Shown here piece after piece: positions 1-37,878 of a DNA stretch of 37,878 nucleotides. The position numbers and the translations under genes were made by a program. This DNA comes from Lachnospiraceae bacterium (GTDB lineage: Bacteria > Bacillota > Clostridia > Lachnospirales > Lachnospiraceae): NCBI GenBank assembly GCA_017618195.1, contig JAFZUW010000055.1:1-37878 (forward strand), written 5' to 3'. Within the stretch, counting starts at the first letter, position 1. Each line of letters starts with the position of its first letter. Below the pieces are notes generated by a model. The model was not told the origin of the DNA and ran no database searches. It saw only the letters and a list, made by a program, of their open reading frames with translations.

Positions 1-1108
1 CACCGCCGCCGCCGTAGGTGCCGCCATTTCCTCCGGCGGTTATGGCTCCGCCGCCTCCACCACCGCCGTATGTGCCGTTTCCGGCTGTGTTCGTCCCGGC
101 AGGATAGGACCCGGTAGCATATCCGCCGCCGCCCCCGGAACCGCCGTTTGCCGTGACGAGAGACCCGAAGGACGAGGCTCCGCCGTTGGAACCGGGTGCG
201 CCGCCCTTACCGATCTTCACATTGTACCGCTTTGCTGTCAGCGGGCCGGTGTAGACCGCCATGTGTCCGCCGCCGCCTCCGTAGCCCTTCGCCGTCGTGC
301 TTCCGCCCGCTCCTCCGCCGAAGGCACGGATCGTCACGTTTCCGCGAAGGTCCGCCGGTACGATGAATACGCCGGAAGACGTGAACACGACTTCCTTCTC
401 CACTTCCCGGACCGATCCGACCGGCATCCAGTGATACCCGTTCGCCGTCAACGACAGAGCCGAAGAGAAAGTCGTCACGTTGGCGTTCTCGGAGGTGTTT
501 TCGGTGGCGCGGATAATCAGGATCCGCATGAGCTTGTCCTGCGTCAGGGTATAGTCATCCGAACTGACCGCCACATAGGAATTGTATGTGTGATCCGCGT
601 TCATAAACCGAAGCCCGTACCGGAATCCGGAAGAAATCGAAAACTTCGTACCTTTCGGGACGAGAACCGCGTCGGACCGTACCCGGTGTGTCACGTCGTC
701 GTTCGTGATGGAGTCAGGCACCATGGAACCGCGTTCCCACGCGATGTCAATATCGACCGGCTTTGTCCCTACCGCATCGCAGATATAAACGAACCGCCGT
801 TTGCTTCCGGCAGCGTCCTGAATGTAAATGTCCCCGCGCTTGCCGGGCGTCTGCAGCGTGGGAGCCGCCGTGCCGTAGTACGTCCGGTTGTAATTCGCCG
901 CGAGGAATCCGAGCGCGTCGTTCACTGTCGGATCGCTTCCGGTCAGCCCGATTGCCGCCGCCGTCGCGTCGGTCAGCAGAGACGCCTTGTTCAGCGGCGT
1001 CCCGACCTGTGTCGGGCTGTCCGCCCGCTCCAGATCATATGTGTTCGCGCTGCCCGAAACCGGAACGAGCTTCACCCGTCCGGGATAAGTCGGAATCCTG
1101 TCTTTCAT
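1..1108 (-). CDS. Glycine-rich tail fibre/tail appendage protein (interrupted by the window end)
   Basis: The ATG at 1108 opens a frame with no stop down to base 1. The N-terminal part begins MKDRIPTYPGRVKLVPV and runs into DLERADSPTQVGTPLNKA, a start I associate with tail appendage proteins of Bacillota phages. The last third is built of Gly-rich runs with interspersed Ser, Ala, Tyr and Asn, as in glycine-rich fibre tips that trimerise or contact the host surface. The start overlaps the stop of the upstream 137 aa gene by four bases (ATGA). If the window is circular, the frame continues at 37878 and ends at 37862, giving 374 aa in all. A structural role at the tail tip is likely; the receptor is unknown. 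No reverse transcriptase or template repeat is present, so this is not a diversity-generating target. Confidence 0.8.
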   Translation of the reverse strand, partial: MKDRIPTYPGRVKLVPVSGSANTYDLERADSPTQVGTPLNKASLLTDATAAAIGLTGSDPTVNDALGFLAANYNRTYYGTAAPTLQTPGKRGDIYIQDAAGSKRRFVYICDAVGTKPVDIDIAWERGSMVPDSITNDDVTHRVRSDAVLVPKGTKFSISSGFRYGLRFMNADHTYNSYVAVSSDDYTLTQDKLMRILIIRATENTSENANVTTFSSALSLTANGYHWMPVGSVREVEKEVVFTSSGVFIVPADLRGNVTIRAFGGGAGGSTTAKGYGGGGGHMAVYTGPLTAKRYNVKIGKGGAPGSNGGASSFGSLVTANGGSGGGGGYATGSYPAGTNTAGNGTYGGGGGGGAITAGGNGGTYGGGG

Positions 1109-1518
1109 GCTTCAACCTCCCCCGCGTAAACTTCGTCGCAGTAGCACCATGACTCGGATATCCGTTCGAGCGTGTCTTCGGTCATGGCGAGAAACTTTTC
1201 AATGGCGTTCGCCTTGGAATACGTCAGTTTGTTCATCGTCGTCGGAAGCGTCGGCTTGTTCGGGATCGGGACAATCCCGTTCAGCGACCGCACCGCGCGG
1301 ATGTATGTGTCCCCTTGGCTTTTATTCGGAATGTCGTTTTCCGCCCATGTCGGCAGAGTATAGGACGGTATCGTGTCGTATCCGTAGGACACATAAAGTT
1401 CCCGCAGATACGCCACCGCCGCCTGTACACGGTTCATGTCCGTGTAGCGATAATATCCTTTCGACGTGCCGTCCCGGACGTCCGAAGACTTGCGGTCGTA
1501 AATCAGTTCGAGAATCAT
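1105..1518 (-). CDS. Hypothetical 137 aa protein of the portal/tail-tip operon
   Basis: The 137-residue protein begins MILELIYDRKSSDV and has no signal peptide or membrane segment. It is coupled on both sides by four-base overlaps, with portal upstream and the glycine-rich fibre gene downstream, so it is almost certainly made with the virion genes. Visible features are a Tyr-rich N-terminal third (GYYRYTDMNRV) and a short C-terminal part with CYCDEVYAGEVEA. Small proteins at this place are often head- or tail-associated structural or assembly factors, but I do not recognise the family. Confidence 0.7.
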   Translation of the reverse strand: MILELIYDRKSSDVRDGTSKGYYRYTDMNRVQAAVAYLRELYVSYGYDTIPSYTLPTWAENDIPNKSQGDTYIRAVRSLNGIVPIPNKPTLPTTMNKLTYSKANAIEKFLAMTEDTLERISESWCYCDEVYAGEVEA

Positions 1519-2933
1519 TCTTCCGCCTCCGTCTCTTCCTCTTCTTCCGGTTCTTCCTCTTCATCTTCACCGCTGAACCGGTCAAGTTCTTCTTCCTTCC
1601 GCTTCTTAATGATCTCGTCCGCGTCGTCGATCAGGCCGAGAACGCCGCAAATCTGCCGCGTCATCGTGTCGAGGTCAAGGTACGATGCGGCGGAGAGGAT
1701 GTTTTGAAGCTCTTCCGTAGCGTTCACGATCGTATCCCGGCGATATGTCGGCTCCTCTGTGATCCCGACCAGCGCGAGGATCTGCCGCAGAAAATCCGTC
1801 ACGCAGTATTCGAACATGCTCGTCTTCTGATTCAGCGGTTCGTATGCCGCACGGATCTGCGTCGCCGTTGTTGCGCCGCCGCTGATCTCCTTGACGTCAA
1901 GGGCCATGAAATCATCAAAGAGCTGACGCCGCAGCCGGTCGATAGCCGCCTCGGACGCGTCGACCGGGACTTCGAGCGTGTGCGATTCAATCCCCACGCC
2001 GTCGTCACCGTCCGCGTGCGCGACGTGCGTCCGGCGGAGCTGTTCGATGAACCGCGCGTCGTCCTCTTCGTCCATCGCGTTCGCGTTTTTGAGAACCCAA
2101 TAAATGAGATTCCCTTCGTCCGTGTTGTTGACAAGCCCGGATACCATGAGATCGTATGCGTCGAGCGTTTCCCGTCCACCGATAAGCTCAGACTGCCGGT
2201 TGACGTTGTACAGCGGTATGATCGGGAGCGTGCTGTAATTCCCCGCGCCGTATACCATTTCGCCAGTCGCCTCGGAGCGCACGACCTTTGTTTTGTATTG
2301 CGATTTTGCCTTCAGCACCTTCGCCTCGCCGATCTGTCCCGCGCTTGCCGCCTCCGCGACATATTCCGTTATGCCGTCGGATTCGTACAGCGTCATGCGC
2401 ATCGGCTTGTCCGGAGCCAGCTGCCACCAGCGGATTCCCGCCCGGAGCATTCCCGTCTCTTCGTCCCACAGCGGGCAGAACGACGGTTCGTCCGCCGAGA
2501 AAAGCGGAAACACCTCAAGATGGTCATGATTCCAGAACCCGAAGCTCATCCCGCCGCACAGCGCGTACCGCCCGGCCCGCTGGACTGCCGAATCGAAATC
2601 CCTCCCGAGCCGCTTGTCCTTGTCCTTCATCCCGGAGAAGATCACGCCGTTTCCCAGCAGGAACATAATCTCCTGCGTCACGAAATAGAAGAAAAACCTG
2701 CACGGAATTTTGTGATTCGGGCGGTAAATGTCCGGCGTCGCCTGTCCGAGCAGATTGTACACCATCTTCTGCGCCCGCATGATCGTCGGGTTCAGGTGCC
2801 TGTAATAGGCATCCGCGTCCCTCGCCGTGCGGAACAGAGGATCGCCCCGGAATTCCTGCACAGCGTCAATGCAGAATTTCGCCCGGTCGTTGTCCGCGCC
2901 TCCTGCATTCATAAGATCCTGATAAGTCTTCAT
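1515..2933 (-). CDS. Phage portal protein (SPP1 gp6-like)
   Basis: At 472 aa it is the usual size for SPP1-type portals. These form the dodecameric ring at one capsid vertex through which DNA is packaged and leaves, and to which the connector proteins attach. Supporting features are its place directly after the large terminase, an N-terminal LNPTIMRAQKMVYNLL segment, and a conserved central stretch around LIGGRETLDAYD and LVNNTDEGN. The C-terminal part is helical and ends in a very acidic Glu-rich tail, common in portals. The start overlaps the terminase stop by four bases. Assignment rests on length, composition and position, with good overall agreement. Confidence 0.88.
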   Translation of the reverse strand: MKTYQDLMNAGGADNDRAKFCIDAVQEFRGDPLFRTARDADAYYRHLNPTIMRAQKMVYNLLGQATPDIYRPNHKIPCRFFFYFVTQEIMFLLGNGVIFSGMKDKDKRLGRDFDSAVQRAGRYALCGGMSFGFWNHDHLEVFPLFSADEPSFCPLWDEETGMLRAGIRWWQLAPDKPMRMTLYESDGITEYVAEAASAGQIGEAKVLKAKSQYKTKVVRSEATGEMVYGAGNYSTLPIIPLYNVNRQSELIGGRETLDAYDLMVSGLVNNTDEGNLIYWVLKNANAMDEEDDARFIEQLRRTHVAHADGDDGVGIESHTLEVPVDASEAAIDRLRRQLFDDFMALDVKEISGGATTATQIRAAYEPLNQKTSMFEYCVTDFLRQILALVGITEEPTYRRDTIVNATEELQNILSAASYLDLDTMTRQICGVLGLIDDADEIIKKRKEEELDRFSGEDEEEEPEEEEETEAEE

Positions 2934-4141
2934 TCTCCCTCCATACGGCTATGTCTTATCTTGTGTCGCAAAACTGTATTACAAAAATATCGGATATCGT
3001 CCATCGCGTGGTCGTTCTCTTTTATAACCTTATCCTCAGATGATTTTTCATCCCACCTATACAGGCCGAATTCGGAAATCGTTGATCCGCAGGAACGATG
3101 AATTTTAATGTTTCCGTTTTTAAGGTACACAGCAACGCGCCGGATCCCGTCCATTACGTCGTTATACGCCTGTATTACCGTGAACCCACGTTTTCGCAGA
3201 GCCGCAATGAACGAGGCCGCAGACGGGTCTACGACGACGCGCTTGATTTTTCGATCTCCTGCCAGTTTTTCAACCTCGTCGCAATATTCCTCGTCGGTCT
3301 TTGGAACAAACTGAGTGCGCCCGGAATAGTAGTATTCTGCAATTCGTATTGCTCTCGTCCCAGCCAGACACCATAAGCCAGCCGAAAACGGATTCATAGT
3401 ACCATAATCCACCGAGATATAAAACTCGCCAGATTCGGGCTTCTCGTCGATTATATTGTCCTCCCCAAAATCGTAGACCAGCCCTTCGGCGATACACCAT
3501 TCTCCGAGAATGTACCGGCGATAGAAGACGCCGGTATACATTGATTCGTACCGCGTCCGGATTGATTCGGACAGACCGGGGTTATCTGACAGGCCAAAAT
3601 GAAGATGTAGCGCATTGTGTTCCGCCGCTCGCTGAATCCATTCTGTATAGAACCAGTGCTGAGGTGGACCGGGGTTACAGTTAAACCAGAGCCGCGAACC
3701 GTCCACAGAACAACGGGCCATCGCCTGTTCCGCGAAAGATCTCGGCATGAGTGCCACTTCGTCCAGCAGGACACCTGCCAGCGTGCGGCCCTGAATGAGC
3801 ATATATGACTGCTCGTCATGCCCGCCGAACACCTCAAAAGTATTTGAAACTGTTCCGCGCGAGACGATCAATTCCTTTGATCCTCCGCGCCATTTCAGCG
3901 AGTATTTCTCCGTCGCCCAGCCGAGCAGACGGAACGGCTGGATCAGGTTCTTTACGCAGGAATCAACGGTTTTTCCACAGATTCCGAACCGATGTCCGTT
4001 ATAATTACGCATCGCCCAATCGATGAACGCAACCATCATCAAGGACGTTTTGCCTGTCCGGATTGCCCCATCGCAGATGAGCGCATCAAAATGCGTATAA
4101 GGAAACGCGAGGATTTGCCTCTGTTTCTCACTGAGCGGCAT
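2930..4141 (-). CDS. terL: Terminase large subunit
   Basis: This is the packaging motor: an N-terminal ATPase that pumps DNA and a C-terminal RNase H-like nuclease that cuts it. Visible motifs in order: Walker A GAIRTGKTS (about residues 25-33), Walker B VLLDEVALM (about 125-133), the coupling motif LWFNCNPG, then nuclease acidic residues in ISVDYGTMNP, VVVDPSA and HAMDDIRY. Its 403 aa is close to the usual 400-450. The start lies 14 bases inside the small-subunit gene, and the stop overlaps the portal start by four bases. Confidence 0.95.
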   Translation of the reverse strand: MPLSEKQRQILAFPYTHFDALICDGAIRTGKTSLMMVAFIDWAMRNYNGHRFGICGKTVDSCVKNLIQPFRLLGWATEKYSLKWRGGSKELIVSRGTVSNTFEVFGGHDEQSYMLIQGRTLAGVLLDEVALMPRSFAEQAMARCSVDGSRLWFNCNPGPPQHWFYTEWIQRAAEHNALHLHFGLSDNPGLSESIRTRYESMYTGVFYRRYILGEWCIAEGLVYDFGEDNIIDEKPESGEFYISVDYGTMNPFSAGLWCLAGTRAIRIAEYYYSGRTQFVPKTDEEYCDEVEKLAGDRKIKRVVVDPSAASFIAALRKRGFTVIQAYNDVMDGIRRVAVYLKNGNIKIHRSCGSTISEFGLYRWDEKSSEDKVIKENDHAMDDIRYFCNTVLRHKIRHSRMEGE

Positions 4142-4628
4142 TTCCGGCCTCGATTCTCGCCGCTTCTTCCTTCAAAGCGGCTGTCAGCGCATCGTCTACG
4201 GACAAATCTTCCGGCGCGGCGATTAACTCCGGCGGCTTGTCCCGCCATCTATCAGGGCGTCGGTTTTTCAGCCAGATAAACGCCGCCGCAGTATCGGGAA
4301 TAACCTGCCTGGTCGTTTTCTTGACGTGCTTCCGCTTCGAACCGTCCGGCTGTTCAATAATTTCCGTCGTCACTTCCTCGTATTCATATCCGAGGGCGCG
4401 TTTCAGAAGTGCGTTTTCAACCTGAATGTCGACAGGAGCTTTTCCTTTTTTAAGGGCCTCACGAATCTCTTGATGCTCATTCTGCCAGCGGTAAAGCGTT
4501 CCGGCTGCAATTCCGATTTTTTGCGCGATTTGCTCGTCGGTCAGACCGTCCCGCGCCCATCCCTCAATCTGTAAAAGACCTTCTTTTTCAGTCCACTCCT
4601 GATATTTTCCCGTTGCAATCGTTCTCAC
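4128..4628 (-). CDS. terS: Terminase small subunit
   Basis: The 166 aa protein carries an N-terminal helix-turn-helix (GLTDEQIAQKIGIAAGTLYRW) that would recognise the packaging site. An oligomerisation region follows, ending with IWLKNRRPDRWRDK, a segment typical of this family (Terminase_5/YqaS-like). It overlaps the large-subunit start. The frame opens with GTG at 4628, 41 bases inside the upstream transporter gene. The AAGGGG motif sits immediately before that GTG, which is closer than normal, so the exact start is uncertain. Confidence 0.88.
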   Translation of the reverse strand: MRTIATGKYQEWTEKEGLLQIEGWARDGLTDEQIAQKIGIAAGTLYRWQNEHQEIREALKKGKAPVDIQVENALLKRALGYEYEEVTTEIIEQPDGSKRKHVKKTTRQVIPDTAAAFIWLKNRRPDRWRDKPPELIAAPEDLSVDDALTAALKEEAARIEAGNAAQ

Positions 4629-5289
4629 CCCTTTTGCGTGTCAACAGGTAAAAGAATGGCGTGTCAAGCGCAGCGAGAATGAATTTCAGCGCATACTGCC
4701 CGACCATCATAGCCGCGAGACTCGCCCACATTTCCGGCTTGAAAAGCCAGCCAAAACCAAGGCCAAACGAAATCCCGATAAAGAGAACGGTGTCTATAAT
4801 CTGGCTTGTCATCGTGCTTGCGTTATTCCAAATCCATCTGCCGCCGGAAGTGCTTCCGTGCTTTGCGATGTACTTGTCTCTGATCTTGTGGAAGAAATAG
4901 ACGTCCCAGCTCTGGCTTGCAAAATAGGCAACCATGGAACCCACAACGAAAATCCAGTTCTGTCCGAGGAGCTTATTATAAGCCGCCTGTGCTTCCGGGT
5001 CAGCCGCCGGAAGATACTGCGTCAGAATAATGAGAAGTGTCGCAAGGACCTGCCCCACAAAACCCCATCGAACAGTTCGGTTTGCCTCTTTCTTCCCCCA
5101 AATTTCCCCGATCACGTCCGTCGCAAGGAACGTGATTGCATAGCACACAGCCGCGCCGGGAAGCGTAAGAATCGATCCGAACAGGCTTATGCCCGTGTAA
5201 ATCAGTTTTGCCGTTACCACGTTCGAAATAACGAGCGCGACGACGAAGATCATGTTAATACCTATGAGATTGCTGGCGGTTTTTTTCAT
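4588..5289 (-). CDS. Queuosine-precursor transporter, YhhQ/QueT (VUT) family
   Basis: The 233 aa integral membrane protein has about six hydrophobic segments. Features of the vitamin-uptake-like YhhQ family are the N-terminal LIGINMIFVVALVISNVVTAK helix, FLATDVIGEIWGKKEA, ASQSWDVYFFHKIRDK, WIWNNASTMTSQIIDTVLF and a C-terminal ALDTPFFYL. Family members import 7-deazaguanine bases such as preQ0, preQ1 or queuine. Here it follows DpdA-, QueC- and QueF-like genes, so it probably feeds a DNA-modification pathway in the host membrane. AAGGAAGGAAA precedes the ATG. It overlaps the previous gene by 35 bases and the terminase small subunit by 41. Confidence 0.88.
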   Translation of the reverse strand: MKKTASNLIGINMIFVVALVISNVVTAKLIYTGISLFGSILTLPGAAVCYAITFLATDVIGEIWGKKEANRTVRWGFVGQVLATLLIILTQYLPAADPEAQAAYNKLLGQNWIFVVGSMVAYFASQSWDVYFFHKIRDKYIAKHGSTSGGRWIWNNASTMTSQIIDTVLFIGISFGLGFGWLFKPEMWASLAAMMVGQYALKFILAALDTPFFYLLTRKRGENDCNGKISGVD

Positions 5290-5608
5290 TGGAGTTTCCT
5301 TCCTTGTCTGTTTTGATTATTGTCACCGGAAAATGTGTGTTGCTTTCCGCGAAGACCGAAACGGTTGTCTGTAATGGCTTATATTCCTGCATTATCTGAT
5401 AGACGCGAACTGCCACGTCTTCGGCAATAATCGATTCGCTCGACAACGCCTTTATTTTCCTGTCGACTTCGCAGAAGTCAAACAGGAATTCGCCCGGAAT
5501 GATTGCGACCTTGATTGCCGCTTGGTACATATCTTTTCCGAGCGGGCAAAATAAACGTATTGCCCGGTCAAAAACGATAGCTGAAATTCCTTGCTTGTTC
5601 TCAAACAT
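5255..5608 (-). CDS. Short QueF-like (T-fold) protein
   Basis: The 117 aa protein starts at the ATG at 5608, with GGGAG seven bases upstream and an eight-base overlap with QueC. I see a match in pattern to the catalytic core of preQ0 reductase QueF. FCPLGKD (Cys21, Asp26) sits where QueF has its Cys-Pro and downstream Asp. IIPGEF then leads to CEVDRKIKAL, where Glu47 aligns with the substrate-holding Glu of VESKSLKLYL. EDVAVRVYQIM follows, then a strand TTVSVF. The Cys-to-Asp spacing is shorter than in known QueF. It could reduce preQ0 to preQ1, modify a related base (for example a CDG decarboxylase-like role), or only bind it. The C-terminal about 17 residues lie over the transporter start. 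Confidence 0.5.
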   Translation of the reverse strand: MFENKQGISAIVFDRAIRLFCPLGKDMYQAAIKVAIIPGEFLFDFCEVDRKIKALSSESIIAEDVAVRVYQIMQEYKPLQTTVSVFAESNTHFPVTIIKTDKEGNSNEKNRQQSHRY

Positions 5609-6251
5609 TTTGACGCTCCCTCGCAAGAATGCGTTCATTTACGATCCAGTCGTTTTCTTCCAGCTCCCGAATAATGGCTTTGCTGTCAATGTCATATTCC
5701 CCGGGATAAATGTGGTCGAGGTACAGAAGCCGCCGTTTGCACGCGAGGCATTTGCCGCAGTTCTCGCCCTTATAGCAGGAAATGATATTTCGCATATCAG
5801 GCTTCCCGGCCATTTCCCACATCGTGATCTTGTCATAGTCAAAGAATCCTTTTACATTGACATTGAAACGATTTCCGTTCGTTCCAAACATACTGGCAAG
5901 AAGACTGAGGCAAGAAAAATAGTACGGGCTTTTATCGGGCGCGGTTGCGTCTTCTTTGACGCCGCAGATATAGACCTCAATTTCAGGATCGAGGTCCCTC
6001 TCTGCATCCGGCATAACAGAAGCAGCCGCGATTAACGCCATTATCGCGTTTCTCTGCGGGATATGATAGCCGTCTGCCAGCGCATACCTCTGCAAATCGA
6101 CGTCCTGAATCTCCACGTCAGCAGGAAGATTTTTCATTTCGATTTCGGAATAGGGAGTGTGAAAATTGATGTAGAGCTTTTTGGCGTCGGGATGGATAAA
6201 CGACGCACAATAGCTGTCCCACCCCCCCGAATACATCAGAACCTTTTTCAT
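5601..6251 (-). CDS. queC: QueC-like 7-cyano-7-deazaguanine synthase
   Basis: The 216 aa protein belongs to the PP-loop ATPase family that converts 7-carboxy-7-deazaguanine to preQ0 with ATP and ammonia. Visible motifs are the ATP-binding SGGWDS (residues 8-13), HIPQRNAIM (63-71) matching the PxRN motif of QueC, and a zinc site of four cysteines at about 159, 165, 168 and 171 (CYKGENCGKCLACKRR). The start ATG at 6251 overlaps the DpdA stop as ATGA and has GGAAAGGAA upstream. QueD, QueE and GTP cyclohydrolase are not in the window, so the substrate must come from the host. Confidence 0.9.
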   Translation of the reverse strand: MKKVLMYSGGWDSYCASFIHPDAKKLYINFHTPYSEIEMKNLPADVEIQDVDLQRYALADGYHIPQRNAIMALIAAASVMPDAERDLDPEIEVYICGVKEDATAPDKSPYYFSCLSLLASMFGTNGNRFNVNVKGFFDYDKITMWEMAGKPDMRNIISCYKGENCGKCLACKRRLLYLDHIYPGEYDIDSKAIIRELEENDWIVNERILARERQNV

Positions 6252-7108
6252 AATTTCCTTTCCGCATATTTCTGGAACTTGATCCATTCGATATAATTGT
6301 GAAGCGCGGCTTTTTTACTGTCTCCGAGACGGTGACCCTTCGGGACGTTCTTTTTCTTCATAGTTTCTCCGTCGAAATAATAAAGATACCCGAAACGGTT
6401 TCCAGTTGTCCACGCGGTTGAATCCACGCTATCAAAGTGGCATTTCGGCAACAGGTCAAGCGCGGTAAATCCAAGACCGTGGATTTTCTTTCCTCGTTTG
6501 TGCGCTTCGCTGATGAACCACGGATAATTTCTGGTATAAGCCTTCTGGCGCGGGTCGCTGGCCTTTATTGCCGCGACATAACCGCCGAGAGCGACATATG
6601 GGTACTCGTCACAATGCCGGAGGAATTCGTTTTTTCCTCTGCTGATATGCCAGACAGGAATACATTGTTTCCCTGTCAGCTTTTCGAGCTTCGTCCTGTA
6701 CGAAAGGACCTTTTCATAGCCTGTGATCGAATCGACGTCAAGCTCAAAAAATTTGTCCACTCTGTTCCGGTTGATGAAATCCGCATACCGTTCGAGATAT
6801 TCTTCGAATTTGCTTTCCTGAAAGCCTCCCGTACCGCAGAACGTAAATGCGCCGCTATCAAGCAAGAAATCGCCATAATATGGGATAAGGCGTTCCGTGT
6901 CTGCATCAGCGTAATAGAAGGATTCGAGGATAAACGGCTTGTGTTCTCGGATGACCGGATCATACATCCCATCGCTCCGCCACGGAGCGACCCCAGCTAA
7001 AAATAACTGCATATCGGATGAAGGTAATTTACCCCCGCAAGATATATTTTCATCGTGAAAATTGAAAACCCAGTGCCGGGATTCTACGCCAGCCAGAAAT
7101 ACCCTCAC
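6248..7108 (-). CDS. dpdA: DpdA-like DNA guanine transglycosylase
   Basis: The 286 aa TGT-like protein is expected to swap guanine in DNA for a 7-deazaguanine base. Visible signatures are an N-terminal VFLAGVESR, FLLDSGAFTF (Asp near residue 84), FELDVDSITG (about 121-130), the Gly pair in VALGGYVAA, HGLGFTALDLL and a C-terminal FDSVDSTAWTTGNRFG. I recognise this set from phage DpdA proteins rather than tRNA TGTs. The zinc-site cysteines of bacterial TGT are not evident. I chose GTG at 7108 because it overlaps the ParB-like stop as GTGA and leaves the conserved VFLAGVESR at the start. It is followed without a gap by QueC. Confidence 0.85.
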   Translation of the reverse strand: MRVFLAGVESRHWVFNFHDENISCGGKLPSSDMQLFLAGVAPWRSDGMYDPVIREHKPFILESFYYADADTERLIPYYGDFLLDSGAFTFCGTGGFQESKFEEYLERYADFINRNRVDKFFELDVDSITGYEKVLSYRTKLEKLTGKQCIPVWHISRGKNEFLRHCDEYPYVALGGYVAAIKASDPRQKAYTRNYPWFISEAHKRGKKIHGLGFTALDLLPKCHFDSVDSTAWTTGNRFGYLYYFDGETMKKKNVPKGHRLGDSKKAALHNYIEWIKFQKYAERKL

Positions 7109-7602
7109 GGCGTAAACCACTCGCCGCAATGCGGGCACTGAACTCGCTTCGGCTCCTTTTCTTTATCTTCCGCAGGAGCAAAAAGCTCGTCAAGGCCTTC
7201 GGGATTTACGTTGTGTTCCACAAACCCGAAGTCCGCCATGTCAAACAGGCCGTCGAGGTCGTTGAGCTCCCCTTCCAGAGTGGCAAAATCCCATCCGGAC
7301 AGCTCCGCCGTCTTGTTGTGAGCCAGTGCATACGCTTTCCGCTGATCTTCCGTCAGGTGATCAAGACGGATACACGGAACAGAAGCCATGCCGAGCGTTT
7401 TGGCAGCTTCCAGCCGTCCGTGTCCTTCAACGATGATGTTGCTTTCACCCCAAATTCCGATCGGGTCGTCGAACCCGAATTCCTCGATGCTTCGAATGAT
7501 GGCGGCGACATCCTCTTCCCCGTGCTTCCGCGCGTTGTTTTCATACGGCGTCAGCTCTTCCGGAGCGAGGTAAACGATTTGCAAGTTTGCCGTGTCCTTC
7601 AT
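7105..7602 (-). CDS. ParB/Srx-like nuclease-domain protein with C-terminal zinc ribbon
   Basis: The 165 aa protein begins MKDTANLQIVYLAPEELTPYENNARKH, then IIRSIEEFGFDDPIGI, IIVEGHGRLEAAKTLG and RKAYALAHNKTAELSGWD. This is the ParB N-terminal fold common in phage proteins, with the GHGR motif that binds nucleotide in the CTPase/ParB family. It ends with CPHCGEWF, half of a zinc ribbon. In many phages this domain precedes a DNA methyltransferase; here the methyltransferase is absent and a DpdA gene follows, overlapping by four bases. That context suggests a role in DNA modification, for example site recognition, but this is inference. GGGAGG lies before the ATG at 7602. Confidence 0.8.
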   Translation of the reverse strand: MKDTANLQIVYLAPEELTPYENNARKHGEEDVAAIIRSIEEFGFDDPIGIWGESNIIVEGHGRLEAAKTLGMASVPCIRLDHLTEDQRKAYALAHNKTAELSGWDFATLEGELNDLDGLFDMADFGFVEHNVNPEGLDELFAPAEDKEKEPKRVQCPHCGEWFTP

Positions 7603-7865
7603 TGTTTCCTCCCTGTAAAAATAATCGCCCCGTCCCGGAGTCGAACCGGGAACCGCGCAGAAAGGCAAAGGTCGCGGCGGATCCGTCTGTCTCGGGGCAT
7701 ACGCGGGACGGCTGGAAAACGGACCGCCCCGCACTCAGGAGAAACACGCAACCGGACTTGCACCGGGGAAATCGTGTGAGGAAACGATCCTGCCGCTTTT
7801 ACGCGATGCGGCATATAAATACTGAGGAGGGCAAGGGCGGGAAAGATGAAAAGAACCCGCCCCGC
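7603..7865 (-). promoter_or_regulatory. Structured 5' leader, candidate riboswitch or regulatory RNA
   Basis: About 260 bases separate the promoter at 7872-7901 from the ParB-like start and contain no gene. Successive hairpins are visible on the minus strand: GGGCGGG/CCCGCCC, GCCGC/GCGGC, ATCGT/ACGAT with an eight-base loop, CCGG-TGCAAGT-CCGG, a GC-rich arm around 7708-7735, and the tRNA-like end. The segment GGTGCAAGTCC followed about 60 bases later by CCCGAGACAGACGGATCCGCC faintly resembles cobalamin-riboswitch boxes, but the central conserved boxes are not found. No match to preQ1 riboswitch consensus was seen by eye. Confidence 0.4.
7625..7698 (-). ncRNA. tRNA-like element in the leader of the modification operon
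   Basis: On the minus strand a 73-base segment (7698 to 7626) has an acceptor-like stem GCCCCG with CGGGGC at canonical positions 1-6 and 67-72. It also has a perfect five-pair T-arm with loop TTCGACT at positions 49-65. The middle does not fold as D and anticodon arms. It instead offers one CCGCG/CGCGG stem with a 15-base loop, loosely like the tRNA-like domain of tmRNA. No anticodon can be assigned. It could be a decayed tRNA, a tRNA mimic, or part of a cis-regulatory RNA. Confidence 0.35.
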
Positions 7866-7871
7866 AATTTT

Positions 7872-7901
7872 ATTTTAACCCTGAACGCGCTGGAATGTCA
7901 A
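7872..7901 (-). promoter_or_regulatory. Sigma-70-like promoter for the modification/terminase operon
   Basis: On the minus strand TTGACA (7901-7896) and TAAAAT (7877-7872) are 18 bases apart. The preceding gene ends inside the -35 box. The sequence GTTTGACATTCC is shared with the promoter at 33572-33601, which has the same spacing, suggesting co-regulated phage promoters. Confidence 0.6.
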
Positions 7902-8452
7902 ACGAGCGACTTCCTTCCATAGGACGCCGGAGGGAGAACGCGTTTCTCCCGGAGTTTGTCTACTACGGACCGTATTGCTTTCGGCGTCCGGCTCATGGCC
8001 TTTGCAATCTCGGAAATCGTAAATCCTTTCCGCGCCAGTCTAAGGACTTCTCTTTGATATTCTGTCAGCCGATGTTCGAGGGAGAAGGTCGTGTCCTTTG
8101 CCGTGATCTGATCTGAACCAGCGAACCCGCTGTAAATCTCGGCCTCAGCCACGTCATACAGCCGAAAAACGCCATCCGCATTTACCACCCAGCCCACGAA
8201 AGGAGATTCCGATTGATTGCATACGGGAATCCGGTCCGGGTCATGAATGACTCCGGCGTGCGCAAGGAGCCATGTGATGACGCTTTCAAATGTCCCTCTG
8301 TGCCTGACTGCAACGTGTCCGGGGCGTGAATCAACACCCGTCCATTGCATCTTCTTTGGGTCCTCGCAAGCCATCCACAGCCCGGCAGGACGCCCGTTTT
8401 TCAAGATTCTGTACAGCGTGTCCGCGTTTACAGTTTTGATATCAGGTTTCAT
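7898..8452 (-). CDS. Protein with C-terminal LuxR/sigma-like helix-turn-helix
   Basis: In this 184 aa protein the last 60 residues (LTEYQREVLRLARKGFTISEIAKAMSRTPKAIRSVVDKL, split here by eye into scaffold and recognition helices) form a classical tetrahelical HTH of the sigma-70 region 4/LuxR kind. The N-terminal about 110 residues, starting MKPDIKTVNADTLYRIL, are of unknown fold. It is the last gene before the promoter at 7872 and lies just ahead of the modification and late genes, the usual place for a late-gene activator, so that role is plausible. CAGGAG precedes the ATG. Confidence 0.7.
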   Translation of the reverse strand: MKPDIKTVNADTLYRILKNGRPAGLWMACEDPKKMQWTGVDSRPGHVAVRHRGTFESVITWLLAHAGVIHDPDRIPVCNQSESPFVGWVVNADGVFRLYDVAEAEIYSGFAGSDQITAKDTTFSLEHRLTEYQREVLRLARKGFTISEIAKAMSRTPKAIRSVVDKLREKRVLPPASYGRKSLV

Positions 8453-8762
8453 ATGTGTAATCTCCTGCCCCCGAAAGATATGCTGAAAGCTCTTTACTGC
8501 TGCGAAATACTGACCGAGCCTCGTCCTCCGTAGGCCTCCGGAGATTCACAGCCTGAACTTCTGTGAAGCTGTGCCCGGAATGGTCAGCCAGAACCGCCGC
8601 CAGCCGTTCACGGGGAAAGCCCCGCCGGATTTCCTCCGGCGAGGCGTAGATCACTTTGATTTCCCGGACATACGGATAGACGATCTCCCCGTGCGCTCCC
8701 GTCTCGGTCTGAACGACTGGCCAGCCATTACGGGCAAAAATTCGAAGTTCTCCTTTCGTCAT
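8442..8762 (-). CDS. Hypothetical 106 aa early protein
   Basis: Starts MTKGELRIFARNGWPV and has no signal peptide, membrane segment or Cys pairs. It overlaps the downstream HTH gene by 11 bases and follows the upstream 78 aa gene by one base, so it is translationally coupled. The central VREIKVIYASPEEIRRGFP and a C-terminal RSSKELSAYLSG suggest a compact alpha/beta protein. I do not recognise a family. Its ribosome site (GTGAGG) is weak, consistent with coupling. Confidence 0.65.
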   Translation of the reverse strand: MTKGELRIFARNGWPVVQTETGAHGEIVYPYVREIKVIYASPEEIRRGFPRERLAAVLADHSGHSFTEVQAVNLRRPTEDEARSVFRSSKELSAYLSGAGDYTYET

Positions 8763-8763
8763 T

Positions 8764-9000
8764 TTACAGCCTCACTCTCGTGATTTCCAGCCCCGGCGCG
8801 TGCTTCGGGCGGAAAACGCCGTCACCGTTTATTTCGGCCTTGTGAATTCCACGATATAACGTGTTTGGATTGTACCGGAACCGTTCCGCAATTTCGGAAA
8901 TGCTCCCTTCATAACGCCGCACGGTACGGAACGTCCTATGCGTTGCGATGTACACGTATTCCTGCGGCCTTCCGGAACCGGATTTGCGCTGTTTTTTCAT
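8764..9000 (-). CDS. Small putative DNA-binding protein (78 aa)
   Basis: A basic N terminus (MKKQRKSGSGRPQEY) is followed by ISEIAERFRYNPNTLYRGIHKAE, which reads as a helix-turn-helix of the kind seen in small phage regulators. AAGGAG lies before the ATG at 9000. It is close-packed between dUTPase and the 106 aa gene. A regulatory role is inferred from the motif only. Confidence 0.6.
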   Translation of the reverse strand: MKKQRKSGSGRPQEYVYIATHRTFRTVRRYEGSISEIAERFRYNPNTLYRGIHKAEINGDGVFRPKHAPGLEITRVRL

Positions 9001-9010
9001 TTCTCACTCC

Positions 9011-9778
9011 TTATTTCCCCGTTGAACCGAAGCCCGCGTCCCCGCGTTCGGTCTGTTCCAGCTCGTCCACGATCTCCAATTCCGGCGTCAGATACGGCAT
9101 GATGACAAGCTGGGCTATCTTGTCGCCCTTCATGATGCGGTATCTATCTGATCCGAAATTGTACAGCTTGACTTTGATGCTCCCCGTGTACCCTTCGTCT
9201 ATAACACCGCCGCAGGATACGACATGGGAATTGATATTCAGCCCGGAACGGGATTCGATCTTCCCATATGTCCCCGAATCAAGGGCTATATGAACGCCCG
9301 TGTCGATGGTCTTGCCGCACGGATACGGGAAAAACATCCCAGTTTTGCCGTCGCGCATACGTGTACCTGCGGGATAGATTTCAACATCCTCCGCCGCATA
9401 TAGATCCAGCCCCGCGTCGGTCGGATGTGCACGCGTCGGCATCTTCGCCCCCGGATCAAGTTTGATCTTCATTGTTCGTCGCCCTCCTTTATCTTCGTCC
9501 ATCTTCGCGCCGCAAGAATCGCAATAATTCGGCAATTCCGAACCGGCGCGAACCTTTATCAAATGCCCGCACTTTGTACATTCAAGCTCATCGCTTCCGA
9601 ACCGATACCTCGGCCCTTTCCACCGCCCGTGCCTCACCTCCGCGACGTCGGCGGCGGGGATAGAATTGATAATGTCAACCACCTTGTCATCGTCTTGGTT
9701 TCCAAAAACGATTTCTTTTGCTATCTCCGTCACAGCCTGGAATATGTCCTCACGCTTAACGTAATCGTTTTTCGGCAT
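9011..9778 (-). CDS. dut: Zinc-ribbon protein fused in frame to dUTPase
   Basis: The frame from ATG 9778 (AGGAGAG upstream) encodes 255 aa. The first about 100 residues (MPKNDYVKREDIFQAV, IINSIPAADVAEVRHGRW, then CTKCGHL and CDSCGAK) are a small zinc-ribbon protein usually seen alone in Clostridia phages. The rest is a complete trimeric dUTPase: motif 1 DAGLDLYA, motif 2 ESRSGL, motif 3 GGVIDEGYTGSIKVKL, motif 4 GDKIAQLVI and motif 5 RGDAGFGSTG. It hydrolyses dUTP to dUMP, keeping uracil out of DNA. A strong internal ribosome site before ATG 9472 suggests a separate 153 aa dUTPase is also made, perhaps mainly. Confidence 0.88.
   Translation of the reverse strand: MPKNDYVKREDIFQAVTEIAKEIVFGNQDDDKVVDIINSIPAADVAEVRHGRWKGPRYRFGSDELECTKCGHLIKVRAGSELPNYCDSCGAKMDEDKGGRRTMKIKLDPGAKMPTRAHPTDAGLDLYAAEDVEIYPAGTRMRDGKTGMFFPYPCGKTIDTGVHIALDSGTYGKIESRSGLNINSHVVSCGGVIDEGYTGSIKVKLYNFGSDRYRIMKGDKIAQLVIMPYLTPELEIVDELEQTERGDAGFGSTGK
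9470..9489 (-). promoter_or_regulatory. Internal ribosome-binding site and ATG of the dUTPase domain
   Basis: On the minus strand AAGGAGGG (9489-9482) lies about ten bases before ATG 9472, which begins MKIKLDPGAKMPTRA, a normal dUTPase start. It sits inside the longer in-frame gene, so two products sharing a C terminus can be expected. Confidence 0.65.
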
Positions 9779-9965
9779 CTTTTGCTCTCCTGTTCCACGC
9801 ATCGGCCGCTTCCTTTGCTGTATCGTAAAACTGCCTCGTCTCACAACAACAGTCCAGACAGACCACGCCGAACGTGCTTCTATATCCGTGAAAAACGTGT
9901 TCTTGCAAAACCGGTTCCCCGCCGCAGAACGGACACGGCTTCAACTTGATTTCTTCATTCGGCAT
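9756..9965 (-). CDS. Lar-family restriction alleviation-like protein
   Basis: The 69 aa protein begins with LKPCPFCGGEPVLQE, has a second Cys set CLDCCCET, and ends with EAADAWNRRA. This is the layout of Lar-like zinc-ribbon proteins, named after Rac prophage Lar, which modulates type I restriction-modification in E. coli. Many phage members are untested. It overlaps the zinc ribbon-dUTPase start by 23 bases and the upstream Cys-rich gene by 11. In this genome it could complement the DNA base modification as an anti-restriction factor. Confidence 0.75.
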   Translation of the reverse strand: MPNEEIKLKPCPFCGGEPVLQEHVFHGYRSTFGVVCLDCCCETRQFYDTAKEAADAWNRRAKDAEKRLR

Positions 9966-10167
9966 CGCCGTCCTCCTTCACAGGTTCTTCCAAACCAGAA
10001 AACTTGCCGCCCTTCTTGTAGTTGTCGCTCAATCTCCAAGCGCGGCATTTCGTGATCTGATCGCAGTCCAAATACCCGATGTACCCATCGTTGAGATTGC
10101 AATGATACGGCTCGTAGTGCTGACAAGTAATGCACATATGGGGGACGGCCTTTCGTTTAGTTGGCAT
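9955..10167 (-). CDS. Small Cys-rich protein (70 aa)
   Basis: Begins MPTKRKAVPHMCITCQHYE and continues with YIGYLDCDQITKCRAWRLS, giving two Cys pairs that could bind zinc. I chose ATG 10167 because AGGAGAG lies four bases upstream; longer frames would run deep into the preceding gene. It overlaps neighbours by about 11 bases on each side. Function unknown; such zinc-knuckle proteins are common between replication and packaging genes of Bacillota phages. Confidence 0.65.
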   Translation of the reverse strand: MPTKRKAVPHMCITCQHYEPYHCNLNDGYIGYLDCDQITKCRAWRLSDNYKKGGKFSGLEEPVKEDGDAE

Positions 10168-10612
10168 CGTTCTCTCCTTCCCACTTCGTGTCCCGCATCT
10201 GCTGTTCGGATGGGCGGGAAGTCCAACACCGCCACCATCTCCCATAATCGTCATTATAGTATTCGTCACTTTCATAAGAAGTAGATTCAATGCCGTAAAA
10301 AAACGTCGCATCAGGCAACATCCCCCAGTTTTCGCCTTGGCGCGATATGGTGGCCGCCACGACAATACAATCAACCTCTTCCAGAAAGACATCCGCTTCA
10401 TCTGGTAATGACTTAACTTCTTCCAGTGTCATCACCCGCGGCTCCTGCTCTTTGATTACATCATCCTGCTCTTTGATCACATCAAGCGTATCGTGAAGCA
10501 TCTTTTCGTAACAGGTTCCAAACGCCCCGTTTTTGTCCGCATACGGGCAAAGGTCGCAACGGAACTTCATGCAATTTTCTAATGCAAATTTCACTTTATT
10601 CAGATTCGTCAT
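10157..10612 (-). CDS. Hypothetical 151 aa protein with N-terminal Cys motif
   Basis: The start ATG 10612 (MTNLNKVKFALENC) has AGAGGG seven bases upstream. An N-terminal CDLCPYADKNGAFGTC may bind zinc, followed by a helical segment (HDTLDVIKEQDDVIKEQ) with two near-identical heptads. The C-terminal part (WTSRPSEQQM, YYNDDYGRWWRCW) is rich in aromatic and acidic residues. I recall similar short Cys-plus-KEQ proteins in Clostridia phages without known function. Confidence 0.65.
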   Translation of the reverse strand: MTNLNKVKFALENCMKFRCDLCPYADKNGAFGTCYEKMLHDTLDVIKEQDDVIKEQEPRVMTLEEVKSLPDEADVFLEEVDCIVVAATISRQGENWGMLPDATFFYGIESTSYESDEYYNDDYGRWWRCWTSRPSEQQMRDTKWEGENDAN

Positions 10613-10826
10613 TTTCAAGCCCTCTTATCTTATATTGACTTCCGTCTTTGTACCAGTCCGAGAGCGATTTTCGGCAGGAATAGCACAAGTCCAGTATCCG
10701 CCTTGCTTTTAAGGCATTATCGCTTTCGGTGACTATTTCTTCCACCGTGATCCAAAAAATAACCTCGCTTTTGTCCATTGGTGAGAAGGTTTTTCCGCAC
10801 CTATCGCATACCGTTATCTGCATCAT
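10596..10826 (-). CDS. Small zinc-ribbon protein (76 aa)
   Basis: Starts at ATG 10826, overlapping the upstream stop as ATGA, with AAGGAG ahead; a second ATG at 10823 is equally possible. ITVCDRCGKTF near the N terminus and LCYSCRKSL near residue 55 make two CxxC pairs, a zinc-ribbon layout. Ends in a charged tail that overlaps the next gene by 17 bases. Function unknown. Confidence 0.65.
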   Translation of the reverse strand: MMQITVCDRCGKTFSPMDKSEVIFWITVEEIVTESDNALKARRILDLCYSCRKSLSDWYKDGSQYKIRGLENDESE

Positions 10827-11041
10827 TCTACTCCTTGCATCTTCTCGACCGCCGGTTTCAGCCGTCGCATGATTTCTCTCGTGGACATCATCAGGATAGT
10901 TATGCACCCGCGCTTGTCAAAATAGCAGTCCCGGCACCGGCGAATCTGCCCCGTCTTTTCGTCAAGCGGCTTGGCGCATATTTCCAGTGCGTCCATAATC
11001 TTTTCATAATCCGCCATCGGGACTTTGTTTTTGTTTTCCAT
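10823..11041 (-). CDS. Small Cys-containing protein (72 aa)
   Basis: Begins MENKNKVPMADYEKIMDALEIC, and a central CRDCYFDKRGC gives a possible zinc knuckle. The C terminus is helical (TREIMRRLKPAVEKM). GAAAGGAGAAAGG precedes ATG 11041. It is coupled to the following zinc-ribbon gene by ATGA. It resembles the N-terminal part of the 151 aa protein two genes downstream in layout (a helix followed by a Cys motif), suggesting related small proteins. Function unknown. Confidence 0.65.
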   Translation of the reverse strand: MENKNKVPMADYEKIMDALEICAKPLDEKTGQIRRCRDCYFDKRGCITILMMSTREIMRRLKPAVEKMQGVE

Positions 11042-11058
11042 GCCTTTCTCCTTTCGGT

Positions 11059-11277
11059 TTATGTAAATAATTCCAGCATCCCAATGATCGACGTGATAAG
11101 CGCACCAAGCCCGGAGACCATAGCGCATCCCCCGCATACGATCATACAGGATGTGTAAACGGCTTCTTGAATGCTCCCGCCATCAGCGTCATCGGCTTTT
11201 CGGGCGGAAATAATCGCGCCGAATACGCTCGTCCCAAACGCACTGAGGAACCCAAAGAATATAATCAGGTATATCAT
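11059..11277 (-). CDS. Small membrane protein with two hydrophobic segments
   Basis: About 72 aa: MIYLIIFFGFLSAFGTSVFGAI is the first membrane helix, and a second runs from CMIVCGGCAMVSGLGALITSIIG to the end, separated by a charged loop ARKADDADGG. A GTG at 11283 directly after the upstream stop is an alternative start. It lies with another tiny membrane protein beside a membrane-anchored hydrolase in the early region, so an envelope role during early infection or in the lysogen is possible. Not recognised. Confidence 0.6.
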   Translation of the reverse strand: MIYLIIFFGFLSAFGTSVFGAIISARKADDADGGSIQEAVYTSCMIVCGGCAMVSGLGALITSIIGMLELFT

Positions 11278-11283
11278 TCCCAC

Positions 11284-11421
11284 TCACCTATCCTTCCACA
11301 ATCTCACAGCCATCCAAACCACGCCTGCCACCATCACGATTAAAATAACAAGGAGTGCCGCGACCATATACGGAGAATCGGTTCCTTCTACCGCTTTATG
11401 CAATGCGTAGAATACAGGCAC
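11284..11421 (-). CDS. Tiny single-pass membrane protein (45 aa)
   Basis: A GTG at 11421, five bases after the stop of the hydrolase gene and preceded by GAGGGGGTGAGGG, opens 45 codons. The product has a polar N terminus (VPVFYALHKAVEGTDS) and one long hydrophobic helix (AALLVILIVMVAGVVWMAV) ending in RLWKDR, so the C terminus is probably cytoplasmic. It could be a cofactor of the adjacent envelope proteins. Below usual gene-finder length, but the ribosome site and packing support it. Confidence 0.5.
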   Translation of the reverse strand: MPVFYALHKAVEGTDSPYMVAALLVILIVMVAGVVWMAVRLWKDR

Positions 11422-11425
11422 GCCC

Positions 11426-12163
11426 TCACCCCCTCGGCACGGAGAAGAAAATCCCGTCAATCTCATACGCCGGGACGGGGGTCCACTCGCCCCAATCCGG
11501 CCATCCGTATTTCTGGAAATACGGCGCGATCCATGTGGGTCCGGAAATGAACCGCGCTTCACAGTATGCCCGACACCACGCCAGTCCGTTCGAATCGTAG
11601 GTTTCATCCCACATTCCGGGGAAAGTGCTGTAAGCATATGAACCGTTCTCGTTGATATGAGATAGCGTTTCGTACATCGTCCCGCCGTCCATCTCCCACA
11701 TCCGCAGGATCGCGTCGCATCCAGCCTCGCACAGAATGTCCGAGCTGCCCCAGTATTCGAGATAGAATATCCTGCTGAATACGTCCATTTCCCATGCTTC
11801 CATGCTATGCCCGTCCCAGCCGTAGAGCGTCGAATCCGCGTTCCAATCCGGACAGCCCATGTCCGTGCGTTGTATTGCGTTATAATCGGATTGCCGTGCG
11901 TTGTCGACCCATTCCGCCGCCATCGGTTCATCCGGATCCCACCATACCGGAATCGGGCTTTCGCCCTCAGTGTAGCTTTCCATGCGGTATTCCGCCGTTT
12001 CTTCCGTTTCGGCTTCCGCCTCTGCCGCGTACCGTACTACCGCCGGGACGCGCCGCACTCCCTCGCAAAGCTCCGGGCCTTTCGCGCTGTTCGCGCACAG
12101 CATCAGCTCGAACACCGCCAGCGTCAGCGGGATCGCAAGATATACGATTCTCCAATGTTTCAT
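11426..12163 (-). CDS. Membrane-anchored putative cell-wall hydrolase (SleB/Hydrolase_2-like)
   Basis: The 245 aa protein begins MKHWRIVYLAIPLTLAVFELMLC, a signal-anchor, with A/E-rich linker sequence after it. From about residue 130 it reads like the SleB/Hydrolase_2 fold: DVFSRIFYLEYWGSSDILCEAGCDAILRMWE, YETLSHI and later CRAYCEARF with a distant tip WIAPYFQKY. The family cleaves cortex or wall peptidoglycan. This is not the lysis locus, which lies near 24302-25531. GAAAGGAC precedes the ATG, which overlaps the upstream gene as ATGA. Family match is moderate; catalytic competence is not proven. Confidence 0.55.
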   Translation of the reverse strand: MKHWRIVYLAIPLTLAVFELMLCANSAKGPELCEGVRRVPAVVRYAAEAEAETEETAEYRMESYTEGESPIPVWWDPDEPMAAEWVDNARQSDYNAIQRTDMGCPDWNADSTLYGWDGHSMEAWEMDVFSRIFYLEYWGSSDILCEAGCDAILRMWEMDGGTMYETLSHINENGSYAYSTFPGMWDETYDSNGLAWCRAYCEARFISGPTWIAPYFQKYGWPDWGEWTPVPAYEIDGIFFSVPRG

Positions 12164-12474
12164 CTTTTCAAGTCCTTTCTTGATTTTTTGTATTCGTACC
12201 GTTTCCGGGCGCACTCCTCACATGCAACCCGGTCAGGGCCTTCGATAAAAAGAGGTTTTCCGCAGTAAACACATTTTTTGGAGTATAGCCGATCGAGATA
12301 CCGTTTTCGCGCATAGTCCCGGCTTTTCTGCTGGCACTTCGGACAGCGCGTTCCGGGGGAGTTTCCTTCCGGCAACGGGGCACCGCATGAATAGCATTGC
12401 CCCGCCGCCTTTCTCCTCTCCCGAATTGCCCGGTTTATGAGCTTGCACTTTTCGTTGTACTCTTCGCGCGTCAT
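12160..12474 (-). CDS. Zinc-finger protein with four CxxC pairs (104 aa)
   Basis: Begins MTREEYNEKCKLINRAIRERR and contains CYSCGAP, CPKCQQ, CVYCGKP and CEECARK in order, enough for two zinc ribbons, plus many basic residues (KSRDYARKRYLDR, KKSRKDLKR). Nucleic-acid binding is likely. It is coupled by ATGA to both the replisome organizer upstream and the wall hydrolase downstream. HNH-like His residues are absent, so I do not call it a nuclease. Confidence 0.7.
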   Translation of the reverse strand: MTREEYNEKCKLINRAIRERRKAAGQCYSCGAPLPEGNSPGTRCPKCQQKSRDYARKRYLDRLYSKKCVYCGKPLFIEGPDRVACEECARKRYEYKKSRKDLKR

Positions 12475-13310
12475 TTCCTTTCCCCTCCATTTTCGGGACC
12501 ATAGCTCCGCAATAACGAAGCCTCGAAAAATTCATCCGTGTCGAATGATCCGCGCACCTCCGGCTGTCGGTTGTTGTATTTCCCTTCCAGAACTTTCATG
12601 AAGTTCCCGGCGACCATCATCCAGTCGAAGTCCGCTTTCCATCGCTGATTATTTTGACCCTTCATAAAATCACTCGCTTCCGCCGTCCGAAAAAGCGTGT
12701 CGAAGGTTTCCATGTCCGGATTCTCCTTCCACCGCGCCGCCACTTTGACTTTCCGCTCTCCGGTGATTCCGCGGATTGACGGATAAGACGGGCAGAGTTT
12801 TTTGAAGTGTTCAGTAATCTTGGCATACGGAACCGGGTCGGGTTTCTCTTCCACAGGTTCCGGAGCCGTGGCCTCAGTACCCTTACCTATACTATCCTGA
12901 TCTATCCTATCCTTACCTAACCTATCCTCGGTATCCATTTTGGATACAGGCTGGATACTTTCTGGATACAGGTTGGATACAGGTTGGATACAGGAAACCT
13001 CTTCTTTTTCGACAAGTTCCGAATAAATGCTCTTGTGATATCTGTCCTTTTGAATGTAATTGTTTACCTTCCAATCCAAAATGAGAACCACAAGTTCATC
13101 GCTCAGAATTCGGACAAACCCTTTTGCGCAAAGGATTTTCAGGTCATCATCAGAAGCCCCGGTCGTCTTTATAACCCGAAACGCCTCAACGATCCCGTCA
13201 TCGTCTGCCTCCATTCCAAGATCGTAATACAGCAGACGGGCCGTCGCGGGCATTCTCAAAAAACGACCTGACCCTATAATCGCTTTTGCAAACATTCTTC
13301 TTTCTGCCAT
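12471..13310 (-). CDS. Replisome organizer / replication initiation protein
   Basis: 279 aa. The N terminus MAERRMFAKAIIGSGRFLRMP, then LLYYDLGMEADDDGIVEAFRVIK, is the hallmark of phage N-terminal replisome organizers with a DnaD/DnaB-like winged helix that binds origin DNA and recruits the host helicase loader. A low-complexity middle (residues about 108-140) is encoded by the repeats described separately. The C-terminal part (WKADFDWMMVAGNFMKVLEGKY) is typical. No helicase, polymerase or loader is encoded, so host replication machinery must be used. Confidence 0.85.
   Translation of the reverse strand: MAERRMFAKAIIGSGRFLRMPATARLLYYDLGMEADDDGIVEAFRVIKTTGASDDDLKILCAKGFVRILSDELVVLILDWKVNNYIQKDRYHKSIYSELVEKEEVSCIQPVSNLYPESIQPVSKMDTEDRLGKDRIDQDSIGKGTEATAPEPVEEKPDPVPYAKITEHFKKLCPSYPSIRGITGERKVKVAARWKENPDMETFDTLFRTAEASDFMKGQNNQRWKADFDWMMVAGNFMKVLEGKYNNRQPEVRGSFDTDEFFEASLLRSYGPENGGERK
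12882..12927. repeat. Degenerate CTATCC/CTTACCTA repeats beside the iterons
   Basis: CTATCC occurs at 12892, 12902, 12907 and 12922, and CTTACCTA at 12882 and 12912. The stretch is more AT-rich and directly follows the 11-base iterons on the minus strand. It could be the second half of the origin, for example an unwinding region. It encodes the DRLGKDRIDQDSIGKG part of the initiator. Confidence 0.45.
12941..12995. repeat. Five 11-base iterons, candidate replication origin
   Basis: TGGATACAGG or a close variant begins at 12941, 12952, 12963, 12974 and 12985, an exact 11-base period (the second copy reads TGGATACTT). The array lies inside the replisome organizer gene, where several Bacillota phages carry their origin. 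One turn of DNA per repeat suits cooperative binding by the initiator encoded around it. Confidence 0.6.
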
Positions 13311-13314
13311 GGCG

Positions 13315-13956
13315 TCATCCTTCTTGCCTGTGCTGGTGCATATAGATGTATTGTCCGGTCGGCCCGATGTTTTGACTTATCCAGTTATCGCAACGAGCTT
13401 TTGACAGGTGATTATAAAGGACATTTCGTTCGTATGCGTATTCCCCGGCTTTCTGTTTTTGCCGGATACGCTCCTGAATATCCTCGTCCTCATAATCCGC
13501 TTCCACGAGGTAGAGGTCATAATCTTTCGCCGTAATCCCGGCAAGCGTTCCGGTATCCGTAGCGTAGATGACGCGGCCCCCCGGGAGGTGGAGCTTATAT
13601 CCCTGATTCGGGACGTTGTGCGAAAGCTTGAATGGAATCACCGTACCGAACCCGAACTTATACGCGTGATCCGCGTCCAGAATGTCGATGTTCATTTTCC
13701 GGACGCCCGCCATCAACAGCGGTTCGATCATCCACCGCCCCCCTCCGAAACGGAGGGTCGGGCGGTCTGCCGCAAGCCGTCTGATGGTCGAGGGCGTGAA
13801 GTGGTCGCAATGGGTATGTGTCAGCAGAACTTGTTTCAAGTTCCCGGCATACTTTGATACTGCCTTGTATGGAACGCCGCAGTCTATCAGGATGCTGCCG
13901 TTCAGTACCACCGCGTTCCCGTCCGATCCGCTGTTGATGACGTCGTATGTTACCAT
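13315..13956 (-). CDS. MBL-fold metallo-hydrolase
   Basis: 213 aa with the metallo-beta-lactamase fold: GSDGNAVVLNGSILIDCG at the N terminus, the metal motif THTHCDH (about residues 46-52), LSHNVPNQGY, ATDTGTL and LVEADYEDE. It sits between RecT and the replisome organizer, a position where Bacillota phages often carry such a protein. A nuclease role in recombination or replication is plausible since no exonuclease partner for RecT is otherwise visible, but the family also includes many other hydrolases. The start overlaps the RecT stop by one base (TGATG). Confidence 0.85.
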   Translation of the reverse strand: MVTYDVINSGSDGNAVVLNGSILIDCGVPYKAVSKYAGNLKQVLLTHTHCDHFTPSTIRRLAADRPTLRFGGGRWMIEPLLMAGVRKMNIDILDADHAYKFGFGTVIPFKLSHNVPNQGYKLHLPGGRVIYATDTGTLAGITAKDYDLYLVEADYEDEDIQERIRQKQKAGEYAYERNVLYNHLSKARCDNWISQNIGPTGQYIYMHQHRQEG

Positions 13957-14978
13957 CAGATATCACCCATTGAAATCTTTCGGGCGGTCTTTACTTCCGC
14001 AACGGGTTCAGGCTGTTCGGGAATCTCCATGACCGGGGCTTCCTCCGGAGCCGCCGCAAGCTCCGCCGCGCGGGATGCTTCGATCTCCGCCTCTTCCGGA
14101 TAATCTTCCGGGGAAAGATCGATCCGGTCATCATCCGTGACCTTCACCACCTGATTATCCGTCGCCGTGATGATCTGCATATCGGTGTTCATCGCCCCCC
14201 AATGGGAAATCAACTGCCGGAGCATAGTTTTCTTTGCCATACTGTCGAATTCCTTATACCAGAACGACGAGTATTTCCACATCTCATTTGATGGGATTTC
14301 GTTGTTCTGCAGCCGGATATAATCCTCGGCGTTGAACGCCGGAGAGTACCGGTCCGCGTGGTCGATCATCTGCTCTTTCGTCCAGTAGAGCGTTTTGGAA
14401 AATCCGTTGAGGTATTCGAACCGCGCCGCATAGCCGACAGTCTTCGCCCGCGCTCTGGCGGCAGGGTCGGTGATCCAGTTGCAGATCAATTCCTCCGTGA
14501 ACGGGTTGAACCCTCCGAATTCACCTTCCTTGACCTCGACCACGTTGATGCTCCTGTAATAGCCGGACCGAATTGCCAGCTGAATATATCCCTTGTATCC
14601 GAGCACGAACACGGCTTCGGAGACGGTCTCGGGAATCCATTTTCCCCGCTCGTCTTTGAGGTTGTTCCCGTTCTCGTCGGTTTTGTAGACGATTTTACCG
14701 TTCCGCTTGACGGTGTTTTTGAACGGGACAAGGTAGAACTGCCCCAGCTGAGGGGACGGGACAAGGCCGAGGCTTTCGCCGAGAAGCGCACCCGCGATGA
14801 TGGACGGGTTCGTGCATTCCTGCAATGCCTTGTTTACGCTGACGGCGGACGTGATGTTCGCGATGAACCGGCTCCTGCGCACAGGATCGGTCAGCGTGTT
14901 TGAGATAAGCCGTTGATAGTTTTCCCCGGACAGGGCCACGGAAAACGGCTGCTTCTTCTGAATGATTTCGTTACTCAA
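13956..14978 (-). CDS. recT: RecT-family single-strand annealing protein
   Basis: 340 aa: early SVNKALQECTNPSIIAGALLGESLGLVPSPQLGQFYLVPF, then VFVLGYKGYIQLAIRSGYYRSI and WYKEFDSMAKKTMLRQLISHWG are textbook RecT motifs. It anneals complementary single strands during phage recombination and replication. The C-terminal about 60 residues are Glu/Pro/Ala-rich and flexible. It lies after DUF1351 (eight-base overlap), a common pair. The usual 5'-3' exonuclease (RecE/YqaJ) is not present. Confidence 0.93.
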   Translation of the reverse strand: MSNEIIQKKQPFSVALSGENYQRLISNTLTDPVRRSRFIANITSAVSVNKALQECTNPSIIAGALLGESLGLVPSPQLGQFYLVPFKNTVKRNGKIVYKTDENGNNLKDERGKWIPETVSEAVFVLGYKGYIQLAIRSGYYRSINVVEVKEGEFGGFNPFTEELICNWITDPAARARAKTVGYAARFEYLNGFSKTLYWTKEQMIDHADRYSPAFNAEDYIRLQNNEIPSNEMWKYSSFWYKEFDSMAKKTMLRQLISHWGAMNTDMQIITATDNQVVKVTDDDRIDLSPEDYPEEAEIEASRAAELAAAPEEAPVMEIPEQPEPVAEVKTARKISMGDI

Positions 14979-15831
14979 AGTCGTAACCTCCCTCAGTCAT
15001 GAATTTTTTGAGTTCCTTGATTTTGTTGAGCGTGCCGCGGACGGTAAACGTGACCTCGTAAACCTCTTCTTCGGCGGGCTGGACCGGAATTTCTTCTTCC
15101 GGAACCGCCACTTCCTCAGGCGCTTCGTTGGCGTACTCCTGCACCGCCTCCTCAACGGTATCTTCATATTTCGCCCGGAGCTGTGCCACAAGGTCAGCCT
15201 CTCCGTTCCGCTTCTGCTCTGCTTCAATGTCGCGGTGCCTTTGCTGAACTATAAGAATCGCCTGTGCCGCGTTGCACGTCCGGCGATACTCCGCCATGAT
15301 TTCATCCGCGTCCTCCTGTCCGCGGATCATTTCCATGTCCTCGGAAATCTTGTCGAGGTGGTCGTGTGCCGCCTGTTTCAGGGACTTCAAGGACGCTGAA
15401 ATGCTGATGTTCAAACGGGCCTGTTCAAACGGCGCGTCCTTCGGTTTGAGCCCGAGGCTTTCCCGATACTCGGTGAAGTACCGTTCCACCTCCGCTCGCT
15501 TCGAGGCTTTAATACCGTCCTCCACTCCGTTGATTTTTCCGGCGAGCTGTATGTCAGCCAGACGAAACGGCGTCGTTATGCAGTCTTTATAAACCTGCTC
15601 GAACGCCTCATACGGGGCGAGAATTGCCGCCTTGACTTCTTTGCGCCTGTTCTCAAAGTCAGCGAACATCTTGTTCAGCTCCGCCCGCTCTTTCTTGACG
15701 TCTTTGTACGTCTGATCGGTGCAGTCCAGCGAGAGGGCTTCCGACGTTCGCCGCTCGACCTCTTCCTTGATCTGGTGGAGCCGTTCAACGATGACCGGAA
15801 GTTGTTCCACCTGAATGATGCTGTTGTCCAT
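14971..15831 (-). CDS. DUF1351 protein, RecT-associated
   Basis: 286 aa, highly helical: MDNSIIQVEQLPVIVERLHQIKEEV, DCTDQTYKDVKKERAELNKMF, KAAILAPYEAFEQVYKDCI. This matches the DUF1351 family found next to recT in Bacillota phages; the molecular role is unproven. After about residue 230 comes a Glu/Pro/Val-rich linker and a short C-terminal domain (VRGTLNKIKELKKFMTEGGY) that resembles a small adaptor. AGAGGAGGGAG lies before the ATG. Confidence 0.85.
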   Translation of the reverse strand: MDNSIIQVEQLPVIVERLHQIKEEVERRTSEALSLDCTDQTYKDVKKERAELNKMFADFENRRKEVKAAILAPYEAFEQVYKDCITTPFRLADIQLAGKINGVEDGIKASKRAEVERYFTEYRESLGLKPKDAPFEQARLNISISASLKSLKQAAHDHLDKISEDMEMIRGQEDADEIMAEYRRTCNAAQAILIVQQRHRDIEAEQKRNGEADLVAQLRAKYEDTVEEAVQEYANEAPEEVAVPEEEIPVQPAEEEVYEVTFTVRGTLNKIKELKKFMTEGGYDFE

Positions 15832-15845
15832 GTCTCCCTCCTCTA

Positions 15846-16133
15846 TTAAGATCCGGCGTGATACCGCGCGAGGCTCCGCGCATATGCCACGCTGTTCTCG
15901 CTGTCAAACCACGGGATACCGAGAAGGTCAAGAAGATCTCGGTGCGACATTTCCCGCTGGCACTTCTCGCAGATTAACACCGGAATGTCCGAACCGTTTC
16001 CCTGATGCACAACCGCGCTGAGTACTTGATCGCCTTCGTGGATCGGCTCGTTGCAACCGTCACAGCAGCCGATAACCCCCTCGTCCTCGTGTGATTCATC
16101 CTCGCGGATGAAGTCACTCGTGATCTTATCCAT
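15846..16133 (-). CDS. Small zinc-ribbon protein (95 aa)
   Basis: MDKITSDFIREDESHEDEG is acidic and is followed by CCDGCNEPI and CEKCQREM, two CxxC pairs about 30 residues apart, then an alpha-helical tail (SVAYARSLARY). Eight-base overlap with the upstream gene. Zinc binding is likely; function unknown. Confidence 0.65.
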   Translation of the reverse strand: MDKITSDFIREDESHEDEGVIGCCDGCNEPIHEGDQVLSAVVHQGNGSDIPVLICEKCQREMSHRDLLDLLGIPWFDSENSVAYARSLARYHAGS

Positions 16134-16380
16134 TTTGCTTCTCCTTGAGTTTTTTTATTTCCTGCTCGTACCGTTCGCACCATCTGTCATCTATGTCGAG
16201 CTGGCACGTCTCATACGGGCATTCAATACAGATTTTTGCTTCCTCCGGGTTCTCGTATGGCTTTGGCCCGGATCGTCTCTTTTTTCTCACGCCGTCAGGC
16301 ACGATGGCATGTAACGGACCGGACAAGTTATTGACAAGGCTTTCCGCCGAAAGGTCCCGAAACTGATTTCCGCGTTTCAT
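16126..16380 (-). CDS. Hypothetical Cys-containing protein (84 aa)
   Basis: A basic N-terminal half (GVRKKRRSGPKPYENP) precedes CIECPYETCQLDIDDRWCERYEQEI, a compact four-Cys segment that could hold a metal, and a Lys-rich end. GGAGGGG precedes ATG 16380, which lies 52 bases inside the upstream HTH gene. The basic linker suggests nucleic-acid contact. Not recognised. Confidence 0.6.
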   Translation of the reverse strand: MKRGNQFRDLSAESLVNNLSGPLHAIVPDGVRKKRRSGPKPYENPEEAKICIECPYETCQLDIDDRWCERYEQEIKKLKEKQNG

Positions 16381-16789
16381 TTGTGATCCCCTCCGCGATT
16401 GCCTTTCTGTCCGCCACCCAGCGGATCACAGCCGCCGGATCGTATTCGTATGTGTACTGACTGCTCCCGGGGCGTTTATAAGCCACCCCGAACGGCCATA
16501 TGCCACGCTGTAAGCCGATCCTGAGCGATAACGGACAAATTCCTGTCGCCCGGCTCACATCGTCCGTCGTGAGCCTTCCGTACGTCCTGCGCGGCCTTCC
16601 GTACCGAAGCTCTTCTTCCGTGCAACCGAGGGACCGCGCCAGACGCGCGAGAACGGCGTCATTTGGACGAATTGATCCGGAAAGGTATTTACGTATCGAC
16701 GATGCGTCCGCGTTAATTGAGGACGCCAGCGACGCCACCGAGACACCGTTTTCATCCATCGCACGGCGAAGGTTCTCTTTAATGCTCAC
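16328..16789 (-). CDS. Two-domain HTH regulator (Cro/CI-type plus excisionase-like domain)
   Basis: 153 aa. Residues 1-65 (MSIKENLRRAMDENGVSVASLASSI, ADASSIRKYLSG, LARLARSLGCTEEELRYG) are a Cro/CI-type HTH. From about residue 70 a second part, YGRLTTDDVSRATGICPLSLRIGLQRG and ending YDPAAVIRWVADRK, looks like a winged-helix DNA-binding domain of the kind found in excisionases. It overlaps the preceding Cro-like gene by four bases. It may help the lytic decision or excision; this is inferred from architecture and place. Confidence 0.65.
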   Translation of the reverse strand: MSIKENLRRAMDENGVSVASLASSINADASSIRKYLSGSIRPNDAVLARLARSLGCTEEELRYGRPRRTYGRLTTDDVSRATGICPLSLRIGLQRGIWPFGVAYKRPGSSQYTYEYDPAAVIRWVADRKAIAEGITNETRKSVSGPFGGKPCQ

Positions 16790-17004
16790 GACTTCACCTC
16801 TACATCCTTCTTGCCGTACATCAGCTCGTCCATCGTGATTCCCAGTGCTCTGGAAATCGCCGCGAACGTGTACGCATTCGGGAGCCGGACATTCGTCTCA
16901 AACTGAGAAATTGCCGCGACCGTGACCTGTGCTTCTCCCGCCAGCGCGGTCTGAGTCATTCCGACCGTCTCACGACGTGCTCTGATGTTTTCACCTAAAG
17001 ACAT
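16786..17004 (-). CDS. Cro/CI-type HTH regulator
   Basis: The 72 aa protein is a single XRE HTH: ENIRARRETVGMTQTALAGEAQVTVAAISQFETN then LPNAYTFAAISRALGITMDELMYG. The first letters of each helix fit the family closely. AAGGAGGT lies nine bases before the ATG. It is an early lytic-strand gene and thus resembles Cro in role, though three small genes separate it from the switch promoter. Confidence 0.8.
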   Translation of the reverse strand: MSLGENIRARRETVGMTQTALAGEAQVTVAAISQFETNVRLPNAYTFAAISRALGITMDELMYGKKDVEVKS

Positions 17005-17048
17005 TTATCATATACCTCCTTGCTCAAATTAACCTGCCATCGTCAGCG

Positions 17049-17092
17049 CCGGGAGGTCATCCCCGGTCGGACGTCCGCCGGTATCCCGGCGG
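17049..17092 (-). other. Two tandem GC-rich hairpins in an intergenic gap
   Basis: In the 103-base gap before the Cro-like gene, CCGCCGG-TATC-CCGGCGG (17075-17092) is a perfect seven-pair hairpin. CCGGG/CCCGG (17049-17053 with 17062-17066) forms a second. No T-run follows on the minus strand, so a simple intrinsic terminator is unlikely; an RNA processing site or attenuator is possible. Confidence 0.4.
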
Positions 17093-17107
17093 AATCGTTT
17101 CGGCTTT

Positions 17108-17305
17108 TTAAAATATCCCAATCCTCCGAGCTTCCGCACAAAGTGCGTGCTTCCGGGCCATCGCCCTTTCCGTCTCGTACTCCCGGAAAAGACGTTTATA
17201 TGTGATCCAGTCTTCATCTGCCGCCGCCTGATTCAATTTCGGTTTCAATGCCTCGGCTTTGGCCTCCCGGATCTTAGCCATGTTGATGTGCTGTTCTATC
17301 GTCAT
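17108..17305 (-). CDS. Small helical protein (65 aa)
   Basis: MTIEQHINMAKIREAKAEALK followed by DWITYKRLFREYETERAMARKHALCAEARRIGIF. Mostly charged helix, no Cys pairs or membrane segment. AAGGGA lies upstream of the ATG. An internal ATG at 17281 is an alternative start. Unknown function; small early phage protein. Confidence 0.55.
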   Translation of the reverse strand: MTIEQHINMAKIREAKAEALKPKLNQAAADEDWITYKRLFREYETERAMARKHALCAEARRIGIF

Positions 17306-17317
17306 CTTGTTGTCCCT

Positions 17318-17584
17318 TCATTCTCCGCAAATTTCCTTCCAGAAGAGGTCGAACCCTTCCTGCGCGGATCCTTCGTAAGTCCATTCCGGGGTCGGCTTGT
17401 CTTTGGCCTCGATCCGCTCGTCGATGCTCTTCTGTTCCTTCGCGTGCTGTGACCGGAGGCTTTCTCCCATATACCCGTTGTTGTCTTTTGTGACAAGGTA
17501 GGTATAACCCCTGTACTCATATATCAGCTCGGTGTGCTGCCATCCGTCTCGGACGGCCCCGATGTACCTTGCCTTCTTTTCCAT
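17318..17584 (-). CDS. Hypothetical 88 aa early protein
   Basis: Starts MEKKARYIGAVRDGWQHTELIYEYRGYTYLV and ends DLFWKEICGE. A beta-rich N-terminal part with many Tyr is followed by a charged helix (SQHAKEQKSIDERIEAKDK). GGAGGAAAGG precedes the ATG. It is the second gene of the early leftward operon. I do not recognise the family. Confidence 0.6.
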   Translation of the reverse strand: MEKKARYIGAVRDGWQHTELIYEYRGYTYLVTKDNNGYMGESLRSQHAKEQKSIDERIEAKDKPTPEWTYEGSAQEGFDLFWKEICGE

Positions 17585-17646
17585 TTCGCCTTTCCTTTCC
17601 TCCCTTCCGGGCTTGCCCGCCCCATTCCGGGGCGGGCTGTTCTATC

Positions 17647-18012
17647 TTACTGATTGATGATTCTCTGGATTCTGGCGAGCTTGTCTTCAAGTTCCTTGAC
17701 TTTCTTCTGTGCTTCCATCCCTTTGTCGAAATGCTTCTGGTAGAAGCTGATTGTGTCTTCCATTTCCGCGATCTTCGCGGCGTGTTCTGCGTTCTGCTCG
17801 TTGATTCTCTTCCGGAGTTTCAATTCCGTCGCCCACGCCCCGGATTTATATGCCTTCTTCCATGCCGCGCAAAACTCGTCCTTATTGCCGTTGTATTCGT
17901 AGTAGCTTTCCTCGATATAGTAGTACTCATCGAATTTGATGAAGTAGCCGTTCTCGCTGTATTCGATCACCGGCTTGTATCCAGTACGCTCGATAAATTC
18001 CGATCTCATCAT
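17647..18012 (-). CDS. First early gene: 121 aa coiled-coil protein
   Basis: The N-terminal half is rich in Tyr and acidic residues (YSENGYFIKFDEYYYIEESYYE). The C-terminal half is a predicted coiled coil (NEQNAEHAAKIAEMEDTISF, then KVKELEDKLARIQRI). AGGAGG lies eight bases before ATG 18012; ATG 18009 follows directly. It is the first gene after the leftward promoter and so is expected immediately on induction. Function unknown; an early host-takeover or regulatory role is possible. Confidence 0.65.
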   Translation of the reverse strand: MMRSEFIERTGYKPVIEYSENGYFIKFDEYYYIEESYYEYNGNKDEFCAAWKKAYKSGAWATELKLRKRINEQNAEHAAKIAEMEDTISFYQKHFDKGMEAQKKVKELEDKLARIQRIINQ

Positions 18013-18027
18013 TTTTGGTTCCTCCTG

Positions 18028-18056
18028 TTTACTTTTGGCTTGGTGTATGTTATAAT
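18028..18056 (+). promoter_or_regulatory. Possible rightward promoter facing the leftward early promoter
   Basis: TTTACT (18028-18033) and TATAAT (18051-18056) are 17 bases apart on the plus strand. Transcription would run through the leftward promoter toward the repressor. The face-to-face layout would cause interference, so this may be a maintenance promoter or a chance match. Confidence 0.35.
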
Positions 18057-18075
18057 GGGGTTGGTCTTATTAACC

Positions 18076-18091
18076 GTGTTAAGTATAACAC
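18076..18091. promoter_or_regulatory. Operator candidate over the leftward -10 box
   Basis: GTGTTA-AGTA-TAACAC is a perfect six-base inverted repeat that covers the -10 box of the leftward early promoter. A repressor dimer bound here would block that promoter, the expected action of the CI-like protein encoded beside it. Confidence 0.55.
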
Positions 18092-18110
18092 AGAACACTT
18101 AGCTTTTCAA
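18082..18110 (-). promoter_or_regulatory. Leftward early (lytic) promoter
   Basis: On the minus strand TTGAAA (18110-18105) and TATACT (18087-18082) are 17 bases apart, about 70 bases before the first early gene. Its -10 lies within the 18076-18091 inverted repeat, giving a clear repression model. Confidence 0.65.
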
Positions 18111-18122
18111 GTAGATAGACTC

Positions 18123-18169
18123 AACTCATTGAGTTTCTACCCTTTACACAAAACTATGCGCATTTAGTT
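18123..18169 (+). promoter_or_regulatory. Rightward repressor promoter candidate with overlapping operators
   Basis: TTGAGT (18129-18134) and AACTAT (18152-18157) are 17 bases apart, back to back with the leftward promoter. The -35 lies in a perfect odd palindrome AACTCA-T-TGAGTT (18123-18135). An imperfect dyad around TGCGCA (18152-18169) covers the -10. These could be autoregulatory operators of the repressor. The -10 is a poor match to consensus. Confidence 0.4.
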
Positions 18170-18198
18170 GTTAAATATCAACAAAAAGGAGAAATGGA

Positions 18199-18831
18199 AT
18201 GTTTTATCAAAACCTTACCCGGCTTTGCAGAGAAAAAAGGACTACCCCCACAGCCGCCGCAAAAGCCGTCGGACTTTCCTCTGCTGCCCCGGTCTACTGG
18301 AAACGGGGCTCCATACCAAAAGCCGATACTGTTCAAAAACTCGCCGACTTTCTTGGAGTGACCGTTAATGACCTGCTATCAGATAATTCCGAAACGCCGT
18401 CTAAACTCCGCACAGAAGAAGGGGAGAAGATCGCCGTTCTTTCCACGGTCGGCGCGGGCATACCCCTTGAGGCTATCTGTACTTTTGATCAGGATGATCC
18501 GGATAGCTGGGAAGAGATTTCAAAGCTGGATGCAAAATCCGGGAAATACTATGCCTTAAAAATTCGCGGGAACTCCATGGATCCGTTGATTCGGTACGGA
18601 GAAATCGTAATTGTCCGAAAGCAGGACGAATATAACGACGGCGATATCGTTGTGGTACTCGTGAACGGCGATGAAGGAGTCTGCAAATTGCTCGAATATA
18701 GGGACAATGGCGGAATCTGCCTTCGTTCTTTGAATCCGGACTATCCTCCAATGGTATTCTCGCGGGAACAGATCGAAAACTTGCCCGTCCGGATCATGGG
18801 CCGATGCGTAGAACGCCGGGGGAAATTGTAA
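18199..18831 (+). CDS. CI-like repressor with S24/LexA-type peptidase domain
   Basis: 210 aa. Residues 1-60 hold an HTH (MFYQNLTRLCREKRTTPTAA, AAPVYWKRGSIPKADTVQKLADFLGVTVNDLLS). The C-terminal domain has the self-cleavage site region VGAGIPLEA, the catalytic Ser in RGNSMDPLIRYGE and the catalytic Lys in GVCKLL, so RecA-dependent inactivation after DNA damage is expected. AAAGGAG precedes the ATG. It keeps the prophage silent by binding operators in 18076-18169, and is co-transcribed with the integrase (one-base overlap). Confidence 0.92.
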   Translation: MFYQNLTRLCREKRTTPTAAAKAVGLSSAAPVYWKRGSIPKADTVQKLADFLGVTVNDLLSDNSETPSKLRTEEGEKIAVLSTVGAGIPLEAICTFDQDDPDSWEEISKLDAKSGKYYALKIRGNSMDPLIRYGEIVIVRKQDEYNDGDIVVVLVNGDEGVCKLLEYRDNGGICLRSLNPDYPPMVFSREQIENLPVRIMGRCVERRGKL

Positions 18832-19865
18832 TGCGGCACCCGAACGGATTCGGCTCCATCGATAAGCTGTCCGGTAAACGGCGGAAGCCATACCGCGTCC
18901 GCGTGACGACCGGCTTTGAAATGGACGATGACGGACACGCGCGGCAGATTCAGCGAACCGTCGGTACATACGCCACCTATCAGGAGGCTGTTGACGCGCT
19001 GGCGGCATATAACAGGAACCCGGTGATCCTCGATCCGTCCGTGACCTTTGGGGAAGTTTATCGAAGATGGAGCGCGGAGAAATATCCATCCATGAGTGAA
19101 TCAACGGCGAATACGTATGCCTCGGCATACGCGGCGATATCTGAAATCCTCGGGAACGCAGAGTTCCGCAAGCTGCGCCGGGCAAATTTGCAGGACGCCG
19201 TTGAGCTTTCCGGGCGGGAATATCCCACGCTTCAAATAATCCTCGTCGTGATTCGCGGAGTGTATAAATATGCAATCAGGAACGATATCATTGACAAGGA
19301 TTACAGCCAATACCTAAATATAAGCAGATTCAAACCGGATGAAGACGGCGAACCGATGCATAAGATTTTCACGAGTGAGGAAATGTCCGCACTGTGGGAC
19401 CATAAGGATGACCAATTCGTCCGGGAAATCCTCATGCTCTGTTACAGCGGCCTTCGGATCGCTGAATACCTCGCCCTGACGCCGGAGGATATTGACGTCC
19501 CGGCCCGTTTTTTGACGGTTCGGAAAGCTAAAACAAGGTCAGGAATACGGCACGTTCCAATCGCTGAGAAAACCGCCGCCTTGTGGGAAGAGCTTCGGGA
19601 AAGGAGAAAGACTCCGGATGCCCGGAGATTGAAAGCACAATATGATAAGTTCGCCGATGTCATGACGGCGAAGATGGAGCAGATCGGCCTTGATCGGCAC
19701 CTTCCGCATGATACCCGGCACACCTGTGCGAGTATGCTGAAAGAGCAGAAGGTTGATCTGCTCGTCATCAAGCGCATCCTCGGCCACCGCATCAATGATA
19801 TGACGGAACGCGTTTATATCGACCTGACGGACACCGCGCTGTTGGAGGCGATCAACCGCCTGTGA
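18831..19865 (+). CDS. int: Tyrosine-recombinase integrase
   Basis: 344 aa from ATG 18831, which overlaps the repressor stop (TAATG) and has GGGGGA upstream. The N-terminal RHPNGFGSIDKLSGKRRKPY resembles an arm-binding domain, followed by a SAM-like core-binding region. The catalytic domain shows Arg in YSGLRIAEYLAL, HDTRHTC with the His-x-x-Arg, GHRINDMTERVY with the second His and nucleophile Tyr about 10 residues from the end. It catalyses integration and excision at attP. Coupling to the repressor gene means int is made in lysogens. Confidence 0.95.
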   Translation: MRHPNGFGSIDKLSGKRRKPYRVRVTTGFEMDDDGHARQIQRTVGTYATYQEAVDALAAYNRNPVILDPSVTFGEVYRRWSAEKYPSMSESTANTYASAYAAISEILGNAEFRKLRRANLQDAVELSGREYPTLQIILVVIRGVYKYAIRNDIIDKDYSQYLNISRFKPDEDGEPMHKIFTSEEMSALWDHKDDQFVREILMLCYSGLRIAEYLALTPEDIDVPARFLTVRKAKTRSGIRHVPIAEKTAALWEELRERRKTPDARRLKAQYDKFADVMTAKMEQIGLDRHLPHDTRHTCASMLKEQKVDLLVIKRILGHRINDMTERVYIDLTDTALLEAINRL

Positions 19866-20041
19866 CTTGCTTGTGACTTATGCAGGAATCCGGACGGATA
19901 TTCATGGAACCTCAGAAATCAAAAAGCAAAGAAAAAAGCCGATCGGTTCAACCCGGTCGGCTTTGAAAATGCGCTTTTTCTAATGAATCTTTAAATGACG
20001 AACGCCTTCTTTATAGGTCTTTCGGCTGTTTTGTGACTTGC
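19861..20041. repeat. Direct repeats TGTGACTT next to int, candidate attP arm sites
   Basis: TGTGACTT occurs at 19861, 19872 and 20032, with the longer TGTGACTTGC at the first and third. The repeats flank the int terminator and the only gap beside int (19866-20010), where attP would be expected. The crossover core itself cannot be identified without a host attB sequence. Confidence 0.35.
19935..19964. terminator. Bidirectional intrinsic terminator between int and the accessory block
   Basis: AAAGCCGA pairs with TCGGCTTT around an inner CGG/CCG. On the minus strand the stem is followed by TTTTTTC, a strong terminator for leftward transcription from 20011-22820. On the plus strand it follows int, with a looser T-run (GCTTTTTC) about a dozen bases on. 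Confidence 0.75.
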
Positions 20042-20235
20042 GCGGACTTTTCGAGGATGGCTGCGACCACGAACGCGGCCTTGCTCATTCCGGCGGCTTT
20101 TGCGGCTTCCTCTAAAATTTCCGCCGTACCCTTCGGCGCCATTATCTGAATTCGGTCGTATGTTTGTCTGTTGAATTCCCGGCGATACTCCGCCGCCTCC
20201 GGAGTTTTGTCCCACGTTCTCTTTCTGTCCGCCAT
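20011..20235 (-). CDS. Ribbon-helix-helix-like small protein (74 aa)
   Basis: After a basic, polar start (MADRKRTWDKTPEAAEYRREFNR) comes YDRIQIMAPKGTAEILEEAAK then AAGMSKAAFVVAAILEKSA, the strand-helix-helix pattern of Arc/MetJ-type DNA-binding proteins. ATG 20235 overlaps the upstream stop by one base. It is the last gene of the accessory block before the terminator. It may regulate that block or be an antitoxin-like orphan; no toxin partner is evident. Confidence 0.65.
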   Translation of the reverse strand: MADRKRTWDKTPEAAEYRREFNRQTYDRIQIMAPKGTAEILEEAAKAAGMSKAAFVVAAILEKSAQVTKQPKDL

Positions 20236-20573
20236 CAGTTCCAATCCTCCGGGGCGATTATGATAGTCTCATCATCAAGCCTGTATATATGAGCGGAACC
20301 TTCATCGGGGCATATGAGATCCCCGTTTGCATCATATAATACGGTGATACCTCGAAGGATCTTGAACCGTCGAGCTTCGCCCACCCAATCATCAACCCGA
20401 TAATCTTCGATGGGAATAATCGCCCCCGCATCCCAGCCTATGGGTTCTCCGTAGAACAGTTTGGGAAGTTCATTTTCATCCGGGCATACATTCGACCAGT
20501 TGCAAACGATTGTATCACCGTTCGAGTAGATCACGATTCCGGATTCCTGACCGGTCAAGTCATGTAATGTCAT
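20235..20573 (-). CDS. Hypothetical 112 aa protein of the accessory block
   Basis: ATG 20573 has GGAGGAG upstream. The protein (MTLHDLTGQESGIVIYSNGDTI, then CNWSNVCPDENELPKLFYG) is acidic and beta-rich, ending DDETIIIAPEDWN. No membrane segment, signal peptide or catalytic motif is apparent. Low positive charge argues against DNA binding. It is coupled to the RHH gene. Function unknown; possibly a DNA-mimic-like or immunity protein, but there is no specific evidence. Confidence 0.6.
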   Translation of the reverse strand: MTLHDLTGQESGIVIYSNGDTIVCNWSNVCPDENELPKLFYGEPIGWDAGAIIPIEDYRVDDWVGEARRFKILRGITVLYDANGDLICPDEGSAHIYRLDDETIIIAPEDWN

Positions 20574-20577
20574 CTTA

Positions 20578-20799
20578 TTACTCCTCCCAATTATAAGGAA
20601 GCTCATAAATCACGTTATTGAAACGGATTTGTCTTCCGGTTCCGGTATTCGTATGGATTATTTTGCATATGGCATTATTAAAGCCGTCATATTCATGGAA
20701 GTTGCTGTTGTTCAGATCGATAATGACGTACTCATTTAGGATGCCAGCAAATTTCCATTTGTGCGGAAGATCTGAGATCGATTTGCGTTCGAGTTTCAT
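20578..20799 (-). CDS. Hypothetical 73 aa protein of the accessory block
   Basis: MKLERKSISDLPHKWKFAGILNEYVIIDLNN and an end NNVIYELPYNWEE. AGAAAGGAAAAG precedes ATG 20799. It is the first gene after the promoter at 20831-20859. Beta-rich with many Asn and aromatic residues; similar overall flavour to the following 112 aa protein. Not recognised. Confidence 0.6.
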   Translation of the reverse strand: MKLERKSISDLPHKWKFAGILNEYVIIDLNNSNFHEYDGFNNAICKIIHTNTGTGRQIRFNNVIYELPYNWEE

Positions 20800-20830
20800 C
20801 TTTTGCTTTTCCTTTCTGTGTGTATATGTC

Positions 20831-20859
20831 ATTATAGCATCCTGCGGGGAAGGTGTCAA
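20831..20859 (-). promoter_or_regulatory. Strong sigma-70 promoter of the small accessory genes
   Basis: TTGACA (20859-20854) and TATAAT (20836-20831) are 17 bases apart on the minus strand, both perfect. It starts transcription about 25 bases upstream of the 73 aa gene, independent of the lytic operons. Confidence 0.75.
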
Positions 20860-20870
20860 GCCCTCCCCGC
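20844..20870. promoter_or_regulatory. Inverted repeat cradling the -35 box
   Basis: GCGGGGAAGG and CCCTCCCCGC (9 of 10 pairs) flank TGTCAAG, the -35 of the promoter at 20831-20859. It could be an operator. As RNA it could serve as a terminator-like hairpin for the upstream DUF932 gene, though no T-run follows. Confidence 0.45.
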
Positions 20871-20882
20871 GTTCCTGCCGGA

Positions 20883-21812
20883 TTATTTCACCGACGCCAG
20901 CTTCGCCGCCATCGTGTCCACGAGGTAGTGCCCGTCGATGATCCGGCCCCAGTTGTTTTCAGCATAGTTCTCGGTCTGACGGCGCGGCTTGTTATGATCC
21001 ACCATGTCCACCATGGCGTTCAATGCTCCCCACGCCGTTCCTCTGAACTTTTCGAGGTCCGGCATGAAGTAGCAGACCATGTACTCGTTCTTGACCCGGC
21101 GGGCGTTCTCCTTGATGCGTTCGCTGTCGTCTTCCTTCACCGGGAACAGCTCGTCGAGGATTTCCCGGATTTTGTCCGTGTTGATGGTAGTATTTGCCAG
21201 CCGGTCAGCGTACTCATCAAGGGATTCCATGTATTTCCCGGCAAGCTCCAAAGCCCGCTGAGCCTCGATGATCTTCTCCTGAACCTTACCGACGTGCTTG
21301 GCCGTCCATGACCGGGACGCGGTGTTGAGTGCCACGTTCAGGGTGTTGTTGCAGACTACCCGGATCGGAGTCATGCATACGCGGATCGATCCGGTCCCAT
21401 CGTGCGTGTTCGTGAAGCACATATAGGGTTCCACTTCATCCCCGGCGATGGTGGTGTCCGGCATCTTTGCCAGCAGCCAAATCCGACGTCCGCCGCTGAG
21501 ACTGCCCGCCGTTTCATAGTGAACTTCACCGCCAATCAGCTCGTCCGTGAACGCGAACGCTTCATCGTTCTGACAAACGGTGTACCGCCCGGAAACGATA
21601 CCGAGCACCCGCCCGTCGGAATCCCGCGTGTTCGCCTTGTATCCGGGGATTTCCTCACCGCCAGCGGTGAATACCGGCTTGCTTTCAACCTTCCAGTTGA
21701 GGCCGGCGAGGTTCAGAGCGTCCGCGCTGGTGGGAGCCTCTGCGACCATGGTTCCGAGGCCGTGCCACGGCTTCTCTCGGGTGTAGAACAGAGATTCGAT
21801 GTTGTGCGCCAT
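20883..21812 (-). CDS. DUF932 protein (phage/plasmid-like, TIGR03299 type)
   Basis: 309 aa. MAHNIESLFYTREKPWHGLGT is the classic start of this family, followed by GRVLGIVSGRYTVCQNDEAFAF, EPYMCFTNTHDGTGSIR, TPIRVVCNNTLNVAL and WGALNAMVDMVDH. Family members occur on phages, plasmids and integrative elements; their function is not established, with suggestions of roles in element maintenance or defence. CAGGAGGATC precedes the ATG. It lies in the accessory block rather than in a lytic operon. Confidence 0.88.
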   Translation of the reverse strand: MAHNIESLFYTREKPWHGLGTMVAEAPTSADALNLAGLNWKVESKPVFTAGGEEIPGYKANTRDSDGRVLGIVSGRYTVCQNDEAFAFTDELIGGEVHYETAGSLSGGRRIWLLAKMPDTTIAGDEVEPYMCFTNTHDGTGSIRVCMTPIRVVCNNTLNVALNTASRSWTAKHVGKVQEKIIEAQRALELAGKYMESLDEYADRLANTTINTDKIREILDELFPVKEDDSERIKENARRVKNEYMVCYFMPDLEKFRGTAWGALNAMVDMVDHNKPRRQTENYAENNWGRIIDGHYLVDTMAAKLASVK

Positions 21813-21902
21813 TGTGTGATCCTCCTGAAATGAATTGATTTTATTCGCCTTTTGGCTGGGATGCCGCCAGTTTACCGCCGACGGCTCAGGAGCGGGTTCC
21901 GG

Positions 21903-22163
21903 TCATTCCCATTCCCGGATAAGGTCGCTGTCATAGATCGGATGATCCTCTTCATACTCGCGAAGGAAGTCATCCTCCGTCATGTCCTCGGCCTTGATCC
22001 CGTGTCGCTTGCAGTACGGTTCATGCCGGAGCTGGAACGCGATTTCGCTCATCTCCTTGATCGTCTCGCTCCCGAGCATCATGTGAAGCTGGGCCGATCT
22101 CTTCATGAGCAGTTCGTTGAATACTGCGAGGACGATTCTCTGCTGACGTGCTGTGAATTCCAT
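21903..22163 (-). CDS. Hypothetical 86 aa protein
   Basis: Begins MEFTARQQRIVLAVFNELLMKRSAQLHMM and continues as helices, ending in an acidic tail (EDDFLREYEEDHPIYDSDLIREWE). GGAGAAAAGG precedes the ATG. Transcribed from the promoter at 22884-22912 with the 212 aa gene upstream and DUF932 downstream. No known domain is recognised. Confidence 0.6.
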   Translation of the reverse strand: MEFTARQQRIVLAVFNELLMKRSAQLHMMLGSETIKEMSEIAFQLRHEPYCKRHGIKAEDMTEDDFLREYEEDHPIYDSDLIREWE

Positions 22164-22181
22164 TGCCTTTTCTCCTTTTGA

Positions 22182-22820
22182 TTATTTGATAGTGTAGATG
22201 TTCCCGCGGACCTTGATGTTATAGGAAACCCTCTGATTTCCGAATCGGTTCGTGAAGATGTGCTTGAATACTTCGATGTCAGAGGCCTTGACGGTCTTGC
22301 ATCTGGGCTGTCTGCGGATGAACGGGAGCACGATTTCCTTGGCCTTGTCGCTGAGAAGTTCATCGCTGACGTCGCGGCGGGTACGGTGCTTCGCCATGGC
22401 TCTTTCGGTCCGGATATCTGACCACTCGAAAGCCTCTTCCTTCGAGCCGAACCAATCGCTGTTGCGTCCTCCGATGCGGTAGAAGTCAACCTCGCTGATG
22501 ACTTCGAGCTTATCGTTCCATATCGTGTCATATCCCTTGGAGCTGTGGGTGGTGATACGGTTCTCTTCGGCGTTAGCCTTGCCGACGATTAAGGCCACCC
22601 AGTTCAGTTCGTAGATTCTGATGCCCACGCCTTCGCCGGAATGTACGATCTTATCATCGGTGTTGAGAAGGATTCGGATGATGTCCTTTCCATCGGTGAG
22701 GTCGATCTTGGCGATCTCGCCCTGATGTCCGCCCATGGTAGAGGAATTGATTACGTATCCCTTTGCGATCCATTCGGATACGGTATCCGTGAACTTGCGG
22801 TTGATTTCTTCGAACTTCAT
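22182..22820 (-). CDS. Hypothetical 212 aa protein, first gene of the accessory block
   Basis: ATG 22820 with AAGGAAA upstream, MKFEEINRKFTDTVSEWIAKGYV. The N-terminal about 110 residues look like a beta-rich domain (KDIIRILLNTDDKI, GVGIRIYELNWVALIVG). The rest is basic and helical (TERAMAKHRTRRDVSDELL, RRQPRCKTVKAS), with a last VRGNIYTIK strand. Nucleic-acid binding is conceivable from charge. I do not recognise the family. It is driven by a near-consensus promoter, so it should be well expressed even in the prophage unless repressed. Confidence 0.65.
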   Translation of the reverse strand: MKFEEINRKFTDTVSEWIAKGYVINSSTMGGHQGEIAKIDLTDGKDIIRILLNTDDKIVHSGEGVGIRIYELNWVALIVGKANAEENRITTHSSKGYDTIWNDKLEVISEVDFYRIGGRNSDWFGSKEEAFEWSDIRTERAMAKHRTRRDVSDELLSDKAKEIVLPFIRRQPRCKTVKASDIEVFKHIFTNRFGNQRVSYNIKVRGNIYTIK

Positions 22821-22883
22821 TTGGTTTTCCTTTCCGGCGGCTTCGGGGTTATCCGCCCTCCCCTGTTCCTTTGTACCGTGTGA

Positions 22884-22912
22884 ATTATAACACATATACA
22901 GCTATAAGTCAA
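22884..22912 (-). promoter_or_regulatory. Strong sigma-70 promoter of the DUF932 accessory operon
   Basis: TTGACT (22912-22907) and TATAAT (22889-22884) are 17 bases apart on the minus strand, with an AT-rich upstream region (22913-22955) that could act as an UP element. It lies directly after the terminator at 22956-22983, so this operon is insulated from late transcription. Confidence 0.75.
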
Positions 22913-22955
22913 GAGGTTTTTTTCAACTTTTTCAGAAATTTTTTCAGAAGTAGAA

Positions 22956-22983
22956 AAAACCTCCGGGAAACCCCGGAGGTTTT
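22956..22983. terminator. Intrinsic terminator ending the late operon
   Basis: AAAACCTCCGGG and CCCGGAGGTTTT form a perfect 12-pair stem with a four-base loop. On the minus strand it is followed by further T residues (TTTTTTCTAC), just after the ferritin-like gene, closing the head-tail-lysis transcription unit. Confidence 0.85.
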
Positions 22984-22996
22984 CGCTTTTTTGCCG

Positions 22997-23296
22997 TCAG
23001 TCCGCCAGCATAACCTTGACTTCGTTGACGCGCTCGATCTGTCGCTTGTGGAGATAGTCGTATATCTCCATCATCCCCGGCGGGATGGTCTTTCCGGACT
23101 CCTTCACCGTGTTGATGGCCTTCACGACGTGATCGTGCAGCTTCCCGACGTGCCCGAGCTCTTCTTCCGAAAGCTCATGGAACATTTCGGAAAGGTCCGG
23201 ATCGGAGTCCTTGTACATGGCGGCATTCTCGGCATATTTCTTCGCATCGCCGATCTCTTCGTCTATAAACTCGGAGAGCTTCTTGATGATCTTCAT
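22997..23296 (-). CDS. Ferritin-like four-helix protein (99 aa)
   Basis: From ATG 23296: MKIIKKLSEFIDEEIGDAKKYAENAAMYKD, then MFHELSEEELGHVGKLHDHVVKAI and a last helix. Glu residues (EEIGDAKKYAE) and E-x-x-H (EEELGHVGKLHDH) are spaced as metal ligands of ferritin-like/rubrerythrin helices. Only about half of a diiron four-helix bundle is present, so a dimer or a non-enzymatic role is likely. It is the last gene of the late operon. The role in the phage is unknown; virion association is possible. Confidence 0.65.
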   Translation of the reverse strand: MKIIKKLSEFIDEEIGDAKKYAENAAMYKDSDPDLSEMFHELSEEELGHVGKLHDHVVKAINTVKESGKTIPPGMMEIYDYLHKRQIERVNEVKVMLAD

Positions 23297-23676
23297 TGTC
23301 TGTCCTCCTGTCCGTATCCGCACGCGACGCCTATCCTCCGCTTGATTTCGTCAAGGTCATCCACCCGGAACGTGAAGGTGTTTTCATTCTTGCCGAGGGA
23401 CGGGAGCGGGACGGGGAATTCCCGGTACTGCCGGAAGGTTTCCTCCATCGCACCGAACAGCGCGTCGATATCGCACATGCCGTTCTCGTCCGTGACAAGA
23501 ACCCGTTTGACAAGCGGATGCTCGAAGATGGGGTCGGCGAGGGAGTTGTTCATTTTGACAAGGTTCAGAGCCGTCGCAGCGATGAACTGCGCCGACCGGT
23601 CCCACATTTTCGGGACCAGCTCGTTTTCCGCATACGAGACGACGCCTTTGATGATCTGTGCTTTGTTGGCTCTCAT
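23293..23676 (-). CDS. Hypothetical 127 aa late protein
   Basis: Starts MRANKAQIIKGVVSYAENELVPKMWDRSAQFIAATAL and ends GVACGYGQEDRQ. ATGA coupling to the ferritin-like gene. The middle (NGMCDIDALFGAMEETFRQY) looks helical and the end (NTFTFRVDDLDEIKRRIG) is alpha/beta. I recall this small protein travelling with the two neighbouring genes in Clostridia phages and elements, suggesting they act together. Function unknown. Confidence 0.65.
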   Translation of the reverse strand: MRANKAQIIKGVVSYAENELVPKMWDRSAQFIAATALNLVKMNNSLADPIFEHPLVKRVLVTDENGMCDIDALFGAMEETFRQYREFPVPLPSLGKNENTFTFRVDDLDEIKRRIGVACGYGQEDRQ

Positions 23677-23737
23677 TTTTTCATCCTTTCAGTTCGGGCG
23701 GCGAACCGTAGCCCGCCGCCCTGTTTTGAAAATCGTA

Positions 23738-24190
23738 TCAGCCGCCCGTCGTGGTGGTCGTGCCGCCGGAAACGGTGGGAGCTTCAGCCGGAGGGGACTG
23801 CGGGAAGGGCGGGAAAGGTCTGACCTGCGCCGGTCCCCATCCGGGAGAGACGTTGCCGTTCGGAACGACAAGCTGAGTGAGGGAATACAGCTGCGCGATC
23901 TGCTGACCCATGAAGCCCATCGTCGCGTTTGCGCCAGCGGCCCACGTCTGGATGGCGTTCGCCTTGTCATCAGTGTACCGCTGAGATTTCAGGAGAGTAT
24001 TTTCCTGCACGAGGCCGAGTTCATACCGGGTGACGGGACGGTCTCCGGAATCCTGCGGAGGTGCGTTCCGCTGGCCGAGGCCCAAGAATCCGGCAAGTCC
24101 GCCCGCGCTGTTGAGAAGGCTGACGACGCCGCTTCCGATGCTGATGCCGAGGGCGGTGTTGGCTACGCCTTTGGATGCGAATTCTGCCAT
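23738..24190 (-). CDS. Hypothetical 150 aa late protein with Gly/Ala N-terminal segment
   Basis: ATG 24190 with GGAGG upstream. MAEFASKGVANTALGISIGSGVVSLLNS leads to AGGLAGFLGLG, a Gly-rich hydrophobic stretch that might insert into a membrane. A helical part (VQENTLLKSQRYTDDKANAIQTW) and a Pro/Thr-rich tail (FPPFPQSPPAEAP, TTTTTGG) follow. I associate this N-terminal motif with phage proteins near lysis genes. It could be a virion or membrane-active protein; not demonstrated. Confidence 0.65.
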   Translation of the reverse strand: MAEFASKGVANTALGISIGSGVVSLLNSAGGLAGFLGLGQRNAPPQDSGDRPVTRYELGLVQENTLLKSQRYTDDKANAIQTWAAGANATMGFMGQQIAQLYSLTQLVVPNGNVSPGWGPAQVRPFPPFPQSPPAEAPTVSGGTTTTTGG

Positions 24191-24200
24191 GATATAAACC

Positions 24201-24286
24201 TCCGTAAAAAGATTTTGTGTGTCGGGAAGCTGACCGTGGTGTCTCACATTACTCGCGCATAGGCATCACCCCATTCTTTTTACGGA
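24201..24286. repeat. Perfect 12-base inverted repeat flanking an intergenic gap
   Basis: TCCGTAAAAAGA (24201-24212) and TCTTTTTACGGA (24275-24286) enclose 62 bases between the endolysin and the next gene. The RNA could form a long-range hairpin that hides or exposes the ribosome site at about 24195-24205, since one arm abuts GGAGG. Confidence 0.5.
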
Positions 24287-24301
24287 TGGATTATTTACTT
24301 A

Positions 24302-24931
24302 TCAAAGCACCTCTCGCGCTCGGAAGAGCATCACGCACATCTCTTCCCGCGTCAGGCCGTCGCCGAGGGCATAGTCCCCGCCGCCTTTGCCTTTCAGAAT
24401 CCCGCGCTGGATGGCCCATTCCACCGCGTCCCGGGACCAGTCATGGCACTGTTTTTCCCACGGTTCCGGCTCAGGATCGTCCTTCATGCTGTCCGGGTCC
24501 CACACGAAGCCGACTGTGTTGGGTATGCCGAGGTACGAGCACGGGTCAAGCTGCGCGTTCTCCCCATCCCGTACCTCGAAATGCAGGTGAATCCCCGTGC
24601 TCCGGCCCGTAGAGCCTTCCATGCCGAGGATCTGCCCCGCTCCGACGCGTTCCCCCGGTTCCACAGCCCGAGCCGCGAGGTGGCAATAATAGGTATATCG
24701 CCCGTCGTCTGTCCAGACGGAGACATAGTTTCCCCACTCGGACGTCCTGTCGTTCGGGTCCGTTACGATACGGGAACGGATAACCTGCCCCGGCGATACC
24801 GCCCGGACATTGCGGTCGAACCCCACCAGATCTACACCGCCGTGCCACGAGTTCGCCTCGCCGGTGATCGGATCGGTACGATATCCGAACGGCGAAACGA
24901 CCTTGAACCCCGTCGAAAACGGCGTCTTCAT
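24302..24931 (-). CDS. Endolysin: M23 peptidase with C-terminal SLH-like domain
   Basis: 209 aa. Residues 8-145 form an M23 (LytM) metallopeptidase: SPFGYRTDPITG, HGGVDLVG with His and Asp zinc ligands, GNYVSVWTDDGRYTYYCHLA, VGAGQILGMEGSTGRSTGIHLHFEVRDG with His-x-His. The last about 60 residues (WSRDAVEWAIQRGILKG, LGDGLTREEMCVMLFRA) match an S-layer homology unit, a wall-binding module. It should cut peptide cross-bridges at lysis. It overlaps the holin gene by four bases. Confidence 0.9.
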   Translation of the reverse strand: MKTPFSTGFKVVSPFGYRTDPITGEANSWHGGVDLVGFDRNVRAVSPGQVIRSRIVTDPNDRTSEWGNYVSVWTDDGRYTYYCHLAARAVEPGERVGAGQILGMEGSTGRSTGIHLHFEVRDGENAQLDPCSYLGIPNTVGFVWDPDSMKDDPEPEPWEKQCHDWSRDAVEWAIQRGILKGKGGGDYALGDGLTREEMCVMLFRAREVL

Positions 24932-25215
24932 TTTCCGTCGTCCCCCATGTCCGGATAGTGGTATTCGGTGATCTCCGGCTTCGCTGCGTCTTCAAGCTCC
25001 GGCAGACCAGCCAGAGACATTAAGAGGCTGTTAATACCGCAGATCATACCCGTTGCCAGCCATGCCAAAATGGCATAGATAACGGATATGTCAAAATTCC
25101 GAATCATTGCAACCGTCACAGGAACGCCAACCGGCATCGTACCGGCAAGGCTCTGAGCTATTGTCCGCAAAGCACGGATTCCGGCTTTCTTCCACCATTC
25201 TTTCCAGTCGCGCAT
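24928..25215 (-). CDS. Holin (r1t-like)
   Basis: 95 aa with a basic N-terminal WKEWWKKAGIRALRTIAQS, a short hydrophobic stretch (MPVGVPVTVAMI), and a main hydrophobic helix pair (VIYAILAWLATGMICGINSLLMSLAG), then an acidic hydrophilic C terminus. This arrangement and the ATGA overlap with endolysin fit an r1t-type holin that permeabilises the membrane at lysis. The ATG has CGGAGG upstream. Confidence 0.8.
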   Translation of the reverse strand: MRDWKEWWKKAGIRALRTIAQSLAGTMPVGVPVTVAMIRNFDISVIYAILAWLATGMICGINSLLMSLAGLPELEDAAKPEITEYHYPDMGDDGK

Positions 25216-25228
25216 GTTGCACCTCCGT

Positions 25229-25531
25229 TTATTTGTTAATCATAGTCTGAAGCGCGGCAATTTTTTCGTGCGCGCTTGTGTCAGACGTCTCGACCTTTAC
25301 AAGCCGCTCGACAAATTCAAGGTTCATTTTGCGCTGTTCCCGCTGTTCTGCTTTGATATCGTTGACGCCGCTTTTGATTTCGCCGAGGTCCGTCATGATT
25401 GATCCGGTATTTTTGCCCTCTTCGATGTCGTCCTTTTTTTGACTTCTTCTGAATTTATCGTACCCGAAGACTATTGCGCACAACGAGGAAACAACGGTGA
25501 GGATCGTCAAAACAATTTCCAAATTAGACAT
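25229..25531 (-). CDS. XhlA-like membrane-associated lysis protein
   Basis: From ATG 25531 (GGGGGA upstream), 100 aa. An N-terminal membrane helix (LEIVLTILTVVSSLCAIVFGY) is followed by a basic patch and a long coiled coil (DLGEIKSGVNDIKAEQREQRKMNLEF, TSAHEKIAALQTMI). This is the inverse of the usual XhlA order (coiled coil then membrane helix), but the combination next to a holin suggests a holin partner or second holin. Its 13-base gap to the holin supports co-expression. Confidence 0.65.
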   Translation of the reverse strand: MSNLEIVLTILTVVSSLCAIVFGYDKFRRSQKKDDIEEGKNTGSIMTDLGEIKSGVNDIKAEQREQRKMNLEFVERLVKVETSDTSAHEKIAALQTMINK

Positions 25532-25541
25532 GTTCCCCCTC

Positions 25542-25925
25542 CTACACCAGCACCGGGTCAACCCCGGCCTGCTCGATCTCCAGCGTGACGCCGTACCATT
25601 GCTCCACGCCCTCGTCGTCGTATTTGAACGACTTGAATTCCGGCATCCCGACGTAACATTCGTCCTGCCGGTCCCCTTCGAGGGACGGCCACTGCACCGT
25701 AAGAACGGCGTTTCGGGAGATCATCTGTTTGAGCTTAATAAGACTTGCCACGGACAGCCAGCCGGTCGGGACGTTCAGCTTGTTTTTGATCCCTGTCACA
25801 TCCATGACAGTTTTCCCGGACGCCATGACCGCCCGTTCCCCGACGATTTCAGGCGTCCACTCAAACTCCAGATCGGAAAGAAGCTGAACGGTATCTTTTC
25901 CGTCCGTTATCGAAATCCTACGCAT
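25542..25925 (-). CDS. Distal/minor tail protein (127 aa)
   Basis: I chose ATG 25925, which overlaps the tape-measure stop by eight bases, over the longer frame that runs into that gene. MRRISITDGKDTVQLLSDLEF, RAVMASGKTVMDVTGIKNKLNVPTG and QWYGVTLEIEQ fit a tail protein family that follows tape measure in Bacillota siphophages. It is probably part of the distal tail complex. Unusually, lysis genes follow immediately and no hub or fibre genes are here. Confidence 0.7.
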   Translation of the reverse strand: MRRISITDGKDTVQLLSDLEFEWTPEIVGERAVMASGKTVMDVTGIKNKLNVPTGWLSVASLIKLKQMISRNAVLTVQWPSLEGDRQDECYVGMPEFKSFKYDDEGVEQWYGVTLEIEQAGVDPVLV

Positions 25926-28566
25926 ACGCCACTTCCTTTCCGTTACCCTTCTGCGTCGTCGTCCGGCGGAGCGGATCATACAGCGCACGCGCCGCGATGT
26001 CCCCGTCAAGGACGAGGTTGATTTCTATCGGGTCACCGTTGCGCGAACCGTATAAGGCCATGTTCGATGAAATCCCAGCAGCGGACGAACGCCCGATGGC
26101 GGAGTCAGAGAATTTCGCCTGCACCGTCTCGCTCAGGCCTTCGAGGTCATTTTCGACCTGCATTTCCAGCGTTCCGAATTCCCGGCCCCAGCCCTGTTCC
26201 ATACCGGCCACAAGGTTTTTACCGATCCCGGCAAAAACTGTTGACGGGGAATGAATTCCGAAGAAACCGAGAACGCTGTCAACAAGCCCGTCGAGGAGGC
26301 TCATCACCCAATTTTTAAACACGTCCCACGATTCACTCAGACCCTTTTTAATACCATCGACGATACCTTTGCCGACTTCCCAAAATTTACTCGGAAATTC
26401 CTTAAACCACCCCAGCATGGAATTGAATTTCTCCGGGACCCATTCCGTACAGAAGCGGCCGACTGCATCTACGGCGGCTTTGGCACCTTCCGAAAATGCG
26501 GTCCAGAGTTCGTTGACGCTGTTTCGGAAATCCTCGTTGACTGCGTATGCCGTCACAAGCCCGGCGGCAAGTGCGCCGATCGCAGTCACAACGAGCATCA
26601 CGGGGTTTGCGTTCATTGCGGCGTTTAAGATTCCCTGTGCAACCGCCATCGCTTTAGCCGCAAGTTCTCCGGACACAAGTGCGGATTTCAGCAGTATGAA
26701 ACCTGTCGAAACCGTGCTGACAATTTGCATCGCTATCAGTCCACCCGCGACCGCCGCGACCCATGGCGCCCACTTTTCAAAGCTGTCCGCAAGGTCTTTC
26801 ACCGTTTCGGCGATTCCGTTTGCCAGATGCCCGGCGAGCTCTCCGATTTTCGAGGCAACCGTCCCGAGACCCTCTCCCGCGCTTTTAATCGCCGAGCCGA
26901 GAGCGTCGGAAAACGGGGCGAACAGATCTGCAATGACTCCAGCTACAGATTCGATGGCGTCAACCGCGGCTCCTTCGTCGAAGACCTCAAAGAATTTCTG
27001 AATGCCGCTTGCAACGCCTTTGATTACGGATTCCCCGGCGATAAGAAAATTCCCAAACAGGTCGGCGGCATGGTCGGCAATGTCTCCGATGATCTTCCCG
27101 ACGTCCGAAGATTCAAACGCGCTCAGAAATTCCTTCACGCTTCCGGCAACCGCGCCTATCGTGTCGCTTGCGATCCCGGCAAAAGACGCGCCGAATTCCT
27201 GAACCTTTTCGGCGATATCCGCAATCTTTTCGGCAGCCACCTCTTCCATGCTTGCCGCGAATTCGGACACAGCCGCTCCCGCTGTTTGAATGGCTTCCCC
27301 GAACGGCCCGAGCTGCCCGGCGAGGTCGGAGAGCTTGTCTATCACGAAGCCGCCGATCATGTCCCCGATCGTCGAAAACGCCTCCGACAGTCCTCCGTTG
27401 TTGATGGCATCCGTCAGCTGAGACATCACCTCGGACGCGGTTTGCGCCATGTCCCGAAGCGGTTCCTTCGCCTTGTCATAAATCGCGGTTTTCAGCCCGT
27501 CGAACGCGGACTGGAAGATCGTCACGTCGCCTTGCAAGTTGTCCAGCTGTGTCGCGGCCATTTCCGCCGCCGCACCGATCCCGCCCATTGCCTCTGACGC
27601 GGAATCGATCGTCGCCGCAAGGCTGTTATAATCCGCTTCGGACGTGTTGATGATCGCCAGCATTCCGGACATGGCTTCCTGACCGAACAGCAAAGCCGCC
27701 GTCTCAGCTTGCTGAGACGCGTCAAGCCCGGAAAACGCATCCCGAAGGACACTAACCACTTCGGAGAACGACCGCATGTTTCCGTCCGCTTCAGTTAAAA
27801 CACCGCCATCAAGCCCCAGCCGCGCCATAGCCGCAGCCGCGTCATCTGTGGGTTTTACAAGCCGTGTGATCGCCGCCCGAAGCGCGGTACCCGCCTGACC
27901 GCCTTTGATGCCCGAATTCGCCATCGTGCCGATCGCTGTTGCCATATCCTCGACGGAGTAGCCCATCGTCCCGGCCAGAGGCGCGACGTATTTGAAGGTC
28001 TCACCCATCATGCTGACGTTCGTGTTTGCCGCCGCAGATGCCGCCGCAAGAACGTCCGCAAAATGCCCGGAATCTTCTGCCGACAGTCCGAAAGCCGTCA
28101 GCGCATCCGTCACGATGTCCGACGTCGTGGCAAGATCTTCGCCGGACGCCGCCGCGAGGTTCATGATACCCTCGATACCGGACAGCATAGATTCGGCGTC
28201 CCACCCGGCCATGGCCATATAGGAGAACGCCTCAGCCGCTTCCGTGGCAGTGAATTTCGTGGTCGCGCCCATTTCCTTCGCCTTGTCCCGAAGGGAATCA
28301 AATTCCTCCCCGGTCGCGCCGGAAATCGCCGCCACGTTCGACATCGCCGCGTCGAAATTCATGCCGGTCTGCACGGATTCCTTTCCGAGATCGATCAACC
28401 CGGACGCGGCCTTTGTCGCCATATTCCCGACCATTGTCCCGACGGCGACCTCGCCCGTTCCGACGCTCGACCCGAGGCTCTGGAATGCTCCCTGTGCCTC
28501 CTGCACGCCTTGCATGAACGCATCGCCGTTCAAGGAGATGGTCGCCTGAAGGTCAAAAATATTCAT
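25918..28566 (-). CDS. Tape-measure protein (TP901 family)
   Basis: 882 aa. The N-terminal third is the TP901 core: AAMSNVAAISGATGEEFDSLRDKAKEMGATTKFTATEAAEAFSYMAMAGWD (shown in parts), MANSGIKGGQAGTALRAAITRL, LFGQEAMSGMLAII. The middle has amphipathic helices in repeat-like units (VSEFAASMEEVAAEKIADIAEKV), and two hydrophobic segments lie near residues 625-690. At about 0.15 nm per residue the tail would be about 130 nm. The start has a weak GGTGAC site and follows the 75 aa gene closely. Confidence 0.95.
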   Translation of the reverse strand: MNIFDLQATISLNGDAFMQGVQEAQGAFQSLGSSVGTGEVAVGTMVGNMATKAASGLIDLGKESVQTGMNFDAAMSNVAAISGATGEEFDSLRDKAKEMGATTKFTATEAAEAFSYMAMAGWDAESMLSGIEGIMNLAAASGEDLATTSDIVTDALTAFGLSAEDSGHFADVLAAASAAANTNVSMMGETFKYVAPLAGTMGYSVEDMATAIGTMANSGIKGGQAGTALRAAITRLVKPTDDAAAAMARLGLDGGVLTEADGNMRSFSEVVSVLRDAFSGLDASQQAETAALLFGQEAMSGMLAIINTSEADYNSLAATIDSASEAMGGIGAAAEMAATQLDNLQGDVTIFQSAFDGLKTAIYDKAKEPLRDMAQTASEVMSQLTDAINNGGLSEAFSTIGDMIGGFVIDKLSDLAGQLGPFGEAIQTAGAAVSEFAASMEEVAAEKIADIAEKVQEFGASFAGIASDTIGAVAGSVKEFLSAFESSDVGKIIGDIADHAADLFGNFLIAGESVIKGVASGIQKFFEVFDEGAAVDAIESVAGVIADLFAPFSDALGSAIKSAGEGLGTVASKIGELAGHLANGIAETVKDLADSFEKWAPWVAAVAGGLIAMQIVSTVSTGFILLKSALVSGELAAKAMAVAQGILNAAMNANPVMLVVTAIGALAAGLVTAYAVNEDFRNSVNELWTAFSEGAKAAVDAVGRFCTEWVPEKFNSMLGWFKEFPSKFWEVGKGIVDGIKKGLSESWDVFKNWVMSLLDGLVDSVLGFFGIHSPSTVFAGIGKNLVAGMEQGWGREFGTLEMQVENDLEGLSETVQAKFSDSAIGRSSAAGISSNMALYGSRNGDPIEINLVLDGDIAARALYDPLRRTTTQKGNGKEVAYA

Positions 28567-28568
28567 AG

Positions 28569-28796
28569 TTACGTCACCGTAATCCCCGCTTTATTTACAA
28601 CGTCCGCGATAATTTCTTCCGCGCTCCGATTGTCCTGCTGCCGCTTTCCGTTCAACGTTTCGACCCATCTGGCGTTCAAAACTGTCCCGCCGCCGATGTG
28701 GGCCGTATTGTCTATAAGAATTTTCGCCGCATCGGTCAAATATACACGATACGATTGGTCTCGCGTATATTCATTCCATGCAGCCCGGAGCCACAC
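28569..28796 (-). CDS. Tail assembly chaperone, second part (T-like)
   Basis: The 75-codon frame opens with GTG at 28796 and has no ribosome site (CTTCCGCGTCCTTTTTCTTC precedes). The product WLRAAWNEYTRDQSYRVYLTDAAK looks like the T extension of siphophage GT chaperones. The same reading frame is open upstream for at least 25 codons through the end of the 122 aa gene, in the -1 register relative to it. This is the arrangement expected if it is reached by -1 frameshifting rather than initiated at GTG. Confidence 0.65.
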   Translation of the reverse strand: MWLRAAWNEYTRDQSYRVYLTDAAKILIDNTAHIGGGTVLNARWVETLNGKRQQDNRSAEEIIADVVNKAGITVT

Positions 28797-28816
28797 GAAG
28801 AAAAAGGACGCGGAAG

Positions 28817-29185
28817 TTACCCGCGTCCGTTCTCCGAGGCGGCAGACGAACCAGCCGCGGACCCGTTCGCCTCCGCCACACCAAAAAGCATTTCTTTGAT
28901 TGCCGGAACCTGCATGAGCTTCATGAGTCGCGCCGGAATCGTGATTGCCGTGAGTAGTTTGCGTTCTTCCTCCGGTGTCTTCCCGTCGTCAATCGCCATG
29001 ATCTGGAAAACCACGGCTTTGTGTTTTCGGAGAATTGCCGCAATGAGCTGCGAGTAGGTCGCTTTTCCACCGCTTTTCATCATGGCGGAAATCTCCGCAT
29101 CCTGCGCGATCTCCGTCACCGGATCAAGCAGGTCGGCCAGCACGTCGAGAGCCTCTTCGCCCCGCGCGTCAAGAATTTTTCCCAT
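28817..29185 (-). CDS. Tail assembly chaperone, first part (G-like)
   Basis: 122 aa between tail tube and tape measure, the canonical G position. MGKILDARGEEALDVLADLLDPVTEI, AILRKHKAVVFQIMAIDDGKTPEEE and RLMKLMQVPAIKEMLFGVAEANG are helical, and the end is a Ser/Ala/Gly linker. AGAGGAGG precedes the ATG. It probably coats the tape measure during tail polymerisation. A slippery heptamer of standard form was not found near its end. Confidence 0.75.
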   Translation of the reverse strand: MGKILDARGEEALDVLADLLDPVTEIAQDAEISAMMKSGGKATYSQLIAAILRKHKAVVFQIMAIDDGKTPEEERKLLTAITIPARLMKLMQVPAIKEMLFGVAEANGSAAGSSAASENGRG

Positions 29186-29208
29186 GTTTCCTCCTCTGAT
29201 TGTATTGG

Positions 29209-29955
29209 TCAGCCTCCTGACTGAGCAATCACTTCTTCTCCGGTGTGCATGTAGATTTCAAACGGCACGACGTTCTGCGAATTGATCGAAACATGCCCGA
29301 TAAACTCGAACGAGAGTTTGCCCTTTTCCCGATCCGCCGTAGCCAGTGAGAACCCGCCTGTGGAAAGCGCGTTCATCACCTTGACGGCAATGAATCCGGC
29401 TTCCGGAAAATCATTCATGTCGGAATAATCTCCCACGAGCCACAAATCGCTGAACGCGTCAGATGAAAGATCCGGCTGTGGGGTGATTTTTGCTGACGTG
29501 GCTTCATAATATGTGCCGATGTCTGCGATGAGCGGGTATGCAACCGGCGTATAAACATACGGAGACTGCGTTGTGCCGGATCCGCTCCGCGTGTAATACT
29601 GTTTCCCGGCATTGATAGATGTGTCCGTAGTCTTCTGAGCGCCCGTAATCGTTTTCCTTGCCGCTCCGACCAGTTTTGCAGCGGACTCCGGGTTAATGGT
29701 CACAAAAGTTCCGGAGATCTTTACTTCCCATTCCCTTATCCGCTTCAGCTCCATCGTGTTCTTCGGGCAGTTGTCGATATCCTCGCCAAAATCCATCAAA
29801 GTGGGAGTAGCCGAGAACGTGATGCCGCCGGACGTAGCGCCGATAATGTCGCGGTTGTAAAGCGTCCCGTTGTCCGGATTGAAATTATACGCCAGTACTC
29901 CGGCGTTAATCTGGAGCTGCTGGAAGGTGATGGTCGGAATCTGAGTGAATCTCAT
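29209..29955 (-). CDS. Major tail (tube) protein, long paralogue
   Basis: 248 aa. MRFTQIPTITFQQLQINAGVLAYNF, IGATSGG, MDFGEDIDNCPKNT, ELKRI, SGTFVT, NALSTGGFS and PFEIYMHTGEE match the adjacent 196 aa protein position for position. It differs by an inserted segment of about 50 residues (KTTDTSINAGKQYYTRSG to DIGTYYEAT) of the kind seen in other phage tube proteins. Tail-tube proteins form stacked hexamer rings around the tape measure. It is the second of two tandem copies. Confidence 0.8.
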   Translation of the reverse strand: MRFTQIPTITFQQLQINAGVLAYNFNPDNGTLYNRDIIGATSGGITFSATPTLMDFGEDIDNCPKNTMELKRIREWEVKISGTFVTINPESAAKLVGAARKTITGAQKTTDTSINAGKQYYTRSGSGTTQSPYVYTPVAYPLIADIGTYYEATSAKITPQPDLSSDAFSDLWLVGDYSDMNDFPEAGFIAVKVMNALSTGGFSLATADREKGKLSFEFIGHVSINSQNVVPFEIYMHTGEEVIAQSGG

Positions 29956-29975
29956 TATTCATTCACCCCCGTCCA

Positions 29976-30566
29976 TCACGTGGGTTCATTCGTGCCCGCG
30001 TGAACGTAGATTTCAAAGGGAACCGTATCCGGCGCGCTGATCGAGTAATGGCCCGTAAATTCGAAGGCAAACTTCGCCTTTTCCCCGTCGCTTGTGACGT
30101 AGGAAAATCCGCCAGTAGAGAGCGCGTTGATAATGTGGCACGCGACAAAGCCGCCGTTGGTCGGGCCGTTTTTGTCGGAGTAGTCCCCGATGATCCAGAT
30201 GTCATCGAAGTCACCACCGGAGGCAGTGCTGAGCGTATGGCTGGGCGTAATTTTTTCCGAGTCGATGGTGGAGCCGGGCATGAGGCGTTTTATAACAGCC
30301 GGAGAAGACGTCACGAAAGTGCCCGTGACCTTGACATCATAGTCTTTGATCCGTTTCAACTCTTTCGTATTCTTCGGGCAGTTATCGATGTCCTCGCCCA
30401 TGTCAAGATAGTTCGGCGTTACGGTGACAGACACTCCGCCGGACGTTGCGCCGAGGATATTGGATGCCGTCAGCGAACCCGTCCCCGGCGTAAACGCGGA
30501 GGCGATGACGCCCGCGTTGATCGCCATCTTCTGAAAGGTATCGCTCGGGATCTGAGTAAATTTCAT
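29976..30566 (-). CDS. Major tail (tube) protein, short paralogue
   Basis: 196 aa starting MKFTQIPSDTFQKMAINAGVIASAF, followed by LGATSGG, MGEDIDNCPKNT, ELKRI, TGTFVT and PFEIYVHAGTNE. It aligns with the longer protein encoded 21 bases downstream apart from that protein's insert. GGGGTG precedes the ATG. The compact form probably represents the basic tube subunit; whether both are in the virion is unknown. Confidence 0.8.
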   Translation of the reverse strand: MKFTQIPSDTFQKMAINAGVIASAFTPGTGSLTASNILGATSGGVSVTVTPNYLDMGEDIDNCPKNTKELKRIKDYDVKVTGTFVTSSPAVIKRLMPGSTIDSEKITPSHTLSTASGGDFDDIWIIGDYSDKNGPTNGGFVACHIINALSTGGFSYVTSDGEKAKFAFEFTGHYSISAPDTVPFEIYVHAGTNEPT

Positions 30567-30585
30567 TTCTTCACCCCGTAATTAT

Positions 30586-30975
30586 TTATGTCGGTGTGTT
30601 CCAGCGCACGACCACATTGAATGTCTTGCGCTTGATAAGATCGTCATTTTCGTCGCCCATGGATAAGGCCCACGGCGACCCGCGCGTGATCCAGCAGGAC
30701 CCGCCCGCGCACGGAAACTGCACGCCTCCGCGCCCGATCACGACGGAAATCTCTTCGGCCTTCGCGTTAATCGCAACCCATGACGAATCCCTGTACCACA
30801 GCGAAGCCGTCAGGGATATTCCGTAATCTGAAAACGCGTCCGTGCCGAATTCGTAGGTTATCCGGGGAAACCCCGGTGCATTTGCTCCATCCGGAACGGC
30901 GTTTTCCTCATACGCGGGAATGCCGAACTGTTCCCAAAACGCTTGATATGCCGCCGCTTTTGTCAGGTCAGGCAT
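30586..30975 (-). CDS. Tail terminator/completion protein candidate
   Basis: 129 aa directly before the tail-tube genes, where the tail terminator normally lies. MPDLTKAAAYQAFWEQFGIPAYEEN, FPRITYEFGTDAF and EISVVIGRGG with a final IKRKTFNVVVRWNTPT give an alpha/beta protein of the right size. It overlaps the upstream gene by eight bases. Called from position and size with moderate motif support. Confidence 0.7.
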   Translation of the reverse strand: MPDLTKAAAYQAFWEQFGIPAYEENAVPDGANAPGFPRITYEFGTDAFSDYGISLTASLWYRDSSWVAINAKAEEISVVIGRGGVQFPCAGGSCWITRGSPWALSMGDENDDLIKRKTFNVVVRWNTPT

Positions 30976-31354
30976 TTCCGTTACCTCCTGCCGTCTGAAT
31001 CGTGTTCCCCTCCGGCAGCTCCCACTCTTCGGCTTTCACCTCGAAGAATGCAAAAGTCGCCATTGGGGGAGTTACCACGTCATCACCATCGGTCGTGATT
31101 CGGAGAAGCTTTCCGTCACTTAACCGCTGAATGATATCATGATAGTTCAGCGTCACAGTTTTTGGAGCGGTTACGGTATAATCCGAAGACACCCCAGCCG
31201 CCGCACCTGTCCGCCTCTCGTGCGATTCATCGAATACCGCGACGGCGGAGAATGTTTCCCCCGCCGTCCATACGGTATCCTGCGCACCTTCGCCGTCGGT
31301 AGACTCGGTTTTCGTTATGTGCCGGAAGGTTTCATAAAGCCGCTCAAACAGCAT
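30968..31354 (-). CDS. Head-tail joining protein candidate (128 aa)
   Basis: MLFERLYETFRHITKTESTDGEG, then TVTAPKTVTLNYHDIIQRLSDGKLLRITTDG. The beta-rich central part and its place between coat and tail genes fit a head-closure or stopper protein. The phrase on YHDIIQRLSDGK-LLRI resembles head-tail adaptors in which a beta barrel packs on the connector. Eleven-base overlap with the gene upstream. Confidence 0.65.
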   Translation of the reverse strand: MLFERLYETFRHITKTESTDGEGAQDTVWTAGETFSAVAVFDESHERRTGAAAGVSSDYTVTAPKTVTLNYHDIIQRLSDGKLLRITTDGDDVVTPPMATFAFFEVKAEEWELPEGNTIQTAGGNGNA

Positions 31355-31808
31355 GATTCGCCTTCCTCCATACGTTAAGCCGTGAGGCGAAACCGAGCCG
31401 GGGATCGCGCCAGCTTGTGGCGACGTCCCCGAATCCCGTTTTCTTTGTGTATGTGTACCCCGCGAAGCTCTCAGAGGTATAGGGACCTGACAGCACCTCG
31501 GCGGTGGCGTTTTTCACCGCGTCCGCGTTGGCGGTTTCCCACGCATTGATGTCGTTCAGCAAGGCAACGAAATCGTCCGGAATGCCCAGCAGCCAGACCG
31601 CGCCGTCAAACGTCTCGTCCGTCAGGTCCTTCGTAACGGGATATTTATAAACCCCGTCATTGAATACCGACCCGACGATGCGGATGTACTGCCCGGTCTG
31701 CGCTCCGGATACCTCACCCAGCGCGCCGCCGGAGACGGTAAACCGTCCCCGGACAACGCTGCGGAGATGCCAGTTGCGGCATTCTGCGCAAAGTTCATAA
31801 AGCGTCAT
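31344..31808 (-). CDS. Head-tail connector (adaptor) candidate (154 aa)
   Basis: I start it at ATG 31808, seven bases after GGAGGTG; an upstream ATG at 31823 has no ribosome site. MTLYELCAECRNWHLRSVVRGRFTVSGG opens it, IRIVGSVFNDGVYKYPVTKDL and VWLLGIPDDFVALLNDINAWE follow. Helical sections resemble gp6/gp15-like adaptors that follow the coat gene. Function by position. Confidence 0.65.
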   Translation of the reverse strand: MTLYELCAECRNWHLRSVVRGRFTVSGGALGEVSGAQTGQYIRIVGSVFNDGVYKYPVTKDLTDETFDGAVWLLGIPDDFVALLNDINAWETANADAVKNATAEVLSGPYTSESFAGYTYTKKTGFGDVATSWRDPRLGFASRLNVWRKANHAV

Positions 31809-31826
31809 GCCGCACACCTCCATCTA

Positions 31827-32936
31827 TCAGCCGAGCACGCGGACGGCGAGTTCGGGATACATCGTCTTATACCCGTACAGCACGTCCATGCTGAGCATCT
31901 CCTTCTTGTAGGTCATGTTGTAGCCGCGCACGACGCGGAGGCTGATGCCGTTGAAGGAAGTCGTGTAGGACTCAACGCCTGCCGGAGCCGCGAGAGGACG
32001 GGTCACGAACGCAAAGGCGTTCTCGTGGAACACGCAGTTGTACACGGTGTTCGCGGAGACGAAGGCCACGTCCGCGTTATCCGCAACATCGGCGGCAAGG
32101 CCAGTCGTGAGAACGATGTCCTGATCCGCCGAGGACAGCGCACCCGCAGACTTCACGGTATAGTAGTAGTTGCCGATCTTGATCTGGTCGCCAGCGGCGA
32201 GAGCTGTGGTCACGCCGTCGATGTGGATCTCGGTCGCGCCTTTGGAATACCCGGAGGCATAGTCCACCTTGACGGTGCCCGCGCCGGTGTTGGAGCCGGT
32301 CTTCACGACACCCTGCGCCATGTAGTTGTCGATGCCGAAGACGTTGCCGATAGAACCGGCACGGAGGGCGGCGGTAGCACCTGACTTTTCAGCGTTCACG
32401 AGGTCGCCGAGGACGCGGAATTTGCTCATGGCGGTGGGATCCCACACGCCGCGCCTCATGACGGTCGGGACCTTGTTTTCGTCCAGCACCTTCGCGGCGT
32501 TGGCGAAATCGTCGAGGCCGTCCGGGGTTGTCCCGGCGGTGCCGACGGCATACGGAATATTCTTGACTTCCTTCAGACCGTCGTCGTTGATCTTCTCAGC
32601 GAGAGCAGCCGCAGCCGGTTCGATGAACAGCCGGTTGAGGTCGTCGACGGAGGTCGCGCGGGCGATCGCGCCGAATTCCACGTCGACGGTCGCCAGCTTG
32701 TCGAGAGTCACTTCGACGGAGGTTTCCTTCACGTCCTGCGCGGAGGTGCCGGAACCTTCGTTAAACTCGGAAGCGGTCAGAATGACCGGCTTGCGGACCT
32801 GAATGGTCGCACCCTTTCCGACCTCATAGGTGTCGGAATAGTCCTTGTGGATAAGGTTCGGGAAAACGAGGTTTTCGATGAGGCGAGGCAGAGCCTGCCG
32901 AGCGATGTTTTTGATAGAGAGAAATTCGTTTGGCAT
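31827..32936 (-). CDS. Major capsid protein (P22 coat-like)
   Basis: 369 aa after the scaffold gene. MPNEFLSIKNIARQALPRLIENLVFPNLIHKDYSD, EVGKGATIQVRKPVI, DVKETSVEVTLDKLATVDVEF and a C-terminal LRVVRGYNMTYKKEMLSMDVLYGYKTMYPELAVRVLG fit the P22 coat branch of the HK97 fold. It has no long N-terminal delta domain, consistent with a separate scaffold. Middle sections include an inserted beta-rich domain (about residues 215-280). Confidence 0.88.
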   Translation of the reverse strand: MPNEFLSIKNIARQALPRLIENLVFPNLIHKDYSDTYEVGKGATIQVRKPVILTASEFNEGSGTSAQDVKETSVEVTLDKLATVDVEFGAIARATSVDDLNRLFIEPAAAALAEKINDDGLKEVKNIPYAVGTAGTTPDGLDDFANAAKVLDENKVPTVMRRGVWDPTAMSKFRVLGDLVNAEKSGATAALRAGSIGNVFGIDNYMAQGVVKTGSNTGAGTVKVDYASGYSKGATEIHIDGVTTALAAGDQIKIGNYYYTVKSAGALSSADQDIVLTTGLAADVADNADVAFVSANTVYNCVFHENAFAFVTRPLAAPAGVESYTTSFNGISLRVVRGYNMTYKKEMLSMDVLYGYKTMYPELAVRVLG

Positions 32937-32942
32937 GAAAAA

Positions 32943-33515
32943 TTACCCTTTCTTCGCGGCTATATATGCGGTCTTGTAGTAGTCCGCGTCCGACATGGCG
33001 TCAAGCTGCTCTTGCGTCACCGTCTGATTGCCTACCGGAGGCTTCGGTGTATCCGCGCCTTTCGTGTCGGTCGTGACGATCAAGCCTTTATAAGTGCCGC
33101 CGATCAGTTCGTCGAGCGTCTTTGTGTCCTTGATCTTCTCGCCGTCCAGCTCCGCCGCGTCGATTTCAGCAGACAGGCCGCGCATGGCAATGTCAAGGTT
33201 TCCGCCCGTGATGGATTTGCTTTCAAGATACGCCCGGACAGCCTTTTCCTTCGCCGCCCGCGTCTCTTTCGCGGTGATCCCGGACTTGTATTCTTCAAAG
33301 GCTTTGTGTTCCTTCTCGTACCTGTCCTTGTAATCTCCGCCAGCTTTCAGCTCGTCCCTCTCCTTCGTGACGGCTTCCAGCTTATCCGCGCTCTCCTTAT
33401 AAGTGTCGCGCTCCTTCTTCAGCGCGTCCACGGTCTCGGTGTGCGCTTCAATGATAGTGTCGATTTTTTCATCCTCGATGCCCAGTCCCTTGAGCATTTT
33501 TCGGGTCAGTGCCAT
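32943..33515 (-). CDS. Scaffolding protein (GP20-like)
   Basis: 190 aa, charged and helical: MALTRKMLKGLGIEDEKIDTIIEAHTETVDALKKER, then a coiled coil with KESADKLEAVTKERDELK, an acidic middle and an end TVTQEQLDAMSDADYYKTAYIAAKKG. It is just before the coat gene and is driven by its own promoter. It should template procapsid assembly and leave before DNA packaging. GGAGATC precedes the ATG. Confidence 0.88.
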   Translation of the reverse strand: MALTRKMLKGLGIEDEKIDTIIEAHTETVDALKKERDTYKESADKLEAVTKERDELKAGGDYKDRYEKEHKAFEEYKSGITAKETRAAKEKAVRAYLESKSITGGNLDIAMRGLSAEIDAAELDGEKIKDTKTLDELIGGTYKGLIVTTDTKGADTPKPPVGNQTVTQEQLDAMSDADYYKTAYIAAKKG

Positions 33516-33571
33516 GTTTGATCTCCTATTCCTCGGGCGGCATTTCCTCGCCGCTTCGATCTTCTGCTTTT

Positions 33572-33601
33572 ATTATAGCACCGTAAAAAAGGGAATGTCA
33601 A
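33572..33601 (-). promoter_or_regulatory. Strong promoter for scaffold, coat and tail genes
   Basis: TTGACA (33601-33596) and TATAAT (33577-33572) are 18 bases apart on the minus strand in the 92-base gap before the scaffold gene. GTTTGACATTCC is identical to the promoter at 7872-7901. It would allow higher expression of capsid proteins than of packaging genes. Confidence 0.75.
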
Positions 33602-33607
33602 ACGCGG

Positions 33608-33964
33608 TCACACGTTCTTCATGGACTGCTTTATAATGTCCTTATACTCTGCCGTGTTGTTTGCAATAGCGTTTTTCAGATAGTGTTTTGGGCGTATACC
33701 TCGTGATGTACCGAGTTCTTGCGCTTTTGCGTATTCAACATTCGTCCCGATATATGACCTGTTGCTGTTCCCCTCTTCGCGCTCTTCGTGTGCGATTGAA
33801 TTGGCGAGGTTTCCGGTCTTCCACGGCGCGTTATGCCATGCGTGATCTCGGGCGTTTTCTCCACATTCCGAAGCCGCGCGCTTAATTGCTATTTCTAACG
33901 CCTTCAAAACCTCCGGAGAATTATCTATTATCTGAACCTGTATGCTGATATTCTTATCCGGCAT
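33608..33964 (-). CDS. HK97 gp10-like head-tail protein
   Basis: 118 aa. NISIQVQIIDNSPEVLKALEIAIKRAASECGENARDHAWHNAPWKTGNLANSI, YIGTNVEYAKAQELGTSR and PKHYLKNAIANN are the helix/beta pattern of HK97 gp10-type proteins, in shorter pieces here. Such genes usually lie between the connectors and the tail tube; here it is before the scaffold. Its start overlaps the minor head gene by one base (TAATG). It may have a modified role close to the minor head protein. Confidence 0.82.
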   Translation of the reverse strand: MPDKNISIQVQIIDNSPEVLKALEIAIKRAASECGENARDHAWHNAPWKTGNLANSIAHEEREEGNSNRSYIGTNVEYAKAQELGTSRGIRPKHYLKNAIANNTAEYKDIIKQSMKNV

Positions 33965-34917
33965 TATTTCACCTGCTCCCCGTCAATCCATATGTGAATA
34001 GCGTTTTCCTTTCCTTTCGGAAGGTTTGACGAAAAAGTGACATTCTTTTTCAGAAGTCCGCACCGGCAGTTGTAGACTTCCGACGCTGGCCCGGATGGAT
34101 CGCCCGGATACGCGCACCCGTTCGGAAATGTGTCATCAAGCGGAATCGTCATGCGGTCAAGCTCCCAATGGGAATCACGAGTACGGCTGTCGTGGTGACA
34201 ATTCCATTGCTTTTCAGCATGAACGCCCCACCGTTCAGCCGTTTTCATGTTTTGCAGATGCCCGGCGTTTCGTGCGCCTGTAACCATAGTCCGCGCTGTC
34301 CGGATGGAAGCAACCTCGTTCATGTGCGTTACATTTTCAAGACGCGCGGCAATCTTATCGCAACCTTCACCCTGAACAATTCCCTGAGTTACCTGAGCGT
34401 TGATGTTGTGGACGTTCCAGACAGTCAAATCAAGTTTTGCGGCCTTTTCCGGATTCTTCTTCGGAAGCAACAAATCTTCTGCGTGTTCCCCGAGGTGAGC
34501 AATCGTGTTCTGATCGATAAGATCGAACCGAATGCCGATATCCCGCGCGATAGCAAGCGAATTGATTTCCCGTGCCGATTTATTATAGCCGTCGATATAT
34601 GACATCAGGTTTTCTCTGTATATCATTTTCGTAGCCTGAGTTCCGGCGTTTGCGTACTGCTGTGCAAGATCGTCCACAATTTCACGAAACCGCTTGTCTC
34701 CGTTCGTGATTGATTGCATATGCATCCGGTACTTTTTCTCGGCTTGCTGTTTTTCGAAGTCTGTTTTTGCTTCTTTGACCTTCGAAAGCAGCGTTTCCGC
34801 GCGTTTTTCCTGCGCGGCAAGGTATTTATCCCATTTTCCGCGCATTTCTTTTTCTGCGGTGCTGTACAGCTCCCTCAGCCACTTTTCCATCCGGGCAATT
34901 CGCTCGTCAGAAGTCAT
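33964..34917 (-). CDS. Minor head protein, SPP1 gp7/Mu gpF-like
   Basis: 317 aa. The long N-terminal half is helical and charged (MRGKWDKYLAAQEKRAETLLSKV). The C-terminal head-morphogenesis domain shows TRTMVTGARNAGHLQNMKTAERWGV, TRDSHWELDRMTIPLDD, then FPNGCAYPGDPSG and YNCRC, the motifs of the gp7/Mu F family. Family members bind portal and DNA and affect capsid size and DNA ejection. It overlaps the 983 aa tail gene by four bases, an unusual neighbour. Confidence 0.88.
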   Translation of the reverse strand: MTSDERIARMEKWLRELYSTAEKEMRGKWDKYLAAQEKRAETLLSKVKEAKTDFEKQQAEKKYRMHMQSITNGDKRFREIVDDLAQQYANAGTQATKMIYRENLMSYIDGYNKSAREINSLAIARDIGIRFDLIDQNTIAHLGEHAEDLLLPKKNPEKAAKLDLTVWNVHNINAQVTQGIVQGEGCDKIAARLENVTHMNEVASIRTARTMVTGARNAGHLQNMKTAERWGVHAEKQWNCHHDSRTRDSHWELDRMTIPLDDTFPNGCAYPGDPSGPASEVYNCRCGLLKKNVTFSSNLPKGKENAIHIWIDGEQVK

Positions 34918-37865
34918 CCTATCACTCCCTCCGCTTCGGTGACGCAGGACAGCACACCATCGAAGGTCACGTCAAGCCCCGTCACGATCGCCGCGTCGTC
35001 GTTGTGGAACGCGTCCTCGATCACAAGGATATCCCCGATCTCAACGGCAGGATCACAGCGATTCTTGACGGCGTACTTCTTCCGCCAGTTCGCGGCGGTC
35101 AAAAGCCAGTCGCAGACGTCCTGTTCCTTCCCCGGCGCGATGCACGGGTTTTCGTACATCGCCGTGTTCGTCCCCGTGTCCTCGCTCTCGCCGGAGGAGT
35201 AGGTGTACGACGTCCCGACGCCGCTTTCCGTCTCTTCAAGCTCCCGCTCGACCGTCAGCACGCATCCGGAGAATTCCTCCGCAATCGAAACCCCGGACCA
35301 GTCGTACAGCTCGTCCGCCGTGATTTTTGAAACCGCGTTGGTCCGCACCGGCTCCACGAACCGCTTGAATTGAAGCGTGTTCTTCCGGTCGATCCATACG
35401 GAGCACCGCGCCGCCTGTGCCAGATACCGGATCATTGTCCGCTTCGGATGATTCTCATTCACACGGCATGAAACAAGCTCGTTCTGCAAGCCGTTGTAGT
35501 TGACTTTGAGATCGTACCCGGCAAGCACGTCCTCGACGGCTGTTTTCAGCTTCACGGACGCGTTCGCCTTGATTGCCTGATCCGGATAATATTTCTGCCG
35601 CTCCATGTGGTAGCACTGGTCGTGCGCCCGGACCTTCACGAGCAGCCGGTTCTTCCCGATCTCCGCCGTGGATTCCGTGAACATGCCCATGTTCACGATT
35701 TCGTTCCCGATCTTCACCTTCGCCCGGAGCACCTGACCGTTGCGCCAGTACTGATAGACGCCCGCCGGGGAGAGGATGTTGAATTCCCCGTCCGAGTTAT
35801 CGAACGTGAAGGTCAGCTCCTTCGCCGGGAACGCCGAGGCGTCGATGGAAGTCCCGTACACGATCCGCATATCCGTCACGCTGTCCGCCGAGAACTGGCG
35901 CGAAATGCCGAAATCCACCTCGGTCAGCCGGAGCATCCGGAGCGGTTCGTTCGTGCCGTAAAACGTGAACTCCACCGCTGTGTAATTCTCCGCGAACTTC
36001 TGGAGGCTCCACCCGCCGCCGTTGCCGGTATTGTCCGAGGAAATGACCGTGTATTCGTTCGCTGTGTATTGCACTTCCACCGGGCCGCAGTCCGCGACGG
36101 CGGAACCGCCTTCGACCGTCGTCCAGATTTTCGACGGCGTGAATCGATAAGTGACCGGCGAAGCAAGTTTATATACTACCTGAAGATTGTGCTGCGACAG
36201 GTAGGTCCTCCACTCGTCGACGGTCGTGATGCTTTTGATGCCGGTCACAAGTTCATTGCTTGAATTGACGGCAATAAACGAATCGAAATTCCCCCACGTC
36301 TCGTTGTTTGATATGGACCGGAGATAATTGGCCCATGCAGTTATTACGCCCGACTGCCTCTTGAGGTTCGACGGTTTAATCTTCATCGCATATGCGGACG
36401 CGCTGGATGTTCCGAGCATCGACCATTGCTCGTCGCTGCTGCCGTCATACCACACGCAAACCCTGTCCACCGTCAGCTTGCCCGCCGTCACGTCCACCGT
36501 TCCGCCGTAGACCGTCCCGGCCAATCCGGACAAGTCCGTCACGACCGTGTGCGCCGCTTCGAGCGTGGACTGTTCGTCAAACCCTTGCCAGCACGAAAAC
36601 CGGATGTATGCCGCGCCGTCCGTGTCGAAAAAGCGATCCAGAAATTGTCCGGACACAGCCTCCGTCCCGGCAAGGGTTCCGATCTGTTCCTTCTCCGCAT
36701 TGTACAGGTTCACCCTCAAAAATGTCGTGACCCACGGTTCCTCGCCCTTGTATTCGTGCGCGACCACCCCGCCGTATTCGGAGATGTCGATGTAGTCCGT
36801 CACCAGCCAGTTTTCGTGTTCGGTGATGTCGCCGGAGCCGTCGATCCAGTACCCCATGGACGCGCCTTCCGATGTGAAGATGTCCCCGCCGCGATACTTT
36901 ACCGTTGCCGACGTCCATCCCGAAATCTGGCAGACATTCGAATACGGAACATACGGCGTCGGATGGTCGCTCTTTTCGATCTGCACGGTATCCAGCATTT
37001 CGTCCAGCGTGCAGGTGTCGGTTCCGTCGATCCATACATAGACCACCAGATAGGCCGCATTTGAGCCGGTCGTGATCGTGAGAGACGTTCCGGTGTTGTC
37101 TACGATGCCTCCGTATGCGGAAACATTATTGGCGGGATAAGTAGTCGTATAGCATACGCTGAACCTCTGCCCCGCCTGCTTCGAGACCGTGTACGTCGTA
37201 CTCGGTTCACACGGGAAAATGACGGATCTGCCGTTTGTGGCCGTGAGAAGTTTATTTGAGGAATAATAGAGCTTGACCGCTCCGTTTGCCTTGTTGTATA
37301 GGTTCACATTCGTGCCCGGTGCCCACGGATAATCGTACCAGTGAAGATCCTGCACCGGCTCGATCCCCGCCTTGATTTTCATGCGCACCCGCCTCGGACA
37401 GCCTTCGGTATTCCCTTCAATACTGCCGAGCGAATTCCCGTTCGCGCCGAACCACTCGGCCCGGACCTGAGAAGCCCGGATCATCCCCGGCGTGTCGAAA
37501 TGGAACGTCCAGCCGAAGGTGTCGATCGGATCGGACCATTCATACCGGAACTTGACCGGTTCGTCAAAAACCCCGTCGATTCCGGACACTTCTTGCGTCC
37601 AGAACCCGGTTTCCGCCCCGGACGAAGGAATCAGGGAATAACTCCCGTCCAGCTTCCACCCGTACTGTTCCAGCGTCGCGTATTTCGCGGAAAGCTCCGC
37701 GACCCCGTTCACCGTCCTCCCGACGGCCCCCATCTTAGCAGAAGCCGCCGTCGTAGCCGTGATATTTTCTTTGATAAGAGCCCTCGGGATCACCTCGAAG
37801 GACACCAGCGCGTCCGGAGACCGAACCGTGGGAAAAGGGTTGTACCCCGAAGACGTTGAAATCAT
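34914..37865 (-). CDS. Large tail protein (hub/host-contact), 983 aa
   Basis: MISTSSGYNPFPTVRSPDALVSFEVIPRAL opens an N-terminal part; then beta-rich modules follow (residues about 65-190, with EGCPRRVRMKIKAG; and 190-320, with YSSNKLLTATNG, typical of fibre carbohydrate-binding folds). From about residue 650 come SRQFSADSVTDMRIVYGTSIDASAF, YWRNGQVLRAKVKIGNEIV and VRAHDQCYHMERQKYYP, which read like tail-hub/minor structural proteins of siphophages. It begins four bases inside the glycine-rich fibre gene across the window ends. Its role is probably tail-tip hub or host binding. Exact family uncertain. Confidence 0.72.
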   Translation of the reverse strand: MISTSSGYNPFPTVRSPDALVSFEVIPRALIKENITATTAASAKMGAVGRTVNGVAELSAKYATLEQYGWKLDGSYSLIPSSGAETGFWTQEVSGIDGVFDEPVKFRYEWSDPIDTFGWTFHFDTPGMIRASQVRAEWFGANGNSLGSIEGNTEGCPRRVRMKIKAGIEPVQDLHWYDYPWAPGTNVNLYNKANGAVKLYYSSNKLLTATNGRSVIFPCEPSTTYTVSKQAGQRFSVCYTTTYPANNVSAYGGIVDNTGTSLTITTGSNAAYLVVYVWIDGTDTCTLDEMLDTVQIEKSDHPTPYVPYSNVCQISGWTSATVKYRGGDIFTSEGASMGYWIDGSGDITEHENWLVTDYIDISEYGGVVAHEYKGEEPWVTTFLRVNLYNAEKEQIGTLAGTEAVSGQFLDRFFDTDGAAYIRFSCWQGFDEQSTLEAAHTVVTDLSGLAGTVYGGTVDVTAGKLTVDRVCVWYDGSSDEQWSMLGTSSASAYAMKIKPSNLKRQSGVITAWANYLRSISNNETWGNFDSFIAVNSSNELVTGIKSITTVDEWRTYLSQHNLQVVYKLASPVTYRFTPSKIWTTVEGGSAVADCGPVEVQYTANEYTVISSDNTGNGGGWSLQKFAENYTAVEFTFYGTNEPLRMLRLTEVDFGISRQFSADSVTDMRIVYGTSIDASAFPAKELTFTFDNSDGEFNILSPAGVYQYWRNGQVLRAKVKIGNEIVNMGMFTESTAEIGKNRLLVKVRAHDQCYHMERQKYYPDQAIKANASVKLKTAVEDVLAGYDLKVNYNGLQNELVSCRVNENHPKRTMIRYLAQAARCSVWIDRKNTLQFKRFVEPVRTNAVSKITADELYDWSGVSIAEEFSGCVLTVERELEETESGVGTSYTYSSGESEDTGTNTAMYENPCIAPGKEQDVCDWLLTAANWRKKYAVKNRCDPAVEIGDILVIEDAFHNDDAAIVTGLDVTFDGVLSCVTEAEGVIG

Positions 37866-37878
37866 ATCGCCTCAACCC
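37862..37878 (-). CDS. 3' end of the glycine-rich tail gene (continuation across the circular junction)
   Basis: Reading minus strand from base 1 directly to base 37878 keeps the frame of the glycine-rich gene. It adds Gly-Val-Glu-Ala-Ile and a TGA at 37864-37862. That TGA overlaps the ATG at 37865 of the 983 aa tail gene in an ATGA, the same four-base overlap seen at 1105-1108 and 1515-1518. The total, 1,108 plus 17 bases, is 375 whole codons. This supports a circular molecule. Confidence 0.75.

Follow-up and report, generated by a model that had tools for sequence, protein, structure and literature searches.

DNA modification by DpdA is known from phages 9g, CAjan, Rosebush and Dp-1, where it protects phage DNA from restriction enzymes, according to the accessible text of PMC6884629. 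In these systems, the DpdA transglycosylase adjoins pathway genes. The cluster of Streptococcus phage Dp-1 comprises QueF, QueC, QueD, QueE, FolE, QueT and DpdA, and its host is described as lacking preQ0 genes (PMC6884629, accessible text). Fusobacterium phage phiFN37 (OR492271) displays the order ParB-DpdA-(DUF6884)-YhhQ, with the transporter annotated 'queosine salvage'. For phages with DpdA and no synthesis genes, the modification status is termed 'difficult to predict' in PMC6884629, which also reports no correlation of phage YhhQ with any group.

The locus described here likewise has dpdA next to pathway genes, and shares with Dp-1 the combination of a transporter, QueC, a QueF-type protein and DpdA in one cluster. 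It differs from the systems of 9g, CAjan, Rosebush and Dp-1 by carrying a transporter in a cassette without FolE, QueD and QueE, and the DpdA family it belongs to shows near-exclusive presence of either transporter or synthesis genes; in Dp-1, the whole synthesis pathway is present too. Unlike phiFN37, in which no QueC or T-fold gene was found and no terminase is annotated within the 12.8 kb examined, it has both genes and adjoins the terminase. We consider it probable that the operon serves 7-deazaguanine modification of phage DNA and is of the salvage type.

Results

The window, that is, the whole stretch of 37,878 nucleotides analysed, corresponds to bases 1-37878 of contig 15 in a bacterial genome of 2.75 Mb and 98.8% completeness. 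It carries a temperate siphophage, which also encodes RecT and a DnaD-like loader. Its main features are the following.

4128..4628, minus strand, terminase small subunit, the downstream boundary of the cassette (phrog_309, E 4.1e-55)
4588..5289, minus strand, QPTR/YhhQ queuosine-precursor transporter (PF02592, E 3.9e-45; TIGR00697)
5255..5638, minus strand, small T-fold (QueF/QueF-L-like) gene, likely start ATG 5608
5601..6287, minus strand, queC of a short subfamily (PF06508, E 2.9e-9), likely start ATG 6251
6248..7108, minus strand, dpdA, predicted DNA guanine transglycosylase, GTG start, alternative ATG 7012
7105..7734, minus strand, ParB-like gene, the upstream partner, overlapping dpdA (phrog_620, E 2.3e-51)
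18199-18831, CI-like repressor
18804-19865, integrase (phrog_1, E 1.5e-48)
25918-28566, tape measure
31827-32936, major head protein

A match resembling a type II hammerhead ribozyme lies near the repressor region (17028-17105, minus strand; 33.1 bits, below the gathering score of 37).

The minus-strand gene order is ParB-like, DpdA, QueC-like, small protein, YhhQ, terminase small and terminase large, and each reading frame from the ParB-like gene onward overlaps its successor. The coupling of four genes proposed in the sequence-only reading is borne out by four overlapping minus-strand frames at 7108-4588, which form one operon between the ParB-like gene and the terminase. Purine-rich stretches, recognized by eye, lie just before ATG 6251 of queC and ATG 5608 of the T-fold gene, which makes these starts the likelier ones. 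The GTG of dpdA at 7108 overlaps the stop codon of the ParB-like gene, and many relatives begin at the site of ATG 7012. The order ParB-DpdA-...-YhhQ-terminase recurs in many viral contigs, hence the cassette is not a chance arrangement; a ParB match precedes dpdA in 41 of the 44 viral loci bearing YhhQ, as counted by eye.

The 286-aa product of dpdA matches phrog_887 'queuine tRNA-ribosyltransferase' with E 9e-51. A tblastn search with it returned 109 phage records, including the experimentally shown DpdA of phage 9g (E 7e-6, with 27.4% identity across a portion of the protein), and its structure is predicted as the (beta/alpha)8 fold of TGT. Two catalytic aspartates are conserved in TGT enzymes. 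D84 (LDSGAF) and D229 (SVDST), invariant in 33 aligned rows, are candidate counterparts of these residues. Homology and predicted fold thus identify the protein as a putative DpdA related to that of phage 9g, in agreement with the sequence-only reading, which had named a placement outside the TGT fold as grounds for rejecting its claim. The DpdA of Dp-1 barely aligns with it (pairwise BLASTP E 0.023).

Related loci were collected from viral contigs (74), genome contigs (53) and four phage records, 131 in total, each holding DpdA by design of the search, and were classified with profiles built in this analysis. The phylogeny suggested in the sequence-only reading places the window dpdA nearest to loci L002 and L003, which have YhhQ alone beside dpdA. 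The window yhhQ is nearest to that of locus L013 (88%), so the cassette is a mosaic. At E <= 1e-20, the DpdA profile finds two of 299 genomes of the host's family, the window's own included; the other, locus L137, is of the synthesis type as far as the short locus shows (QueC, QueD, QueE). Among 22 genomes of the genus, only the window's own matches at E <= 1e-10.

Ahead of the core, the start motif M(K/R)xFLAG is often repeated once or twice in DpdA N-termini, as seen by eye at 7012-7108 of the window and in loci L017, L018, L036, L047, L054 (three copies), L055, L059 and L088. Such copies may have been left behind by recurrent 5' recombination beside the stop codon of the ParB gene. In the human-faecal phage MT835482 (L078:5962-8160), DpdA seems, also by eye, to be split by a long in-frame intein-like insert.

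The transporter scores 154.4 bits against PF02592 (cut-off 27.2) and 124.1 bits against TIGR00697 'queuosine precursor transporter' (cut-off 50.95). PF02592 is its sole Pfam match at E <= 1, with none to PF06177 (QueT, ECF). By these profiles the protein is assigned to QPTR/YhhQ, and of the two families offered in the sequence-only reading, QueT is rejected. The score against the preQ0/preQ1-specific equivalog PRK11212 (NF008406) is 33.7 bits, under the cut-off of 252. Substrates differ within QPTR/YhhQ, being preQ0 and preQ1 in E. coli and queuine in Chlamydia, as stated in the accessible text of PMC11130926. The literature searched, as far as its text was accessible, yielded no report of CDG or ADG import.

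The QueC-like protein exceeds the PF06508 cut-off (37.2 bits against 22) and falls far under that of the equivalog TIGR00364 (23.3 bits against 150.3). The canonical QueC signature, taken from the accessible text of PMC13329287, is retained in SGGxDS (SGGWDS), VPxRN (IPQRN, with I for V) and the Cys-Tyr zinc cysteines (SCY...CGKCLAC), with five residues rather than eight between the first two cysteines of the zinc region SCYKGENCGKCLAC. The substrate motifs YxQxHxxE and YPDC are not preserved, FHTPYSEIE and APDK standing in the window protein; the same text (PMC13329287) reports Y35 and Y131, the latter being the tyrosine of YPDC, as essential in the E. coli enzyme. The identification as QueC holds with the qualification that, judged by these motifs, the protein belongs to a divergent short subfamily. 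The same subfamily is found beside dpdA in MT835752 (L076), BS162P1 (L077), MT835482 (L078) and Phocaeicola plebeius DSM 17135 (L099). In L076 and L099 it provides the only QueC of a complete DpdA-QueC-QueD-QueE-FolE set, so that it very likely carries out the QueC step there.

Besides the window, 15 loci combine QueC and a transporter without QueD, QueE or FolE. Their QueCs all contain SGGxD, PxRN, YPDC and the Cys-Tyr zinc region, and 14 of the 15 contain YxQxHxxE. Two different QueC subfamilies occur in such cassettes. These cassettes pose a puzzle, as QueC needs CDG, yet neither the window nor the 15 loci have a CDG source. Either CDG or ADG is imported, or QueC has been retained or repurposed. 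QueD is absent from the hosts of three QueC-bearing loci (L090, L095 and L102, the contig of L102 ending within QueC).

The small protein has no match in Pfam (E <= 1), PHROGs or NCBIfam. Its predicted model (pLDDT 88) is a unimodular T-fold with a catalytic-type cysteine, the conserved nucleophile of QueF enzymes. The closest solved fold is that of archaeosine synthase QueF-L (5jyx), of which 102 of 103 residues align at 16-17% identity, with the cysteine nucleophile and a glutamate, presumably with a substrate role, at matching places. Profile matches to the PDB are led by dihydroneopterin aldolase (E 5e-6), followed by QueF-L (E 0.012) with the cysteines aligned. The acid/base aspartate of QueF-L, which we take to be Asp28 (C+7) by analogy with QueF, has its place occupied by an invariant tyrosine (Tyr38) in the small T-fold family, and Asp36 (C+5) is found in 18 of the 23 family rows. 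In the accessible text of PMC5485725, the QueF-L aspartate is named without a number. The substrate of QueF-L is tRNA, against presumed DNA for the window protein.

Nitrile reduction by QueF involves the motif E(S/L)K(S/A)hK(L/Y)(Y/W), which has a role with NADPH. E[SL]K[SA] is found in none of the 23 T-fold family members and is present in Dp-1 gp1; the Dp-1 QueF has 173 aa and the reductase motif, unlike the window protein, which has no match to PF14489 (QueF reductase) at E <= 1. Of the QueF-like protein proposed in the sequence-only reading, the T-fold and the QueF-type cysteine remain. The proposed reduction to preQ1 is not supported, because the reductase motif is missing and the closest fold is that of QueF-L.

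Apart from the QueC and YhhQ of the phage itself, searches of the host genome for five pathway families (QueC, YhhQ, QueD, FolE and QueF) gave no match. The expected absence of FolE and QueD therefore extends to the whole genome holding the window; QueE, also expected to be absent, has no match among the 16 window frames scanned. The host possesses one QueT and two full-length tRNA-guanine transglycosylases (contigs 28 and 74), and looks, by its gene content, like a salvager of queuosine precursors. With the five families unmatched beyond the phage, import looks like the only supply, and feeding of the phage by host-made preQ0 or CDG appears unlikely. The envisaged reliance on import and host intermediates is thus supported in its first part, by the phage YhhQ and its near-exclusion with synthesis genes, and made unlikely in its second.

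Among the 131 loci, 70 have a transporter without QueD, QueE or FolE, 52 have synthesis genes without a transporter, three have both (L089, L092, L094) and six neither. The respective counts are 44, 29, 0 and 1 in viral contigs, 25, 20, 3 and 5 in genomes, and 1, 3, 0 and 0 in phage records. The division persists in loci where 3.5 kb or more of sequence follows dpdA (58, 42, 3 and 2 of 105) and after merging DpdAs at 90% identity (58, 45, 2 and 6 of 111). Exclusion of transporter and synthesis genes has a Fisher p of 7e-26 with kinship ignored. A quick tree of 118 of the 132 DpdAs requires at least 12 state changes, a count without a shuffled-label control, which indicates that the exchange is recurrent. 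In this DpdA family, YhhQ does correlate with group, unlike in the statement of PMC6884629 on phages. Of the transporters in the 70 loci, 63 are YhhQ and seven QueT (three of these QueT frames were checked against PF06177); that two unrelated transporter families occupy the same place suggests that the function is import.

Further profiled genes in these transporter loci are QueC with the T-fold gene (12), a methyltransferase with the T-fold gene (7), DUF6884 (5), the T-fold gene alone (4), QueC alone (3) and the methyltransferase alone (1); 38 loci have none, and 35 of the 70 have DpdA and YhhQ as their only profiled genes. The T-fold gene is present in 23 of the 70 transporter loci against none of the 52 synthesis loci. 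It accompanies QueC, occurring in 12 of 15 transporter loci with QueC against 11 of 55 without (both 12, QueC only 3, T-fold only 11, neither 44; p 3e-5, kinship ignored). QueD was detected in seven of 22 host genomes searched, which represent 21 of the 25 transporter-type genome loci and L102 and are of unstated completeness.

Several related cassettes carry further genes. A methyltransferase takes the place of QueC beside the T-fold gene in L023, L026 (Methyltransf_23, E 1e-10), L027, L032, L104, L105 and L107, and in L103, where the T-fold gene was not detected. L104 belongs to Faecalibacterium prausnitzii APC923/51-1 and has QueT as its transporter. A methylated 7-deazaguanine is possible in these loci. 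The known DpdM has a different fold from this methyltransferase. Frames resembling nucleobase deaminases or phosphoribosyltransferases lie inside the cassettes of L018 (7506-7976), L033 (1390-1860), L028, L036, L037, L040 and L043; the deaminase-like frame resembles guanine deaminase by eye and dCMP deaminase in PHROGs. Either type of protein could remove the guanine that base exchange sets free. DUF6884-type proteins occur beside dpdA and yhhQ or synthesis genes in L050 (PF21818, E 2e-41), L051, L053, L080 and L093, and also in L035, L113 and L133.

Discussion

The cassette is probably a recurrent salvage version of a known 7-deazaguanine DNA modification; the salvage and reduction scheme of the sequence-only reading survives in its salvage part, and is recurrent across phages, but neither as reductive nor as host-fed. 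In the sequence of steps we favour, the phage QPTR/YhhQ would bring in a 7-deazaguanine base, either preQ0 itself or one of its precursors CDG and ADG, and the host apparently makes none. The short QueC would convert CDG or ADG to preQ0 where these arrive, and DpdA would exchange guanine in phage DNA for preQ0 or the finished base. The T-fold cysteine would attack the nitrile; the most likely product is the archaeosine amidine (dG+), with preQ1 a less likely one, and the modified DNA would resist restriction. More tentatively, and with doubt prevailing, cassettes with QueC and a transporter but no QueD, QueE or FolE may import CDG or ADG, from which QueC, a T-fold amidinotransferase and DpdA would make archaeosine DNA in a bacterium unable to make any 7-deazaguanine, the supply side being a swappable module.

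The preQ1 outcome, in which preQ0 enters through YhhQ, is reduced to preQ1 by the T-fold protein using NADPH and is then inserted by DpdA, seems rather unlikely in view of the missing reductase motif. It draws on the conserved QueF nucleophile cysteine and on the DNA of Dp-1, which has dPreQ1, and of HVTV-1, which has mainly dPreQ1, despite an HHpred call of QueF-L for their proteins (PMC6884629, accessible text). The puzzle of QueC might also be explained by its being a leftover, no longer needed once QueD, QueE and FolE were lost upon gain of the transporter. Three Bacteroidales loci with the intermediate order DpdA-QueC-YhhQ-QueD-QueE-FolE would fit such a history, as would the nearest dpdA relatives with YhhQ alone. 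We regard this as unlikely, since the motifs are kept throughout the 15 transporter loci, one of them in 14, two QueC subfamilies are involved, and QueC and the T-fold gene tend to occur together.

A role in host metabolism, with the cassette boosting the queuosine content of host tRNA and leaving DNA unmodified, would suit a host that has TGT and QueT and in which synthesis genes were not found by the family searches, as extra import would raise queuosine. This auxiliary function is nevertheless highly improbable. That DpdA occurs in every locus follows from the search and carries no weight here, but half of the transporter-only loci consist of DpdA and YhhQ among the profiled genes, although DpdA is not needed for tRNA queuosine, and the cassette adjoins the terminase.

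Under the salvage reading, one DpdA family draws on two interchangeable supply modules beside dpdA, synthesis or import, the latter filled by two unrelated transporter families. The small QueC and QueF-L-like subfamilies, the methyltransferase and the DUF6884 protein are leads to further DNA bases. If the reading is true, DNA modification and restriction resistance in these phages would hinge on bases that nearby microbes release.
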